Below are positions 1 through 64,000 of a stretch of 64,000 nucleotides of DNA, in pieces. This stretch comes from Polynucleobacter sp. es-MAR-4 (lineage in GTDB: Bacteria; Pseudomonadota; Gammaproteobacteria; Burkholderiales; Burkholderiaceae), in contig NZ_JACVPF010000001.1 in assembly GCF_018882055.1 (NCBI RefSeq), positions 1,116,001-1,180,000 on the forward strand, in the 5' to 3' direction. Position 1 is the stretch's first letter, and the number at the start of each line of letters is the position of its first letter. The notes beneath the pieces are model-generated. The model saw only the letters and a program-made list of their open reading frames with translations, had not been told where the DNA came from and made no database searches. The position numbers and the translations under genes were made by a program.

Positions 1-696
1 ACCGAAATCTTTAGTTAGCCCAAGCTTCCAATCGGTATAGCTAATATTGTTATATGGCTGCCCTAAAGGACCAGATGTGTTTGGTTGACCGGCGACATAC
101 TGATAACCCACGTGACCATTTGCAGAGATACCCCAAAATCCAGTGTCATAGTTCACGGTCAAATCAGGATAAACGGATCCAGCACTATTCGGCGTACCAA
201 AAATAGTTGTTAAGGCATAGTTCACTTTCACAAATCCGGTTAATGGGCCAAAAGTAAAGTTCTGTGCCGCATACAACTCTGTTGTATTTGCATTAACAGT
301 TGCTGAATATGAACCTTTTGACGGATAGTAGTACTGCAACACACCGAAGTCAGATGCAAAACCTGGGGCAATCAATTCTTTCTTAAAGCCGCCATAGAAA
401 TCCATCTCAATTGGCGCATTCACAGTATTGGCATTTGCATTGCCAACCCAGTTAATCGAGCTATTCCAGTTTCCGATATAGAGGCCACTTTCATGAGCGT
501 AATCAAAGCCACCTTGAATCGCTGGCTGATAGTTTGACTGAGTGATACCACGATAACGGTAGTCGTTCGTTACAGTAACGTTGGCTGTTACCGGGCTTAC
601 TTCTGGAGCATCAGCAGCAATTGCCGATTGAGTAGCTAGACCGCTTAATAAGCCAGATGCTGCGAGAGCGATGGCTGTCTTTTGAATAGTTTTCAT
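1..696 (-). CDS. TorF/Gcw_chp-family putative porin (3' end outside window)
   Basis: The frame reads from an ATG at 696 to the window edge, 232 residues, without a stop. A basic n-region and hydrophobic core end in an Ala-rich cleavage region (about residues 1-28), so the product is exported. The mature part has the short alternating aromatic strands of an outer-membrane beta-barrel, with the early motif DYRYRGITQSNYQPA typical of the conserved family TIGR02001 (Gcw_chp). A good Shine-Dalgarno, AGGAG, lies 6-7 nt upstream of the ATG. In related betaproteobacteria this gene usually precedes glnK-amtB and lies next to ubiK; ubiK is indeed divergent at 959, so glnK/amtB are expected just left of the window (inference). 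The transported substrate is unknown. A nitrogen-scavenging role would fit the expected neighbours but is not shown. Confidence 0.85.
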   Translation of the reverse strand, partial: MKTIQKTAIALAASGLLSGLATQSAIAADAPEVSPVTANVTVTNDYRYRGITQSNYQPAIQGGFDYAHESGLYIGNWNSSINWVGNANANTVNAPIEMDFYGGFKKELIAPGFASDFGVLQYYYPSKGSYSATVNANTTELYAAQNFTFGPLTGFVKVNYALTTIFGTPNSAGSVYPDLTVNYDTGFWGISANGHVGYQYVAGQPNTSGPLGQPYNNISYTDWKLGLTKDFG

Positions 697-780
697 GTGT
701 TGCTCCTTGCTGTGTGTAATGAAAAAGGGATAAATGCTTTATTGCATGGAGTGATCATGAATCTCGGCAGCCCTTTCAAT

Positions 781-867
781 TTGGTGCAATTCCCCTAAAT
801 AAGGCTTATGCCCACCTTTAGTGCGTATATTTGCACCAATTTGGGTCATTTTGCTGCAATTGCAGCA
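781..867 (-). promoter_or_regulatory. Dyad-rich upstream region of the porin gene, possible NtrC-type sites
   Basis: TTGGTGCAA (781-789) and its exact reverse complement TTGCACCAA (831-839) lie about 50 bp apart, centre to centre. A perfect 16-bp palindrome, TGCTGCAATTGCAGCA, lies at 852-867. TGCACCA and TGGTGCA are the half-site sequences of the enterobacterial NtrC consensus, and the position 85-160 bp upstream of the porin ATG suits upstream activator sites. I found no convincing GG-N10-GC sigma-54 promoter between these elements and the ATG, so the NtrC reading is tentative. The whole gap 697-958 contains no gene. Confidence 0.4.
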
Positions 868-958
868 TTTTTGGCTGGTTTTGCCTGTTTTTAGCCCAAC
901 AACATAAAATAGGTTCTGTATCTTTTAAGCAACTCTCAACAGAACGGCGGGCGGCATT

Positions 959-1213
959 ATGCAAAAACCAGGCGAAATCCTAGAACAAATTCAGCGGATT
1001 GCTAGCGATATGCAAAACAAGGTTGGGGATGCTATTCGCAACTCACCCGCACAAGAGATTGAGAAGAATGTGCGCGCGATGATGAATCAAGGTTTTCAAA
1101 AAATGGACTTAGTTACTCGCGAAGAGTTCGATCTGCAATCTAAAGTGCTTGCCAAGACCAGAGAAAAACTAGAAGCCCTCGAAGCTAAAGTAGCTGCTTT
1201 AGAAAAGTCTTAA
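959..1213 (+). CDS. ubiK: UbiK-type accessory factor for ubiquinone synthesis (BMFP/YqiC family)
   Basis: An 84-residue acidic/basic helical protein of the YqiC (BMFP) family. The family forms coiled-coil trimers, and in E. coli it assists the soluble Ubi complex (UbiJ partner) in late, aerobic ubiquinone biosynthesis. The N-terminal half is an amphipathic helix with the conserved block LEQIQRIASDM. The C-terminal segment from about residue 55 (TREEFDLQSKVLAKTREKLEALE, here cited as two blocks: TREEFD and KTREKLEALEAKV) is a heptad coiled coil. The length is as expected for the family. It is divergent from the porin gene and ends 25 bp before the convergent lipoprotein gene. The ribosome-binding site is weak (a G-rich tract), but no other in-frame start exists nearby. 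Confidence 0.85.
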   Translation: MQKPGEILEQIQRIASDMQNKVGDAIRNSPAQEIEKNVRAMMNQGFQKMDLVTREEFDLQSKVLAKTREKLEALEAKVAALEKS

Positions 1214-1228
1214 CCAGAATTTCAGTCT

Positions 1229-1250
1229 CATCTGGAAACTATTCCGGATG
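1229..1250. terminator. Hairpin between convergent ubiK and lipoprotein gene
   Basis: CATCTGGAA (1229-1237) pairs with TTCCGGATG (1242-1250) around a 4-nt loop, with one G-U pair in the RNA. It overlaps the stop codon of the minus-strand gene. No T-tract follows on either strand, so it is at best a weak or factor-assisted terminator. Confidence 0.3.
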
Positions 1251-1820
1251 AAACTCATCAAAGAAATTTGAGTAGGCCTCTTCAGAGAAAAATTGTTTTG
1301 CATCCACTCTTGCTGGGGCAGCATGCAAAACTGAAACCTGATAAATCCATACCCCATTATCTGGCGTCACCCTAGTGATCCAACGGACGCGCATTGACTG
1401 CTCTACTGCACCAGTGGATTTGAATTCTAAAAAATAATCCTTAGCGGAGAGGCGCTGGCGATTTGCTGCCTGATAAGAGGCATCAGAGCTAACTGCGCTT
1501 TCTGCATTGACCTTTGCGCGATTAAAAAGATTGTTTTGCAGTTGCTCCAATAATTTAGGTGCTAGAGCAACTTGATCTTTAGCCAGATGAATCGTGCTCA
1601 CCGAATAAATATCATCTTCAATCTTTACCGCTTCTAAAGTTTGTGGAATTTCTTGATTTTGATATGAGAGTTTCCGCTCAATCTTTTCTGGCTTGCCCGG
1701 AAATAAAGCGCTATAACCCTCTTGCTGGGCCTGCACAGTCCGCCAATCTAACTTGGGACTACAAGCAGAAAGTAAAAATGCAAATGCAAATGCAAAAACT
1801 ACTCCAAAATTTTGGAGCAT
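1239..1820 (-). CDS. Putative lipoprotein of unknown function downstream of lipA
   Basis: The product has a hydrophobic signal with lipobox LLSAC, so it should be lipidated and membrane-anchored. The mature part (about 175 residues) shows no domain I can name; it looks like a small alpha/beta secreted domain (motif QQEGYSALFPGKPEK near its start). The reading frame is open up to 1886 and would overlap lipA by 62 bp. I prefer the ATG at 1820, five bases past the lipA stop, because it places a normal-length signal peptide first. ATG codons further up, such as the one starting MGLVLSKS, remain possible and would add a lysine to the n-region. It is the last gene of the lipB-lipA run. The hydrophobic core is encoded by a hexanucleotide repeat giving alternating Phe-Ala. 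Confidence 0.7.
   Translation of the reverse strand: MLQNFGVVFAFAFAFLLSACSPKLDWRTVQAQQEGYSALFPGKPEKIERKLSYQNQEIPQTLEAVKIEDDIYSVSTIHLAKDQVALAPKLLEQLQNNLFNRAKVNAESAVSSDASYQAANRQRLSAKDYFLEFKSTGAVEQSMRVRWITRVTPDNGVWIYQVSVLHAAPARVDAKQFFSEEAYSNFFDEFHPE
1776..1793. repeat. Hexanucleotide repeat (AAATGC)x3 in a signal-peptide coding region
   Basis: Three exact AAATGC units flanked by A-runs on the plus strand. On the coding (minus) strand they encode the Phe-Ala alternation in the hydrophobic core of the lipoprotein signal. The unit is a multiple of three, so slippage would alter core length without a frameshift. Confidence 0.8.
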
Positions 1821-1824
1821 AGAT

Positions 1825-2841
1825 TTAGACAACACCAGCCCCATGAGCTTGTTGGTCTGCATGGTAGCTAGAGCGCACCATCGCACCTACGGCAGCATGT
1901 GAGAAGCCCATTGCATATGCCTCTTCTTCAAAATGCTTAAAGACGTCGGGGTGCACATAGCGACGAACTGGCAGGTGATGTCCGGAAGGAGCTAGATACT
2001 GACCAATAGTCAACATATCAATATTGTGTTCACGCATATCGCGCATGACTTCTAAAATTTCTTCGTCAGTTTCCCCCAAGCCAACCATTAAACCGCTCTT
2101 GGTTGGAATATGCGGAAAGCGCTCTTTAAAATCTTTCAGCAACTTTAAAGAATGTGCGTAGTCAGCCCCGGGTCGCGCCTCTTTATATAAGCGCGGAACT
2201 GTTTCTAAGTTGTGATTCATGACATCAGGCAGGCCTTGTGGCGCATGCTCAGAAAAGATATCTAAAGCCTTATCTAAACGGCCTCGAAAATCGGGAACTA
2301 AAACTTCAATACGTGTATTTGGAGAAAGGTCGCGTGATTGAGAAATGCAATCGACATAATGCATGGCTCCACCATCACGCAAATCATCACGATCCACGCT
2401 AGTAATCACCACATAATTTAATTTCAGGGCGGCAATCGTGCGCGCTAAATTACCAGGCTCTTTAGTATCCAAGGGATCTGGTCTGCCATGTCCCACATCA
2501 CAGAATGGGCAACGACGCGTACATTTATCACCCATGATCATGAAGGTGGCTGTGCCCTTACCAAAACATTCACCAATATTGGGGCAGCTTGCTTCTTCGC
2601 ACACCGTAACCAACTCATTCTCACGCAATATTTTTTTGATCTCATTAAAGCGGGAATTTCCAGAAGCAGCTTTGACTCGAATCCAATCTGGCTTTTTGAG
2701 TACCTGCTCTAAGGGAACAATCTTGATCGGAATACGCGCAGTTTTTTCGCTCGACTTCTGCTTGCGCGAAGCATCGTAATTAAGGTCCTGGCGACTATTA
2801 CTAGTAGCTGCGGTATCGAGATCCGGCTTATTGGTGGTCAT
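1825..2841 (-). CDS. lipA: Lipoyl synthase
   Basis: Radical-SAM enzyme that inserts two sulfurs into octanoyl groups on lipoyl domains and on GcvH, completing lipoate synthesis in the cytoplasm. Both iron-sulfur sites are visible: the auxiliary cluster C81-x4-C86-x5-C92 and the radical-SAM cluster C107-x3-C111-x2-C114. The C-terminal RSSYHA motif carries the conserved serine ligand. At 338 residues it is slightly longer than the typical 320, owing to a polar N-terminal extension of about 35 residues. The ATG overlaps the lipB stop as ATGA (2838-2841), indicating translational coupling with the octanoyltransferase that makes its substrate. Confidence 0.97.
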
Positions 2842-3482
2842 GATGGAATCAGTTGCTTTTGCAAATGCCCTAATAGGGTCTGGCTAATAATGTCTATATT
2901 GTCCTTGATACCAAGCGTTTGCATATCCACCGTCTTTAAGCCCTCATAGCCACATGGGTGAATACGGGCAAAAGCGGCCAAATCAGTCGATACATTCAGG
3001 GCTAGCCCATGATAAGAGCACCCCTTAGAGACTTTGAGGCCTAAAGCAGCAATCTTGGCACCCCGATACTCCAACGAAGCCCCACTGTCCTGGGCAATAT
3101 AAATGCCGGGTGCACCAGCATGTCTTTCTGCCTGAACACCAAAATCCGCTAAGGTATCAATTAAAGCCTGCTCAATTCGGGAGACAAGCTCTTTTACAAA
3201 AATTCCCAAACGCCTCAGATCCAGCAGCAGATACACCACTATTTGTCCAGGCCCATGATAAGTAATCTCACCACCGCGATCCACCTGCACTAGTGGAATT
3301 TGATTGCTAGGGGAATGGAGGTTGCTCACATCTCCCGCCAAACCTAAAGTAAATACTGGCGGATGCTCCAGAATCCAAATTTCATCTGAAGTATTGCTAT
3401 CTCGCTGCTGCGTAAAATCCCGCATCGCTTGATATGTTGACTCGTAGTCAGCTATCCCTAAATGTTTTACCAAAAAACTCAT
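2838..3482 (-). CDS. lipB: Octanoyl-[acyl-carrier-protein]:protein octanoyltransferase
   Basis: Transfers octanoate from acyl carrier protein to the lipoyl-domain lysine, the step before LipA. Family signatures are present: [12 protein letters not shown] (69-80), the catalytic lysine in KIAALGLK (K143), and the catalytic cysteine in HPCGYEG (C177). The 214-residue length matches LipB. The start ATG follows DUF493 by 9 bases, and the stop overlaps lipA. The order DUF493-lipB-lipA is the usual proteobacterial arrangement. Confidence 0.96.
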
Positions 3483-3491
3483 GGAAATAAT

Positions 3492-3761
3492 TTAGAGGAC
3501 AACACTCACCAAAGGATGCGTGGATAAAGTGCGATACAACTCATCTAACTGCTCACGACTAGTAGCAGTAATTGGCAAAGTAATACCGAGATAATTTCCA
3601 TCCTTAGAAGGTCGCTGCTCAACCTTGCTCTCATCAAGCGTAGGATCAAATTGACGAGCAATATGCAAGATCGCAGGCAAATACTCTGGGTTAGTCTTGC
3701 CCATTACCTTAATCGGAAACTCTGATGGATATTCAATGAGGGATTTTCTATCTTCAGTCAT
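3492..3761 (-). CDS. ybeD: DUF493 (YbeD) family protein
   Basis: An 89-residue ACT-like alpha/beta protein of the YbeD family, which commonly lies upstream of lipB. Its biochemical role is unknown; a regulatory ACT-fold function has been suggested because of the fold. The recognisable core is YPSEFPIKVMGK (residues 11-22), followed by helices and a C-terminal strand ending HPLVSVVL. The start chosen (3761) is the downstream one of two identical ATGACTGAAGATAGA contexts produced by a 16-bp tandem duplication. The upstream copy is out of frame and stops after seven codons. Confidence 0.9.
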   Translation of the reverse strand: MTEDRKSLIEYPSEFPIKVMGKTNPEYLPAILHIARQFDPTLDESKVEQRPSKDGNYLGITLPITATSREQLDELYRTLSTHPLVSVVL

Positions 3762-3776
3762 TTCTATCTTCAGTCA
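3745..3776. repeat. 16-bp tandem duplication covering the DUF493 start codon
   Basis: TTTCTATCTTCAGTCA occurs at 3745-3760 and again, exactly, at 3761-3776. On the coding strand this duplicates the start region of the DUF493 gene. It gives an upstream ATG at 3777 whose frame runs only seven codons (M-T-E-D-R-N-D) to a TGA at 3756-3754, overlapping the real ATG at 3761-3759. Confidence 0.9.
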
Positions 3777-3804
3777 TTTTTATCTTTCTCTATTTTCTTT
3801 TTCT

Positions 3805-4521
3805 TTATTGATTGCGGTGATCGGGCATGCCTAACCAGGCGCTTGTAATGATATTTCTGATGCAATGTAAACGTCGATGGAAAAAATGATCGGCCCCAGG
3901 CACTACTTGAACAGTTAATTCTTGAGGGCGCGCCCAATCCAAAACATCGATTAAAGGAATAGTTTCATCCACTTCGCCGTGAATCAAAATCGTATCAGCG
4001 GGTACTGGTGCCAGAACCCACTTACCTGCTGCGCTACCCACCATGACAAGTCGCTCAGCTGGGCGTCCCAGCTCTGACAAGCGTTGCACTAAATGGGTGC
4101 CAACAAAACTTCCAAATGAAAAACCAGAAACGACTAAAGGTAAAGTATTTGCAGTTTGTATCCATGCTTGTTGTGAAGTCGCTTCAAATTGATTCCAGCT
4201 TGAAGGCGTGCGCATCCAATCAGTGACGTGTAGCAAGTCTTCCATTTCGCCAACACCGTCATCATGAACACCAGCTGTAGCACCCACTCCGCGAAAATTC
4301 GGACGGACGCTGACGTAACCCAATTGATTAAACGCGCGTGCCATGGTTTGTGCAACTTTGTTATCCATTGTTCCGCCCATGAGTGGATGGGGGTGGGCAA
4401 CCAGAGCTAAACCTCTAACTAAGAAATCAGGGTTATTTTTTAATTCATCAGGAAGATCAATCGACATTTCGATTTGACCTACTACGCCATCAATATGAAT
4501 TATTTTTGTACGGCTATTCAT
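3805..4521 (-). CDS. Alpha/beta hydrolase (dienelactone-hydrolase-like, COG2945 type)
   Basis: Cytoplasmic serine hydrolase of unknown substrate. The nucleophile elbow G-F-S135-F-G, the acid D185 in HGEVDE and H212 in GADHFFH form a plausible catalytic triad. The motif HPHPLMGGTMDNKV (43-56) is a strong marker of the COG2945 subfamily. The 238-residue length is normal. It lies between the ferredoxin and DUF493 genes on the same strand; spacing of 24-43 bases permits one transcript, but nothing in the context reveals a substrate. Confidence 0.85.
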   Translation of the reverse strand: MNSRTKIIHIDGVVGQIEMSIDLPDELKNNPDFLVRGLALVAHPHPLMGGTMDNKVAQTMARAFNQLGYVSVRPNFRGVGATAGVHDDGVGEMEDLLHVTDWMRTPSSWNQFEATSQQAWIQTANTLPLVVSGFSFGSFVGTHLVQRLSELGRPAERLVMVGSAAGKWVLAPVPADTILIHGEVDETIPLIDVLDWARPQELTVQVVPGADHFFHRRLHCIRNIITSAWLGMPDHRNQ

Positions 4522-4545
4522 TGGGGGAAACCTTCTGAAATTTTT

Positions 4546-4854
4546 TTAAACTAACTGTAGGCGCTCTACTGGGCGACCTTGCACCAAGTGTGACTGGATA
4601 ATTTCCTCAACGTCCTCAGCATCTACAAAGGTATACCAAATACCTTCTGGATAAACCACCATTACTGGACCGTCAGCACAGCGATCTAAACATCCCGCTT
4701 TATTAATACGGATTTTTCCTGGGCCAGATAGACCTAACTCTTTCACGCGATTTTTTGCATACTCAAATAATGCAAATGCGTTATGACGATCACAACAATC
4801 TTCGCCATTCTTACGCTGATTTAGACAGAAAAAAACATGGTGCTTAAAGCTCAT
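4546..4854 (-). CDS. Thioredoxin-like [2Fe-2S] ferredoxin
   Basis: A 102-residue protein of the shethna/thioredoxin-like [2Fe-2S] ferredoxin family, an electron carrier of undefined partner. Candidate cluster ligands are C10, C20 or C21, and the pair C55-x3-C59 in AGCLDRC. The C-terminal half keeps the family block GPVMVVYPEGIWY. The start at 4854 (ATG, preceded by GAGA) is preferred over an in-frame TTG at 4866, because it gives the usual MSFKHHVFFC beginning. It follows the VanZ-like gene by 12 bases. Confidence 0.85.
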   Translation of the reverse strand: MSFKHHVFFCLNQRKNGEDCCDRHNAFALFEYAKNRVKELGLSGPGKIRINKAGCLDRCADGPVMVVYPEGIWYTFVDAEDVEEIIQSHLVQGRPVERLQLV

Positions 4855-4866
4855 ATGCAATCTCAA

Positions 4867-5961
4867 TTAAGTTTTCGAATTAAAGGTGGCCCTATTTCTG
4901 AGCACCCAAAATAAAGCTAATGGCAACCATACTACTGAAACCCATTGCATTAATTCATTAAAGTGTAATAGTCGACCTTGGTACCAGTGCCGCAATGTCA
5001 AATTGAAGTAGGGGTTGTCCGGCAAGAAATTGATCGCCAGAGTGGCACTTACCAAGCAAGCAATTGCAAGCCAGGCCTTATTGCCCACAGAAAGTCGTAG
5101 GGCCCATCTAAGTAGCAGGCTTCCCACCACCATCCCCCAAATAGCTCCTGCTGTGAGCCAAAGTAAACTAAATGCCGCCCCGAATTGCAAGGCAGTAAAG
5201 GCAATTTTTACCAAAACAGTAAAGCAAAGCAGGCTATTTAAGATTTTCCACTGGGGCGCTTTTGCGCGCATACCCAGGGACAATAAAAGCCCCGTACCAA
5301 GCCAACATACCGCCGTAATGACACATTCCTGGACTACATGATTCACCACCATAGTCCCCCAGTCGACTGAGGCAAAAATTGCATGTCCCCATACCCCCGT
5401 GCCCAACCAAGAACTCTGAGGGTAGATTTGAGCCCAGGGGAAGAGCAGAAACAAGGCGCAAGCAGCCCAGTTCAAACCAAACCACTGGTCAAAACGACGG
5501 CGTACCGCACTTCCAGAAAGCCACTGGGGGCCCAAGGGAATTGCTAATAAGCCACCCATCAAGCCACCCAATACATTAGCCCACCAATCCATTTGACTTG
5601 GAATGCGAGTTGGCAGCCAAGTTTGCAAGGACTCCACACTAAAAGCCAGTGCCGCACTAAAACTCAAGGCGATACCTAGGGCGACGAAATTACGCCAACG
5701 TGGGTAACAGGCAAAGACCAGCAAGAATCCCAGGGGGATATAGGCCAAGATATTGACTGAGACATCGAAGAGCGTAATAAAGCGGGGCAAAGGAGCAGCT
5801 AACCATGCCCATGCCGCAATGCCATTATCAAAGTGAAAATCAAAGGGGTTTAGGCTGACATAGACAATTAAAAGCGCATAGCTCAAACTAATGGCTCTGG
5901 CTAAAGGCATAGCTTGGAGGGGCCAAACAAACTTGCGAGGTCTCTGATCTTCGTGATGCAT
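4867..5961 (-). CDS. VanZ-like integral membrane protein
   Basis: A 364-residue polytopic membrane protein with roughly nine to ten hydrophobic segments. The N-terminal half carries the VanZ-like core: the loop YVSLNPFDFHFD after the first membrane helix, NILAYIPLGFLLVFA, and SVESLQTWLPTRIPSQMDWWANVLGG. VanZ confers low-level teicoplanin resistance in enterococci, but for proteobacterial homologues the function is unknown. The C-terminal half adds further membrane helices not found in short VanZ proteins. It is the first gene of the minus run and is divergent from birA (46-bp gap). Confidence 0.8.
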   Translation of the reverse strand: MHHEDQRPRKFVWPLQAMPLARAISLSYALLIVYVSLNPFDFHFDNGIAAWAWLAAPLPRFITLFDVSVNILAYIPLGFLLVFACYPRWRNFVALGIALSFSAALAFSVESLQTWLPTRIPSQMDWWANVLGGLMGGLLAIPLGPQWLSGSAVRRRFDQWFGLNWAACALFLLFPWAQIYPQSSWLGTGVWGHAIFASVDWGTMVVNHVVQECVITAVCWLGTGLLLSLGMRAKAPQWKILNSLLCFTVLVKIAFTALQFGAAFSLLWLTAGAIWGMVVGSLLLRWALRLSVGNKAWLAIACLVSATLAINFLPDNPYFNLTLRHWYQGRLLHFNELMQWVSVVWLPLALFWVLRNRATFNSKT

Positions 5962-6007
5962 TCCACCATTCTAGGTCAGCCTGGCCAGATCTTTCTACAA
6001 TAGGAAA

Positions 6008-6808
6008 ATGAGTTCGAATTGCATCCTAGAGCGGGTAGCCACCACCAAATCAACCAATGATGATTTATTGGCTCGTTGGCGTGCCGGAGAATTAATTGAT
6101 CCCGTTGCTCGCTTTGCCTATGAGCAGACCTCAGGCAAGGGTAGAGCTGGAAGAGTATGGCTCTCTAACCCTGAAGACACTTTGTGTTTTTCATTTGCCC
6201 ACCCTTTCCAAAAGCGCCCGAATGAACTCAGCGGCCTTAGTCTAGTGATTGGCCTCGCAGTGATTGCCGGCATTGCCATGGCTTTAGGAACTACTGAGGA
6301 GGCTCTGCATCAACAAGGTCTGCGACTGAAGTGGCCCAACGATTTACTGCTGAATAATGCCAAGCTTGGCGGCATTTTGATTGAAGGCGGACAAAACAAT
6401 CCACAGTCACCAACCTGGATGGTCATCGGCTTAGGCCTGAATTTACGCAATGGAGCGCTGATTGAGAAGAGCTTGGAAGGGAAATCCCCTTTCGGAGTTT
6501 CTGCCTTAGATCAACTGATGTCTCACGAAGCGCCGGTTCCTGATACTGAGTTCATTTGGTTAAAACTGATCGAGTCATTTGAAAAACATTTGACTCAATT
6601 TGAACAACATAGCTTTAGCTATTTTAAAAATTCCTGGACGCAGTGGGATGCCTTCAATGGTCAGTCTGTTTGCATATCGGGCGCTGGCAAAGAATCCCTC
6701 ATGGGAATTTCTTCCGGAGTTGATGACGCTGGTGCACTTATTCTCAAACAGCACGACAAATCGGTTGCCATTCATGCAGGCGATGTTTCTTTGCGAGTTC
6801 AATCATGA
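6008..6808 (+). CDS. birA: Biotin--[acetyl-CoA-carboxylase] ligase
   Basis: Activates biotin to biotinyl-AMP and attaches it to the AccB lysine. The biotin/ATP site motif SGKGRAGR (42-49), KWPNDLLL (108-115) and KLGGILIE (119-126) are clear. The protein lacks the N-terminal winged-helix DNA-binding domain of E. coli BirA, so it should be a ligase only, not a repressor of biotin genes. AGGA precedes the ATG. The stop overlaps the coaX start by four bases (ATGA), so the two are translationally coupled. Confidence 0.94.
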   Translation: MSSNCILERVATTKSTNDDLLARWRAGELIDPVARFAYEQTSGKGRAGRVWLSNPEDTLCFSFAHPFQKRPNELSGLSLVIGLAVIAGIAMALGTTEEALHQQGLRLKWPNDLLLNNAKLGGILIEGGQNNPQSPTWMVIGLGLNLRNGALIEKSLEGKSPFGVSALDQLMSHEAPVPDTEFIWLKLIESFEKHLTQFEQHSFSYFKNSWTQWDAFNGQSVCISGAGKESLMGISSGVDDAGALILKQHDKSVAIHAGDVSLRVQS

Positions 6809-7626
6809 GTCTATATTTAGTATTTGATCTTGGTAACACTCGACTGAAGTGGGCCGCTGTCGAATCTACACAAAACATTTCGGACCGCAACAAAAAACTA
6901 TGGGCTTATTCTGGATCGATTAGCACTAAATCTTTTCAATCTCCCGAGCTACGCGCCGAGCTATCTGACTACATTTCTAAAACATTGCCAAAGCCAGATG
7001 CAATTGCATTTTGCTGTGTAGCAGGTGATGCCGCTATTGAAAATCTACGTAGCCTCTTTCCGCAATGGCAAGACCTTGAGTGGAAGCAATTCACAGGCAG
7101 CAGCTCTTACGATGGTCTACGAACACTCTATCAAGATCCAAGCAAGCTGGGTGCAGATCGATGGGCTGCGCTGATTGGCGCAAGAGCACTATCAAATACC
7201 AACACATTGGTAATTAATGCCGGGACAGCCACCACCATTGACTTACTAGGTGGCAATGGCCTTCATTATGGCGGCTGGATCCTGCCAGGTCTTGGTTTAA
7301 TGCAAGAAAGCCTTCAACAAAATACAGCCCAACTCCCACTAGCCGTTCGAGCCAGCAATCCTGAAGCCCAAGCAAGCTTTGGCACAGCAACGGATGAAGC
7401 AATTACCGGTGGTTGTGATGCGGCGCAATTAGGAGCGATACTTCGCGCAGCTTATTTAGCTAAAACTATGAATCATCCTGTAGAGCGAATTTGGCTTGAT
7501 GGTGGTAATGCCAAAATTTTGGCAAATGAAATTAAGCAGTTTCCAGAACTGGCAGCACTTCCTGTTGAGACGATTGAAGGTTTGGTACTACGTGGGCTTT
7601 GGGCTTGGCTCTTACAAAATCTTTAG
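6805..7626 (+). CDS. coaX: Type III pantothenate kinase
   Basis: Phosphorylates pantothenate, the first step of CoA synthesis, using the CoA-insensitive type III enzyme. The ASKHA-fold signatures are visible: DLGNTRLKW (8-16), LGADRWAAL (115-123), NAGTATTIDLL (138-148) and GGWILPGL (156-163). The 273-residue length is typical. The birA-coaX pair is a common arrangement. Its 3' end overlaps the end of the convergent rfaE2 gene by four bases. Confidence 0.94.
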   Translation: MSLYLVFDLGNTRLKWAAVESTQNISDRNKKLWAYSGSISTKSFQSPELRAELSDYISKTLPKPDAIAFCCVAGDAAIENLRSLFPQWQDLEWKQFTGSSSYDGLRTLYQDPSKLGADRWAALIGARALSNTNTLVINAGTATTIDLLGGNGLHYGGWILPGLGLMQESLQQNTAQLPLAVRASNPEAQASFGTATDEAITGGCDAAQLGAILRAAYLAKTMNHPVERIWLDGGNAKILANEIKQFPELAALPVETIEGLVLRGLWAWLLQNL

Positions 7627-8114
7627 CTAGTTCGGATCTTACCCAACAGAGTCGTTGTAGAGCGCTCATATAAAAATGGAATTGCAACCGCTTTACCACC
7701 CCATGTCTTCACTAAACGGGTTTCTTCAAGAGTATCGATTTCATAATCTCCACCCTTGACATAGATATCCGGATGAATTTTGGCAATCAGATTCACCGGG
7801 GTCTGCTCTGTAAATAGCACCGCCAAATCCACACTCTCTAGTGCCGCCAATAAAGCTTGGCGGTCAGCCTCGGTATTGATAGGCCTGTCATCACCCTTAC
7901 CTAGCATCTTTACTGAGGCATCTGAGTTGACCCCCACCACCAAGCTAGCACCTAAGGCGCGCGCTTGAGCCAAATAGCTGGCATGTCCGCGATGCAGGAT
8001 ATCGAAAACACCATTGGTAAATACTAGCGGTCTTGGAAGAGCAGCAATACGAGCCTCTAACTCTGCTGGGGCGCAGACTTTGGACTCAAAAGTAGGTAAA
8101 GGTAGAGAACTCAT
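7623..8114 (-). CDS. rfaE2: D-glycero-beta-D-manno-heptose 1-phosphate adenylyltransferase (stand-alone RfaE2)
   Basis: Cytidylyltransferase-fold enzyme that makes ADP-heptose for the LPS inner core. The nucleotide-binding signature GVFDILHRGH (35-44) and the C-terminal ERSTTTLL segment are present. It is the 163-residue adenylyltransferase domain alone; the kinase domain (RfaE1) that is fused in E. coli HldE must be encoded elsewhere. It is convergent with coaX and divergent from the peroxidase operon. Confidence 0.92.
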   Translation of the reverse strand: MSSLPLPTFESKVCAPAELEARIAALPRPLVFTNGVFDILHRGHASYLAQARALGASLVVGVNSDASVKMLGKGDDRPINTEADRQALLAALESVDLAVLFTEQTPVNLIAKIHPDIYVKGGDYEIDTLEETRLVKTWGGKAVAIPFLYERSTTTLLGKIRTS

Positions 8115-8132
8115 ATCGCCATCTTAATGGCA

Positions 8133-8147
8133 TTGAGCTCGGCTCAA
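8133..8147. promoter_or_regulatory. Small dyad upstream of the peroxidase/lipid operon
   Basis: TTGAGC-TCG-GCTCAA is a perfect 6-bp dyad with a 3-bp spacer, in the 90-bp gap between rfaE2 and the peroxidase gene, about 58 bp upstream of its ATG. It could be an operator for the operon, but there is only one copy in the region and no recognised consensus. Confidence 0.25.
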
Positions 8148-8204
8148 CGATATTTGCCAGAATGTCTTAGACTTGGACATCCCAGCCCCACCAAAAGGTT
8201 CAAG

Positions 8205-8783
8205 ATGATTCGCACTATGCCGCGCTACTTACTGGCACTACTTTTGTTGCTACCGGCAATGCAATTCGCAAAAGCAGCCCCGCCAGCATCGACCAGCTGC
8301 AGCCCCCTGCTGTCCCACACATTTCCAAGATTGCAGGATGAAGCACCGCAAAACCTTTGCCAGTACCAGGGGAAGGTTGTTTTGGTTGTTAATACGGCCA
8401 GTTTTTGTGGCTTTACCAGTCAATATGAAGGCCTTGAGAAACTGTATGCCAAATATAAAGATCGTGGCTTAGTTGTATTGGGATTTCCATCAAATGATTT
8501 TGGGCAGCAAGAGCCAGGCAGTAATAAAGATATTGCCGACTTCTGTAAAAATACCTATGACGTGAAGTTCCCCATGTTTGCTAAGAGCTCAGTCAGTGGC
8601 AGTAATCCCAATCCTTTATTTAAGATGCTCATTGCCAAAACTGGTACAACTCCTAAATGGAATTTTTATAAATACCTTATTGATCGCAACGGCAATGTTG
8701 TGGACTCATATGGCAGCATGACCAAACCAACAAGCAGCAGCATTACTGGCGAGATAGAAAAACTTCTTGGAGAGAAAATTTAG
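8205..8783 (+). CDS. Exported glutathione peroxidase family protein
   Basis: Thiol peroxidase that reduces hydroperoxides, including lipid hydroperoxides. With the ATG at 8205 (AAAGG seven bases upstream) it is 192 residues and starts with a clear signal peptide (RYLLALLLLLPAM, cleavage near AKA-A), implying periplasmic action. An upstream in-frame ATG at 8127 would bury the signal. Peroxidatic C68 lies in NTASFCGFT, with Q102 in FGQQEPG and W152 in KWNF completing the active site. C114 sits where the resolving cysteine of Cys-type enzymes is found. It is a Cys enzyme, not a selenoprotein. It overlaps the following oxidoreductase gene by one base and probably protects or services the membrane lipids handled by that operon (inference). 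Confidence 0.88.
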   Translation: MIRTMPRYLLALLLLLPAMQFAKAAPPASTSCSPLLSHTFPRLQDEAPQNLCQYQGKVVLVVNTASFCGFTSQYEGLEKLYAKYKDRGLVVLGFPSNDFGQQEPGSNKDIADFCKNTYDVKFPMFAKSSVSGSNPNPLFKMLIAKTGTTPKWNFYKYLIDRNGNVVDSYGSMTKPTSSSITGEIEKLLGEKI

Positions 8784-10171
8784 TGGGAAAGAAAAAAGTT
8801 GCCATCATTGGCGCCGGTATATCTGGCTTGGGATGCGCCTATGCATTAAGACAACACCCGGATTTAGATATCACCGTATTCGAGGGTGGTAATCATATAG
8901 GTGGTCACAGTAATACAGTCGATCTCACACTAAAAACCTGTCAAGGCAAGATGACCCATGGTGTTGATACTGGATTTTTAGTATTCAATCGGAAAACTTA
9001 TCCTCGCTTAGTTCGTCTATTTGAAGAAATTCAGGTTCCGATTGCGCCATCAGAAATGTCCTTCTCAGTATCGATTGATGCTAGCGAAAAAACTGGGCGC
9101 AGGAAAAAAATTGAATGGGCCGGTAACGATCTCAATTCGTTTTTTGGGCAACGATCTAATTTGCTCTCGTTTTCATTTTGGAGAATGGCTTTTGACATCT
9201 TGCGCTTTAACCGTCTTGCTACGCGACTCGCAGAAGAACAAATCACTTCGAAGCTGGAATACTCAGAGCCAGATGAACGCATTAAAGATTTCTTAGATCG
9301 AAATCGATTTAGCACTAGCTTTAGAGAAAATTATTTTTTACCCATGATTGGCGCTATTTGGTCATGCTCTGTTGAGCAGATGCTAGAGTTTCCAATTCAG
9401 ACTATGGTGCGCTTCTGCCACAACCACGGCCTTTTGCAAATCCAAAATCGTCCGCAATGGCTTACTGTTAAAGGCGGATCAAGAGAGTATGTCAAGCTCC
9501 TTGTGGCAGCTTTGGAGAGGCACCGCGTCCAATTTGTACGTGAATCTGTTTCTCGTGTGAATGCGAGTCAAAGCGAAAATTCTCCGGTTGAGGTGATTAC
9601 CGCTTCTAGGTCATACCTGTTTGATGAAGTAGTTATGGCATGCCATAGCGATCAAACTTTAGAGTTAGTTCATGGCATTGGTCAAGATGCCCGCAACATT
9701 TTGGCCTCGATTCCTTATCAAAAGAATCGTGCAATTTTGCATACTGATATCAACTTCTTGCCAGCTACCGAGCGCTGCTGGGCGGCCTGGAACTACACTG
9801 CAAAATCTGGTGCAACACCAACCGCACAACAACACGTCAGCGTCAATTATTTAATTAACCGTCTGCAGCCTCTGCCTGAGGCATTCAAAAGCACGCAGAT
9901 TATTGTGAGCTTAAATCCACTGACTGATCCAAGCCCAAGATTAGTGCATGAAGAAATTCATTACTCACATCCAGTTTTTGACATGCGTGCGGTACAGGCA
10001 CAAAAAGAACTCCCTCTGATTCAGGGTATTTCGTCAATTTGGTATTGCGGCGCATGGACTGGGTTTGGTTTTCATGAAGATGGTCTTCGCTCTGGTGAAT
10101 TAGTGGCAATGGATCTAATGGAGAGCATCTCTCATCGCGTTAAATCCAGCTCCGTTAAAGATGTACAGTAA
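8783..10171 (+). CDS. FAD-dependent amine-oxidase-like oxidoreductase (COG2907)
   Basis: A 462-residue flavoprotein starting at a GTG that overlaps the previous TAG. The N-terminal Rossmann dinucleotide motif GAGISGLG (10-17) and the following acidic residue in VFEGG show FAD binding. GVDTGFLVFNRKTYPRLV and the C-terminal GAWTGFGFHEDGL are hallmarks of the COG2907 group. Members lie almost invariably next to DUF1365 and cyclopropane-synthase-like genes. From family knowledge they are suspected or shown to desaturate or oxidise membrane fatty acyl chains (for example in furan-fatty-acid synthesis in Rhodobacter; assignment from memory). The substrate here is inferred only. Confidence 0.85.
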   Translation: MGKKKVAIIGAGISGLGCAYALRQHPDLDITVFEGGNHIGGHSNTVDLTLKTCQGKMTHGVDTGFLVFNRKTYPRLVRLFEEIQVPIAPSEMSFSVSIDASEKTGRRKKIEWAGNDLNSFFGQRSNLLSFSFWRMAFDILRFNRLATRLAEEQITSKLEYSEPDERIKDFLDRNRFSTSFRENYFLPMIGAIWSCSVEQMLEFPIQTMVRFCHNHGLLQIQNRPQWLTVKGGSREYVKLLVAALERHRVQFVRESVSRVNASQSENSPVEVITASRSYLFDEVVMACHSDQTLELVHGIGQDARNILASIPYQKNRAILHTDINFLPATERCWAAWNYTAKSGATPTAQQHVSVNYLINRLQPLPEAFKSTQIIVSLNPLTDPSPRLVHEEIHYSHPVFDMRAVQAQKELPLIQGISSIWYCGAWTGFGFHEDGLRSGELVAMDLMESISHRVKSSSVKDVQ

Positions 10172-10957
10172 ATGAATGTGCCAACGATTAACTTTGGATC
10201 GGTAAGACATCGGCGCTTTCGTCCCGCTAAAAATGCCTTTGGCTACGGTGTATTTACTCTATCTATTCCAATGCGCATGCGCAGGAATAATCCTTCGTTA
10301 CTCAGCAAACATGGTCTTAGAGACAATCGCTTCGGACTTTTTTCATTTTTCGATCAAGACCATGGGTTAGGCAAAGGGGATAGCCTTTCCTGGATAGAGT
10401 CGATTCTTGAAGAAAACAAGATCCAGTATCTTGATGGCGAGATTTGGCTACAAACCTTCCCGCGCGTACTCGGCTATGTCTTTAATCCTGTTAGCTTTTG
10501 GATCTGTACCCGAGCTGATGGTCAGGTTCAAGCAGTGCTAGCAGAGGTGAATAACACCTTTGGCGAAAGACACTGCTACCTACTCCATCACGACTCTGGA
10601 GAAGCGCTGAAATCTGGTGAGACGCTAGTCAGCAAGAAGGTGTTCCATGTATCGCCTTTCTGTGACGTTCGCGGGGAATACCACTTCCGCTTTTTATTTC
10701 CCCAGGATAGCCATTCAAAGCGGAATATCGTTTGCCGAATTGAGTTGCATGAAGATGGCGCCCCATTGATCAATACCAGTATCAGCGGCCTTTCTCAGGC
10801 ACTAAGTAAAAGCACCCTCTATCTTGCCTTCTTGAGGTACCCGCTAATGAGCCTGGGTGTCATCGGCCGGATTCACTGGCAGGCATTGAAATTGTGGCTA
10901 AAAGGAGTACCCTTTTATTCAAAACCTAAACCACCAGAACTTGAAATTACTCGATGA
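10172..10957 (+). CDS. DUF1365 family protein
   Basis: A 261-residue protein of unknown biochemical function. It carries the family marks YVFNPVSFWIC (about 101-111), EVNNTFGERHCYLL and KVFHVSPFCDVRGEY. It sits immediately after the FAD oxidoreductase, with no gap, and overlaps the methyltransferase start by four bases. This FAD-DUF1365-Cfa order is conserved across many proteobacteria, so the product most likely works on the same phospholipid acyl chains. No signal peptide is visible; a hydrophobic stretch near the C-terminus (SLGVIGRIHW) may give peripheral membrane contact. Confidence 0.85.
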   Translation: MNVPTINFGSVRHRRFRPAKNAFGYGVFTLSIPMRMRRNNPSLLSKHGLRDNRFGLFSFFDQDHGLGKGDSLSWIESILEENKIQYLDGEIWLQTFPRVLGYVFNPVSFWICTRADGQVQAVLAEVNNTFGERHCYLLHHDSGEALKSGETLVSKKVFHVSPFCDVRGEYHFRFLFPQDSHSKRNIVCRIELHEDGAPLINTSISGLSQALSKSTLYLAFLRYPLMSLGVIGRIHWQALKLWLKGVPFYSKPKPPELEITR

Positions 10958-12249
10958 ATCGCCCCGGTCAATCCCTACTGTCTCGACTTACATTCTCCCG
11001 CCCCGAGAAGCGGGAGTCTAAGCAGCAACAATATCGCGCGAGCACACAAACTTTATTAGGTCTGCTCTCGCAATTGCGTAGCGGACATTTGATTCTTACA
11101 TTACCAAACAAGGAGGTAAGGGAGTTTGGAGACAATTCAGACCAACTGCATGCAGAAATTCAAGTGCTAGATTGGTCTGTATTTAAACAAGTACTATCCC
11201 ATGGCGATATTGGCTTTGCCGAGAGCTATATTCGAGGCGAGTGGAATACGCCAGACCTCAAGTCTGTTCTAGAGCTAGCTATTCGGAACCGCACCATTTT
11301 AGAAAAGGCAATCTATGGCAGTTGGTTGGGCTCCATAGCGTATCGCCTGAGACATTGGTTTAGGGATAACTCCAAATCTGGAAGCCGCAAAAATATTCAT
11401 GCGCACTATGACCTAGGCAATGCGTTCTATACCCTATGGCTAGATCCGTCGATGAGCTATTCAAGCGCTTGGTTCTCTGAGGGAGATAAGCAATCCTTAG
11501 TGGATGCACAGCGTGCAAAAATCAACCGCATATTGGACTCTATTCATGCTAAACCTGGCGACCAACTTCTAGAGATTGGCTGTGGTTGGGGTGGCTTTAT
11601 GGAAGAAGCCTTACGTAATGGCAATCAAGTGACCGGCCTTACTTTGTCGACAGAGCAAAAAGCTTTTGCGGACACTAGACTTCAAAAGGTCAATGCAGAA
11701 GCGGGCAATCAACAGAAATTCGAGGTACGCCTTCAAGACTATCGGGACTGTGAAGAACAATTTGATGGCATTGCCTCCATTGAAATGTTTGAAGCGGTTG
11801 GTGAAAACCATTGGGGTGAATATTTCCAAACCGTTGCAAAGCGTCTCAAGGCAGGTGGCAAAGCCTGCATCCAAACTATCGTCATTGCAGAAGACTTATT
11901 TGATCGCTATCGTCATAGCACCGACTTTATTCAGCAATACGTTTTCCCAGGCGGTATGTTGCCATCGCCCTCTAAATTTAAGGCTGCTGCAGCTAATGCG
12001 GGTTTAGAGGTTGAGTCAGAGTTTGCATTCGGTGCTGACTATGCCAAAACCTTATGCCTATGGCGTGACAGCTTTAATCACAAGATTGAAGAAATCTATC
12101 GCCTTGGTTTTGACGAGGCTTTTATCCGACTGTGGAATTTCTATCTCATGTATTGCGCCGCTGGATTCTCTGAAAAGAATATCGATGTCGTGCAATACAC
12201 CCTCAAACACCAAGATGCCATTCACTCAAGCGATGCCCTGCGCCCATGA
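10954..12249 (+). CDS. Cyclopropane-fatty-acyl-phospholipid synthase-like SAM methyltransferase
   Basis: Transfers a methyl or methylene carbon from SAM to unsaturated acyl chains of membrane phospholipids. The SAM site LLEIGCGWGG (205-214) and the acceptor-side block HYDLGNAFYTLWLDPSMSYS (151-170) are clear. Position 276-283 reads IEMFEAVG (E280) and is followed by QTIVIAE. These replace the GMFEHVG and HTI found in E. coli Cfa, as I recall them. The protein therefore belongs to the divergent branch associated with COG2907/DUF1365 neighbours, and methylation rather than cyclopropanation is possible. It is cotranscribed with its neighbours and overlaps the SDR by four bases. Confidence 0.88.
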   Translation: MNRPGQSLLSRLTFSRPEKRESKQQQYRASTQTLLGLLSQLRSGHLILTLPNKEVREFGDNSDQLHAEIQVLDWSVFKQVLSHGDIGFAESYIRGEWNTPDLKSVLELAIRNRTILEKAIYGSWLGSIAYRLRHWFRDNSKSGSRKNIHAHYDLGNAFYTLWLDPSMSYSSAWFSEGDKQSLVDAQRAKINRILDSIHAKPGDQLLEIGCGWGGFMEEALRNGNQVTGLTLSTEQKAFADTRLQKVNAEAGNQQKFEVRLQDYRDCEEQFDGIASIEMFEAVGENHWGEYFQTVAKRLKAGGKACIQTIVIAEDLFDRYRHSTDFIQQYVFPGGMLPSPSKFKAAAANAGLEVESEFAFGADYAKTLCLWRDSFNHKIEEIYRLGFDEAFIRLWNFYLMYCAAGFSEKNIDVVQYTLKHQDAIHSSDALRP

Positions 12250-13022
12250 AACAAAAAGGATTTGATTCATTTGTAAATCAACGTATTTGGATCATTGGCG
12301 CTTCCAGCGGAATTGGTGAGGCCTGTACACAAGCCTTTATCAAGGCGGGCGCAAGAGTTGCTCTTTCTAGTCGTCGTGCTGAGAAACTCAATTCCATCGC
12401 ACAATCCGCAGAACCGGGGCAGGCCTTAGTCTTGCCGCTAGATGTCACTCATCAAGAACAACTCATTTCTGCCTACCAGGGAATCTTAGAGGCCTGGGGC
12501 GGCTTGGATCTGCTGCTGTTTGTTTCGGGCGTATACACCCCCTTACGCGCTGATAATTTTGAGTTTGAAGTTGCGCAGAAAACAATTGATGCCAACCTCC
12601 TTGGCCCTATGCGGGCAGTGAGCATTGTTTTACCCAATATGCTCAAAAAGCATGCCGGTCATATTGCCATCGTTGGTAGCGTAGCTGGGTATAGTGGATT
12701 ACCGAAAGCCCTAGCCTATGGGCCGAGCAAAGCAGGAATTATTAACTTCTGCGAAACCCTGTACTACGACTTACTGCCGCAGGGCCTGAGTGTGCACATG
12801 ATTTCACCAGGGTTTGTAGCAACCGAAGCGACTGCACAGAATGATTTTGAAATGCCAGCACTCATTACTGCTGATGAGGCCGCAAAAGAAATTCTCTCAG
12901 GACTTCAAGCTGGAGAATTTGATATTCACTTCCCTAAGAGGTTTTCAGGATTCTTAAAGCTCCTCAGAATCCTTCCTTACCCGCTGTACTTCTGGATCGT
13001 ACGACGCTTCGTCAAAATCTAA
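12246..13022 (+). CDS. Short-chain dehydrogenase/reductase ending the lipid-modification operon
   Basis: A classical SDR of 258 residues with the cofactor motif GASSGIGE (18-25) and catalytic S145, Y158 and K162 (Y-G-P-S-K). The Arg pair in SSRRAEKL after the second strand suggests NADP(H) preference. The C-terminal hydrophobic stretch ILPYPLYFWIVRRF may associate with the membrane. It is the last gene of the operon, overlapping the methyltransferase stop. Context suggests a carbonyl or hydroxyl intermediate of acyl-chain modification, but the substrate is unknown. Confidence 0.85.
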   Translation: MKQKGFDSFVNQRIWIIGASSGIGEACTQAFIKAGARVALSSRRAEKLNSIAQSAEPGQALVLPLDVTHQEQLISAYQGILEAWGGLDLLLFVSGVYTPLRADNFEFEVAQKTIDANLLGPMRAVSIVLPNMLKKHAGHIAIVGSVAGYSGLPKALAYGPSKAGIINFCETLYYDLLPQGLSVHMISPGFVATEATAQNDFEMPALITADEAAKEILSGLQAGEFDIHFPKRFSGFLKLLRILPYPLYFWIVRRFVKI

Positions 13023-13031
13023 GGCTCTGAA

Positions 13032-13694
13032 TTACTTGTACTTATCCTTGCGGATTTTTTGCTCCAAGTAATCCATCACTGCAATCGCTTTAGCTTTGGT
13101 TCCAGCAATCGATGGAGAGGTCACGTAGCGACCCTGCATCACAATAGTTGGTACGCCATCAATGCGATAAGCATCAGCCATCTGTCTTGCTGCACGGGCT
13201 TTAGATACGACTGCAAATGAACGGTATGTAGCCAAGAAAGTATTGCGATCAATGCCCTGAGAGGCGACCCAATCCGCAATCTCATTTTCTGTCATGAGAC
13301 GCTTATTTTCTTTATGCATGGCGTACATCACTTTGTCATTCATCGCCTCACCTTTGCCCATAGCCTCTAAAGCATAGAACAATTGGCTGTGTGGCATAAA
13401 GTCATCACGGAAGGCAACAGGCACCTTGCGGAAGGTCACATCTTTTGGTTGGCGCTTAAGCCAAGCATTTAACTCTGGCTCAAAGTCATAACAATGTGGG
13501 CAACCATACCAAAAGAATTCGATGACCTCGACCTTACCCTTAGATTCAACCGGCTGAGGAGTAGGCAGAATACGGTAATCGAATCCCTCTTCGATCTTAG
13601 CGCTTTGGGCAGTAACAAAACCTGAAAAGGAAAAAGTTAATCCAAGAATAGCTGCAGATAAAAAAGTTCTCTTAGACTTAGATAATGTAATCAT
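13032..13694 (-). CDS. dsbA: Periplasmic thiol:disulfide oxidoreductase
   Basis: Introduces disulfides into exported proteins. A signal peptide (about residues 1-30, ending in VTAQ) precedes a thioredoxin fold with the active site C65-P-H-C68 in FWYGCPHCYDF, and a cis-proline segment IDGVPTIVM near residue 180. The 220-residue length fits DsbA. It is convergent with the SDR gene (9-bp gap), and its ATG overlaps the SPOR-protein stop by four bases. Confidence 0.94.
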   Translation of the reverse strand: MITLSKSKRTFLSAAILGLTFSFSGFVTAQSAKIEEGFDYRILPTPQPVESKGKVEVIEFFWYGCPHCYDFEPELNAWLKRQPKDVTFRKVPVAFRDDFMPHSQLFYALEAMGKGEAMNDKVMYAMHKENKRLMTENEIADWVASQGIDRNTFLATYRSFAVVSKARAARQMADAYRIDGVPTIVMQGRYVTSPSIAGTKAKAIAVMDYLEQKIRKDKYK

Positions 13695-14305
13695 GATTTG
13701 CTTGATTTAATAACGCTTGGTTTAATGCCCATGCCATTTAACTTATCGCGCACAGGATTGCTATCTTCAACACTGTTATAGGGGCCAACGCGTACTCGCC
13801 ATAGCGTGTTGCCTTCACTAGTGATCTCACTTAATTGAGACTGAATACCTTGAATAGCTAAACTGGCTTTTTGCGCATCTGCATCCGCGCGCTTATTAAA
13901 CGCACCTACTTGTAAGAAATAAATAGCGTCCGATTTTGCAACGGGAGTCGAGGCTGCATCAGCTGGCTTTTTGCCATTGGCCAAATCAGCAATGGGATCT
14001 GGCGCATTAGCGGCAGGTGCTGCAGACTTGCCTTGCAAAGGCTTATTCAGGTCTAGCGCCTCCGCTGGGGCAGCAGCCTCCCCTTCAGCTGGGGCTGATC
14101 CCGATTTAATAGTTAAAGGAAGATTGGGGGCTCTAACTCCAGGGCGCTCTTGGGGTGTATTTTTTGAGAGATAAAAGGCAATAACAAACGCAACACCCAG
14201 ACCAACTCCAAGCCCTAAGATAAAACCAAGAATAGTGCCGCCATACTCTGGACTCAAAGCCTCTGTCTTTGGAGTAAAGCCGGCGTGTTGATTGTTTTTT
14301 TTCAT
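13691..14305 (-). CDS. SPOR-domain membrane protein
   Basis: A 204-residue bitopic inner-membrane protein: a short cytoplasmic N-terminus, one Gly-rich membrane helix (about 23-47), an Ala/Pro-rich periplasmic linker, and a C-terminal SPOR domain (about 128-204, YFLQVGAFNKRADAD ... WRVRVGPY). SPOR domains bind denuded glycan strands at the division septum, so a FtsN- or DedD-like cell-division role is likely. It lies 50 bases downstream of argS, the usual betaproteobacterial order argS-SPOR-dsbA. Confidence 0.88.
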   Translation of the reverse strand: MKKNNQHAGFTPKTEALSPEYGGTILGFILGLGVGLGVAFVIAFYLSKNTPQERPGVRAPNLPLTIKSGSAPAEGEAAAPAEALDLNKPLQGKSAAPAANAPDPIADLANGKKPADAASTPVAKSDAIYFLQVGAFNKRADADAQKASLAIQGIQSQLSEITSEGNTLWRVRVGPYNSVEDSNPVRDKLNGMGIKPSVIKSSKS

Positions 14306-14355
14306 CGTGTCCCCATCCTTCTTTTTACTTCTTAAGCGCTAGCAAGAACTACAGC

Positions 14356-16083
14356 TTACATCTTAGCGGGTGCTGATACACCTAATACTTTTAATCCATT
14401 TTCAAGCACTTGACGAGTCGCCGAAAGTAAGGCGAGACGAGCCAATTTAAGTGCAGGGTCATCCACCAAAACGCGGTCCGCGTTATAGAAAGTATGGAAG
14501 TCTCCCGCTAAATCACGTAAGTAGAAAGCTAAAGCATGTGGCGCCAAGTCTGCTGCTGCATCAGTAAGCATTTCTGGATATTCAGCTAAGCGTCGTAATA
14601 AATGATCTGAGGCTTTACTTTGCAATAGGGAGAGGTCTGCACCCTTCAGATCAGAAGCTTGTCCACCCCATTGAGTCAAGATTGAGCAAATACGCGCATG
14701 AGCATATTGCACATAGAACACAGGGTTTTCATCATTCTGTTGCAAGGCTAAATCCACATCGAATACAAATTCGGTATCAGCTTTACGGGAAATGAGGAAG
14801 AAACGTACAGCATCTCGCCCACGCTGAAGCGCTAACTCACGCTCATCAGAGGTCATCTCTGGCGTCACACCACCAGACCACTCAACTAAATCACGCACAG
14901 TCACATAGGAGCCTGCACGTTTAGAAATTTTGACTTCTTCACCATGGCGCATCACCGTCACCATCTTATGCAATACGTACTCTGGATACGTTTTTGGAAT
15001 ATCCCAACCACGCTTCTGAGCCACGCCCTGTAGGCCTGAGCGCACACGGGCGATCGTGCCATGGTGATCACTGCCTTGCACGTTAATCACCTTTTCAAAG
15101 CCGCGATTCCATTTACTGGTGTGATAGGCGACATCCGGCACAAAGTAGGTAAAGCTACCATCGGACTTTCGCATGACGCGATCTTTATCATCGCCATCAT
15201 CTGTCGTCTTCAGCCAAAGTGCGCCCTCAGACTCGTAGGTCTTGCCAATGCCCTGCAGCTCTTCGACAATTTTTGCAACACTACCATCGGTATACAAAGA
15301 AGATTCTAGGTAGTAGCAATCAAACTTCACGCCAAATGTTTTTAAATCGATATCTTGTTCATTGCGCAAATACGCAACCGCAAACTGACGAATAGCTTCA
15401 AGCTCGTCTTTATATCCAGGCGAAGCTTTAAAGGCAGCTGCAATCTCCGCAATGTATTCACCGTTATAAGCGCTTTCTGGCCAAGCCGCATCGCCTGGCT
15501 TAAGTCCATTTAATCGAGCCTGAACTGAGAGCGCCAAGTTCGCAATCTGAACCCCAGCATCGTTGTAATAAAACTCGCGGTGCACTTTAATGCCTTGCGT
15601 TGCCAATAGGTTTGCCAAGGCATCGCCGAGTGCAGCCTGACGGCCATGACCAACGTGTAGTGGTCCAGTGGGATTGGCGGATACAAACTCAATCATGGCG
15701 CTGGACACTGGGGCCGCTTCTGGTGCTAGCTGACCGAACTGGGATCCTGCCGTGAGGACCTCTTGCACCACTGCAGTTTTAGCGGCATTGCTCAAGCGAA
15801 AGTTAATAAATCCAGGGCCCGCGATCTCGCAAGACGCGATGAGGTCACTATAGCCGGGCTGCTGCTCCAGACGCTCAACCAATGCTTGCGCCAACTCCCT
15901 CGGATTCAGCTTCCAAGCTTTGGATAGCTGAAGAGCAATATTGCAAGCGACATCGCCATGGTCTACCGCTTTAGGGCGCTCCAAACGAGGCGCAGGGGCA
16001 TCACCCAAACCACGCTCCTGAGCCAAACCCTGCAGGGCTGCGCTCAGCATTTGAATTAAACGATTTTTATTAGTTAACAACAT
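14356..16083 (-). CDS. argS: Arginyl-tRNA synthetase
   Basis: Class I aminoacyl-tRNA synthetase charging tRNA-Arg. The N-terminal additional domain (1-120) precedes the HIGH-type motif HVGH (143-146) in [16 protein letters not shown]. The KMSKS-like loop reads KISKRAG, as usual for ArgRS. The C-terminal DALR anticodon-binding domain ends with [14 protein letters not shown]. The 575-residue length is typical. It is divergent from DUF1840 with a 35-bp gap. Confidence 0.97.
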
Positions 16084-16118
16084 AGATAAGTGAGTTTATC
16101 AGGTGGTAAGCTATCGAA

Positions 16119-16436
16119 ATGATCTATCAATTTCGCTCCAAAGCAGGTCCAGACGTCATCATGCTGGCTGATCTGACCCAGCGAATCTTTGAAATTTTGG
16201 GCCGCCCATTAGAGTCCAGAGGCATTTTGACGGTTGAGCAACTGCCAGCCCTCATCATCGCCTTAGAAACCGCCATTCTGAAAGACCTTGAAGAGCGGGC
16301 TAAAAGTAATACGGCAGATGCAGAAAATACTGAAAAACCGAAGCTGGCCGACAGGCTAGGACAGCGTGCCTACCCTTTCTTAGAGCTCATGAAGCAGGCT
16401 AAAGCGAAGGATGAGCCGGTGATGTGGGGCGTTTAA
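16119..16436 (+). CDS. DUF1840 domain protein
   Basis: A small (105-residue) soluble protein of a betaproteobacterial family with no known function. It starts with the family motif MIYQFRSKAGPDVIML and ends with the conserved AYPFLELMKQAKAKDEPVMWGV, here given as YPFLELMK and PVMWGV. It is divergent from argS and convergent with metH; neither neighbour suggests a function. Confidence 0.8.
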   Translation: MIYQFRSKAGPDVIMLADLTQRIFEILGRPLESRGILTVEQLPALIIALETAILKDLEERAKSNTADAENTEKPKLADRLGQRAYPFLELMKQAKAKDEPVMWGV

Positions 16437-16471
16437 GTACCTGATCCCGCTCCTCCCCACCCAAATCCAAC

Positions 16472-19219
16472 TTAGTCTATAGAGCTTGCCAGCTGACGAC
16501 GGATATCTTCAACAGACTCATTACGACGTTTAGCAAGATCTTCAATCTGGTCTGTTGATAACTTGCCCACATTGAAATAACGCGCATCTGGGTGTGCCAA
16601 GTAAAAACCGCTAACACTAGAAGCTGGGTTCATGGCCATCGATTCAGTCAAGGTCATACCAATATCTTCCGAACCAATCACGCGCAGTAAATCTTTTTTG
16701 ACTTCATGCGCAGGACAAGCTGGATAGCCTGGCGCCGGACGGATGCCGCGGTACTCCTCGTTGATCATTTGATCATTCGTCAACATCTCATCGGTCGCAT
16801 AACCCCACAGATCAGTACGAACACGGTGGTGCATTAACTCTGCAAATGCTTCAGCCAAGCGATCCGCCAAGGATTGCAACATGATTGCACTGTAGTCATC
16901 ATGCTTTGCATGAAACTCAGCTACTTTTTTCTCAACACCATGGCCAGTCGTCACAGCAAAGCAACCGAGGTAATCAGCCACATTAGAATCTTTTGGCGCC
17001 ACATAATCTGCCAAGCAACGATTAGGTCGGCGAACACCGTCAACTACAGGGCGTTCAGACTGCTGACGCAAGTTATGCCAAACAAATAATGGATGCTCGC
17101 GTGACTCGTCGCTATACAAGACGATGTCATCGCCTATCGTGTTTGCTGGATAGAAAGCGACTACCGCATCAGCCTGCAACCACTGACCTTTGATTAATTT
17201 ATCCAATAGTGCCTGGCCGTCTTCAAAGACTTTACAAGCCTCTACGCCAACAACTTCGTCATCTAAGATTGCCGGGAATTTGCCAGCCAAATCCCAAGTC
17301 TGGAAAAAAGGTGTCCAGTCAATGTATTTAGCAATATCACTTAAAGCAAAATTCTTAAAGACGCGACGCCCAATAAATTTAGGCTTCTCAGGCACATAGC
17401 TAGCCCAATCAATCAGCTCTCGATTCTTGCGTGCCGCTTCTAGCGAGATAGTTGGAGATGCTTTTTTATTGGCATGCTGCTCACGAATACGTACATAGTC
17501 ATCGCGCAGGTCTTGAATAAATTTCTTAGCACTTTCATCCGATAGCAAGCTCGATGCTACCGATACAGAGCGGGAGGCATCAGGTACATAAACTACTGGA
17601 CCATCGTAATGGGGCGCAATCTTCACTGCAGTATGCACACGAGAGGTAGTAGCACCACCAATCATCAATGGAATTTGACGCTCACGGAAATAATCATCAC
17701 GTTGCATCTCTTGAGCAACATAAGTCATCTCTTCTAGAGATGGGGTGATCAAACCAGAAAGGCCAACAATATCTGCCTTTTCTTCTTTGGCACGCTTCAG
17801 AATTTCTGCGCAAGGCACCATTACGCCCATATTGGCAACTTCAAAGTTATTACATTGCAACACCACTGTCACAATATTTTTCCCAATATCGTGCACGTCA
17901 CCTTTGACGGTCGCCATCACAATCTTGCCTTTGGCTTTCGCTTCGCCACCAGAAGCAATATGTAGACGCTTTTCTTCTTCAATATAGGGAATCAGAATCG
18001 CTACTGCTTGTTTCATCACCCGCGCACTTTTAACTACTTGAGGCAAAAACATCTTGCCGGCGCCAAACAAGTCACCAACAACGTTCATGCCATCCATTAA
18101 AGGGCCTTCAATAACCTCAATTGGACGGCCGCCTGCACCCATAATTTGGGCACGTAGCTCTTCTGTATCTTCTTCAATAAAAGTAGTGATGCCATGCACC
18201 AAAGCGTGGGTTAAGCGCTCACGCACAGGGGCCTCACGCCACGCCAGGTTCTCTACCTGCTTGGCGCCACCACCCTTAAATTGGTCAGCAATATCCAGCA
18301 AGCGCTCGGTTGGAGTCTTACCATCTTTTTCTTTGAAGCGGTTGAGCACCACATCTTCAACACGCTCACGCAACTCAGGATCTAGATCTGCATAAACGCC
18401 AAGCTGGCCGGCATTGACAATGCCCATGTCCATGCCCGCCTGAATAGCGTGATACAGGAACACAGTATGAATAGCTTCACGTACGCGATCGTTACCGCGG
18501 AAAGAGAAGCTGACGTTGGAGACACCGCCACTCACTTTCGCGCCCGGTAGATTTTCTTTAATCCAGCGAGTCGCATTGATGAAATCTACTGCGTAGTTGT
18601 CATGCTCTTCAATACCAGTCGCAATGGCAAAGATATTGGGGTCAAAAATAATATCTTCTGCTGGGAAGCCAATCTCATTCACAAGAATTTGATAGCAGCG
18701 CTGGCAAATTTCAGTCTTACGCTTAAAGGTATCCGCTTGACCCACCTCATCAAATGCCATCACCACAGATGCTGCGCCGTAACGGCGAATCAAACGTGCT
18801 TGTTTTCTGAAAGGCTCCTCGCCCTCTTTAAGGGAGATTGAGTTAACAATCGGCTTACCTTGAATACATTTCAGGCCTGCCTCGATCACACTCCACTTGG
18901 AGGAGTCAATCATGATCGGCACACGAGCAATGTCTGGTTCTGAAGCAATCAAATTCAAGAAGCGCGTCATCGCCGCTTCAGAATCCAACATCGCTTCATC
19001 CATATTGATGTCAATTACTTGAGCGCCATTCTCAACTTGCTGTCTTGCAACTACCAAGGCTTCATCAAATTGATTATTCAAAATCATGCGCGCAAATGCT
19101 TTGGAGCCTGTAACGTTAGTACGCTCACCAATGTTTACAAAACCGACTTCAGGCGTGACATTAAAAGGCTCTAAGCCTGAGAGCTTCATCGCTGGTATTA
19201 ATTTTTCAGTCTTGCTCAT
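16472..19219 (-). CDS. metH: Cobalamin-dependent methionine synthase, folate/B12/activation part
   Basis: Carries the methyltetrahydrofolate-binding domain (about 20-290), the B12 cap and Rossmann domains with the cobalt-ligand motif D441-V-H443-D-I-G, and the SAM-binding reactivation domain ending with [10 protein letters not shown] (827-836). It is 915 residues and lacks only the homocysteine-binding domain, which is the separate gene immediately upstream; the ATG overlaps that gene's stop by four bases. Together the two give a full-length MetH. It needs imported or synthesised cobalamin; no B12 riboswitch is visible in the short leader. Confidence 0.95.
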
Positions 19220-20280
19220 GCTGAAACCTCCGCACTCTCACGGTAGAAGGCACGTGGCTTGCGCTTAGCAACCGCGTTAGCAATCGCACGAATGTGGTCT
19301 GGCGTCGTTCCACAGCAACCACCTACGAGATTGACTAAGCCATCTTTTGCAAAACCATCAACAAGACTAGAAGTAATTTCTGGAGTTTCATCAAAGCCAG
19401 TGTCACTCATTGGATTAGGCAAACCTGCATTGGGATAGCAAGAAACAGCGGCATCGCAAATGCGAGCAAGCTCAGCAATATAAGGTCGCATCAGCGCTGC
19501 ACCTAAAGCACAGTTCAAACCAAAAGTTAGCGGCTTAATGTGACGCAAGCTATTCCAAAACGCTTCGACTGTTTGTCCAGATAAGATACGACCAGAAGCA
19601 TCGGTCACTGTTCCTGAAATCATCACCGGTAAACGCTCACCAGTTTCTTCAAAGAATTCATCCAGCGCAAACAATGCAGCTTTAGCATTGAGCGTGTCAA
19701 AAATAGTTTCTACTAAAAATAAGTCAACGCCGCCTTCAAAGAGGCCCTCAATCTGTTCACGATAGGAAGCTCGTAATGCATCAAATGTCACATTGCGCGC
19801 ACCCGGATCATTTACATCCGGAGAAATGCTGGCCGTCTTTGGAGTGGGTCCAATTGCGCCCGCTGCAAAACGTGGCTTATCTGGCGTAGAGTATTTTTCA
19901 CATGCAGCACGTGCCAGTTGAGCGGATATGACATTCATCTCACGTGCCAAGCCGGCCATCTTGTAATCCTCTTGTGCGACCGAGGTGGCGCCAAAAGTAT
20001 TGGTCTCAATAATGTCTGCACCAGCGTCCAAATACTGCTCATGGATCTTGCTGATGATTTGAGGCTGAGTAAGCACCAAGAGTTCGTTATTGCCCTTGAT
20101 ATCGCCAGGATGAGTCTCGAAGCGCTTGTTAGCTGGTAATCCGCGGTAATCGGCCTCATTGAGCTTGTATTGCTGAATCATGGTGCCCATCGCGCCATCC
20201 AAAATCAGAATGCGCTGCTTCAGAAGCTCAGGAAGTGCCTGACCGCGGGTGTAAGGCTGGGATAAACCATTAGATTGCAT
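19216..20280 (-). CDS. metH: Methionine synthase homocysteine-binding subunit (split MetH N-terminus)
   Basis: A (beta-alpha)8 homocysteine S-methyltransferase domain of 354 residues with the three zinc ligands C257 (in NCALGAA) and C322-C323 (in [10 protein letters not shown]). The start [18 protein letters not shown] block is standard. The four-base overlap with the downstream gene and the intact domains on both sides indicate a stable two-subunit enzyme rather than a broken gene. The split form is known in Burkholderiales. Confidence 0.94.
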
Positions 20281-20309
20281 TGCTTAACCGGGATTAATCT
20301 CTAGAATCT

Positions 20310-20329
20310 CTTATTGTATTGGCAATAAG
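20310..20329. promoter_or_regulatory. Inverted repeat between divergent metH and phaM
   Basis: CTTATTG (20310-20316) and CAATAAG (20323-20329) form a perfect 7-bp dyad with a 6-bp spacer in the 78-bp gap. It may be an operator or simply AT-rich promoter sequence. Confidence 0.25.
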
Positions 20330-20358
20330 CCACTTTTATCTGACCCGGAGCACACCCT

Positions 20359-20805
20359 ATGTTTGGCACTATCCCTGAATTCAATCAAAGCCTTGAAATG
20401 ATGAAAACTATGTGGGGCCAAGGGGCAGGCGGATCGACGCCAGGGCAATTTCCCTTCACTACAGATGCCTCTAAGGCCGCAGGGGGGTTCGGCTCCGCAT
20501 TTCCAGGCCTAGATACCGATGAGCTAGAAAAGCGCATCAAGGACCTCAAAAGCGTTGAAAACTGGCTGAACCTTAACCTCAATATCTTGAAGTCGACGAT
20601 TCAAGGCCTAGAGGTGCAGCATGCCACCATGATGGCACTCAAATCCTTTGGAGATGCCGTTTCAGCAACTGCCGCTGCCGCAACTGGATCATCTGAAGAA
20701 TCTGGAACAAAGGCGTCTAAACCACGCAAAACCGCAACACGCCGTCGTCGCAAAGCTGGCGACTCAACTTACCTCGACGAAGTAGGTAATTCAGATGAGC
20801 AATAG
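20359..20805 (+). CDS. phaM: PhaM-type polyhydroxyalkanoate granule regulator
   Basis: A 148-residue protein matching PhaM of Ralstonia, which binds PHB synthase, granules and the nucleoid and helps distribute granules to daughter cells. The recognisable parts are an N-terminal MFGTIPEFNQSLEMMKTMWG-type segment, the helical block KSVENWLNLNLNILKSTIQG (about 62-81), and a short basic C-terminus rich in Lys/Arg (KPRKTATRRRRK), which in the family contacts DNA. It suggests that the organism stores PHA. GGAG lies eight bases before the ATG. The last 89 bp overlap the convergent MBL gene. Confidence 0.85.
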   Translation: MFGTIPEFNQSLEMMKTMWGQGAGGSTPGQFPFTTDASKAAGGFGSAFPGLDTDELEKRIKDLKSVENWLNLNLNILKSTIQGLEVQHATMMALKSFGDAVSATAAAATGSSEESGTKASKPRKTATRRRRKAGDSTYLDEVGNSDEQ

Positions 20806-21802
20806 CCTCACCCATGGCAAATGTCATTTGGTGAATATCTAATTCACGCTTAAATAAAACCGGTACTATCTCACGAGCAGTTGCCGGTTTTTTACATGCA
20901 CCAAGCGTTTCTGCCAAACGCTCATCGTGGTGTAATTTCAACTGATCAATTCGAGGCTTCATTCCTTTAAAGGGCTTGCCATGTGATGGCAGCACTAGAG
21001 TGTCATCGGGAAGCGGGAGATATCGATCTAAAGAGCTGAGATACAAACCCAAAGGGTCTGCATCCGGATCCGCATCATAGACGCTCACATTCGTAGAGAT
21101 ACGCGGTAACAACATATCACCAGATATCAATACATCAAGATCTTTGCAAAATAGTGAAGCATGCTCCGGAGCGTGACCAAACCCCATAATCACTTGCCAT
21201 TCATGCCCACCAATCAAAATCATTTCACCATCGATGATGCGACGATATTGCCGTGGCACACCTGGAACCATATTGCTATAGTAGTTTGATCGCGCGCGAA
21301 TTTTTTCTAAATCCTCGGGGGCAATGAGTCCATGCTTTTGAAAGTGGTCTGCCGAACCACCGCCACCAGCACGAGCACCAACCGCAGCCCCACCCTCTTT
21401 ATGACTCAACCATTGCGCAGTTAAATAATCCGTCATAGAAATCCAGAGCGGTGCATTCCATTTTTCGCATAGCCATTGGGAGAGCCCTACGTGATCTGGA
21501 TGCATATGAGTCACGATCACCCTCAGCACTGGCAAGCCTTCTAGCTGAGTAGCAAATATCTGATCCCATGCTGCTTTCGTCTCTTCGTTGGCAATGCCAC
21601 AATCCACAATCGTCCAACCTTGAACACCTTCAAACTGATCACGCAGCAGCCATAAATTGATGTGGTCTAAAGCAAACGGGAGACGCATCCGCAACCAACG
21701 AACACCAGGCGCAACCTCCATGGAGCTGCCCACTTCCGGCAAAGCATCGGCTAAGGGATAATGAATAGAACTAAGATCGCTGGATTGGTTTTTGGTATTC
21801 AT
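20717..21802 (-). CDS. MBL-fold metallo-hydrolase
   Basis: A 361-residue metallo-beta-lactamase-fold hydrolase. The metal motif T-H99-M-H101-P-D103-H104 is intact, followed by H in GHAPEHAS, D in ISGDMLL and H in LPSHGKPF, giving a two-metal site. A C-terminal winged-helix-like segment ends HLNYLLRRGKLSRQL. The subfamily resembles the LACTB2/glyoxalase-II-like group with this C-terminal domain; the substrate is unknown. Its 3' end runs 89 bp into phaM on the opposite strand, and both C-termini look conserved. Confidence 0.87.
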   Translation of the reverse strand: MNTKNQSSDLSSIHYPLADALPEVGSSMEVAPGVRWLRMRLPFALDHINLWLLRDQFEGVQGWTIVDCGIANEETKAAWDQIFATQLEGLPVLRVIVTHMHPDHVGLSQWLCEKWNAPLWISMTDYLTAQWLSHKEGGAAVGARAGGGGSADHFQKHGLIAPEDLEKIRARSNYYSNMVPGVPRQYRRIIDGEMILIGGHEWQVIMGFGHAPEHASLFCKDLDVLISGDMLLPRISTNVSVYDADPDADPLGLYLSSLDRYLPLPDDTLVLPSHGKPFKGMKPRIDQLKLHHDERLAETLGACKKPATAREIVPVLFKRELDIHQMTFAMGEAIAHLNYLLRRGKLSRQLCDDGVLRFCVV

Positions 21803-21824
21803 CTATTTCTATTCTAGGTTTGCT

Positions 21825-22001
21825 TTGATAACAGTTCCATCACCCTGCATCAACTGGTGCGACATCAACCCTGAAAATGGTTTTTGCCGTGGCTGCTATC
21901 GCACACTTACTGAAATTGCTGACTGGTCTGAACTATCGAATCCTGAAAAACTTGAAGTTTGGGAAAAACTAGAAACGCGCAAACCTCAAGCACCACAGTA
22001 A
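21825..22001 (+). CDS. DUF1289 family small Cys-rich protein
   Basis: The conserved DUF1289 core PSPCINWCDINPENGFCRGC holds four cysteines (C-x3-C and C-x2-C) that may bind a metal or Fe-S cluster; the function is unknown. No ATG is available. The TTG at 21825, with AGG six bases upstream, gives a typical 58-residue product; an earlier TTG at 21792 is possible but would overlap the divergent MBL gene. It is convergent with acuI. Confidence 0.72.
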   Translation: MITVPSPCINWCDINPENGFCRGCYRTLTEIADWSELSNPEKLEVWEKLETRKPQAPQ

Positions 22002-22024
22002 GCATTGCCAATTAGCAATTGCTT
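22000..22024. terminator. Likely bidirectional terminator between DUF1289 and acuI
   Basis: AAGCATTGC (22000-22008) pairs with GCAAT-(T)-GCTT (22015-22024) with one bulged T and a 6-nt loop, followed by ATTTATT on the plus strand. It lies between two convergent genes. Confidence 0.45.
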
Positions 22025-23006
22025 ATTTATTAACATCCACAATTAAACGACCGCGCACATTGCCCGCCATCAGTTCTGCTGCATATTTAATGGAATCTTC
22101 CAAGCTAATTTCGTGAGAGATCTCCTCTAAAGTTTTGAGATCAACTAATTTAGTTAATTGCTCATAAGCAGCAATACGTTTTGCCTTTGGCACTGTCACA
22201 CTATTAATGCCATACAAAGTCACGCCACGCAAAATGAATGGCGCAACAGTCGATGGAAAATCCATTCCTTGAGCAAGACCACAAGCGGCAACCGCACCAT
22301 CGCTCTTCGTTTGTGCACAGGCATTAGCTAATGTATGACTACCAACGCTATCGACTACTGCTGCCCAACGCTCTTTTGCCAAAGGCTTGCCAGGAGCAGA
22401 CAGAGCAGCACGATCAATCACTTCACTTGCGCCTAATTTCTTCAAGTAATCAGCCTCGGACATGCGTCCAGTACTGGCAACAACCGTAAATCCTAATTTA
22501 CTCAACAGAGTAATTGCGAAGCTACCTACTCCACCCGCTGCACCAGTGACCAATACCTCGCCATCACTCGGCTTCAAGCCATGCTTTTGCAACGCCATCA
22601 CACACAACATTGCTGTGTAGCCAGCAGTACCAATAGCTAGGGCCTGCTTAGCAGTAAACCCCTTCGGTAAGGGGATGAGCCACTCTGACTTCACGCGCGC
22701 TTGTTGAGCCAACCCACCCCAATGACCTTCGCCAACACCCCAGCCATTGAGCAATACCATGTCGCCAGCTTTAAATTCTGGGCTAGCGCTCTCCAAGACC
22801 TCCCCTGCAAAATCAATTCCGGGAACCATAGGAAAGCTTCGCACTACTGGGCCTTTGCCAGTGATCGCCAAACCATCTTTGTAATTCAGTGTGGAATAGA
22901 GCACCTTAACCCTGACGTCCCCCTCAGGCAAACTAGCTTCATCAACCTGAGCAAGCTCAGCCCTATAAGCTTGATCGTCTTTATTTACCAAAATAGCGTT
23001 AAACAT
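22023..23006 (-). CDS. acuI: AcuI-type acrylyl-CoA reductase (YhdH/YhfP quinone-oxidoreductase family)
   Basis: A zinc-free medium-chain dehydrogenase, 327 residues. Family marks are STLNYKDGLAITGKG, VPGIDFAGEV, GWGVGEGHWGG and the nucleotide-binding VTGAAGGVGSFA. YhdH/AcuI enzymes reduce acrylyl-CoA to propionyl-CoA with NADPH, detoxifying acrylate from DMSP or 3-hydroxypropionate. There is no DMSP lyase or related gene nearby, so general detoxification of the acrylyl-CoA electrophile is the safer reading. It is divergent from a small lipoprotein gene (87-bp gap). Confidence 0.85.
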   Translation of the reverse strand: MFNAILVNKDDQAYRAELAQVDEASLPEGDVRVKVLYSTLNYKDGLAITGKGPVVRSFPMVPGIDFAGEVLESASPEFKAGDMVLLNGWGVGEGHWGGLAQQARVKSEWLIPLPKGFTAKQALAIGTAGYTAMLCVMALQKHGLKPSDGEVLVTGAAGGVGSFAITLLSKLGFTVVASTGRMSEADYLKKLGASEVIDRAALSAPGKPLAKERWAAVVDSVGSHTLANACAQTKSDGAVAACGLAQGMDFPSTVAPFILRGVTLYGINSVTVPKAKRIAAYEQLTKLVDLKTLEEISHEISLEDSIKYAAELMAGNVRGRLIVDVNK

Positions 23007-23093
23007 GTCTCTTCCTTTTAAATACGCTGCATTCCCCGCAGCAAGTGCGTAATAGGTTTATCCTAACGAGCATTGCTGATTATGGAGGTTTCC

Positions 23094-23396
23094 ATGAAAA
23101 AAATTCTACTATTAACTACGATTTCTGGCTTAGTGTTGGCCGGCTGCTCATCGAGCCAAATCAATATGTCTATGGGCAACATGCGCCTAATTAGCTCCAG
23201 CGCAGCACCACAAGATGTCATGGATTTCGCTAATACAACTTGTAAGAATGATTTCTACCAAGGCGCAAGCTTCCTTTCCAAGGCTGGCAAGGAATATCGC
23301 TTTAAATGCGTTAAAGCTGAAGAGAATGAAATCCTAGTCCCAATTCCAGGTACAACCATTCCAAACGATGCCCCCACTCCAGCGACAGCAAAATAA
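23094..23396 (+). CDS. Small putative lipoprotein
   Basis: The start at 23094 (MKKILLLTT) has a strong GGAGG six to seven bases upstream. A textbook lipoprotein signal ends at the lipobox VLAGC, so the mature protein (about 80 residues) is membrane-anchored. The mature part has two cysteines (in TTCKNDF and RFKCVK), which could form a disulfide, and a Pro-rich tail. I do not recognise a family. It lies upstream of, and close to, the flavin reductase gene. Confidence 0.75.
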   Translation: MKKILLLTTISGLVLAGCSSSQINMSMGNMRLISSSAAPQDVMDFANTTCKNDFYQGASFLSKAGKEYRFKCVKAEENEILVPIPGTTIPNDAPTPATAK

Positions 23397-23422
23397 TTGA
23401 ACCATTCGATAAGCAAAGCAAG

Positions 23423-23911
23423 ATGACCCCATTTACCTCCCAAGAGCTCCGCAAAGGCTTTTCTTCCTTTGCTACTGGGGTCACAGTCATCACCTGCCTA
23501 GATGCAGACCAAAGCGCTCATGGCATCACCATCAGCTCTTTCAATACAGTTTCGTTGGAGCCGCCACTCATTTTATGGAGTCTCAAGAAACATTCACGCC
23601 TAATGCCCAATTTTGAAGTGGGTCATAAACAGTTAATTCATATACTCGAGCGTTCGCAAGAAGCTATGGCAATGCACTTTGCTACCGTCAAAGAAAATCA
23701 ATTCGTTAACATTCCGCACAAAATTGCAGCAAGCGGCCTCACTCAGATTGAAGGATGCTGCGCCTACTTTGAATGCGAGACAGTTTCGGTTCATACCGGG
23801 GGCGATCACAACATCATTGTTGCCAAGGTCCTCAATCTAAAGCACACCCCAGAAAGCCATCCACTGATATTTGCTCACAGCAAATTTATGGGTCTAGATA
23901 CACCCCTTTAA
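23423..23911 (+). CDS. Flavin reductase family protein (HpaC-like)
   Basis: A 162-residue FMN-binding split-barrel protein, the NAD(P)H:flavin oxidoreductase component type that feeds reduced flavin to monooxygenases. Conserved pieces are FRKGFSSFATGVTVITC (here LRKGFSSFATGVTVITC), GITISSFNTVSLEPPLILWSL and the C-terminal HSKFMGLD. No monooxygenase partner is encoded next to it, so its physiological acceptor is unknown. The GST gene follows by 22 bases and is probably cotranscribed. Confidence 0.85.
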   Translation: MTPFTSQELRKGFSSFATGVTVITCLDADQSAHGITISSFNTVSLEPPLILWSLKKHSRLMPNFEVGHKQLIHILERSQEAMAMHFATVKENQFVNIPHKIAASGLTQIEGCCAYFECETVSVHTGGDHNIIVAKVLNLKHTPESHPLIFAHSKFMGLDTPL

Positions 23912-23933
23912 ATACAACCAAACAGGAGTTCTC

Positions 23934-24596
23934 ATGATGCGTTTGTGGGGAAGAAAAACTTCAATCAATGTCCAGAAGGTATTGTGGTGCTTGGCGGAGT
24001 TAGGCTTAGAGGAAGGCAGGGATTTTGAGCGCATTGATGCGGGCCTTCATTTTGGAAAAAATCGTACTCCTGAATTCTTAGCGCTCAATCCCAATGGCCT
24101 AGTTCCAACTCTTCAAGACGGTGATCTTGTACTCTGGGAGTCCAATACTATTTTGCGATATCTGATCCGTCAGTACGATGGATCAAACCGATTCACGAAT
24201 GCAATTGCTACCCAGTATCAGTCAGAGAAGTGGATGGACTGGCAACTGGGGACCATGTGGCCGCCGCTACGAGTTGCATTACTTGGACTTACTCGTACCC
24301 CTGAAGCAGATCGTAACTATGAGCTAATTCAGAAGTCTTATCAAGAAGCAGACTCACTATTAGCTTTGCTTGACCAGTATTTAGAAAATCATTCCTACTG
24401 CTCAGGTGAAAAATTTACTATTGGAGATATTCCATTAGCATTGTGCGTAAGCCGCTGGATCCTGCTAAATCAAACCTTTCCAGAAAAAACTGGGGCACGA
24501 TCACAGCTCAGCAATATTGATGCATGGATGCATCGTATAGAAACTGAAACCAAATACAGCATAGTTGCTGAAAAAGAGCTCAATATAGTGAAGTAA
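23934..24596 (+). CDS. Glutathione S-transferase family protein
   Basis: A 220-residue two-domain GST. The N-terminal thioredoxin-like domain has the glutathione-binding WESNTILRYLI motif (about 69-79) and NPNGLVPTL with the cis-proline. The all-helical C-terminal domain includes the N-capping motif FTIGDIPLA. The catalytic residue is not obvious; the SINVQK segment may provide a serine. Likely electrophile conjugation. The gene ends before a strong terminator shared with the efflux operon. Confidence 0.87.
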   Translation: MMRLWGRKTSINVQKVLWCLAELGLEEGRDFERIDAGLHFGKNRTPEFLALNPNGLVPTLQDGDLVLWESNTILRYLIRQYDGSNRFTNAIATQYQSEKWMDWQLGTMWPPLRVALLGLTRTPEADRNYELIQKSYQEADSLLALLDQYLENHSYCSGEKFTIGDIPLALCVSRWILLNQTFPEKTGARSQLSNIDAWMHRIETETKYSIVAEKELNIVK

Positions 24597-24607
24597 GATA
24601 AGGACTC

Positions 24608-24644
24608 AATTAAAAAGGGTGAACTTGATTCACCCTTTTTAATT
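24608..24644. terminator. Strong bidirectional rho-independent terminator
   Basis: A perfect 16-bp stem: AATTAAAAAGGGTGAA (24608-24623) pairs with TTCACCCTTTTTAATT (24629-24644) around loop CTTGA. The A- and T-tracts lie within the stem, so it can terminate both the gst transcript (+) and the RND transcript (-). Confidence 0.88.
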
Positions 24645-24662
24645 AGTAGATTACAGAATCTA

Positions 24663-27600
24663 TTACTGCTGCTTAAATTTCTTCTGGTGGTGATCGGCAC
24701 CAATAAATAAGTACATCGCAGGCACCACGAAGAGCGTAAACAGAGTGCCGATCGACAATCCAGTAAAGATCACGATACCCATCGATTGACGGCCAGCAGC
24801 ACCGGCTCCAGAGGCGATCACTAGAGGCACTACGCCCAAGACCATCGCTGCAGTGGTCATCAAGATCGGACGTAAACGTACGCTACTAGCCTCTACGATG
24901 GCATCAAGCTTACTGCGTCCAGCCTCTTGCAATTCATTAGCAAACTCCACAATCAAAATACCGTGCTTACTAATCAGACCCATCAACGTAACAAGACCAA
25001 CCTGGGTATACACATTCAAAGTTGTAAATCCGAGATTGATAAATATGAGTGCGCCAAATAAAGCAAGCGGTACTGAAACCAAGATGACGATCGGATCTCG
25101 AAAACTCTCAAACTGTGCAGCCAGGACCAGGAACACAATTAAGATCGCAAAGAACATCGTCACCAAAAATCCACCAGACTCTGCCATGAACTGACGGGAT
25201 GGCCCAGCGTAATCCATGGTGTAACCATTCGGCGCCACCTCTTTTAAGGTTTGACGCATGAACTCTAGTAAATCCGCTTGAGAAATAAACGGCGTACTCA
25301 CACCAGAGATCGTTGCGGAGTTCAACTGCTGAAAGTGATTAATGGACTGAGGGACTACTTTTTGCTTAATTGTCGCTATGGTGCGCGCCTGAATCATTTG
25401 TCCACTTGGAGTGCGGATGTAGTAATCCAAGATTTGATCTGGATTTAAACGATCTACCTGCTTTACTTGCGGAATAACGCGATAGGAACGGCCAGCTACA
25501 GAGAAATAATTAACATAACCACCGCCCAAGGCAGCGGAGAGTGCGCTACCCACCTGCTGCTGAGTCATGCCCAATGCAGCCACTTTTTCACGATCGATTT
25601 CCAAAACGTCTTGCGGCTTATCAATCTTCAAATCTGAATCCACGAAGAAGAAATTGCCACTACGACGGGCCTTATCTAAAACGGCCTGAGATACTTCGTT
25701 AAGCTGCTCGTAAGACTCGGTAGTGTTGATTACCACTTGAACCGGTAAACCCTGTGCACCAGGCAAAGCTGGGAACTGGAAGGCTGCTACGCGAGCGCCT
25801 GCGATCGTATTCCACTTACTTTGCATATCTTCTTGGAACTTCGTGGCATTACGACTGCGTTGATCCCAATCCTTGAGTAATACACCACCAAAGCTACTGG
25901 TTGGACTGGTGATCTGGAACATCTGCTCATACTCAGGTTCTGCTGCAGATATTTGATAAATCTGATCAGCGTAAGTCTGCATCTGATTCACTGTACTGTT
26001 GGGTGGGCCCGAAGCCTGCATCAACACAATACCCTGGTCTTCTGTTGGCGCTAATTCAGCACGGGCAGTGGCGTAAAGGTAAGCGACTCCACCCAACAAA
26101 ATCACACCCATCACAATAATGACTTGCCAAGTACTCAAGAGCTCGCGCAAGGTGGTTTGATAACTGTGGTGTACCTTATCAAAAATCCGATCGATCTTTT
26201 GCACAAACGATGAAGCTTCTTGCTCTTCAGTAAAGATGCGTGAGCACATCATCGGAGAAAGCGTTAACGCAATCAATCCCGATACCGCTACGGCACTAGC
26301 CAAAGTAAAGGCAAATTCGGTAAAGAGCGCGCCCGTTAAACCGCCCTGGAAGCCAATTGGAATATAGACCGCGATCAACACAATCGTCATTGCCAAAATT
26401 GGACCACCCAATTCGCGTGCAGCAATTAAGGAGGCCTCCAGCGGAGACTTGCCTTCCTTCATGTGGCGGTCAACGTTCTCAACCACAATAATCGCATCAT
26501 CCACTACCAGGCCAATTGCAAGCACTAGGGCTAGTAGTGTTAGTAAGTTAATGGAGTAGCCCAATACCTGCATTAAGAAGAACGTGCCAATTAAAGAGAG
26601 TGGCATCGCAATCACAGGAACTGCAACTGCACGCGCACTTCCCAAGAAAAGGTAAATCACCACCGTCACAATTAACAGCGCTTCCAATAGGGTGGCTACC
26701 ACTTCATCAATCGAAGTAGTAATGAACTTAGTCGAGTCGTACACCACTTTGCCCGACATACCAGTTGGCAACTGCTTCTGTATATCTGGCACTGCGGCAC
26801 GAACACGCTCTGCCACATCAAGCAAGTTCGCCTGAGGCGCGACCTTGATGGCAATAAAGACTGAGCGCTTACCGCTAAATGCGACATTCGTGTTGTAGTC
26901 CTCGGACCCCATGCTCACGGTCGCCACTTGATCTAAATAGACAATATTGATGCCATCTTTTTTGACAACCAATTTGCGGAACTCATCGAGCGTGTGTAGA
27001 TCTGTACCAGCCACTAAATCGACAGCAACCATGTCGCCCTTAGTGCTACCCACCGCTGATAGATAGTTATTGGCAGCCATTGCGCTATAGACATCATCAG
27101 CACCCACACCAAGGCCAGCCATCTTCTCGCGATCTAGCCAAGCCCGCAGAGCAAACTTTCTACCACCAGTGATTTCAGCATTTTGGACGCCATCCACGGC
27201 ATCCAGCTTCGGTTTAACCACCCTCAATAGGTAATCGGTAATCGCATTATTCGGAATGTCATCGCTATAAAAGCCCATATACATCGCCGCAGTGGATTGA
27301 CCGATTTGTACAGTCAATATAGGCTGCTGAGCTTGTGGTGGCAGTTGATTCTTGACCGAACTAATCTGAGTTTGGATTTGCGTTAATGCTGCATTGGAGT
27401 CGTAGTTGAGCTTCAGAGTGGCGGTAATCGTCGAAAGACCACTCACACTCATCGATGACAAATAATCAATACCTTGAGACTGAGCAATTGCCGTCTCTAA
27501 TGGCTGCGTAATAAATCCTGCAATCGTTTCAGGATCGGCACCATAGTAGGCCGTCGTAATCGTCACAATCGCATTTTGGGTTTGCGGATACTGATTTACT

Positions 27601-27698
27601 GGCAAAGATCCAACTGCCTTCAAACCAAATACCAAGACAAGTGCGCTCACTACCAGCGAGAGCACTGGCCTACGAATAAATATGTCAGTCCAATTCAT
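24663..27698 (-). CDS. RND efflux transporter permease (HAE1 family)
   Basis: The proton-driven inner-membrane pump of a tripartite multidrug efflux system. It is 1011 residues with twelve predicted membrane helices and two large periplasmic loops. The N-terminal helix follows the standard FIRRPVLSLVVSALV start, and the proton-relay pair appears as VVDDAIIVVENVD in helix 4. The duplicate architecture of HAE1 pumps is complete. It is the last gene of the OMF-MFP-RND operon, seven bases after the adaptor gene. Substrate range cannot be read from the sequence; no local regulator is encoded. Confidence 0.93.
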   Translation of the reverse strand: MNWTDIFIRRPVLSLVVSALVLVFGLKAVGSLPVNQYPQTQNAIVTITTAYYGADPETIAGFITQPLETAIAQSQGIDYLSSMSVSGLSTITATLKLNYDSNAALTQIQTQISSVKNQLPPQAQQPILTVQIGQSTAAMYMGFYSDDIPNNAITDYLLRVVKPKLDAVDGVQNAEITGGRKFALRAWLDREKMAGLGVGADDVYSAMAANNYLSAVGSTKGDMVAVDLVAGTDLHTLDEFRKLVVKKDGINIVYLDQVATVSMGSEDYNTNVAFSGKRSVFIAIKVAPQANLLDVAERVRAAVPDIQKQLPTGMSGKVVYDSTKFITTSIDEVVATLLEALLIVTVVIYLFLGSARAVAVPVIAMPLSLIGTFFLMQVLGYSINLLTLLALVLAIGLVVDDAIIVVENVDRHMKEGKSPLEASLIAARELGGPILAMTIVLIAVYIPIGFQGGLTGALFTEFAFTLASAVAVSGLIALTLSPMMCSRIFTEEQEASSFVQKIDRIFDKVHHSYQTTLRELLSTWQVIIVMGVILLGGVAYLYATARAELAPTEDQGIVLMQASGPPNSTVNQMQTYADQIYQISAAEPEYEQMFQITSPTSSFGGVLLKDWDQRSRNATKFQEDMQSKWNTIAGARVAAFQFPALPGAQGLPVQVVINTTESYEQLNEVSQAVLDKARRSGNFFFVDSDLKIDKPQDVLEIDREKVAALGMTQQQVGSALSAALGGGYVNYFSVAGRSYRVIPQVKQVDRLNPDQILDYYIRTPSGQMIQARTIATIKQKVVPQSINHFQQLNSATISGVSTPFISQADLLEFMRQTLKEVAPNGYTMDYAGPSRQFMAESGGFLVTMFFAILIVFLVLAAQFESFRDPIVILVSVPLALFGALIFINLGFTTLNVYTQVGLVTLMGLISKHGILIVEFANELQEAGRSKLDAIVEASSVRLRPILMTTAAMVLGVVPLVIASGAGAAGRQSMGIVIFTGLSIGTLFTLFVVPAMYLFIGADHHQKKFKQQ

Positions 27699-27705
27699 CT
27701 AGGAC

Positions 27706-29037
27706 TTATTCCTGTGGCTGCGGGTTTGGTGAATTAGACGGCAGCACCTTATTGTTCACAATCAATGGAGTACCGTTCTTGAGCTTGAGCTGACCACTAG
27801 TGACCACTGTCGCACCCTCCTCAACCCCCTTGAGGATTGCCACTTGATCGCCACGCGTTAGGCCTGTAGTTACAAAAACCTGTTGAGCCTCAAGCGCAGG
27901 TTTGCCCTGCTTATCCTTTTTACCAGTTGGTTTAGCAATAAAGACTGTGGAGCCATACGGGTTATAAGTCACCGCAGTTTGAGGCAAGGTCAGCAACTTC
28001 ACTTCTTCACCCAACTTAATATTCACGTTAGCAAACATGCCCGGCAAAATCTTTTTATCTGGATTGGCCAACTGAGCCTCGATCTGAATATTGCGAGTAT
28101 TTGTATCCACTTTAGGACTCACGGCAGTAACCTTGCCAGTAAAGCTTGTACCTTTGAATGCATCAGTCGTCACCACAATTTCTTGGCCAACCTGAATCTG
28201 TTCAGCATTACTCTGCGGGAGATTGAAATCCACAAAAATTGGATCCAAGGTTTGGAGAGTGAGTAACTTATCGCCTGGATTAACGTATTGACCAGGGTTA
28301 ATCATCACGATGCCGACACGGCCACTAAAAGGGGCTTTCAAATTCTTCTTCGCGACTAAAGCCGTTTGCTGCTCTACCTGAGCCTGCTTTGACTTTGCAT
28401 CTGCTTTGCTGGTGTCGAATACGTTCTTACTAATCGCCTGAATTTCTAATTGCTGTCTATCGCGCTCATTAATTACTTTAGCCAAATCTGCCAACGCTTT
28501 TAATGAATTGAGTTGTGCAACATCTGAGGCGTCATTTAATTTAATCAGCAAATCACCTTCCTTGACATCCATGCCGGATTTAATAGGCACGGTTTGTACT
28601 AAACCACCAATTTCAGTGCTGAGCTCTACACCCCTAAATGCGCGGATATTACCAACGCTAGATAGCTTGGGTTGCCATGCTGTTGCTTCCACCACCATCG
28701 TCGAGACCGTTGCTGGCGGCAAACCCATACCAGCAATGAAATGCTTAATCATGAATGTCTTGAGTTGATTAAACCCAAAAATCAAACCCAATAACAAAAA
28801 TACGCCGCACAACATAATGGTCATGCGTCGACCCAAAGGCGTCATTGATTGCAGTTTGGCATTAGCCTTACTCCGCAGAAAGCGTTCGCGTAAGCGTACC
28901 CATACACCTTTCGCCTTTTCCCAAAGAGCGATAAGTCTCTCGCGAAGCTTCCATTCCACTGCCTTCGCACGCATCCAAGCCCACAAGGCAAGTGCCGCTG
29001 CAGTCACTTTGGTTTTAATTGTTTCCAGAAGTTTCAT
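27706..29037 (-). CDS. RND periplasmic adaptor (membrane fusion protein) with long N-terminal extension
   Basis: Links the pump to the outer-membrane channel. From about residue 110 it has the barrel-sandwich, helical hairpin and beta-barrel domains of HlyD/AcrA proteins (KAPFSGRVGIVMINPGQYV is the lipoyl-domain return, quoted as two parts: KAPFSGRVG and NPGQYV). The anchor is an uncleaved membrane helix at about 72-90. Unusually, about 70 residues precede it, rich in Trp, Arg, Lys and Leu, with the repeated motif LRER followed by L or F; this part would lie in the cytoplasm. An ATG at 28845 would remove it, but I see no ribosome-binding site there. The gene overlaps the OMF gene by 23 bp. 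Confidence 0.88.
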   Translation of the reverse strand: MKLLETIKTKVTAAALALWAWMRAKAVEWKLRERLIALWEKAKGVWVRLRERFLRSKANAKLQSMTPLGRRMTIMLCGVFLLLGLIFGFNQLKTFMIKHFIAGMGLPPATVSTMVVEATAWQPKLSSVGNIRAFRGVELSTEIGGLVQTVPIKSGMDVKEGDLLIKLNDASDVAQLNSLKALADLAKVINERDRQQLEIQAISKNVFDTSKADAKSKQAQVEQQTALVAKKNLKAPFSGRVGIVMINPGQYVNPGDKLLTLQTLDPIFVDFNLPQSNAEQIQVGQEIVVTTDAFKGTSFTGKVTAVSPKVDTNTRNIQIEAQLANPDKKILPGMFANVNIKLGEEVKLLTLPQTAVTYNPYGSTVFIAKPTGKKDKQGKPALEAQQVFVTTGLTRGDQVAILKGVEEGATVVTSGQLKLKNGTPLIVNNKVLPSNSPNPQPQE

Positions 29038-30550
29038 TTTGATCTTTGTTCGCTATGGCTTTTGGTTGAAAGGCTGGGCCGGTACGATTCCACCAGCCGC
29101 CGCCTAGTGCTGCAAATAATGCTGCTGTATCAGAGAACCGGGTAGCCTGAGCAGAAACCGATTTGACTTTAGCAATTTGATATTGATTTTGGTAGTAGAG
29201 AACAGCCAAGTAACTTGCAGTACCTAACTTATATTGCTGCTGAACCAACTCCAGCGTTTCATAAGCGTATCGCTCTGCATCCGATGCAGACTTCAATGCC
29301 TGGGCACCAGTCTCTAGTGCACGCAAAGAATCAGCCACCTCTTGGAACGCCTTGAGCACAGTTGCTTGATATTGGAAAACTGCTTGTTCATAATTAGCAA
29401 TAGCGCCACGACGTTGTGCCAATAATTGCCCACCCTGAAAGAGCGGCTGGAAGACGCCACCAGCAACTGACCATAATGCTGCGTTAGGCCCAAACAGTGC
29501 GCTACTAGTGAGCGCCGCAGAACCGACGGCGCCAGTGATATTAAATTGTGGCAATAAATTTGCAGTGGCTACGCCTACCAAAGCATTAGTAGCCTTAAGC
29601 TGCGCTTCTGCAGCACGAACGTCTGGGCGTTGTCGCACCAGACTGGATGGGATGGACAACGGTAACTTTTCTGGCAAATGCAAAGACTTTAAATCGAATT
29701 TAGTGATGTTGGCATTACTAGGCAACTCGCCCACCAATACCGCTAACTGATTACGCGCAAAGGACAGATTGCGTTCGTATGTAAATAAATCGACTTGAGA
29801 GTTAGATACCAAAGTTCTTTGCGATGTCACATCAACTCGAGATACTGTGCCAATTACTAATTGCTTCTCTGTTACTTCAGCCAAATTGGTTTGCGCTTTT
29901 AGAATTTCTTCAGTGGCTTGCATTTGTGCACGGAGTGCAGCTTCACGTACAGCACTAGTCACAATATTGGCCGTTAAAGACAGGTATGCGCCTTCTAACT
30001 GAAACTGGGCAATTTCTGCTTGTGCTCTCGCCCCCTCAACGGCACGACGCGCACCACCAAAAACATCAAGCTTATAGGTGACGTTTACGGAAGCGTTATA
30101 GAGATTGTAGGTATCGGAGCCATAAGGCAATCCATAAATAGCTGACGGCTGTAACTGGCGTGTAGCGTTACCACCTAGCCCAACTGCTGGGAAGTATTGA
30201 CCACCAATTTGTGCGCTGACATTTTCTTGACTGGAACGCAAGGCAGCGTCAGCTGCACCTAAGTTCGGGTTCTGTTGCAAAGCTTTTTTGATCAATAAAT
30301 CCAGCTCGGGAGATTTAAATAATTCCCACCACTGAGCCTCAATATCGGCACCCTCAACAAACTCTTGATCAGTTCCACCGGGCACCCCCGGTGCAGTAGC
30401 CAATTTCTGTGAAAGTGCGGTTTCGGTATATCGAGATGTATTTGGAGCATCAGGCTGCTTGAAGTCAGGACCAACAGCACACGCAGAGAGAAACCCCGCG
30501 GATAACAACGGAAGCCAACGCAAAATAAAGAATTCTTTTGAACCAAACAT
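29015..30550 (-). CDS. RND outer-membrane channel lipoprotein (NodT/OprM family)
   Basis: The TolC-like outer-membrane exit duct of the efflux system. From the ATG at 30550 it is 511 residues, with signal peptide and lipobox LSAC, then AVGPDFKQP, typical of NodT-type lipoproteins, and two OEP repeats. The frame stays open to 30667, but that would put about 39 polar residues before the signal and start upstream of the predicted promoter. A TTG at 30562 close to AAGGA is an alternative to the ATG, whose spacing to AAGGA is long (15 nt). Confidence 0.87.
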   Translation of the reverse strand: MFGSKEFFILRWLPLLSAGFLSACAVGPDFKQPDAPNTSRYTETALSQKLATAPGVPGGTDQEFVEGADIEAQWWELFKSPELDLLIKKALQQNPNLGAADAALRSSQENVSAQIGGQYFPAVGLGGNATRQLQPSAIYGLPYGSDTYNLYNASVNVTYKLDVFGGARRAVEGARAQAEIAQFQLEGAYLSLTANIVTSAVREAALRAQMQATEEILKAQTNLAEVTEKQLVIGTVSRVDVTSQRTLVSNSQVDLFTYERNLSFARNQLAVLVGELPSNANITKFDLKSLHLPEKLPLSIPSSLVRQRPDVRAAEAQLKATNALVGVATANLLPQFNITGAVGSAALTSSALFGPNAALWSVAGGVFQPLFQGGQLLAQRRGAIANYEQAVFQYQATVLKAFQEVADSLRALETGAQALKSASDAERYAYETLELVQQQYKLGTASYLAVLYYQNQYQIAKVKSVSAQATRFSDTAALFAALGGGWWNRTGPAFQPKAIANKDQNETSGNN

Positions 30551-30588
30551 GTACTGTGACAAATTTCCTTTTCTACAGCTGATATTTG

Positions 30589-30618
30589 AACATACTTTTT
30601 CAATCCAGTCTGTGTAAA
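30589..30618 (-). promoter_or_regulatory. Predicted sigma-70 promoter of the efflux operon
   Basis: On the minus strand TTTACA (30618-30613), an 18-bp spacer and TATGTT (30594-30589). The predicted transcript start near 30582 gives a leader of about 30 nt and supports the short start of the outer-membrane gene. Confidence 0.4.
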
Positions 30619-30695
30619 GCCTTGATTTAACTAATGAATTTTGTTCACAGCTAAGCGTAGAAGTCAAACGGATTTTTTAGGCTGCAGCCACATTC

Positions 30696-31559
30696 TTAAT
30701 GAGCAATTTTTCCAAAATTTCCGCTATTGAAATCCTGCATTGCCCGAGCAATTTCTTCTTTGGTATTCATGACGAATGGGCCGTAGCCCACGATAGACTC
30801 ATTAATCGGCTCGCCGCTCAGTAGCAATGCAATGGAATCCTCCAGCACATTAACTTGAATATCCCGACCCTGATTGCCAAACATCAGCATCTGGGCATCC
30901 TTGGCCACCACGCCCTCACCAGCCTCGACGGCACCCTTCAGCACAACTAGGGAAGTATTCCAACCCTCAGGCACAGGAATAGTTGTTGAACCCTTCTTCA
31001 ACTTCAAATCAATCACATTGAGAGGGGTAAAGGTATTGGCTGGCCCTGTATGGCCATCAAACTCTCCAGCAATGATGCGCGCTTGTCCTGCGCCATTCTT
31101 CAAATCAATCGCAGGAATCTGTTTATCCAGAATGGCTTGATAGCCAGGCTTAGTCATTTTGAGTTTTGCTGGCAAATTCACCCACAACTGCACCATATTT
31201 AGATTGCCACCATTTTTGGCGAAGTCTTCAGAATGAAACTCTTCATGCAAGATGCCAGAGCCGGCGGTCATCCACTGAACATCTCCAGGACCAATAGTAC
31301 CGCCCTGACCTGTTGAATCTTTATGAGCTACCTCACCTTCGTAAACAATGGTGACTGTTTCAAATCCACGATGAGGGTGCGAGCCCACGCCTTTACGCTC
31401 AGTTGTTGGGGGAAACTCTGCTGGACCCGCATAGTCCAACATCAAGAATGGACTCATTTGCTTTCCCAGGTCTTGATAGAAGAATAGGGTGCGCACAGGA
31501 AATCCATCGCCCACCCAGTGTCCTCGATCATTACCTTGCAAACCAATGAGTTTTTTCAT
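30696..31559 (-). CDS. Pirin family protein
   Basis: A two-cupin protein of 287 residues. All four metal ligands of the N-terminal cupin are present: H61 and H63 in SHPHRGFETVT, H105 and E107 in GILHEEF. Bacterial pirins of this type can act as quercetin 2,3-dioxygenases or redox-sensing regulators; the in vivo role is unknown. It ends the marR-doxX-wrbA-pirin run, and such pirin/WrbA/DoxX groupings are common in redox and electrophile stress operons. Confidence 0.88.
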   Translation of the reverse strand: MKKLIGLQGNDRGHWVGDGFPVRTLFFYQDLGKQMSPFLMLDYAGPAEFPPTTERKGVGSHPHRGFETVTIVYEGEVAHKDSTGQGGTIGPGDVQWMTAGSGILHEEFHSEDFAKNGGNLNMVQLWVNLPAKLKMTKPGYQAILDKQIPAIDLKNGAGQARIIAGEFDGHTGPANTFTPLNVIDLKLKKGSTTIPVPEGWNTSLVVLKGAVEAGEGVVAKDAQMLMFGNQGRDIQVNVLEDSIALLLSGEPINESIVGYGPFVMNTKEEIARAMQDFNSGNFGKIAH

Positions 31560-31589
31560 GATTCCCCCAATTTCTTTCAGATAAAAAGC

Positions 31590-32147
31590 TTACTTAGCTT
31601 TAAGTTCAGCGGCAATCTTGGCAATACGCTCACCATAGAGACGTGCTGTTTCTAAATCGCCCACATTTACCTCATCAGTACTTGCGTCTGAAGGAGTCTG
31701 CATCATCGCACCAGCAGAAGAGCCAACATAGTTCACATCATCACGCTTCGCGGCTTTGGAGTTCGAAGGCATTAAACCAGTGCCAACCCAGATACCTGAA
31801 TGCTGCATTGCCAGAGTGAAGAAGTAATGCAAGGTGGAGTGCTTATCACCATTCATCGTGGCAGAGTTTGTGAAACCACCGAATACTTTGTCTTTCCATT
31901 GCTGTGAAAACCATTGCTTAGAACTGGCATCAGCGAACTTCTTAAACTGCCAGCTTACTGTGCCCATATAGGTTGGCGAACCAAATACGATGGCATTAGC
32001 AGTATTGAGAATTTCCCACTGCGCATCAGTAATATTGCCTTCGGAATCAATGGCTATTAGCGTGCCATTTGCTCCCTTAGATAGGGCTTCAGCTTGTTTA
32101 ACTGTGTGGCCATATCCACTATGAAATACAACGGCTACTTTAGTCAT
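31590..32147 (-). CDS. Flavodoxin-fold NAD(P)H:quinone oxidoreductase (WrbA-like)
   Basis: A 185-residue FMN flavoprotein. The phosphate-binding loop HSGYGHTVKQAEAL (9-22) and the FGSPTYMGTVSWQFKKF segment are typical of WrbA-like quinone reductases, which perform two-electron quinone reduction and avoid semiquinone radicals. Its position behind a MarR repressor and next to DoxX and pirin supports a quinone or electrophile detoxification role. Confidence 0.85.
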   Translation of the reverse strand: MTKVAVVFHSGYGHTVKQAEALSKGANGTLIAIDSEGNITDAQWEILNTANAIVFGSPTYMGTVSWQFKKFADASSKQWFSQQWKDKVFGGFTNSATMNGDKHSTLHYFFTLAMQHSGIWVGTGLMPSNSKAAKRDDVNYVGSSAGAMMQTPSDASTDEVNVGDLETARLYGERIAKIAAELKAK

Positions 32148-32171
32148 GATCTTTTCCTTTAATGAATGAAA

Positions 32172-32582
32172 TTACTTCGCTGCTTTACGACCATCAATAC
32201 TGAATCTACCAGCACCAGTAGAAGCCAACACCAATAAACCACCCATTACCGCAATGTTCTTAAAGAATAGCAATTGAGCGATAAATACTGCATCTGCTGG
32301 AGCAGCCCAAAATGCATGCCCAGTAGCAGCAGCGATTAAAGTAAAGATCGCCATGATCACTGCAACGATACGTGTCTGAAAACCTACGATCAATGCAATG
32401 CTTCCCAAAACTTCAATCACAATTGTTGCTACCAATGCGAATACTGGAGCTGTAATACCCAAAGAAGCGAAGTAGCCTAATGTTCCCTCAAATCCAGCAA
32501 TCTTTCCCAAACCTGCCGGTAAAAATAGTGCAACGATAAGCAATCGACCAACGAGGTTAAGCATGCTTTGATATGTGTTCAT
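32172..32582 (-). CDS. DoxX family membrane protein
   Basis: A 136-residue protein with four predicted membrane helices. The DoxX-type N-terminus reads GRLLIVALFLPAGLGKIAGFEGT and is followed by PVFALVATIVIEVLGSIALIVGF. Family members form membrane redox complexes with thiol or quinone partners (for example mycobacterial MRC), but most are uncharacterised. It is the first gene after marR (35-bp gap). Confidence 0.88.
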   Translation of the reverse strand: MNTYQSMLNLVGRLLIVALFLPAGLGKIAGFEGTLGYFASLGITAPVFALVATIVIEVLGSIALIVGFQTRIVAVIMAIFTLIAAATGHAFWAAPADAVFIAQLLFFKNIAVMGGLLVLASTGAGRFSIDGRKAAK

Positions 32583-32617
32583 GTAATGTTCCTTTGTAAT
32601 GTTTACTGAAAAATTGT

Positions 32618-33034
32618 TTAATTAAAAATTGCTTTTACTTCTTTTAAAACCATTACCGCTTGTTCTAATTCTTTTTTGGTGAGCTTGCTAAACGCCTTGC
32701 CGAGGTATTCCACATGCTCCGGAAATACCTTCTTAAATAATTTGTCGCCAGACTTTGAGAGGCCAATCTTGTAACTACGGCCGTCTTCAACGTTCAGAAA
32801 CTTTTCAATTAAGCCTTTCGCCTCGAGCCTTTCTAAAACACCCGTCATAGTGCCTTTAGAAACTAGTGTCTTCTCACCCAATTCCTTACAAGTCATTGGG
32901 GGCTGATTACCTAAGGTCGCCACAATGTCAAACTGGGTTGTGGTTAAGCCCATCTCTTTAATATGCGCTCCAGAGTGAGCCTCAAAGGCCTGATAGGCCT
33001 GAACTAATTCCTTAACGAGGGATAGGTGATTCAT
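32618..33034 (-). CDS. MarR family transcriptional regulator
   Basis: A 138-residue winged-helix repressor with the helix-turn-helix/wing block LVSKGTMTGVLERLEAKGLIEK (about 76-97; quoted here as LVSKGTMTGVLERL and GLIEK) and DGRSYKIGLS in the wing. No redox-active cysteine stands out: one Cys lies in MTCKELGEKT, so direct thiol sensing is possible but unproven. It probably represses itself and the downstream doxX-wrbA-pirin genes through the repeats embedded in its promoter. Confidence 0.9.
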   Translation of the reverse strand: MNHLSLVKELVQAYQAFEAHSGAHIKEMGLTTTQFDIVATLGNQPPMTCKELGEKTLVSKGTMTGVLERLEAKGLIEKFLNVEDGRSYKIGLSKSGDKLFKKVFPEHVEYLGKAFSKLTKKELEQAVMVLKEVKAIFN

Positions 33035-33061
33035 TTCATTACCTCAATTTAGTCTGTATGC

Positions 33062-33095
33062 GTACTAGTTTAGTACTAGTTCGTACTAATTGCAA
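33062..33095 (-). promoter_or_regulatory. marR promoter with embedded repeat operator
   Basis: A promoter reads TTGCAA (33095-33090), exactly 17 bp, TAAACT (33072-33067) on the minus strand. Three direct GTACTA[G/A]TT copies on the plus strand (33062-33070, 33073-33081, 33083-33091) recur every 10-11 bp, overlapping the spacer and both promoter elements. Within them TTAGTAC-N6-GTACTAA (33070-33089) is an inverted repeat. The layout fits repressor binding that blocks RNA polymerase. Confidence 0.7.
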
Positions 33096-33118
33096 GACCC
33101 TACAGAATCAAGGGAATA

Positions 33119-33147
33119 AACCCAGTTGATTGGATTACGCCTGGGTT
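33119..33147 (-). terminator. Possible terminator after glmS
   Basis: On the minus strand AACCCAG (33147-33141) pairs with CTGGGTT (33125-33119) across a 15-nt loop, then TATT. It lies in the 157-bp gap between glmS and marR. The T-tract is short. Confidence 0.4.
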
Positions 33148-33191
33148 AATGAAGTTACTTGGAATTTTGAGGTGAATCCACCCCAGAGAAA

Positions 33192-35024
33192 TTACTCGAC
33201 GGTAACGCTCTTTGCGAGATTACGCGGCTTGTCTACATCAGTACCCAGGGCGCAAGCGGTGTGATACGCCAGTAGTTGCAGTGGAACTACATGCAAGATT
33301 GGGGAAAGATTTCCATAGTGCTCAGGCAAGCGAATCACGTTGATGCCTTCGCTACTGGTAATTTCGGTATCTTGGTCTGCAAAGACGTACAACTTACCGC
33401 CACGGGCTTTGACTTCCTGCATATTGGATTTGAGCTTTTCCAGCAAGTCATCATTAGGCGCTACAGTAACAACTGGCATCTTCTCGGTAACGAGTGCAAG
33501 AGGTCCATGCTTCAACTCGCCTGCTGGATAAGCTTCAGCATGAATATATGAAATCTCTTTTAACTTGAGCGCACCTTCAAGGGCAATTGGGTAATGCATG
33601 CCGCGGCCCAAAAACAAAGCATTTTCACATTTAGCAAATGCAGCACTCCAAGCCATGATCTGCGGCTCAAGCGCTAAGACTGCATGCAACGCTTTTGGCA
33701 AATGGCGCAAGTCACGCAAAAGCTCTTTTTCTTGCTCGGGGCTGACCTTGCCTGCGCGCTTAGCCAATGAAACAGCCAGCAGATAGAGGGCAACTAATTG
33801 AGTGGTGAAGGCTTTAGTAGAAGCCACGCCAATTTCAGTGCCAGCCTTGGTCAAGAAATTCCAATTCGTTTCGCGAACCATGGCGCTACTAGCTACGTTG
33901 CAAATCGCCAGGGTGTATTGATGACCCAAGGACTGCGCATGACGCAAGGCTGCCAAAGTATCTGCAGTCTCACCAGACTGGGACACCACCACAATTAATG
34001 TATTCGGATTAGGAACGGTAGTGCGATAGCGATACTCGCTCGCAATCTCAACTTGAGTCGGAATACCAGCCAAATCCTCTAACCAATATTTAGCAACACA
34101 AGCAGAGTAGTAACTAGTGCCGCAAGCTAATATCAAAATTTGATCAAACTTCTTCCACTGCTCAGGATCAGCGTTAAAGAGCTCCGGACCAAAACTGACA
34201 ATGTTAGCTAGCGTATCGCCGATCGCTCCTGGCTGCTCAAAAATCTCTTTTTGCATGTAGTGCTGATAAGGGCCTAGATCTACTGAGTCAGCTTGTGCAG
34301 GCATAGCCTTATGCTCTCTCTGCACAGATTTTCCAGCTTGATCAAGGATCTCAATACCGTCAGCCTTCAGAATGGCGACATCACCTTCTTCGAGATACAT
34401 CATCGAATGTGCACGGCCAGCTAAAGCTAGTGCATCAGACGCAAGGAAGTTTTCATTTTTACCAAGGGCAACAACCAATGGAGAGCCAACGCGCGCACCG
34501 ACTAAAACATCTGGACGATCTTGCGCAATCACACCGATCGCATAGGCGCCATGTAAGCGCGGCAATACCGATTGAACAGAAGCCACTAAATCAACTTGCT
34601 TGCTAGACACATAGGCTTGATGAACTAAATGCGCAATTACCTCAGTATCAGTTTCAGATGTAAATACATAGCCCGCAGACTTCAACTCTGTACGCAGTGA
34701 TTCGTAGTTCTCAATAATGCCGTTATGCACTACAGCGATTAGTCCACCAGAAATATGGGGATGTGCATTTTGTGTATCGGGCTTGCCGTGTGTTGCCCAT
34801 CGGGTATGTGCAATACCTAAAGTGCCATGAAAATCCTTGCCCTGCTCTGCTAACTCAGAAACGCGAGCAGTCGTACGGGCACGTTCAATTGGATGCTTGG
34901 CATCATCGCCATTAATTACAGCAAAACCACATGAGTCGTAACCGCGATATTCAAGGCGACGTAGGCCTTCGATCAATACTTCAACAATATTCTTGCGCGA
35001 TGCTGCGCCAACGATTCCGCACAT
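33192..35024 (-). CDS. glmS: Glutamine--fructose-6-phosphate aminotransferase (isomerizing)
   Basis: Makes glucosamine-6-phosphate, the entry to UDP-GlcNAc for peptidoglycan and LPS. The N-terminal glutaminase domain begins with the catalytic Cys (MCGIVGA); two SIS isomerase domains follow, with [14 protein letters not shown] and [18 protein letters not shown] (quoted in part). The C-terminus ends [13 protein letters not shown], as in all GlmS. It is 610 residues. The ATG overlaps the glmU stop by one base, giving glmU-glmS coupling. No glmS ribozyme is expected or seen. Confidence 0.97.
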
Positions 35025-36475
35025 TATTTTTTAGCTTTCACAGATTTTTTAGTGGCAACTTTCTTGGTCACCACCTTCTTTACCGGGCGTTGCCACTGTA
35101 AAGAGATTTGCTTAGCGCGCGACACGGTAAGTTGATTCGGTGGCGCATCTTTAGTCAGGGTCGTGCCAGCACCCAATGTAGCGCCACGGCCAACACGCAC
35201 TGGGGCAACCAACTGAGTATCCGAACCAATGAAGACATCATCCTCAATAATCGTTTGATGTTTATTGACACCATCGTAGTTGCAGGTAATCGTACCTGCA
35301 CCGATATTCACTCTTGATCCAACAATCGAATCACCCACATAAGCTAAGTGATTAGCTTTGCTACTGGCGGCAATCTTACTGTTCTTCACTTCTACAAAAT
35401 TACCAATGTGCACATCATTCGCCAAGTCAGCACCCGGGCGTAAGCGAGCATAAGGCCCGATCAGCGAACTTGCGCCAACTTTTGCACCGTCAATATGGCT
35501 GTATGGGTGAATAGTGACATTCTTACCAATCACGCTATTGCGAATAATGCAGTACGGGCCCACTTTTGTGCCAGCAGCTAGAGTTACGCAACCTTCAAAT
35601 ACACAACCTACATCAATAAAGACATCGGTACCGCACTCTAGCGTTCCGCGGATATCGATGCGCGCTGGGTCAGCCAAGGAAACACCGGCGTCCATTAATG
35701 CATTCGCTTGATTGAGTTGATGTACTCGCTCTAACGCAGCCAACTGATCTCGACTATTGACACCAACGATCTCATACTCAGCATCGGCTTGTGCAGTGCG
35801 AATAGGCACGCTGTCTTTAACCGCCATCGCGATAACATCAGTTAAATAGTATTCGCCCTGGGCATTGCTGGCTCGCAAAGACTTCAACCATTTCTTAAGT
35901 GAATTGGTTGGCAGAACCATGATGCCGGTATTGATTTCTTGAATACGCTTTTGCTCAGGCAATGCATCTTTTTCTTCGACAATCGCCATTACCGAACCAT
36001 CGATATCTCGCACGATGCGGCCATAGCCTGTTGGATTGCTGAGATTTTGAGTCAGGAGCGCCAAAGCAGAATCTTGACCACGTACACCATCAGCCAATTT
36101 AGCTAATTTAGAAAGCGTCTTTTTACTTGTAAGAGGCACATCGCCATAGAGAACCAAAGTAGGTTCATTTACATCCAGCTTAGGCAGCGCTTGTAATAAA
36201 GCGTGGCCCGTTCCTTTTTGCTCGGCCTGCAATGCAGTGCCAACCTTGCCAAAGCGAGAATCCTGCTCGGTGGTAATTTGAAGAAACTCTTTAACATCGG
36301 CCGCGCCGTGACCAACAACAACAATGGGGCCAGTTTTAGTGCTTTTACCCTGCAGATCTAAGGCTGTGTTGAGCACGTGCTGAAGAAGGGGTTTCCCGGC
36401 CAAGGTTTGAAGAACCTTGGGTAATGCGGACTTCATCCGCTTTCCCTGCCCAGCAGCCAAAATAACGATGTTCAT
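35024..36475 (-). CDS. glmU: Bifunctional GlcN-1-P acetyltransferase / GlcNAc-1-P uridyltransferase
   Basis: Makes UDP-GlcNAc. The N-terminal pyrophosphorylase motif [17 protein letters not shown] and the C-terminal left-handed beta-helix (hexapeptide repeats from about residue 265) with HLAYVGDS and [12 protein letters not shown] are intact. At 483 residues it exceeds the usual 456; the excess is a Lys-rich tail of about 20 residues ([15 protein letters not shown]) after the hexapeptide domain. It is in the ttcA-glmU-glmS run, overlapping both neighbours. Confidence 0.96.
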
Positions 36476-37380
36476 AAAGAGGGATTATAAGACCCCTGAA
36501 TCAACGTTCCACAGGCTATTTCATCAATTTCTGTCTCATCAATCGCTTTGTCGCCAGCCGATCTTGCGGCAATGCCCGATAGCTCTGTAGAAATCTCGAG
36601 ATTCTTGAAATCAAAAGCCTCTCCATCCATTAAATGGGATGGCACGATATGGTGCATTGAGCGGAATAGATTCTCGACGCGCCCTGGGTGCTTTTTCTCC
36701 CAATCGCGCAGCATCTCTTTCATAGCACCGCGCTGCAAGTTTGGCTGACTGCCACAGAGATTGCACGGAATAATGGGGAAGTTTATATCTACCGCATAAC
36801 GTTCAAGCAACTTTTCAGGAACGTAAGCGAGAGGACGAATAACAATATGCTTGCCATCATCAGATCGCAACTTTGGTGGCATACCTTTGAGCTTGCCCGC
36901 AAAGAACATATTCAACATCAATGTTTCTAAGATGTCATCGCGATGATGGCCTAAAGCAATTTTGGTCGCACCCAACTCATCTGCAACACGATATAAAATC
37001 CCACGACGCAATCGAGAGCAAAGACCACAAGTTGTCTTACCTTCCGGAACTACACGCTTCACGATGCTGTAGGTATCTTGATTTTCAATATGGTACTGAA
37101 CACCCAAAGCTTTTAAATAGTTAGGCAAAATTTCTGCCGGAAATCCTGGCTGCTTCTGATCCAAATTAACAGCAACAATTTCAAAATCAATTGGGGCGCG
37201 CTCGCGCAATTTCAAAAGAATATCGAGCATGGCATAGCTATCTTTGCCGCCTGACAGACAGACCATCACTTTGTCACCATCTTCGATCATGCCAAAGTCA
37301 CCAATAGCCTGGCCAACTAAACGGCAGAGCTTTTTCTCAAGCTTGTTTTCTTCGAAGACGACTTTACGGATATCACTCAT
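36472..37380 (-). CDS. ttcA: tRNA 2-thiocytidine synthetase
   Basis: Thiolates C32 of certain tRNAs using ATP and a [4Fe-4S] cluster. The PP-loop SGGKDS (43-48), C118-G-L-C121 and the second CxxC, C206-N-L-C209, are all present. The length of 302 is typical. The stop overlaps the glmU ATG by four bases. Confidence 0.94.
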
Positions 37381-37412
37381 AGCGACTAAATTTTTCTGGC
37401 TTTTCTTTAAAC

Positions 37413-37802
37413 TTACTTCATCCGAAATACTTCAACCCCAACAGAGTGGCAATCTGGATAAACGTCTGGCTTTGCCGTGCTGACTCGAGCAGCAATGACC
37501 TTGGGATGCAAGAGCATTGCGGTCACGATGTCATCGCAGAAAGTTTCCTGTAAATGGATATGGCCCTGGGAAGACCGCGCCTTAATGGTTTCACGCATGA
37601 AGTCGTAATCTACAACCTCTTCCAACAAGTCTTTAGAAGGGGTGTTCATATTCAAAGGAATATAGAGATCTACATTGAGAATGACGCGCTGCTCAGCCTT
37701 CTTTTCAAAATCGTGCACACCGATATTGATATAGATTTCATAGTCACGCAGAAATAAACGGCGGCAATCAACTAAAGCAGGATGAGAAAGAATAGCGTGC
37801 AT
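37413..37802 (-). CDS. folB: Dihydroneopterin aldolase
   Basis: A 129-residue tunnelling-fold enzyme converting dihydroneopterin to 6-hydroxymethyl-dihydropterin in folate synthesis. Family features are [21 protein letters not shown] near residue 25 (quoted as [10 protein letters not shown]), YDFMRETI, the helix with LQETFCDDI, and [20 protein letters not shown] near the end. It directly follows the pteridine-reductase-like SDR, suggesting a small pterin operon. Confidence 0.9.
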
Positions 37803-37816
37803 AAATTTTTTAACTT

Positions 37817-38638
37817 TTAATTTGTTTTAAACATCACATCGCGTGATGATGGCAACAGATGTTGTCCGCCATCCACATATAAGGTCGTTCCAGTGATCGC
37901 ATTCGAGCTCGCTAAAAATACGGCTGCTTTTGCAATATCACTTGGTGTTGATGACTTACCTAATGGAGTCATCTGATGCGCCTTAGTAAAACCTGATTCA
38001 GTTTGATCGCCCGAAGTCAGCGTAATGCCAGGGGCCAAGCCAATCACCCGCAAGTGCGGAGCAAAATCTACTGCCAGCACCTCAACTGAAGTAAGCAGTG
38101 CCGCTTTAGATAATGTGTAAGACAAATAATCTGGATTGAGATTAATTAATTTTTGATCGAGCAGTTGAATCACCGAGGGGATTGATAAATTATTCTCCCC
38201 CGCTTTCTTTGTCTGACTCTTTTGAAATTCAAACATCAACTGAGATAGCAAAATAGGGGCTGCTAAATTGACTTGCATGTGGTCTTGCAAACTTTTACCG
38301 CTGAGTGGGGTGTCTGAATTAGCGCGATCATATTCAAAGATTGAAGCGCTATTCACGAGACACTCGAGGTTTTGAAACTCAGCAACAACAGCGGAAAACA
38401 GAGAATGGATTTCTGCTTCGCTAGCGAGGTCAGCCTTAAATGCCACAGCCTTACGCCCCAAGCCTTGGACTTCTGAAACGGCAGCCTGGGCATCTGAGGC
38501 AGACTGGCCATAATGAATCGCGATATCCCAGCCCTGACGAGCAAATTCCAAGGCAATTTCTCGGCCAAGACGCTTGGCAGCGCCGGTCACTAAAACTGCT
38601 TTATTTTGCTGAGGTTGTAGGTTTGAACTCAAGTTCAC
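37817..38638 (-). CDS. SDR, likely FolM/pteridine-reductase type
   Basis: A 273-residue SDR with the cofactor motif TGAAKRLGRE (18-27). The TGxxKRLG form with a basic residue, instead of the usual TGxxxGxG, is characteristic of pteridine reductases and FolM dihydromonapterin reductase. The catalytic Y-x-x-x-K reads YTLSKAA, and the C-terminus TGTTLYVDGGQHLLPSSRDV is FolM-like. Being next to folB makes a pterin or folate reduction role probable, though the exact substrate is unverified. Confidence 0.82.
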   Translation of the reverse strand: MNLSSNLQPQQNKAVLVTGAAKRLGREIALEFARQGWDIAIHYGQSASDAQAAVSEVQGLGRKAVAFKADLASEAEIHSLFSAVVAEFQNLECLVNSASIFEYDRANSDTPLSGKSLQDHMQVNLAAPILLSQLMFEFQKSQTKKAGENNLSIPSVIQLLDQKLINLNPDYLSYTLSKAALLTSVEVLAVDFAPHLRVIGLAPGITLTSGDQTESGFTKAHQMTPLGKSSTPSDIAKAAVFLASSNAITGTTLYVDGGQHLLPSSRDVMFKTN

Positions 38639-38663
38639 TTAAATTCTCTTAGACTAGCGAGCT

Positions 38664-39851
38664 ATGGATATTACCTTGACCAGCCTAGAAACGGCTCATA
38701 CAGAGCTTCTTAGCCAAAAAATAATGGCCGAAATCGCCTCTAATGGCGGCTGGATACCCTTTTCAAGGTATATGGAAATGGCTTTATATGAGCCAGGCAT
38801 GGGTTATTACAGCGCTGGAGCCCACAAATTGGGTGCTGGCGGTGATTTCACGACAGCCCCAGAGCTATCCCCCCTATTTGGCGCTGCCATCGTAGAAACC
38901 CTTTTACCGATTCTGGAGGGCCTTCAAACCCAAGGGCTCCCCACCCAAATTCTGGAGTTTGGCGCAGGCACCGGTAAATTGGCTGAATCCATTCTCACCC
39001 GACTGAACGATCTTGAGTTTTCCCTGGATCGCTACGACATCATTGAGATCTCGCCAGACCTAACCCAAAGACAAGAAGCGCGCCTTAAGCAACTTGCCGA
39101 GAAACTAGCCCTATCTACTCAATCCAATTGGTTAAGTTCTTTACCTAGCAACTTCAAGGGCATCATTCTGGCCAACGAGGTAATTGATGCCATCCCCTGT
39201 GACGCCATCATTTTTCAAAATGGCTTTTGGTATCAACAAGGCATCGCTGTAATTGATGGCAAGCTTGCTTGGTCGACAGGACAACCCGTTGAGCAGTCAC
39301 TGCTTCCAGAGACTTTGCTCACCGGAAACTTTTCTGAAGGCTACGTTACTGAATTACATGCGCCCGCAAATGCTTGGATGCGCCAAGTAGCTAAGCATCT
39401 CGATACCGGACTTTTCCTCACGTTTGATTACGGATTTCCGGAGAGTGAGTATTACCATGCACAACGACTAGAAGGCACTCTCATGGCGCATCATCGTCAT
39501 CACGCTATTCAAGATCCATTTCACCTTCCGGGACTATGCGATTTAACAACGCACGTGGAATGGTCACAGATTGCACGCAGCGCACTCAAGGAAGAAGTTG
39601 ATGATGTCTATCTCAGCAATCAAGCGTCTTATTTGCTAGATGCCGGTATTGGCGATATTGCATTAGAGATTGGCGATCCTAGCAACCCAGAAACCTTCTT
39701 ACCTATTTCGAACTCGCTGCAAAAACTATTATCTGAAGCGGAGATGGGCGAGCTATTCAAAGTCTTTGCATTCTCAAAGAAACTGTCTGAGGTATTGCCA
39801 GACCACGTCTTAGAAGACCTACCTGGCCTTCGAGGCAGAAATCGGCTGTAA
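38664..39851 (+). CDS. MidA/NDUFAF7-type SAM-dependent methyltransferase (COG1565)
   Basis: A 395-residue class I methyltransferase. The family signature YMEMALYEPGMGYYSAG (36-52), the SAM loop ILEFGAGTGKL (96-106) and ILANEVIDAIPCD are clear. In mitochondria NDUFAF7 methylates an arginine of complex I subunit NDUFS2 during assembly; bacterial homologues are presumed protein methyltransferases. It is divergent from the FolM-like gene (25-bp gap) and convergent with cca (4-bp gap). Confidence 0.88.
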   Translation: MDITLTSLETAHTELLSQKIMAEIASNGGWIPFSRYMEMALYEPGMGYYSAGAHKLGAGGDFTTAPELSPLFGAAIVETLLPILEGLQTQGLPTQILEFGAGTGKLAESILTRLNDLEFSLDRYDIIEISPDLTQRQEARLKQLAEKLALSTQSNWLSSLPSNFKGIILANEVIDAIPCDAIIFQNGFWYQQGIAVIDGKLAWSTGQPVEQSLLPETLLTGNFSEGYVTELHAPANAWMRQVAKHLDTGLFLTFDYGFPESEYYHAQRLEGTLMAHHRHHAIQDPFHLPGLCDLTTHVEWSQIARSALKEEVDDVYLSNQASYLLDAGIGDIALEIGDPSNPETFLPISNSLQKLLSEAEMGELFKVFAFSKKLSEVLPDHVLEDLPGLRGRNRL

Positions 39852-39855
39852 GCTT

Positions 39856-40995
39856 TTAAATACTTACTGCTTTAGTAATAGTCAAGAGTCGCGCAGCATC
39901 TACTGCACTACGAATTCTTTCACCATTAGCTCTCTGGTCTTCAGGAACACCTTCAATAATTTCGGCCGTGTTGAGCGATTGGGCATTTTGCATTGCTGAA
40001 ATTAAAGCGTTGACATTCAAGCCAATACGCTTTGCTAAATTCAACAAAGCATTTCCACGCTCAGGCTTACGCCAAACGTCTGCACGATTAAACCAGGTCA
40101 ATATATCTGCAGGCTGATAGCTAACACCCGCATCATTGACTGATTTCTCAATGAGTATATTGAGCTCACTAAATATTTCACTGAAATCACGCACCTCATT
40201 TGGCATCTTGACGCACTCCGCCCATGAGCGAATTTCACTAGCAGGTAAAGACATGAGAGTAACGGCGCAACGATCTTCGAGACGGTTATCTACTGCATGT
40301 AAATGTGCGATGAGCTGTTCGCGGAATTCTTCTTTAGCCAAACAGGATGTCAGCATTACCGGCAGTAATACCTTGGCTGCATCAGTATCCAGTAGAACTT
40401 GGAACATTCGCATGGGCTTGATGGCTGTAAAGCCTCTAGCCAACTCCTGCCAAACTCTCTCAGCTGAGAGTGCCGACAATTCATTCGACTGAACGATAGC
40501 CTGCAAAGCAGCCATGGTTTCTGGCGCAACCGTAAACTCCGGAAAGCGCGCTGCAAAACGAGCGACACGCAATAAACGCAAAGGGTCTTCAGCAAACGCA
40601 TCGGACACGTGACGAAATACTCTAGCCGCCAAGTCTTGCTGACCGTTGTAGGGATCCAAAATAGGGCCCACCCATTTACCATCAGCACCGACCTCTTGCG
40701 CCATTGCATTAATCGTCAAATCACGACGCTCTAAGTCTTGCTCCAAGGTGACAGTTGGGTCTGCATAAAACATAAAGCCTTTGTAGCCCTTGCCTGTTTT
40801 ACGCTCTGTGCGAGCTAAGGCATATTCAGCTTGGGTATCTGGGTGCAAGAAGACTGGAAAATCTTTGCCCACCGGACGAAAGCCCTGAGCAATCATTTCT
40901 TCTACGCTTGAGCCAACTACTACATAGTCAATGTCGTGTACCGGCAAACCCATGAGGGTATCCCGAATAGCACCACCAACTGCATAGATCTTCAT
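39856..40995 (-). CDS. cca: CCA tRNA nucleotidyltransferase with degenerate HD region
   Basis: Adds or repairs the 3'-terminal CCA of tRNAs. The nucleotidyltransferase start [12 protein letters not shown] (5-16), the metal dyad D21-x-D23, and [10 protein letters not shown] with the following DP(Y)NG(Q)QDL block are intact, as is the neck [12 protein letters not shown]. In E. coli the C-terminal domain has an HD phosphohydrolase motif (HDLGK). Here the aligned region reads [10 protein letters not shown], with no His-Asp pair, and the protein is shorter (379 residues). So only the nucleotidyltransferase is predicted to be active. Confidence 0.9.
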
Positions 40996-40999
40996 GGGT

Positions 41000-41908
41000 T
41001 TATTTCATGCCTTCTAAGGTACGACGGCTAATGCCAAATACTTTAGTCAAGGCATCCACACCATTCAGCGGCAAGATATTTGGTACCTGCATTGAAGCAA
41101 TATTGTCGCGCGACATCAGAGTTGGAACCGGCAGGTATTCAAAAGCCAAAGCCTGAAGATAACCAACAAAAGCAGGCACAGAAATGATCGCGCATTTTGT
41201 ATTGACCTTGCGCGCAGCAAATTCCACAATCTCTTTCATGGTGTAAACGGTAGGCCCCACCAAATCATAAGATTGATGAATAGTCGATGGCATTTTCAAA
41301 GACTTGGTAAATGCACTAGCCACATCATCAACACTCACCGGCTGAAACTGTGCACCAGAATTTGCCAAAGGCATCGCTGGAAATAACTTCGTTAACTTGG
41401 AAAACAAATTAATAAATTGATCTTGAGCACCAAAAATCACTGAAGGCCTAAAAATAGTCCAATCGAGCTTGCTGGCTTTTACTGCAGCTTCGCCATCACC
41501 TTTACTGCGCTGATACATCGATGGACCATTCGAATCCGCGCCCAATGCACTCATGTGCAAGTAACGCTTGAGACCATGCAACTGCATTGCAGTAATGATA
41601 TTTTTAGGGAGCTCTACATGTGCAGCTTCGAATACTTTTCCGTATGGCTGTGCAGGCTTGTCATGCAATACGCCCACCAAATTAATAACTGCGCCATTAG
41701 GCTTAATTCGTGAGCAAAGTGCTTGCAAATCATTAAACTCATGAACGTCGGCATCTTCTAAATGGACCTTCGGTAGCATGCGCAATTCACGTGCGGATGC
41801 TAAGTGTCTAGTGGGCAACAAAACGGAATAGCCCTCTGCTTGCAATTGGGCAGCCAAGACTCTGCCTACAAAACCGTTACCGCCAATTAGCAGAATGTCA
41901 TATTTCAT
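41000..41908 (-). CDS. Complex I NDUFA9-like NAD(P)-binding protein
   Basis: An atypical SDR of 302 residues with the dinucleotide motif GGNGFVG (9-15) and the NDUFA9-like segment [26 protein letters not shown] (quoted as [19 protein letters not shown]). It resembles accessory subunits of respiratory complex I and nucleoside-diphosphate-sugar epimerase-like proteins. The function in bacteria is unknown; a quinone- or lipid-linked role is often proposed. It is located between the lytic transglycosylase and cca. Confidence 0.82.
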
Positions 41909-41931
41909 AAAACTCCAATGTAGTTGAAATA

Positions 41932-43890
41932 CTAAGGAAGCTCAGATGCGTTTGCTGCTTTAGGAGTAATTACTCCTAAACGTTGTTTTAAAGACTGCGT
42001 CTGTCCATGCATCACCGATGAATAATACGTTGCATTGGCCAAAACGTTTTTCACATAAGTTCGTGTTTCATTGAATGGGATAGTTTCAGCAAAGATCGCC
42101 CCTTCTGTTGGGCTGGTGAGCTTTTCCCGCCAAGTTTTAGATCGTGATGGGCCGGCGTTATAAGCTGCGGATGCCAACACCCAAGAGCCATCCAAATCTA
42201 CCAAGACCATATTCAAGTAATTGCTGCCCAAAGTGAGGTTGGTATTGGTATCGGCAAGTTTGTCATTGGTATAGGAGGTCATACCAATTTTCTTGGCCAC
42301 ATACTTCGCAGTATTGGGCATCACCTGCATCAAGCCTGAAGCGCCAACCGATGAAGAGGCATTCATGATGAAGCGTGACTCTTGACGAATGAGTCCATAA
42401 GCCCAAGCCAAGTTCAAATCAATTTGCTTGGCAATGGGTGATAGCTCATCACGATATGGAGTTGGGTAACGCAAGCTAAAGTCGTGCTCTTGCTTGGTGC
42501 GATCTGCAGTATTTACCACGCGGTCATATAAGCCAATACGCTTGGCATATTCAGCGGCTGCGAGCAACTGCTTATCACTCATATTGCGCAACTCCCAATT
42601 CCAATCGCGGTTGCCTTCAAAACGTAAATTCATGGCATAGAAGCGCTCACCTCGGATAAAGCCTTTACGTTGGGACATGGCCTCAATTTCTGCATCGCTA
42701 ACTTTGGTGCGGGCAGGCGCATGATTTGATTTACCTAGATCTTCTCGTGCAAGCTGTCCATAAAAGTTGTACTGGTCGGCAACGAGTTCAAGATTCTCGC
42801 GAGCTTTTTCATTTTGACCCTCCACTTTCAATGCACGCGCATACCAATAAGTCCAAGCGGGATCTTTGCTACGCACCGCAGGATTCATGCCTTCAATTGC
42901 ATTTTTTACCAGCGTCCAATCCTTGGCACGTAAGCCCGCACGAACCTTCCATTCCTGACCTTCAGTCGAGAGTAGTTCGTTATAGCCCAGCTCTTGTTGT
43001 AGACGATATGCATCATCTGCATTGGGATCTAATTTCTTGGCAAGAAATTGGCCAATCACGCCCCAAGCTACCGCCTGGTTCTCTTTGCTATAGCGAGATG
43101 CATTTTGTGAAAAATCTTTAAACGCTTTTGCAGGATCGGCTTTGGCGGCTTTCACAATATCGGCAATAGGATCTTCGCCACCCAAGCGACGAGACATAGT
43201 GTCAAAGCCCATCTCGCTAGCAGCGCGACCAATGGCTTTTGCTTCGCTAGGGGTCATACCTCCAGCACCAACCAAGATAGGCACCAATTCCTGACAAGCT
43301 TGACCGAAATAGCGTGGGTCCAACAATATTGCGCGCGCATCAATCGCAACTTTTGTTGGATTCTCACCTTGGGCTAGCTTTGATTGCAGTGAATAACACT
43401 TCACCTGAGTGTCGTCATCTAAAACAAACTTGGAATATTCGGCGTCAAAGCGAGACCAGTCTTTACGCTTACCTAAAACGAGCAACCAATCATTGCGCAT
43501 CCGATCAGCCAAAGCGGTACCTTGATATTGATTTAGAAATGCCATCACTTGTGGGTCTGCATTGCTATCAGAGCGAGCGCCTCCTGCGCTATCAAATAAC
43601 TGGGGCTTGATGCGGAAGTAGGCTACGTAGTCCTCATATGGGTAGTTTGAGAGGCTGGCAGCTAGGGTTTGCGCGCGAGCCACATCATTTCGTTTAGCAG
43701 CCTCACGCAATTCAATAAAGGTACGATCACCCTCATTAATCTCAAAGGCCGAAATTCTGCTTTCTTTAGCGGGAACAGTTTTCTTGGCCTTCTCCGCAGA
43801 AATGCTGGGCGCAGAAACTGCTAGGGCCAAAAATAACATTCCGCCCAATGCCCTTTGCCAACCACCAAAAAAATCAAACCTCTTTTTCAC
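41932..43890 (-). CDS. Soluble lytic murein transglycosylase (Slt type)
   Basis: Cleaves peptidoglycan glycan strands to 1,6-anhydro-muropeptides in the periplasm. Starting at the GTG at 43890 (AAGG seven bases upstream) gives 652 residues with an n-region KKRFDF, a hydrophobic core and signal cleavage near SISA. The ATG at 43956 would overlap the divergent gene and bury the signal. A long alpha-superhelical U/L region precedes the lysozyme-like domain with catalytic E504 in GLIRQESRF, then ASGLMQVMPNTA and the AAYNAGPSR loop. ampG elsewhere in the window would import its products. Confidence 0.92.
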   Translation of the reverse strand: MKKRFDFFGGWQRALGGMLFLALAVSAPSISAEKAKKTVPAKESRISAFEINEGDRTFIELREAAKRNDVARAQTLAASLSNYPYEDYVAYFRIKPQLFDSAGGARSDSNADPQVMAFLNQYQGTALADRMRNDWLLVLGKRKDWSRFDAEYSKFVLDDDTQVKCYSLQSKLAQGENPTKVAIDARAILLDPRYFGQACQELVPILVGAGGMTPSEAKAIGRAASEMGFDTMSRRLGGEDPIADIVKAAKADPAKAFKDFSQNASRYSKENQAVAWGVIGQFLAKKLDPNADDAYRLQQELGYNELLSTEGQEWKVRAGLRAKDWTLVKNAIEGMNPAVRSKDPAWTYWYARALKVEGQNEKARENLELVADQYNFYGQLAREDLGKSNHAPARTKVSDAEIEAMSQRKGFIRGERFYAMNLRFEGNRDWNWELRNMSDKQLLAAAEYAKRIGLYDRVVNTADRTKQEHDFSLRYPTPYRDELSPIAKQIDLNLAWAYGLIRQESRFIMNASSSVGASGLMQVMPNTAKYVAKKIGMTSYTNDKLADTNTNLTLGSNYLNMVLVDLDGSWVLASAAYNAGPSRSKTWREKLTSPTEGAIFAETIPFNETRTYVKNVLANATYYSSVMHGQTQSLKQRLGVITPKAANASELP

Positions 43891-43936
43891 CGTATTACCT
43901 TGTTGATTTACTATATCTCTTAATTTTCGCCTGATA

Positions 43937-44569
43937 ATGGTCGATATGCACGGCAATTCTCCAAAATCGCTACGGCAGGACTTACTGGCCCAAAGAAAAC
44001 AGTTTGCGGCTAGCGCAAGCTATCCCATGGTACAAGAAGCTATTTTGGCCAGCCTAGTCAGCTTTCTAGCCGACCACGATTCTCAAGTTCAATCTATCGC
44101 CCTGTATTGCCCCATCCAAGATGAGCTTGATCCTCGCCCCAGTCTATTGGCGTGGGCGAAGAGTCATACAGGCAAAACGCTAGCTCTTCCCTTTGCGCGC
44201 CCTGATAAACATTTAGATTTTTATGCCTGGCAAGAAGGTGACCTACTGATTCCAAGTCGCCACGGTGTACCAGAGCCAGATCCCAATAATCCCCGTAGAC
44301 CACAAGTCACCCCAGACTGCATCTTGATTCCCTGCGTAGGCTGGTCAGAATCGATGGTGGGCGATAAAACGCGCTATTGGCGGCTTGGGTATGGGGGTGG
44401 CTACTTTGACCGCACCTTAGCCCAATTACGTAAAGCCAAACCAAGCCTACTCTGTGTAGGCATTGGCTTTGATTGGCAAAAATTAGATGATGCTCAATGG
44501 CAGGCCCAAACACATGATGAGCCTTTGGATGCCATGCTGACTGAGTCAGGCTTACTTATTCAGACTTAG
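43937..44569 (+). CDS. 5-formyltetrahydrofolate cyclo-ligase
   Basis: Converts 5-formyl-THF to methenyl-THF with ATP. The family signature RLGYGGGYFDRTLA near residue 150 and the N-terminal basic segment LRQDLLAQRKQF are present; the length is 210 residues. An ATG three codons later (43946) is an equally possible start. It is divergent from the transglycosylase and overlaps metF tail-to-tail by 18 bp, both acting in one-carbon metabolism. Confidence 0.9.
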   Translation: MVDMHGNSPKSLRQDLLAQRKQFAASASYPMVQEAILASLVSFLADHDSQVQSIALYCPIQDELDPRPSLLAWAKSHTGKTLALPFARPDKHLDFYAWQEGDLLIPSRHGVPEPDPNNPRRPQVTPDCILIPCVGWSESMVGDKTRYWRLGYGGGYFDRTLAQLRKAKPSLLCVGIGFDWQKLDDAQWQAQTHDEPLDAMLTESGLLIQT

Positions 44570-45382
44570 ATTGTCTGCAATCGCTAGAACAGCATCCGCC
44601 TGATTCAGTGAATAGAAGTGCAATCCTGGAGCACCAGCAGTTAAAAGCTGATCGCAAAGGTCGGTAACCACCTCTTCACCAAACGCACGAATCGAAGCAG
44701 TGTCATCACCATAGGACTGCAAACGCAAACGAATCCAACGCGGAATCTCGGCGCCACAAGCATCAGAGAAACGCAGTAGCTGAGTACTGTTAGTGATTGG
44801 CATGATTCCAGCAATCACTGGCTGAGTAACACCCAAGTCATAGGCCTCGTCAACAAAACGGAAGTACGCATCGCTGTTATAGAAATACTGAGTTACTGCT
44901 GAATTGGCTCCAGCCTTCATCTTCTGTACAAAGAAATCCACATCAGTCGCTGGCGACTTAGCCTGAGGATGAGTTTCTGGATAAGCGGCTACATCAATGT
45001 GGAACCAGTCACCAGTTTCAGCACGAATAAACTCAACCAATTCATTGGCGTGATGGAACTCACCGTACTGACCCATGCCAGATGGTAAGTCGCCACGTAA
45101 AGCTACGATACGTTTAACACCTAAAGCTTGGTATTGCTTCAACATTTCGCGCACGCTTTCACGTGAGCTACCAACACAAGATAAGTGGGGAGCAACCGCT
45201 GCACCTGCAGCATGAATGTCGCTCACCACCTTTAATGTGCCAGATTGAGTAGAGCCACCAGCACCAAAGGTCACAGAATAAAAAGCGGGCTTGAGCGTTT
45301 CACTAAAACGCTCGCGCACGAGATGCAGCTTGCTCTCACCTTCAGGTGTTTTTGGAGGGAAGAATTCAATGCTTAATTCCAT
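44552..45382 (-). CDS. metF: 5,10-Methylenetetrahydrofolate reductase
   Basis: An FAD-dependent TIM-barrel enzyme providing 5-methyl-THF for MetH. It is the 276-residue bacterial form with SIEFFPPKTPEGE (4-16), VTFGAGGSTQSGT, VALRGDLPSG and the C-terminal GAPGLHFYSLNQA. It follows ahcY on the same strand by 56 bases; the pair is probably one transcript controlled by the SAH riboswitch upstream of ahcY. Confidence 0.95.
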   Translation of the reverse strand: MELSIEFFPPKTPEGESKLHLVRERFSETLKPAFYSVTFGAGGSTQSGTLKVVSDIHAAGAAVAPHLSCVGSSRESVREMLKQYQALGVKRIVALRGDLPSGMGQYGEFHHANELVEFIRAETGDWFHIDVAAYPETHPQAKSPATDVDFFVQKMKAGANSAVTQYFYNSDAYFRFVDEAYDLGVTQPVIAGIMPITNSTQLLRFSDACGAEIPRWIRLRLQSYGDDTASIRAFGEEVVTDLCDQLLTAGAPGLHFYSLNQADAVLAIADNLSLNK

Positions 45383-45438
45383 GGTCTTGGGCCTGTATCT
45401 CTATTTCTCTATTGAACAATATCCAGCAAGGGTACAAA

Positions 45439-46884
45439 TTAATAACGGTAGTGGTCAGCCTTGTATGGGCCTTCCTTCGTTACGCCAATGTAAGAAGCTT
45501 GCTGATCTGACAATACAGTTAACTGTGCATTCAATGTCTTGAGCTGCAAACGAGCAACCTTCTCATCTAAATGCTTAGGCAAGGTGTAAACACCGACTGG
45601 GTATTTATCTGTGCCAACTGCATTCCACAATTCGATCTGTGCAATCACTTGGTTCGCAAATGAAGAGCTCATGACATAAGATGGGTGTCCTGTACCGCAA
45701 CCCAAGTTAACTAAGCGGCCCTTAGCCAAGATGATGATGCGCTTCTCAGGATTGCCATTAGCTGCCGGGAAAATCACGTGATCTACTTGTGGCTTGATTT
45801 CTTCCCACTTGTATTTTTCGATACCAGCAACATCAATCTCGTTATCGAAGTGGCCAATGTTACAAACAATGGCTTGATTCTTCATCTTCACCATATGGTC
45901 ATGCGTAATCACATGGTAGTTACCTGTTGCAGAAACAAAGATGTCTGCCTTATCTGCGGCGTAATCCATTGTGACAACACGGTAGCCTTCCATGGCCGCT
46001 TGCAATGCGCAGATTGGATCTACTTCAGTAACCCAAACTTGAGCAGACAAAGCACGTAGAGCTTGAGCTGAACCTTTACCCACATCGCCGTAACCGCAAA
46101 CAACTGCAACCTTACCAGCAACCATGACGTCAGTAGCTCGCTTGATCGCATCAACTAAAGATTCACGGCAACCATAGAGGTTATCGAACTTGCTCTTAGT
46201 AACAGAGTCGTTCACATTAATTGCTGGGAACTTTAAGTCACCTTTTGCGAACATCTGATAGAGGCGATGTACACCGGTAGTAGTTTCTTCAGTTACGCCT
46301 TTTACTTTTTCTAGGCGTGTGGAGTACCAAGTTGGATCTTGCGCCAATTTCTTTTTAATGGCTGCGAACAAAATAGTTTCTTCTTCGCTAGTTGGGTGAT
46401 TCAAGCAAGCTTGATCTTTCTCAGCGCGTGCACCGAGGTGCAATAACAAAGTAGCATCGCCGCCGTCATCCAAAATCATGTTGGTGAAACCACCATCAGC
46501 CCACTCAAAAATACGGTGGGTGTAATCCCAATACTGCTCAAGGGTTTCACCCTTAATGGCAAACACTGGCGTGCCGTTAGCAGCAATTGCTGCAGCAGCG
46601 TGATCTTGTGTAGAGAAAATATTGCAAGATGCCCACTGCACTTCAGCGCCGAGAGCCTCTAAAGTCTCAATCAATACTGCAGTTTGAATGGTCATGTGCA
46701 ATGAGCCAGTAATACGTGCGCCACGCAATGGTTGCTGTGATGCGAACTCATCACGAATCGCGATCAGTCCTGGCATTTCAGTTTCAGCAATGGCGATTTC
46801 TTTACGACCAAAGTCAGCCAAAGAAATATCGGCAATAGCGCAACGGGTTGCTACAAAGTTGTTTAAATCGGAAACGGTACTCAT
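45439..46884 (-). CDS. ahcY: S-adenosylhomocysteinase
   Basis: Hydrolyses SAH to adenosine and homocysteine, relieving product inhibition of methyltransferases. The NAD-binding motif [14 protein letters not shown] is preceded by the substrate-binding region with [10 protein letters not shown] and [11 protein letters not shown]. The C-terminus ends [10 protein letters not shown], as in all SAHases. The start at 46884 (GGAG six bases upstream, [10 protein letters not shown]) gives 481 residues. An in-frame ATG at 46944 would begin inside the riboswitch leader. The 5' leader holds the SAH aptamer. Confidence 0.96.
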
Positions 46885-46952
46885 GAATGCTCCAGCTAAA
46901 TACGATCCAATGCTGGAGTAGAAACTCGCTAGCCATTGAATCATGGGTTAGC

Positions 46953-47056
46953 GAGCGCAGTTGCAATTAGCAAACTCTGGGGTTACCTAGGAGTCCACTC
47001 CCTTCAAGCCTGGGGAAACGCTGGTTCTCAGCATTCCTTGCAACGCTCCTTGAAGG
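46953..47056 (-). promoter_or_regulatory. SAH riboswitch in the ahcY leader
   Basis: On the minus strand P1 forms between CCTTCAAG (47056-47049) and CTTGAAGG (47008-47001), eight perfect pairs. The first strand runs straight into GAGCGTTGCAA, the conserved SAH-aptamer junction, and the second is preceded by CCCCAGG, matching the conserved CAGG-C of the family. The pseudoknot P4 can form between GAGCGT (47048-47043) and GCGCTC (46958-46953). The gene controlled is SAH hydrolase, the known target in betaproteobacteria. SAH binding is expected to turn ahcY on. Confidence 0.88.
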
Positions 47057-47086
47057 TATGACGAAATTGTAATCAATTTCGTCATA
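47057..47086. promoter_or_regulatory. Perfect 13-bp dyad overlapping the ahcY -10 region
   Basis: TATGACGAAATTG (47057-47069) and CAATTTCGTCATA (47074-47086) are exact reverse complements with a TAAT spacer. A good -10 hexamer, TACAAT (47071-47066, minus strand), lies at its centre, placing transcription start near 47059, right before the riboswitch P1. The -35 is poor (AGGCGA). The dyad looks like an operator for a dimeric regulator; a terminator is unlikely, as no T-tract follows on the minus strand. Confidence 0.6.
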
Positions 47087-47135
47087 TTTCGCCTCAATAC
47101 AAAACAAACTGCAAATTTACTACCTAGAAGGCAGA

Positions 47136-48302
47136 TTACAAGCCAGCAGCTGCACGCAATGCAGGCGCCTTATCGCACTGTTCCCAAGTAAATTCTGGCT
47201 CTTCACGACCAAAGTGACCATAGGCAGCAGTCTTGCGATAAATCGGACGCAAGAGATTCAACATCTTGACGATGCCTTTTGGACGCAAGTCAAAGTGCTC
47301 AGATACCAGTTGCGCAATCTTCTCATCAGAGATCTTGCCGGTACCAAAGGTGCTCACCATCACTGAAGTTGGTTTAGCAACACCAATCGCGTAAGAAATC
47401 TGAATCAAGCACTTGCTTGCTAAACCAGCAGCAACTACGTTCTTCGCTACATAACGACCAGCATAGGCAGCAGAACGGTCAACCTTGGAAGGATCCTTAC
47501 CAGAGAACGCACCACCACCGTGAGGAGCCGCACCGCCATAGGTATCCACAATGATCTTGCGACCTGTCAGACCACAATCGCCTTGCGGGCCGCCGATAAC
47601 AAATCGACCTGTTGGGTTTACCAAGAAGTTAATCGCGCCTTTAATCAAGTGCTTCGGCAATACTGGTTTGATAATTTCTTCGATTACAGCTTCACGCAAT
47701 TTCTCGAGAGAAATTTCTTCATCATGTTGCGTAGAGAGAACTACTGTATCGATTGAGTCAGGCTTGCCATCCACATAGCGCAAGGTCACTTGTGACTTCG
47801 CATCAGGACGCAACCAATTCAAACGGCCATCACGACGCAATTGAGACTGACGCTCCACCAAACGGTGTGACAAGTGAATTGGCAAAGGCATGAGTTCTGC
47901 AGTTTCATCACAGGCGTAACCAAACATCAAACCTTGGTCACCAGCACCTTGATCTAAGCCGTCATCATGCGCCTTATCTACGCCCTGAGCGATGTCAGGA
48001 CTTTGCTTGTCATAAGCAACCAACACGGCACAACCTTTGTAATCAATACCGTAGTCAGTGTTGTCGTAACCAATTTCACGCAAAGTATTGCGAGCCACCT
48101 GAATGTAATCCACATTGGCGTTAGTTGTGATCTCACCAGCCAGAACCACCAAGCCGGTATTGCACAATGTTTCCGCCGCAACGCGCGCAGTTGGGTCCTG
48201 AGCCAGGATTGAATCCAAAATGGCATCAGAGATTTGGTCTGCTACTTTATCGGGGTGGCCTTCAGAAACTGATTCTGAGGTGAAGAAGTAATCATTTGCC
48301 AT
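47136..48302 (-). CDS. metK: S-adenosylmethionine synthetase
   Basis: Makes SAM from methionine and ATP. The substrate motifs [18 protein letters not shown] (10-27), the hexapeptide-type GAGDQG and the P-loop-like [16 protein letters not shown] are complete; the length is 388 residues. AAAGGA lies six to nine bases upstream of the ATG. It is preceded by a sigma-70 promoter and a SAM-II-like aptamer and is divergent from the lauroyl acyltransferase gene. Confidence 0.97.
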
Positions 48303-48370
48303 TGCATATTCCTTTAAAAATTAACACGATCTATGGGACAACTCGACGTGCCAGGAACTTCAACGGCGAC

Positions 48371-48420
48371 GCTTTAGCAGAATTTATGAATCGCCCTGCA
48401 AGTTGCCTTAACTCAGCGAT
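48371..48420 (-). promoter_or_regulatory. SAM-II-like riboswitch in the metK leader
   Basis: The minus strand shows, in order: CGCTGA, then GTTAAG, six bases, TGCA, nine bases closing P1, ATAAAT, three bases, GCTAAA. The SAM-II aptamer as I recall it (env87 metX example) reads CGCUGA, UUUAAC, five bases, UGCA, eight bases, AUAAAU, three bases, GCUAAA. The ligand-site residues are thus almost all kept. P1 pairs ATCGCT (48420-48415) with GGCGAT (48395-48390), and GCA/TGC pairs the loop with the 3' GCTAAA strand. The far end of the pseudoknot (P2a) is not obvious. A SAM-V-type relative is the alternative. Confidence 0.7.
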
Positions 48421-48426
48421 GCATGA

Positions 48427-48456
48427 ATTCTATCCGAAAAACGCCTTATTCATCAA
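48427..48456 (-). promoter_or_regulatory. metK promoter
   Basis: TTGATG (48456-48451), 18-bp spacer, TAGAAT (48432-48427) on the minus strand. The predicted start near 48420 coincides with the first base of the aptamer P1, so the leader is about 118 nt. The rest of the 203-bp metK-lpxL gap shows no gene. Confidence 0.65.
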
Positions 48457-48505
48457 GCGACACAGGAAATTTGGCCCTAGCGCTGGCATTGAATATCATT
48501 AGAGG

Positions 48506-49366
48506 GTGCGCAAACTCCTTCTCAAGCTAACCCTCGCTGCAATTGCAGTTTTGCCCTTATTCCTAGTTCAGGTAATTGGGGCAGCTTTAGGGATATTGGC
48601 CTATATAGGCTCGAAGCAATATCGATCGCTTTTTCGCCCCCAATATGAGGCGGTCGTTAAAAGCCATCACCTACCGCTGCAAATCTGGCGTGCGGCAGCT
48701 GCATCAGGGCAACTCTTCTCAGACAGCCTATGGATCTGGCGTAATCCAGCCAAAGCTCTCAAGCTAGTCGAGGTGAGGGATTGGGGCATCGTCGAGACAG
48801 CTATTAACGAAGGGCATGGCTTAGTCATGCTCACACCACACCTCGGTGGTTTTGAAATTATTCCCCGAGTCTTAGCTCAGCACTTCCCGGCCACAATCCT
48901 TTACCGCCCTTCACGCCAAGACTGGCTAAATGAAGTGGTGGAAGAGGGTCGCGCATATCCGAATATGCATTTCGTGCCAACCAACCTCAATGGCGTGCGC
49001 CAAATGACGCGAGCACTCACTCGCGGCGAAGCTATCGGCATTCTTCCGGATCAAGTACCTAGCGGTGGCGAAGGTGTTTGGGTACCCTTCTTCGGGCGCC
49101 CTGCTTATACAACCCCACTTCCGGCTCGCTTGGCCAATCGCAACAACACACCAGTGGTCATGTTTACCGCCAAACGCAAAGGTCTTGGCAAAGGTTGGCT
49201 AATGCAGGCCAAGAGATTGGCGCCGCTCTCTGAAGACTCCATGCTTGCTGCTGCCGAACTCAACGCTGCAATTGAGAATGCGATTCTAGTAGCGCCCAAT
49301 CAATTCATCTGGGCCTATAACCGCTACAAACACCCCAGCGGAGCAGAATTACCACCAAGCAATTAG
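48506..49366 (+). CDS. LpxL/HtrB-type lysophospholipid/lipid A acyltransferase (first copy)
   Basis: A 286-residue membrane-anchored acyltransferase (one N-terminal membrane segment, about 8-35) with the catalytic motif H112-L-G-G-F-E117, followed by LYRPSR and GILPDQVPSGGEGVWVPFFGRPA. It likely adds secondary acyl chains to lipid A. The start is a GTG right after an in-frame TAG, with no well-spaced ribosome-binding site (GAGG abuts it), so expression may be low. It lies 25 bases before a second homologue. Confidence 0.87.
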   Translation: MRKLLLKLTLAAIAVLPLFLVQVIGAALGILAYIGSKQYRSLFRPQYEAVVKSHHLPLQIWRAAAASGQLFSDSLWIWRNPAKALKLVEVRDWGIVETAINEGHGLVMLTPHLGGFEIIPRVLAQHFPATILYRPSRQDWLNEVVEEGRAYPNMHFVPTNLNGVRQMTRALTRGEAIGILPDQVPSGGEGVWVPFFGRPAYTTPLPARLANRNNTPVVMFTAKRKGLGKGWLMQAKRLAPLSEDSMLAAAELNAAIENAILVAPNQFIWAYNRYKHPSGAELPPSN

Positions 49367-49391
49367 TTAATAAATTTATAATTTATTTAAC

Positions 49392-50291
49392 ATGACCTGG
49401 TTACAAAACGTTTTTAATTTTCTGGCGCTGAACTTACTGCGTCTTTTTGCCTTTCTACCTTACGCCCTCACCATCTATATTGGCTATGGGCTGGGCTGGC
49501 TAGCCGCCCATATTCCTAACGAACGCGCCAAGGTTGTGAAAACGAACTTGCGTTTGTGCTTCCCAAATCTGAGCGAAGGTGAAATTAATTCGCTTGCACT
49601 AGCGCATTGGAAATTATTTGGACGCAGTGTCATTGAGAGAAGCCGAATTTGGCTTGGCAGCGGAAAACAAATTACCGACATCGTCACCATTAACTCTGCG
49701 ATTACGCTGGGTGATCGTAAGCCACGCCTCTTAATCAATCCTCACTTTGTAGGTCTTGAGGGCGGCTTTATGGCACTTTCCGTTTTGGCTAGTCAGCATG
49801 ATTGGCCTCGTGGTGCCGGCCTCTACCAAAACATGAAGAACCCATTCTTTAATCAAAAGATGATTGAATGGAGAAACCGTTTCGGTGGTAAATCGATTGA
49901 GCGTCAAAGTCGCTTACGTGATTTGATTCGTGAAATTCAAACAGGTAACTTTATTTTTATTGCACCTGATATTGATCTCGATCCCCGTGACTCTGTTTTT
50001 GTTCCCTTCTTTGGAATCCAAACTAATACGATCACTTCAGTCTCACGCCTAGCTAGGCTCAGTGGCGCAGAAGTTTGCCTCATGACCACCACATTAAATC
50101 CTGATCGCATGGGTTATACCTGCAATATCAGCGCACCACTACCCAATTTTCCAACCGATGACGTTGAAGCCGATACCGCACGTCTGAATAAATATATCGA
50201 AGACCTTGTTCGCGAAAGGCCTGCAGAGTACTATTGGGTACATAAACGCTTTAAGCATCGGCCAGCTGGCGAGCCTAGTCTTTATAACTAA
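49392..50291 (+). CDS. LpxL/LpxM-type acyltransferase (second copy)
   Basis: A 299-residue homologue of the preceding gene with one N-terminal membrane segment, H118-F-V-G-L-E123, [19 protein letters not shown] and the C-terminal [16 protein letters not shown], the last diagnostic for late lipid A acyltransferases. Two adjacent but clearly diverged copies suggest distinct acyl positions or acyl-ACP preferences. It lies 11 bases before dapF. Confidence 0.88.
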
Positions 50292-50302
50292 TTGGAAATC
50301 TT

Positions 50303-51205
50303 TTGAGCACGAATTTAAACAAGTCCGCACGCACATTACGCTTCACCAAAATGCATGGTGCTGGCAATGATTTCATTGTGCTCAATGGTATTGATCAAGA
50401 TCTGAGCAACATCACTCGAGAGCAATGGCAAAAACTAGCCCATCGCCAATTTGGGATTGGTGCAGATCAAATTCTGCTCGTTGAAAAAGCTACACGCTCA
50501 GATGCTGATTTTCGTTATCGCATCTTTAATGCGGATGGCGGCGAAGTTGAACAATGCGGCAACGGTTCACGTTGCTTTGTTCGCTTTGTGCTTGACCAAG
50601 GCCTTTCCAACAAGAATCCCTTACGCGTAGAAGTAGCGCATACCGTGCTTACCTTGAGATCTCATGATGATGGTCAGGTGGAAGTGGATATGGGTGCGCC
50701 CATTTTTGAACATAGCAAAATCCCATTTAATGCGGGCAGCTTAGCAAGCAAGCAAGAGTTTCATGAAATGCTCTATGCGCTGCCTATTGCTACGCCCGCT
50801 ACACACGACAGCTGGATAGGCGTCTTGTCGATGGGCAATCCCCACGCAGTACAAGTAGTAGGTGATGTTGATAGTGCACCCGTACTCGAAGAGGGCCCAT
50901 CAATTGAAAAGGATGCAGCATTTCCGAAAAGAGTAAATGCTGGCTACATGCAAATTATGAACCGCAATGAAATCAAGTTGCGAGTCTATGAGCGTGGCGC
51001 TGGTGAGACTCTCGCCTGCGGCACTGGTGCGTGCGCTGCAGTGGTCTCTGGTATTCGTCGCGGCTTACTCGACTCTCCCGTCAAAGTGCATACCCGCGGT
51101 GGCGATTTACAAATTGCTTGGGGCGGTATGATCAATGAAGTTGCTCAGCCTGTCATCATGACTGGGCCAGCCATCACCGTGTTCGAAGGTGAAACAACAA
51201 TCTAA
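50303..51205 (+). CDS. dapF: Diaminopimelate epimerase
   Basis: Converts LL- to meso-diaminopimelate for peptidoglycan and lysine. The two catalytic cysteines lie in QC85GNGSRC and in the C-terminal ACGTGAC block. A TTG start at 50303 is chosen (GGA about seven bases upstream); it supplies the strand [14 protein letters not shown] that all DapF have, whereas the first ATG would remove it. The length is 300 residues. Confidence 0.95.
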
Positions 51206-51244
51206 ATAGCAGAACTGCAGAAACTACCGCTACCGCTCTTTAGA

Positions 51245-51913
51245 TTAAATACCGTATTTCTCGCGATAGGCTTTTACTGCTGGTAGATAGTTTGTTAACT
51301 CGGTATTGCTGGAGGTGGTTAAGAAGGCCATCAGGTCTGCCAAGTTTGCAATTGCTATTACCGGCAATCCAAATTCCTGTTCTACCGCTTGAACTGCTGA
51401 CTTATCACCAATCTCTGTAGCAGTCCCTGACTTTTCCATACGATCCAAAGCAATCAATACCGCCGCTGGCTCTGCACCTGCATCACGAATGAGTTTTACG
51501 GACTCGCGTACAGACGTTCCAGCTGAAATCACATCATCAATAATGACTACCTTGCCTTTAACTGGAGCACCCACTAATGTGCCTCCTTCGCCATGATCTT
51601 TGGCTTCTTTGCGGTTGTAGGCATAGGGGACATTGCGGCCAGCATCAGCCAAAGCAATTGCAGTCGCAGCAGCCAGAGTGATGCCTTTATAGGCTGGCCC
51701 ATACAGCATGTCGTATTGCAGACCAGACTCTTGCAAAGCCTTGGCATAGTAGCGACCCAATGCACTTAAGCGAGCCCCATCATTAAATCCACCCGCATTA
51801 AAGAAATAGGGAGAAAGGCGACCCGCTTTAGTTTTAAACTCCCCAAACGACAAAACATTTGCCTCCAGGGCAAATTGAATAAAGTTATCTTGATTAGAAT
51901 TTTTTGAGCTCAT
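51245..51913 (-). CDS. pyrE: Orotate phosphoribosyltransferase
   Basis: Makes OMP from orotate and PRPP in pyrimidine synthesis. The PRPP loop VVIIDDVISAGTSVRES, the flexible loop with YNRKEAKDHGEGG and the N-terminal FKTKAGRLSPYFFNAGGF are all present; the length is 222 residues. The start codon is only eight bases from the divergent xthA start, so its promoter must lie inside xthA. Confidence 0.95.
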   Translation of the reverse strand: MSSKNSNQDNFIQFALEANVLSFGEFKTKAGRLSPYFFNAGGFNDGARLSALGRYYAKALQESGLQYDMLYGPAYKGITLAAATAIALADAGRNVPYAYNRKEAKDHGEGGTLVGAPVKGKVVIIDDVISAGTSVRESVKLIRDAGAEPAAVLIALDRMEKSGTATEIGDKSAVQAVEQEFGLPVIAIANLADLMAFLTTSSNTELTNYLPAVKAYREKYGI

Positions 51914-51921
51914 AGGCCTAT
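51912..51921. promoter_or_regulatory. Palindromic ribosome-binding site shared by pyrE and xthA
   Basis: ATAGGCCTAT is a perfect palindrome filling the 8-bp gap between two divergent start codons. It offers AGG as Shine-Dalgarno to both genes: spacing five bases to the xthA ATG and three to the pyrE ATG. Confidence 0.6.
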
Positions 51922-52704
51922 ATGTTACGCATCATTTCTGCCAACCTCAACGGTATCCGTTCTGCAGTCAAAAAAGGCTTTATGCCTTGGGTTGTAAAGC
52001 AAAGGGCAGACTTTGTCTGCATGCAGGAGCTCAAGGCTCAACAGGATGACTTAGAAGATGCGATTCTGAATCCGGATGGGCTACACGGCTTTTTTCATCA
52101 TGCTGAGAAAAAAGGCTATAGCGGCTGCGGCATCTACACCCCACATAAGCCTGACGAGGTGCTCTATGGCTATGGGAATGAGGAATTTGATGCGGAGGGG
52201 CGCTATGTAGAGGCCCGATTCAAGAAGCTCTCAGTAATCTCGGTATATATGCCCTCAGGCTCTAGCTCGCCAGAAAGACAGGAGGCTAAATATCGTTATC
52301 TAGACTCCTTCTTGCCACACCTAGTTGAACTCAAAAAGTCAGGGCGCGAGATTGTGCTGTGCGGGGATGTGAATATTGCCCATAATGAGATTGACCTCAA
52401 GAACTGGAAAGGCAACCTGAAGAACTCGGGCTTTTTACCGGAAGAACGTGCTTGGCTAACAAACTTGTTTGGCAAAGTCGGCTACGTGGATGTTTATAGA
52501 AAGCTAGAGCCTGAAGCAACTGATGCCTGTTACACCTGGTGGAGCAATCGGGGTCAAGCATATGCAAAGAACGTAGGCTGGCGCATCGACTATCACATCA
52601 CCACCCCGGGAATTGCAGCAAGCGCTAAAAATACTGCCGTCTATAAAGATGAGCGATTTTCAGATCACGCACCCCTCACTGTAGACTACGACTGGTCTAT
52701 TTAG
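51922..52704 (+). CDS. xthA: Exodeoxyribonuclease III
   Basis: AP endonuclease/3'-5' exonuclease for base-excision repair. The endonuclease-exonuclease-phosphatase fold signatures are complete: ISANLNGIRSAVKKGF, MQELKAQ with the metal-binding Glu, GDVNIAHNEIDLKN and FSDHAPLTVDY with the catalytic His. The length is 260 residues. The 3' end overlaps ampG by eight bases. Confidence 0.95.
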   Translation: MLRIISANLNGIRSAVKKGFMPWVVKQRADFVCMQELKAQQDDLEDAILNPDGLHGFFHHAEKKGYSGCGIYTPHKPDEVLYGYGNEEFDAEGRYVEARFKKLSVISVYMPSGSSSPERQEAKYRYLDSFLPHLVELKKSGREIVLCGDVNIAHNEIDLKNWKGNLKNSGFLPEERAWLTNLFGKVGYVDVYRKLEPEATDACYTWWSNRGQAYAKNVGWRIDYHITTPGIAASAKNTAVYKDERFSDHAPLTVDYDWSI

Positions 52705-54031
52705 CGACCTGTGAGTCGTGCTTTTTAAACTCAACTACTTTGAAATGAATGGTGAGCCAAATCAGAATTAAGACTGGCGCACCAATAATTGCGGTGCTAA
52801 TAAAAAAGCTGGAGTAGCCAAAATTATTTACAAAGACGCCCGAGAATCCAGCCAGCCACTTTGGCAATAAGAGCATCATCGAACTGAACAATGCGTACTG
52901 AGTTGCGGAGTACTGAATGTTTGTCAGTGCAGATAAGAATGCAATGAAGGCTGCCGTAGCAATCCCGGAGCTCAAATTATCAGCAGAGATTACCCAAATC
53001 AAGCCATGCAAATCATGGCCCTGAGTGGCAAGCCAAGCAAATAACAAATTACTGACGGCGGATAAGATCGCCCCCAAAAACAAAATGCGCATCACCCCAA
53101 ATCGCAAAGTGAGTACACCACCAAGGAAAGCGCCGACTAATGTCATCACCACGCCAAAGACCTTGCTAACCGCCGCCACCTCATCTTTGGTGTATCCCAT
53201 GTCTACATAAAACGGGTTAGCCATAATGCCCATCACCACATCACTAATTCGATAGATGGCAATTAAGGACAAAATTAAAATCGCGTGCCAACCATAGCGC
53301 TGAATAAAATCTGCAAACGGCTCTATTAAAGTTTGGTGCAGCCATGCTTTTGCATTACGGGCTTTAGCAAGCTCAATACGAACAGGCTCCTTACTAAACA
53401 AGGTGGTGATCACACCCACACCAATCGAGAGAGCCATACAGAGATAGGCAAATTGCCATGCTGCAGGATCATAGCCAGCAGAACCTGACTCAGCGCGAGC
53501 AGCCAACCAAAGCACCCCAGCACCCGACCAAATTAAAGCCAATCGATAGCCCGTTTGATAGGTAGCGGCTAAAGCTGCCTGATGATCGCTATCGGCAGAT
53601 TCAATTCGAAAAGCATCTAAAGCAATGTCTTGCGTTGCAGAACCAAAAGCAACCAAGAGCGCACACCACACAATCGGTGTAAGCTGAACTTTGGGGTCAA
53701 TACTGGCCATGCCCACCAGACCAAGAACAATCAGCAACTGGGCAAAGAGTAGCCAACTACGCCTTCTACCAAATAGTATTGATAAAAAGGGAATGGATAG
53801 ACGATCCACTAATGGAGCCCACACCCATTTAAAAGCGTAGATTAAGCCAACCCAAGTGAGATAGCCAATTGTGCTGCGATCAATGCCAGCTTCTCTTAGC
53901 CAAAAACTCAGCGTTCCTAAAATTAGTAGTAGAGGTAAACCTGCAGAGAAGCCCAAGAAGAGCATTCGGAGGCAAGGCCATTCGAGATAAACCCGAAAAT
54001 CTTTCAGCCAGGACTCAATCGTACTAAGCAC
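52697..54031 (-). CDS. ampG: AmpG-type muropeptide permease (MFS)
   Basis: A 444-residue major-facilitator protein with twelve predicted membrane helices. It begins with the AmpG-like MLFLGFSAGLPLLLILGTLSFWLREAGI (quoted as FSAGLPLLLILGTLSFWL) and GSATQDIALDAFRIES. It imports anhydromuropeptides for peptidoglycan recycling, complementing the lytic transglycosylase in this window. Its ATG overlaps the metW end by eight bases. Confidence 0.9.
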   Translation of the reverse strand: MLSTIESWLKDFRVYLEWPCLRMLFLGFSAGLPLLLILGTLSFWLREAGIDRSTIGYLTWVGLIYAFKWVWAPLVDRLSIPFLSILFGRRRSWLLFAQLLIVLGLVGMASIDPKVQLTPIVWCALLVAFGSATQDIALDAFRIESADSDHQAALAATYQTGYRLALIWSGAGVLWLAARAESGSAGYDPAAWQFAYLCMALSIGVGVITTLFSKEPVRIELAKARNAKAWLHQTLIEPFADFIQRYGWHAILILSLIAIYRISDVVMGIMANPFYVDMGYTKDEVAAVSKVFGVVMTLVGAFLGGVLTLRFGVMRILFLGAILSAVSNLLFAWLATQGHDLHGLIWVISADNLSSGIATAAFIAFLSALTNIQYSATQYALFSSMMLLLPKWLAGFSGVFVNNFGYSSFFISTAIIGAPVLILIWLTIHFKVVEFKKHDSQVAK

Positions 54032-54605
54032 GTCGAACGCGGAACAGCGCTAGGCTTCCAAAAAGATTGGGCATCAAAGTAACCTGACGACCCTCATGCA
54101 AGATGCATTGATCCAAAATTTGCAATCCTAAGCTCGAAGCCAGCTTTTCAAAATCAGCCACCGTGAGAACACGTACATTAGGCGTGTTGTACCACTGGTA
54201 TGGCAAGCTCTTAGAAACGGGCATGCGACCAAAGCCAACCGCTAGGCGATGAGACCAATGGCCAAAGTTTGGGAAAGAAACAATCGACTCCTTGCCAACC
54301 CGAACCACTTCACGCAGGATCTTTTCGGTTTCATGAATCGTTTGCAATGTCTGTGAGAGCACTACCGTATCAAAGCTGTTGTTCTCAAAGAGCGCTAAGC
54401 CCCCCTCAAGATTTTGTTGAATGACGTTCAAGCCCTTTTGCACGCAAGAAAGTACACGCGCATCATCAATCTCAACTCCGTAAGCATGGACGGGTTTTTT
54501 CTTTTGCAAATACTCTAGGAAGCTGCCATCACCACAACCGAGATCAAGCACTTCACTATTCGGCGCAATCCAGTTTGCTATTGCGGCAAAGTCTGCGCGT
54601 TTCAT
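54024..54605 (-). CDS. metW: MetW protein (methionine biosynthesis)
   Basis: A 193-residue class I methyltransferase-fold protein with the SAM-type loop [15 protein letters not shown] (19-33). MetW is encoded next to metX in many proteobacteria and is required with MetX for homoserine acylation; its own reaction is unclear. It overlaps metX by four bases and ampG by eight. Confidence 0.93.
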
Positions 54606-55741
54606 GATTTAGCCTCTAGCATTTGTTCGAAATAAGCACGAATCAGATTGTGATAACGCGGGTCATCCAACAAGAAGGCATCATGGCCATGGGGCGCATC
54701 AATCTCGGCATAACTCACTTCACTCTTATTGCTGAGCAAAGATTCGACAATCTCGCGACTGCGATTTGGCGGGAAGCGCCAATCAGTAGAGAAGCTCACG
54801 ACTAAAAACTTGGCTTGCACTTCAGCTAGGGCGCGGTTCAGACTGCCTTCATAGCGACGAGAAGGGTCAAAATAATCTAGCGCTCTGGTAATCAGCAAAT
54901 AGGTGTTGGCATCAAAGTAGGTAGAAAACTTATCACCTTGGTGACGCAAATAACTTTCAACCTCGAATTCAACATCAAAGCTAAAGCGGTAGTCTTGAGA
55001 TTCGCCTTGCGGTCTTTGCAGCTCGCGCCCAAACTTTTCCGCCATATCATCATCCGACAAATAAGTGATGTGGCCGACCATGCGCGCTAGTTTTAGGCCG
55101 CGCTTTGGTACGACGCCATGCTCATAGTAGTTGCCACCATGAAAATCTGGGTCAGACAAAATGGCATTACGTGCCACTTCATTAAATGCAATATTTTGTG
55201 CGCTGAGTTTCGGTGTAGATGCAATGACCAAGCAATGCGCAAGGCGTTTTGGAAACTGAATTGCCCAGGCTAATGCCTGCATACCACCCAAGCTTCCACC
55301 CATCACCGCAGCAAAACGTCGAATGCCCAACTTATCAGCCAAGCGTGCCTGGGTGTTTACCCAATCCTCAACCGTGATTACAGGGAAGTCTGCGCCATAA
55401 GGCTTGCTGGTGGCAGGATTAATACTCATTGGCCCAGTAGAGCCAAAGCAGGAGCCTAAGTTATTCACCCCAATCACAAAGAAGTGGTCGGTATCAACCG
55501 GCTTGCCCGGCCCAATCATGTTGTCCCACCAACCTATATCGCCTGCATCATCTGGGTTGGGTCCGGCAACATGGTGTGATGCATTTAGTGCATGACAAAC
55601 CAGCACAGCATTACTTTTATCGGCATTGAGTTTGCCGTAAGTTTCAATAACTAAATCGTAGCCCGATAGGATGGCGCCACTCTGCAAAGGCAAGGGCTCG
55701 GCAAAATGGATCGTGTTTCTAGAGAGGTGTAGCTCGCTCAT
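54602..55741 (-). CDS. metX: Homoserine O-acyltransferase (MetX family)
   Basis: An alpha/beta hydrolase-fold enzyme activating homoserine for methionine synthesis. The nucleophile S150 is in [10 protein letters not shown], the catalytic acid follows FSTDWRFPP, and the His lies in [10 protein letters not shown]. The length is 379 residues. MetX proteins paired with MetW in betaproteobacteria often use succinyl-CoA rather than acetyl-CoA, so the acyl donor is uncertain. It overlaps slmA and metW by four bases each. Confidence 0.94.
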
Positions 55742-56394
55742 TCGGATAGAAGAATGCGAAGGCTGATATCTGATGCTTCAGTTGGTAGCTTCTTAAAGCC
55801 ACTTCGAGCAAATCGATGCCAGCGCCCTAGGACGCAACTCATCAACATACCCGCTCGAACGCTAACCTCATCTTGACTTACATTCGCCCAAGCTCCGCCT
55901 TGGGTTTGAGCAATGCGCAAAGACTGCTTTAGAGACGCCTCCACACGATCAAGAACCTGAGTAATTCGTTCTTGTAAACGGTCGTCCTCTTGCAATAAAG
56001 CATCGCCTAAAAGAACGCGGGTCATGCCAGGGTTCTTTTCTGCAAAGAATAAAAGCATCTGCAAAATACCGCGAGCTTGCGCAAGGCCCGATTCTTCTTT
56101 TTGATTAATCTGATTAATCAGCCCAAAAACTGTTTGCTCGATGAATGAAATCAAGCCTTCAAACATTTGCGCCTTACTAGCGAAATGTCGATAGAGGGCA
56201 GCTTCTGAAACTTGAATTTTTGCGGCTAATGCTGCTGTAGTTACGCGCTCACCCTTAGGGTTTTGCAACATCTCAGCCAATACTTGCAGGATTTGGAGGC
56301 GGCGCTCACCAGGGCGTGGACGCTTACGTGTCTTACCCTCTTCGGCAACTGTTACCTCAATCTCTGATGCACTAGGGTCTAAAGAATCACGCAT
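55738..56394 (-). CDS. slmA: SlmA-type TetR-family nucleoid occlusion factor
   Basis: A 218-residue TetR-family protein. The helix-turn-helix lies at about 47-70 ([24 protein letters not shown]; quoted as [17 protein letters not shown]). The [20 protein letters not shown] block is typical of SlmA, which binds DNA and blocks FtsZ ring formation over the nucleoid. It lies between argB and metX, as in other Burkholderiales. Confidence 0.87.
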
Positions 56395-56416
56395 ATCTAT
56401 ATCTCTTATCCAACTC

Positions 56417-57319
56417 TTAGCGCGAGCGAATCATCGTTCCAAAAGCTTGTTCAGTCAAAATCTCGAGCAACAGTGAGTGCTCAATTCGACCATCAATGAT
56501 GTGAACAGAATTCACGCCACTCTTTGCTGCATCCAAGGCTGAAGAAATCTTTGGCAACATTCCGCCAGAAATCGTGCCATCAGCAAATAGGCCATCGATT
56601 TCACGGGCCGTTAAGTCTGTTAAGAGCGTGCCATTTTTATCCATCACTCCAGGAATATTGGTCATCATGACCAATTTCTCTGCATGCAAAATTTCCGCCA
56701 TCTTGCCGGCCACTAGGTCAGCATTGATGTTGTATGCCTGGCCTTCTTCGCTAAATCCAATTGGGGAGATCACTGGGATAAAGGCATCATCTTGCAATGC
56801 TTTTACAACTGCTGGGTTAATGGCTTCGATTTCACCAACAAAACCTAAATCAATCGTTCCGCCAGCTTTCTTTTCATCAGCAACCAACATTTTCTTTGCA
56901 CGAATCAAGCCACCATCTTTACCAGTCAAGCCAACAGCCTGACCGCCAAAGTGATTAATCAACATCACGATGTCTTGCTGTACTTCGCCGCCAAGAACCC
57001 ACTCCACCACTTCCATAGTTTCTTCATCGGTCACACGCATACCTTGAATAAAGGTACCAGTCTTACCAATCTTTTTGAGGGCCTCATCAATTTGTGGGCC
57101 GCCTCCGTGGACTACTACTGGATTCATGCCAACTAGCTTCAGCAGGATGACATCGCGAGCAAAGCTTTCTTTGAGACGCTCTTCGACCATCGCGTTTCCG
57201 CCGTACTTAATCACGATAGTCTTACCGTGATACGCACGAATATAAGGCAAGGCCTCGGCCAAAATCTCCGCCTTCAGTAAAGGAGAGATTTCGCTAATAG
57301 ATGGAGATTGCTTGGTCAT
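56417..57319 (-). CDS. argB: Acetylglutamate kinase
   Basis: Second enzyme of arginine synthesis, phosphorylating N-acetylglutamate. The amino-acid-kinase motifs [21 protein letters not shown] and the C-terminal [28 protein letters not shown] (quoted as [14 protein letters not shown]) are present; the length is 300 residues. The N-terminal helix [20 protein letters not shown] suggests the arginine-sensitive hexameric type. Confidence 0.95.
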
Positions 57320-57345
57320 TGCTACTTTTATATTCAGTCTAGTAA

Positions 57346-57834
57346 TTAATCGCCAAACAACTTTTGACGAAGTTCACGACGCTCTTGCGCCTCAAGAGAA
57401 AGATTGGCTGTTGGGCGGGCAATTAAACGGTTCAAACCAATCGGCTCCCCAGTCTCTTCACACCAACCATAATCGCCAGACTCAATGCGGGCTAGCGCCT
57501 GCTCTACTTTTTTCAAGAGCTTGCGCTCACGATCGCGCGTACGCAACTCAAGAGCATGCTCCTCTTCAATCGTTGCGCGGTCAGCAGGATCGGGAACCAA
57601 AATATTTTCACGCAAATGCTCTGTAGTTTCAGAGGCGTTTTTCAAAATGTCGTTTTTTAAGGCCAGAAGCTTTTGACGGAAAAAATCCAGCTGTGCTGCA
57701 TTCATATAGTCCTTTTCGGACATCTTGAGCAACTCAACTTCTGTTAAAGGGGCACCCTTAGCAGCCTTCGCACTTGCAGCCTTACTAGGTGCTTTTGCCG
57801 TAGCCGTAGATTTCGTTGGTGTTTTTACCGTCAT
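57346..57834 (-). CDS. dksA: DksA RNA polymerase-binding factor with reduced zinc-finger cysteines
   Basis: Binds the RNA polymerase secondary channel and works with ppGpp. The coiled-coil tip motif D82-x-x-D85-x-A87 is intact. Of the four zinc ligands of E. coli DksA only C125 remains: the positions read C125-E-E-T128 and S146-L-E-A149. A Lys/Ala/Thr-rich extension of about 40 residues precedes the core, giving 162 residues instead of 151. It lies in the 26-bp-spaced pair with argB, upstream of which is a 113-bp promoter gap. Confidence 0.93.
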
Positions 57835-57899
57835 TTCATTCTTTCCATGGATCTAAACCATTATTGCTTCATTCTGCCAAAGTTTTACTGCCCTTTTGC

Positions 57900-57917
57900 C
57901 AATATTTATCAATATTG
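57900..57917. promoter_or_regulatory. AT-rich dyad upstream of dksA
   Basis: CAATATT-TATC-AATATTG is a perfect 7-bp dyad with a 4-bp spacer, 66-83 bases upstream of the dksA ATG and 31 bases past the G3E GTPase stop. It may be an operator or a weak hairpin; no consensus is recognised. Confidence 0.3.
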
Positions 57918-57947
57918 ACCGTGGCGCCGGATTGTACTTTATATTTC

Positions 57948-59009
57948 CTAGGCCAAGCAGCCCTCAAGCCCAGCCAGCAGGGTGTCCTTAGGCAAATCAA
58001 TGCCAATAAAAACCATCCTAGTCTGCTTTGGTTCGGCACCCCATAAACCGGCCAAATCACTCCCCATCATCTGATGGACGCCCTGGAACACGACTTTTCG
58101 GTTGCTACCCTTCACATAAAGGACGCCTTTGTAGCGCAGCATCTTCTCCCCAAAGACCTCCAAAATGCCTCCCAGGAAGTCTTCTAATTTTTTATGATCA
58201 AAGGGTTTATCACTACGAAAAACGAAGGATTGGATGCGGTCTGTATGGCCTGCATGGCCATGGTGGTCATGACTGTGATCATGACCGCAAGTGCTGTGAT
58301 CATGGTGGTCGTGGCTGTGATCGTGGCCACAAGTAGCGTGGTCATGATCATCTTGCTCCAAGAAGTGGGGGTCTATATCGAGCTTCGCATTCAAATTAAA
58401 GCCCTTGAGATCCAAAACGGCATCCAAAGGCACCACTCCCTTAGAAATTCCCTGAATCGGCGCGCGGGGATTCATGTGCATCAAACGATTACGCAGGGCA
58501 TCCACTTCAGCAGGTGTCACCAAATCGGTCTTGGTGATAAAGATTTGATCGGCAAAGCCCACTTGGCGCTGAGCCTCTTCATGTTCGGTCAACTGTTGTG
58601 GGCCATGCTTGGCATCGACCAGGGTCACTACCGCATCTAATACGTAATGATCCGCAACATCATCATCCATAAAGAAGGTTTGCGCCACCGGGCCTGGATT
58701 AGCAACGCCTGTAGTCTCAATGAATACACGATCAAAGCTAATCTTTTTATCTTTACGCTGTTCCCAAAGTGAATTGAGCGCCTCAACCAAGTCACCGCGA
58801 ATGGTGCAGCAAATACAGCCATTGCTCATTTGCACAATATTCTCTTGGTTATCCTGAACCAAGATGTCGTTATCAATATTCTCTTCGCCGAACTCGTTTT
58901 CAATGACGGCAATTTTTTTGCCATGATCTTCCGTCAAGATATGTTTTAGCAAAGTGGTTTTGCCGCTACCTAGAAAGCCCGTAAGAATTGTTACCGGAAT
59001 TAACGCCAT
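57948..59009 (-). CDS. G3E-family (CobW/COG0523) GTPase, probable metallochaperone
   Basis: A 353-residue GTPase. Walker A GFLGSGKT (11-18), the metal-binding C-x-C-C in GCICC (64-68) and TKTD (160-163) are intact. A His-rich loop at about 221-255 has two tandem copies of a 14-residue unit with [11 protein letters not shown], and the CobW C-terminal domain follows. The abundant His/Cys points to zinc (ZNG1/YeiR-like) or another transition metal. The ATG at 59009 (AGGA six bases upstream) is preferred over a TTG at 59024. It sits just upstream of dksA, whose zinc finger is degenerate. Confidence 0.9.
58254..58337 (-). repeat. Tandem 42-bp repeat encoding the His-rich metal loop
   Basis: Two 42-bp units (58296-58337 and 58254-58295) differ at roughly a quarter of the positions by eye yet encode nearly the same 14 residues, differing at the first (A/S) and penultimate (D/G) positions. 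The mostly synonymous divergence suggests an old duplication held by selection. Confidence 0.85.
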
Positions 59010-59075
59010 CATTGATCCTATCAAAATCTATAAATACATTCCCCAAATGGGAAACCTTCTATCTTACCGAGTTCC

Positions 59076-60077
59076 TCAAGCTTTGCCAGCCTTTGCGCGA
59101 GGATGGGCTTTATCGTATGCCTGCGCTAGGTGTTGGAAATCTAAAGAGGTATAAATCTGGGTGCTCGCAATGCTGGCATGCCCCAGCATCTCCTGCACCG
59201 CTCGCAAATCTTGGGATGATTGCAGGACATGACTGGCGAAGCTATGACGCATCATGTGAGGGTGCACATGGGTTGGAAGCCCGGCGCGCATCGCTAAGGT
59301 GCGTAAACGAGCTTGAACTGTACGAGGAGATAAACGCGCGCCCGCAGCGGAAATAAATAAAGCGATCGACACATCTGCCTGCTCCAGCTGTTCGCGAACC
59401 GAGCGCCAGACTTTGAGGGATTGCATTGCAGGCCCACCAATCGGGACTGAGCGGCGCTTGCCACCCTTACCCAACACAGTCACTTCTGCGGCGTCCCAGT
59501 CCAACCAACCTGCCGACTCATGTTGACGATCTTTGCTTTGCATCACATCAATACCCAGAAGCTCTGATAAACGTAGGCCGGAGGAATATAGCAAATCGAT
59601 AATTGCAGCGTCACGCACAGTCTCTAGATCTTTTTTTTCTTCAGCTTCTTTTACGGCTTGATTGACCAGGGCAAGCGCCTGCTCAACCGAAAGTGCTTTC
59701 GGTAGGGACTTCAAACGTTTAGGCGCTTTCACATCATCGACTGGATTAGCGACTAGGTTTGCAGTCACCCTTCCCGCTTGCGCATCACGACGGGCATCCT
59801 TCACAGTCAACCAGTCGTACCAACCTCGCCACGCAGAGAGCGCTCTAGCAATCGTACGAGATGATTTTCCTTTGGAATGCAAACGGCCAGCCCAGCGACG
59901 CACATGCGCATTTGTGACTTTTAATAATTCAATGGAATCATCTGTTGCTAATAATTGCAACTCGCCCAGATCCATGCGGTAGGCTTTAAGCGTATGAGGT
60001 GATAGCTGCCTTAATACATGCAGCTCGTGCAAATACTCTTGCACCAAAGGATGAAGATCAGCTGGTGCTTGGCTCAT
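59076..60077 (-). CDS. xerC: Tyrosine recombinase XerC
   Basis: Resolves chromosome dimers with XerD at dif. An N-terminal SAM-like core-binding domain (about 8-110) and the catalytic domain carry R169 (SSGLRLSELL), H274-x-x-R277 (HPHMMRHSFASH), H300 (LGHAS) and nucleophile Y309 (TQIYTSL). The length is 333 residues. It overlaps the DUF484 gene by 20 bp; the DUF484-xerC pair is the normal chromosomal arrangement, so it is not a mobile integrase. Confidence 0.93.
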   Translation of the reverse strand: MSQAPADLHPLVQEYLHELHVLRQLSPHTLKAYRMDLGELQLLATDDSIELLKVTNAHVRRWAGRLHSKGKSSRTIARALSAWRGWYDWLTVKDARRDAQAGRVTANLVANPVDDVKAPKRLKSLPKALSVEQALALVNQAVKEAEEKKDLETVRDAAIIDLLYSSGLRLSELLGIDVMQSKDRQHESAGWLDWDAAEVTVLGKGGKRRSVPIGGPAMQSLKVWRSVREQLEQADVSIALFISAAGARLSPRTVQARLRTLAMRAGLPTHVHPHMMRHSFASHVLQSSQDLRAVQEMLGHASIASTQIYTSLDFQHLAQAYDKAHPRAKAGKA

Positions 60078-60732
60078 AAGCCTGGATACGATCCAAAGCT
60101 GCAGCAGTTAGTTCTGCTATCTGACGTAAATAGAATGCGCCCATATCCGCAGTAAAGCGAGATTCGTCTTTACTTGCCAGCAAAAGCACGGCCGGTGATT
60201 GCGCCACGCCAATACTTTTACCTAGTGGCAAGCCGATAGCCACCATGCTTTGCCACTCAGGATCAATGCTGACTTGGGTCGCCAACAAATCTACGCTCGC
60301 CGCTGCTAGCTCCTTAGCGGAACCGCATAACGGCGTATCAATCCACGGACCAAATGCCGCATTAGGCGACAGTAGTTGTGCCGACTCAACTTCAAATACT
60401 TCTGCCAAGCCCGCAGTCACCGCAGACTCCACATCCGCTTTTGTATTTGCACGCATCAAGCGCAATAACCAAGCCACCAAACTCTGTTGAGTCTTGTCAT
60501 TTCGACTACCAAAGTGCAGCATCTCACTAAGACGGCGATTCAATTCTTGGTTCTGAGTGCGCAACAAAGTCATCTGACGCTCTTGCAATGAAATAGCGCG
60601 ATCCTCATGTGGATGCTTCAAACGAATTTCATTTAATAGATTGGCATAGCGCTCAAAGAAACCCGGGGTGGCACGCAACCACTCCGCCACCAATTCTTCT
60701 TGTTCGGCCTGCTTAGGATCGATTGCGCTCAT
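60058..60732 (-). CDS. DUF484 family protein
   Basis: A 224-residue protein with an N-terminal coiled coil (VAEWLRATPGFFERYANLL, then ISLQERQMTLLRTQNQELNRRL) and a GAF-like C-terminal domain. The family is co-encoded with xerC in most proteobacteria; no function is established. It lies 34 bases downstream of gatB. Confidence 0.87.
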   Translation of the reverse strand: MSAIDPKQAEQEELVAEWLRATPGFFERYANLLNEIRLKHPHEDRAISLQERQMTLLRTQNQELNRRLSEMLHFGSRNDKTQQSLVAWLLRLMRANTKADVESAVTAGLAEVFEVESAQLLSPNAAFGPWIDTPLCGSAKELAAASVDLLATQVSIDPEWQSMVAIGLPLGKSIGVAQSPAVLLLASKDESRFTADMGAFYLRQIAELTAAALDRIQAYEPSTS

Positions 60733-60766
60733 CTATGTCTTTCTTGCTTATTTTCTAATTTAACTT

Positions 60767-62239
60767 TTAGCTCAGTTTTTTACGCAGCAGCTCGTTCACC
60801 TGACCTGGATTGGCCTTGCCTTTTGAAGCTTTCATGATCTGGCCCACCAAAGCATTAAATGCTTTTTCCTTGCCAGAGCGGAACTCTTCAACAGACTTCT
60901 CGTTGGCCGCCAACACCTTATCAATCATAGCTTCAAGCTCACCACTATCGCTAATCTGTTTTAAGCCTTTTGCGTCAATCACTTGATCAACAGTGCTAAT
61001 GGCTTTGCCTTCGATAGCCTCTTCCCACAGAATTGCAAAGATATCTTTTGCGATCTTGTTAGAGATAGTTCCATCTGCTACACGAGTTAATAATGGTGCC
61101 AAATGCTTTGCTTTTAATGGTGCATCTGCAGTAGCAATGCCAGCACGATTGAGTGATGAAGCAAGCTCACCCGCAATGAGATTGGCTGCAGCTTTTGCCA
61201 ACGGTTTTCCAACAATAGCCAAAAGCTCTTCAAATACTTTGGCGGTATCGCGATCTTGTGTGAGCAATTGCGCATCGTAGGCGCTTAAGCCGAACTCGCT
61301 TTGCCATTGCTCGCAAAGCTGCGCTGGGAGCGCAGGCATCTTGGTACGCACATCAGCAATCCATGCATCATCAATGACTACTGGTAATAAATCGGGGTCC
61401 GGGAAATAGCGGTAGTCATTTGCATCTTCTTTGCTACGCATACTGCGCGTTTCTTGACGATCGGGATCGTACAAGCGCGTTTCTTGAACGACTGCACCGC
61501 CATCTTCAATCAACTCAATTTGTCGGCGTACTTCATATTGAATTGCCTCTTCCAAAAAGCGGAAGGAGTTTAAGTTCTTAATCTCGCAACGGGTGCCAAA
61601 TTCTTTTTGACCTACAGGTCGAACAGATACGTTAGCATCGCAACGGAAAGATCCTTCTTGCATATTGCCGTCACACACACCCAACCAAACTACTAATGTG
61701 TGCAGCGCTTTTGCATAAGCCACTGCTTCAGCAGCACTTCGCATCACCGGCTCTGTAACAATTTCTAGCAATGGTGTGCCAGCACGATTCAGATCGATGC
61801 CGCTTGATGCTTCACCGTGTGGGCCCAAGAAACCTTCTTCATGAACTGACTTACCAGCGTCCTCTTCCATATGGGCGCGCGTGAGCTCAACCACTTTGAC
61901 TTGATCGCCAACCAGTATTTCCAAATGGCCGCCAACAACCACCGGGAGATCCATCTGGCTAATCTGATATCCCTTTGGCAAGTCAGGATAGAAATAATTC
62001 TTGCGCGCAAAAATACTCGCTGGAGAAATCTTTGCGCCCACAGCTAAACCAAAACGAATGGCATGCTCAACTGCTTGACGATTTAAGACTGGCAAAACAC
62101 CAGGCAAAGCCAAGTCGACTGCGCAGGCCTGTGTGTTTGGCCCTGCTCCAAAACGCGTACTTGCTCCACTAAAAATTTTAGATTGCGTTTGAAGCTGTGC
62201 GTGGGTCTCTAGACCTATAACGATTTCCCATTGCATCAT
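60767..62239 (-). CDS. gatB: Asp-tRNA(Asn)/Glu-tRNA(Gln) amidotransferase subunit B
   Basis: The tRNA-binding kinase/amidase partner of the GatCAB complex, which transamidates mischarged Glu-tRNA(Gln) or Asp-tRNA(Asn). [29 protein letters not shown] and [12 protein letters not shown] are diagnostic, and the C-terminal YqeY-like domain ends [15 protein letters not shown]. The start at 62239 gives an ATGA overlap with gatA and 490 residues; the next codon is also ATG. The longer frame to 62269 would run into gatA. Confidence 0.95.
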
Positions 62240-63753
62240 GCCACCTCGCTTGCTTGACGCAAATGCCAATCAGTACTTTGCTGATATTGATGCGCCACCT
62301 GAAGTAAGCGCGCCTCTGAAAAATAATTGCCAATTAATTGCATGCCAATTGGTAAATTATTTGAACTGAATCCACATGGGGCGCTCATGGCTGGCAGTCC
62401 TGCTAAGTTCGTTGAGAGCGTATAAATATCTTCCAAGTACATCTGTACTGGATCTTTTGATTTTTCACCTAGACGCCAAGCAACATCAGGGGCAACCGGC
62501 CCCAAGATCACATCACACTTTTCAAATGCCGCCTGAAAGTCTGCAGCAATAATGCGACGGATTTTTTGAGCTTGCAGGTAATAGGCATCGTAATAGCCAT
62601 GACAAAGGACATAGGTGCCAACCATGATGCGACGTTTTACTTCTGCACCAAATCCTTCGGTACGTGATTTCTTATACATGTCAGATAAATCACGATATTC
62701 ATTTGCTCGGTGTCCGTAACGCACACCATCAAAGCGACTCAAATTACTTGAGGCCTCAGCAGGAGCCAACACGTAATAGACCGGAATGGACAACTTGGTT
62801 TTTGGCAGACTAACCTCTATTAACTCTGCGCCTAAATCTTGCAGTGCTTTGGCTGCAGCATTGACTGCGTTAGCCACTTCTGGCGCAAGTCCTTCCGCAA
62901 AAAATTCTTTTGGCAAACCAACCCGCAATCCCTCTAATGGTTTAGCTGCATTGGAGCCACCTTCTTTCCAATTCTGCGTGAGATAACGCCCGTAGTCCTC
63001 GCCAGAGTCCGCTAGAGAGGTGGAGTCACGTGGATCATGAGAAGACATTGCCGAGAGTAATAGCGCGCAATCTTCCGCATTCTTGCCCATAGGGCCAGCC
63101 TGATCTAAGGATGAGGCATAAGCAATCATGCCGTAGCGCGAGACACGCCCGTAACTCGGCTTAATTCCGGTGAGCCCACAAAAGGCGGCAGGCTGCCGTA
63201 TAGATCCACCAGTATCTGTACCTGTTGCAATCGGAGCCAATCCTGCAGCTACTGCCGCTGCAGAGCCTCCAGAAGATCCGCCAGCAACATATTCTGAATT
63301 CCAGGGGTTTAGGACTGGGCCATAGGCTGAATTCTCATTAGAGGAGCCCATTGCAAACTCATCCATATTGGTCTTTCCAAGACAAACCATGCCGGCACCA
63401 TTGGGATTAAGTTCATCCGGAATCCCGAGATTCGAAACTACCGTGGCATCAAATGGACTGAGGTAACCCTCAAGCATTTTGGATGCAGCTGTTGATTTCC
63501 AGCCACGCGTTACGAAGACATCTTTATGGGCAACTGGAATGCCTGTTAATTTTCCAGCCTTACCAGAAGCAAGAATTTTATCCGCTTTAGATGCTTGCTC
63601 TAAACTTAAGTGAGCACTTACATCAAGGTATGCATTCCAGCGTTTTCCAGCCTCAATACGCTCCAGAAAGTACTTGGTCAGCTCAGTGCTAGAGACCTCT
63701 TTAGCAGCCAATGCTTTTGCCATTAAGGCAATTGGGGTTTGGTGCCAACTCAT
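62236..63753 (-). CDS. gatA: Asp-tRNA(Asn)/Glu-tRNA(Gln) amidotransferase subunit A
   Basis: The amidase subunit that releases ammonia from glutamine. The amidase-signature Ser-cisSer-Lys triad is visible: K77 in VAHKDVF, the cis-Ser in [16 protein letters not shown] and the nucleophile Ser in [13 protein letters not shown]. The length is 505 residues. Overlaps of four bases on both sides (gatC, gatB) show a tightly coupled gatCAB operon. Confidence 0.96.
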
Positions 63754-64000
63754 TCGATCACCCGCGGGACTAAGAAGTAGCCTTCCTGCACAGCAGGGGC
63801 AGATTGCATATTTTCAGCTCGCTGGTCAGTTTCAGTAACCACGTCCGTACGCAAAGGTTGCGCTAAATCACGCAAAAAGAGGATGGGGTGAGCCAATGGT
63901 GCAAGACCACTTGTATCAACCGCCTGCATCTCCTCAACCAAGGCAAAAACTGCCTGTAATTGAGGCAATACTGCCTCGGCTTCTGCCTGACTTAAGTCAA
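63750..64000 (-). CDS. gatC: Asp-tRNA(Asn)/Glu-tRNA(Gln) amidotransferase subunit C (5' end outside window)
   Basis: The small linker subunit of GatCAB. The frame is open through the window edge at 64000 and reads [18 protein letters not shown], matching the normal interior of GatC. So the start lies about 15-20 codons beyond the window, and an apparent TTG start at 63968 is internal. The C-terminus ends [17 protein letters not shown], as usual. The stop overlaps gatA by four bases. Confidence 0.92.

Follow-up and report, generated by a model that had tools for sequence, protein, structure and literature searches.

The metK transcript of the window, by which we mean the whole 64,000-nt stretch of DNA analysed here, probably starts with a SAM-II-type pseudoknot aptamer that is likely to bind SAM and is predicted to block metK translation when SAM is abundant; both the ligand and the direction of control are what we infer from sequence comparison. 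We regard this leader as a real, conserved riboswitch candidate of the SAM-II type and apparently as a new variant, which scores below the Rfam thresholds. An earlier sequence-only reading had suggested a SAM-II or SAM-V variant of betaproteobacteria whose expression platform differs. That proposal is supported by the pseudoknot, by a pocket complete bar one base, by covariation, by intermediates of Rfam grade and by a distant segment complementary to the Shine-Dalgarno (SD) sequence.

Architecture of the metK leader and its predicted pocket

The gene downstream of the leader, read as metK from the sequence, was confirmed as such by Pfam (Table 1). A good promoter with its predicted start on the first base of P1 had also been described, and this was borne out: TTGATG and TAGAAT, separated by 18 nt, gave 9/12 matches, TAGAAT ends at 48427, 6 nt before P1, and the predicted transcription start coincides with the first P1 base, at about 48420. 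A TATAAT-like box with at least 4 of 6 matching letters was present within 20 nt before P1 in all 49 leader representatives, as compared with 33.2 expected from shuffles, and it ended 6-8 nt before P1 in 43 of them.

On the minus strand the leader reads AUCGCU-GAGUUAA-GGCAACUUGCAG-GGCGAU-UCAUAAAUU-CUGCUAAAG-CGUCGCC. The linear SAM-II pattern with a 6-bp P1 was confirmed in this sequence, AUCGCU pairing with GGCGAU and the characteristic strands being GAGUUAA, CUUGCAG, AUAAAU and GCUAAAG. Past the pocket, P2 continues as CUU/AAG and then as a 3-bp P2a. The sequence-only reading was wrong in seeing no obvious P2a partner: GGC pairs with GUC, and relatives carry GRC/GUC at these positions. The aptamer consequently ends at 48368 and not at 48371, the leader element spanning 48420-48368. 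The distance of about 68 nt between aptamer and start codon holds when counted from 48371 to the metK ATG (48302); from the true end of the aptamer it is 65 nt.

Table 1. Features of the metK leader and its surroundings (window coordinates, except for the last row, which refers to other loci)
Feature	Position	Strand	Basis or remark
metK, S-adenosylmethionine synthetase, 388 aa	47136-48302	-	Pfam PF00438, PF02772, PF02773 above cut-off
Promoter TTGATG, 18-nt spacer, TAGAAT	48427-48456	-	promoter scan, 9/12 matches
P1 5' strand AUCGCU	48415-48420	-	4/6 P1 pairs with two-sided changes in A3
L1 third strand GAGUUAA	48408-48414	-	G8 A9 G10 U11 U12 A13 A14, SAM-II numbering
P2 5' strand GGC-AA-CUU-GCAG	48396-48407	-	pairs with 48380-48368
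P1 3' strand GGCGAU	48390-48395	-	
P2 3' strand CUGC-UA-AAG-C-GUC	48368-48380	-	with predicted pocket U44 (48376), A45-A47 (48375-48373)
P2a, GGC with GUC	48407-48405 with 48370-48368	-	3 bp; GRC/GUC in relatives
P3 hairpin CGU-C-GCC / GGC-ACG	48347-48371	-	genus alignment, 98.9% paired
Anti-SD segment GCCGUUGAAGUUCCU	48353-48367	-	predicted MFE pairing with SD, AUG, codon 2
GUUGUC	48337-48342	-	complementary to GRCAAC of P2; feature of the window's genus
SD AAAGGAA	48315-48309	-	
metK ATG	48302-48300	-	SD/start region including start of codon 2, 48298-48315
RF02424 matches	L347 1310-1445; L349 1587-1723; L360 1551-1734; L346 1639-1719		

Downstream of metK comes ahcY (45439-46944), and between the two genes lies an Rfam SAH riboswitch (46946-47057, minus strand, 47.6 bits), the sole match in the whole window at the gathering thresholds; these neighbouring SAM-cycle genes would thus each have an RNA sensor of their own. 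Elsewhere in the window, a metX-like gene (54602-55741, minus strand), behind which lies a metW-like frame, shares 4 nt with the end of an upstream regulator-like gene and, because of this overlap, lacks a leader.

All 13 SAM-II pocket bases that could be checked are present (G8, U11, U12, U20, U21, G22, C23, G42, C43, U44 and A45-A47), and they are invariant in the 44 rows of alignment A3, described below. In SAM-II, according to PMC3764141, the bases opposite the sulfonium are U11 and U21, the adenine is bound by U44 and the methionine end by A47, and G22 contacts SAM as well; SAM-V counterparts of these contacts are described in PMC6061858. The departure concerns position 10, reported as a completely conserved U in SAM-II (PMC3764141) and as G in the window. 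The counterpart of U10 in SAM-V, U8, hydrogen-bonds the adenine-binding U (PMC6061858). The G at the first position of the U-rich strand, listed as an oddity by the sequence-only reading, is real and turned out to be the rule among relatives: 250 of 255 cores have G10, four have U and one has A, metK leaders being among these exceptions, and G10 is found in 173 of 177 distinct cores. U10 was more frequent among order-level model hits. Some metK leaders differ little from the others apart from having U10 (L207, L350, L361) or A10 (L128), so position 10 is exchangeable.

These observations bear on whether a SAM-II-type aptamer might here sense another adenosyl compound, for example SAH. The base replaced by G10 is the one whose SAM-V counterpart hydrogen-bonds the adenine-binding U, and the SAH riboswitch at the next gene means that both metabolites may be sensed at this locus. 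However, the sulfonium-facing U11 and U21 and the contacts U44, A47 and G22 are all kept, position 10 can be exchanged among similar leaders, and metK is itself the SAM-making gene, so that we consider a changed ligand improbable and retain SAM as the probable one.

Conservation, covariation and relation to Rfam families

Conservation of the core in sister genomes, which the sequence-only reading had made a test of its proposal, was complete among the leaders obtained. metK was present in 98 of the 101 sampled genomes of the genus (own genome included), and the 90 leaders fetched out of these 98 all carried the element. They comprised 87 distinct sequences, every one with the core, and the full pattern could be parsed in 86, the remaining one failing on loop spacing alone. 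In one genome of a single contig (G033, 1.9 Mb) neither protein search nor Pfam detected metK, and there was no strong site for our wider model R2 (best 17.9 bits), which reflects either a genuine loss or an incomplete record. Two genomes (G008 and G039) have a second metK copy, with one strong R2 site each, at the main copy. The metK leader of G023 (L080) carries a 10-nt tandem duplication (GTTAAGACAA) within the L1/P2 strand, the remaining motif being kept.

Beyond the genus, two models were used, the E-values of which are rough. R1, built from 39 leaders (alignment A1), found a match at E <= 0.1 in 376 of the 398 genomes of the family, which represented 21 of 25 genera; among the 20 misses that were listed, 10 were genomes of 1.3 Mb or less. 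With R2 there were matches in 103 of the 160 genomes of the order (E <= 1e-3) and in 104 of the 276 of the class (E <= 0.01), and at the 23 order-level loci inspected metK was present in 16 and absent in seven. In the own genome the metK leader scored 68.8 bits with R2 as compared with 15.7 for the next best site. A second SAM-II-like site in this genome was rejected: the six other R2 matches at E <= 10 reached at most 15.7 bits, and the best of them lies in a coding frame, which we take from its translation to be cytochrome-b-like, and is therefore likely due to chance.

A pattern scan of named genomes yielded at least 120 loci. Among the matches listed, MetK was placed just downstream by script in 107 of 120 and on inspection in three more (L198, L220 and L253); L154, L183 and L246 were ambiguous or cut, L190 had no motif, and L160, L188, L209, L236, L243 and L257 precede other reading frames. 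The genera represented among 80 of these loci include Burkholderia, Paraburkholderia, Caballeronia, Trinickia, Pandoraea, Cupriavidus, Ralstonia, Limnobacter, Achromobacter, Bordetella, Advenella, Roseateles, Inhella, Dakarella, Dechloromonas, Accumulibacter, Polynucleobacter and others, which we take from general taxonomy to be betaproteobacteria. The Polynucleobacter leaders are nearly identical to that of the window, which likely comes from a freshwater bacterium of this genus. The metK-type motif was also seen in places where the following frame is not metK, namely before frames that, in our reading of their translations, are presumably MoxR-like AAA ATPases (L209, L257, L262, L265) and, in one case (L188), an HD-domain-like protein.

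Covariation in P1 and P2, whose search the sequence-only reading had recommended, was found. In A3, which consists of 44 hand-picked sequences, mostly from one order, the P1+P2 pseudoknot was paired in 98.9% of the cells, a value that fell to 31.9-46.7% when the strands were slid by 1-3 columns. Two-sided changes affected 7 of 16 pairs in 47 cells, and none of 500 shuffles reached as high a count; the number of further pair types was less telling, since 29 of 500 shuffles attained it. The outer P1 pairs occur as AU, UA, GC and UG (six cells unpaired) and as UA, GC, CG and AU, the third P2b pair as GC in 26, AU in 12, GU in five and another combination in one of the 44 sequences, and the fourth becomes AU in L359. 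P2a was paired in 99.2% of the cells; being almost invariant, it gains little from covariation. Two-sided changes were seen in 3 of the 23 pairs of the genus alignment A1 and, in A2 (53 sequences), in 2 of 15, in agreement with the direction of A3; the number of such pairs did not exceed that of shuffles, whereas the number of such cells did. The scan of named genomes had fixed the letters TTAA, CAACTTGC and GCGA, so the invariance of these letters in its rows stems partly from selection; genus leaders and model matches are free of it. The motif in metK leaders is more than chance, and covariation that spans many genera backs P1 and P2 of an H-type pseudoknot.

The relation to the families of Rfam is one of degree. 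In a narrow scan of the metK leader (161 nt), RF00521 (SAM-II) ranked first of 4227 families and in the correct register; nevertheless its score, 14.6 bits, fell below the gathering cut-off of 36, and the SAM-V model, the other one suggested by the sequence-only reading, gave no match at E <= 10 on 48300-48460. The leaders of 20 relatives had no Rfam match at E <= 10, and a search of the own genome with RF00521 found nothing. The cut-off of RF00521 was passed by three R2 sites elsewhere in the class (L271, L275 and L278) in a scan that took in 20 of the 29 loci at which R2 found such leaders; L275 and L278 precede metZ-like frames, and L270, in which the passing site is a tandem neighbour about 90 nt upstream of the R2 site, was left out of the series for that reason. 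Within the order, L322, located before a metX-like frame, passed with 36.2 bits (1501-1576), and R2 matched L322, L323 and L324 at E < 1e-3. Outside the class, R2 recovered eight of the 19 loci that match RF00521 strongly and that we presume to be alphaproteobacterial, but only weakly (13.3 bits and less). The intermediates thus grade from RF00521 into the metK type, and we file the element in the SAM-II/SAM-V superfamily and not as a member of RF00521.

Many R2 class leaders precede frames whose metZ identity is our reading of the translations. These metZ-like leaders carry GAUUUGA, and several have hairpins with U runs. SAM-II-type aptamers stand before metZ-like genes in L272-L274, L279, L281, L290 and similar loci, several of them with GCTTTAGC-type partners and U-rich hairpins, and these are likely terminator/antiterminator switches. 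Divergent SAM-II-like leaders (GAATTTAAC..CAACTTGC..AAGCTAAAGCG) were observed before metK in L283 and L286, from two genomes of about 2 Mb outside the order.

The same evidence speaks to the idea that this 5' leader binds a protein, or has a purely structural role, and has come to look like SAM-II through convergence. Its conserved bases could serve another purpose; yet 13 pocket positions coincide in the same order and with the same pseudoknot pairs, and intermediates attain the Rfam SAM-II cut-off, which makes convergence very improbable in our view.

Expression platform and proposed mode of control

Between the aptamer and the start codon, the window leader has a P3 hairpin and an anti-SD segment (Table 1). 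The predicted helix GCCGUUGAAGUUCCU/AGGAAUAUGCAAUGGC covers the SD, the AUG and codon 2, the anti-SD helix occupying 48313-48298. P3 overlaps P2a in the letters GU and the anti-SD helix in GCC, and competes with both, so that SAM binding would free the anti-SD segment. Under the proposed mechanism, SAM binding would close P2a (GRC/GUC), which would take the GU needed by the lower arm of P3 and, in the window's genus, also the GRCAAC needed by GUUGUC. P3 would then open, leaving the GCC-plus-loop segment free to pair with the SD, the AUG and the second codon, the OFF state. Without SAM, P3 would hold this segment and the SD would be open, the ON state.

The platform sequence is variable; across the set, its first 35 nt or so are complementary to the SD/start region. 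A relaxed pattern of the P3 3' strand was found in 40 of 49 representatives, as compared with 10.8 in shuffles, and a stricter one, which by its form cannot match the window's genus, in 26 of 49, with 3.9 expected; over 196 distinct platforms the stricter pattern occurred in 78. Of the 49 anti-SD segments, 22 fall within the loop or the 5' arm of P3, 16 overlap its 3' strand and two are downstream, the other nine leaders having no P3 strand. The longest perfect anti-SD match among these representatives was 13 nt (L128).

When the anti-SD segments were compared with their own and with re-paired partners, own partners were favoured with z of -3.4 to -4.2 in 23 representatives with a similarity ratio below 0.62. 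This is the fair set, as the values of -7 to -11 obtained with 49 and 68 representatives are inflated by the inclusion of related leaders. The own partner was among the top three for 8 of the 23 leaders, with a median rank of 7. For the window-type leader (L001) it ranked 18th of 23, which implies that this test backs the platform in general and not the window leader. The co-evolution of the anti-SD segment and the start region across lineages is supporting evidence for a putative translational switch.

Folding predictions gave a less clear picture. Equilibrium folding failed to reveal the switch: with the aptamer blocked, SD accessibility changed little, being lower in 9 of 49 leaders and higher in four. 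For the window leader a closed SD was predicted in both states. Forcing P3 in this leader opened just the GG of the SD (0.79-0.82 unpaired versus 0.01 when free), the next two A of the SD and the AUG remaining paired for the most part (0.12-0.29 unpaired), at a cost in stability of 5.4 kcal/mol. The folding of the window leader was no better than that of shuffles (z -0.22), 71 of 200 being at least as good.

This failure to see SD switching at equilibrium would suit a SAM-binding aptamer acting by transcription termination or RNA stability instead of SD masking, as would the description of most SAM-II elements as transcriptional (PMC6061858) and the hairpins with U runs in the related metZ-like leaders of the class. 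Such an output is nonetheless unlikely for metK, in our estimation: around the leader a single terminator-like site was detected (48459-48442), and it lies upstream of the predicted transcription start, and the anti-SD complementarity co-evolves across lineages. Masking of the SD is hence the output we prefer.

Two further pairings were considered. GUUGUC was present in all 89 genus leaders with a parsed platform, in none of 20 leaders from other genera and in 16 of 109 named loci; it was accordingly dropped as a general P2a partner in favour of GRC/GUC, and at the genus level GUUGUC-GRCAAC is a possible ligand-free alternative pairing. A conserved switch between GGCGA of P1 and UCGCC of the platform was rejected, given that P1 varies (UCGCC, GCGCC, CCGCC, ACGCC and UUGCC in that comparison) while the letters GCGUC(GCC) stay.

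Tandem leaders and comparison with known systems

In four loci (L346, L347, L349 and L360), a SAM-II-type aptamer with an intrinsic-terminator-like hairpin is followed by a metK-type aptamer. These tandem leaders extend from about 260 nt before the GCTAAA of the second aptamer to the next ORF, which is short (MYDC../MFDC..); in L347 and L360, the two loci checked, Pfam gave no hit for this ORF, and a MATE transporter comes next. At E <= 1, RF00521 sees the first aptamer alone in each tandem, with 23-34 bits. On the strand opposite to this first aptamer, RF02424 (Burkholderia sRNA Bp2_287) matches below its cut-off, and may be a misread SAM-II leader.

Taken more widely, we lean towards the view that the metK type represents a third SAM-II/SAM-V branch in betaproteobacteria: an order-wide SAM riboswitch and the missing metK regulator, combining an aptamer whose G10, GRCAAC and GCGUC are conserved with an anti-SD platform that evolves fast and can be swapped, standing second in tandems after terminator-type SAM-II and recruited by, for example, MATE-transporter operons. 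Leyn et al. (2014) looked for a regulator of metK in betaproteobacteria and reported none (PMC4239095). The metK leader is a strong candidate for that regulator, and its conservation across the order directly answers their question. A riboswitch of this kind would also allow annotation in many genomes for which Rfam reports nothing, would demonstrate that the SAM-II pocket tolerates a base other than U at position 10, and would offer a case in which one aptamer is kept and its anti-SD platform is rewritten lineage by lineage.

In the open literature we found no earlier description of the metK-type element, which may be in print elsewhere. SAM-II is given as most common in alpha-, beta- and gammaproteobacteria by Meyer et al. 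(2009; PMC2704228), and a survey of tandem riboswitches includes SAM-II/SAM-V as well as doublet SAM-II with mixed platforms (PMC9481103), which the tandem leaders described above resemble. For B. thailandensis, a table footnote in PMC8814607 cites unpublished data confirming that the metK 5'UTR is regulatory. Polynucleobacter intergenic regions were searched in PMC8632094, the main text of which does not mention metK.

Among known systems, the SAM/SAH riboswitch (RF01727) is also found in metK leaders, in Rhodobacterales (PMC2864571); the window leader differs from it in having no Rfam match to RF01727 at E <= 10. The metXZ RNA element of betaproteobacteria is likewise a pseudoknot-forming leader of methionine genes, but it is described for metX and metZ and with terminators (PMC4239095), unlike the metK leader. 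The fact that L322, a metX-like leader, is SAM-II at the Rfam cut-off suggests, without proving it, that the metXZ element is SAM-II. The alphaproteobacterial metA SAM-II of Sinorhizobium meliloti controls translation from a distant start codon, 74 nt downstream, as is predicted for the metK leader; there, however, the SD lies within the riboswitch (PMC9373788), whereas the metK leader has a separate predicted anti-SD segment and an ordinary SD.

With SAM-II itself (RF00521), the metK type shares the H-type pseudoknot, the GA-UU-A third strand, the UUGC and GCUAAA pocket strands, the position in the leader of a methionine/SAM gene and a promoter located a few nucleotides before P1 (PMC1273637). 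It differs in G10, in the nearly invariant GRCAAC and GCGUC(GCC), in a P2a of just 3 bp, in the presumed control of metK, in an SD about 50 nt downstream of the aptamer, in its variable anti-SD platform and in a score below the Rfam cut-off. SAM-V (metY, bhmT) has a SAM-II-like core and predicted translational control as well (PMC6061858), and its SD overlaps P2a, while in the metK leader the SD is far downstream of P2a. Some relatives (for example L126) share with SAM-V a hairpin-like insert between P1 and P2, and the metK type, as SAM-V does (PMC9481103), stands second in tandems after a terminator-type SAM-II.
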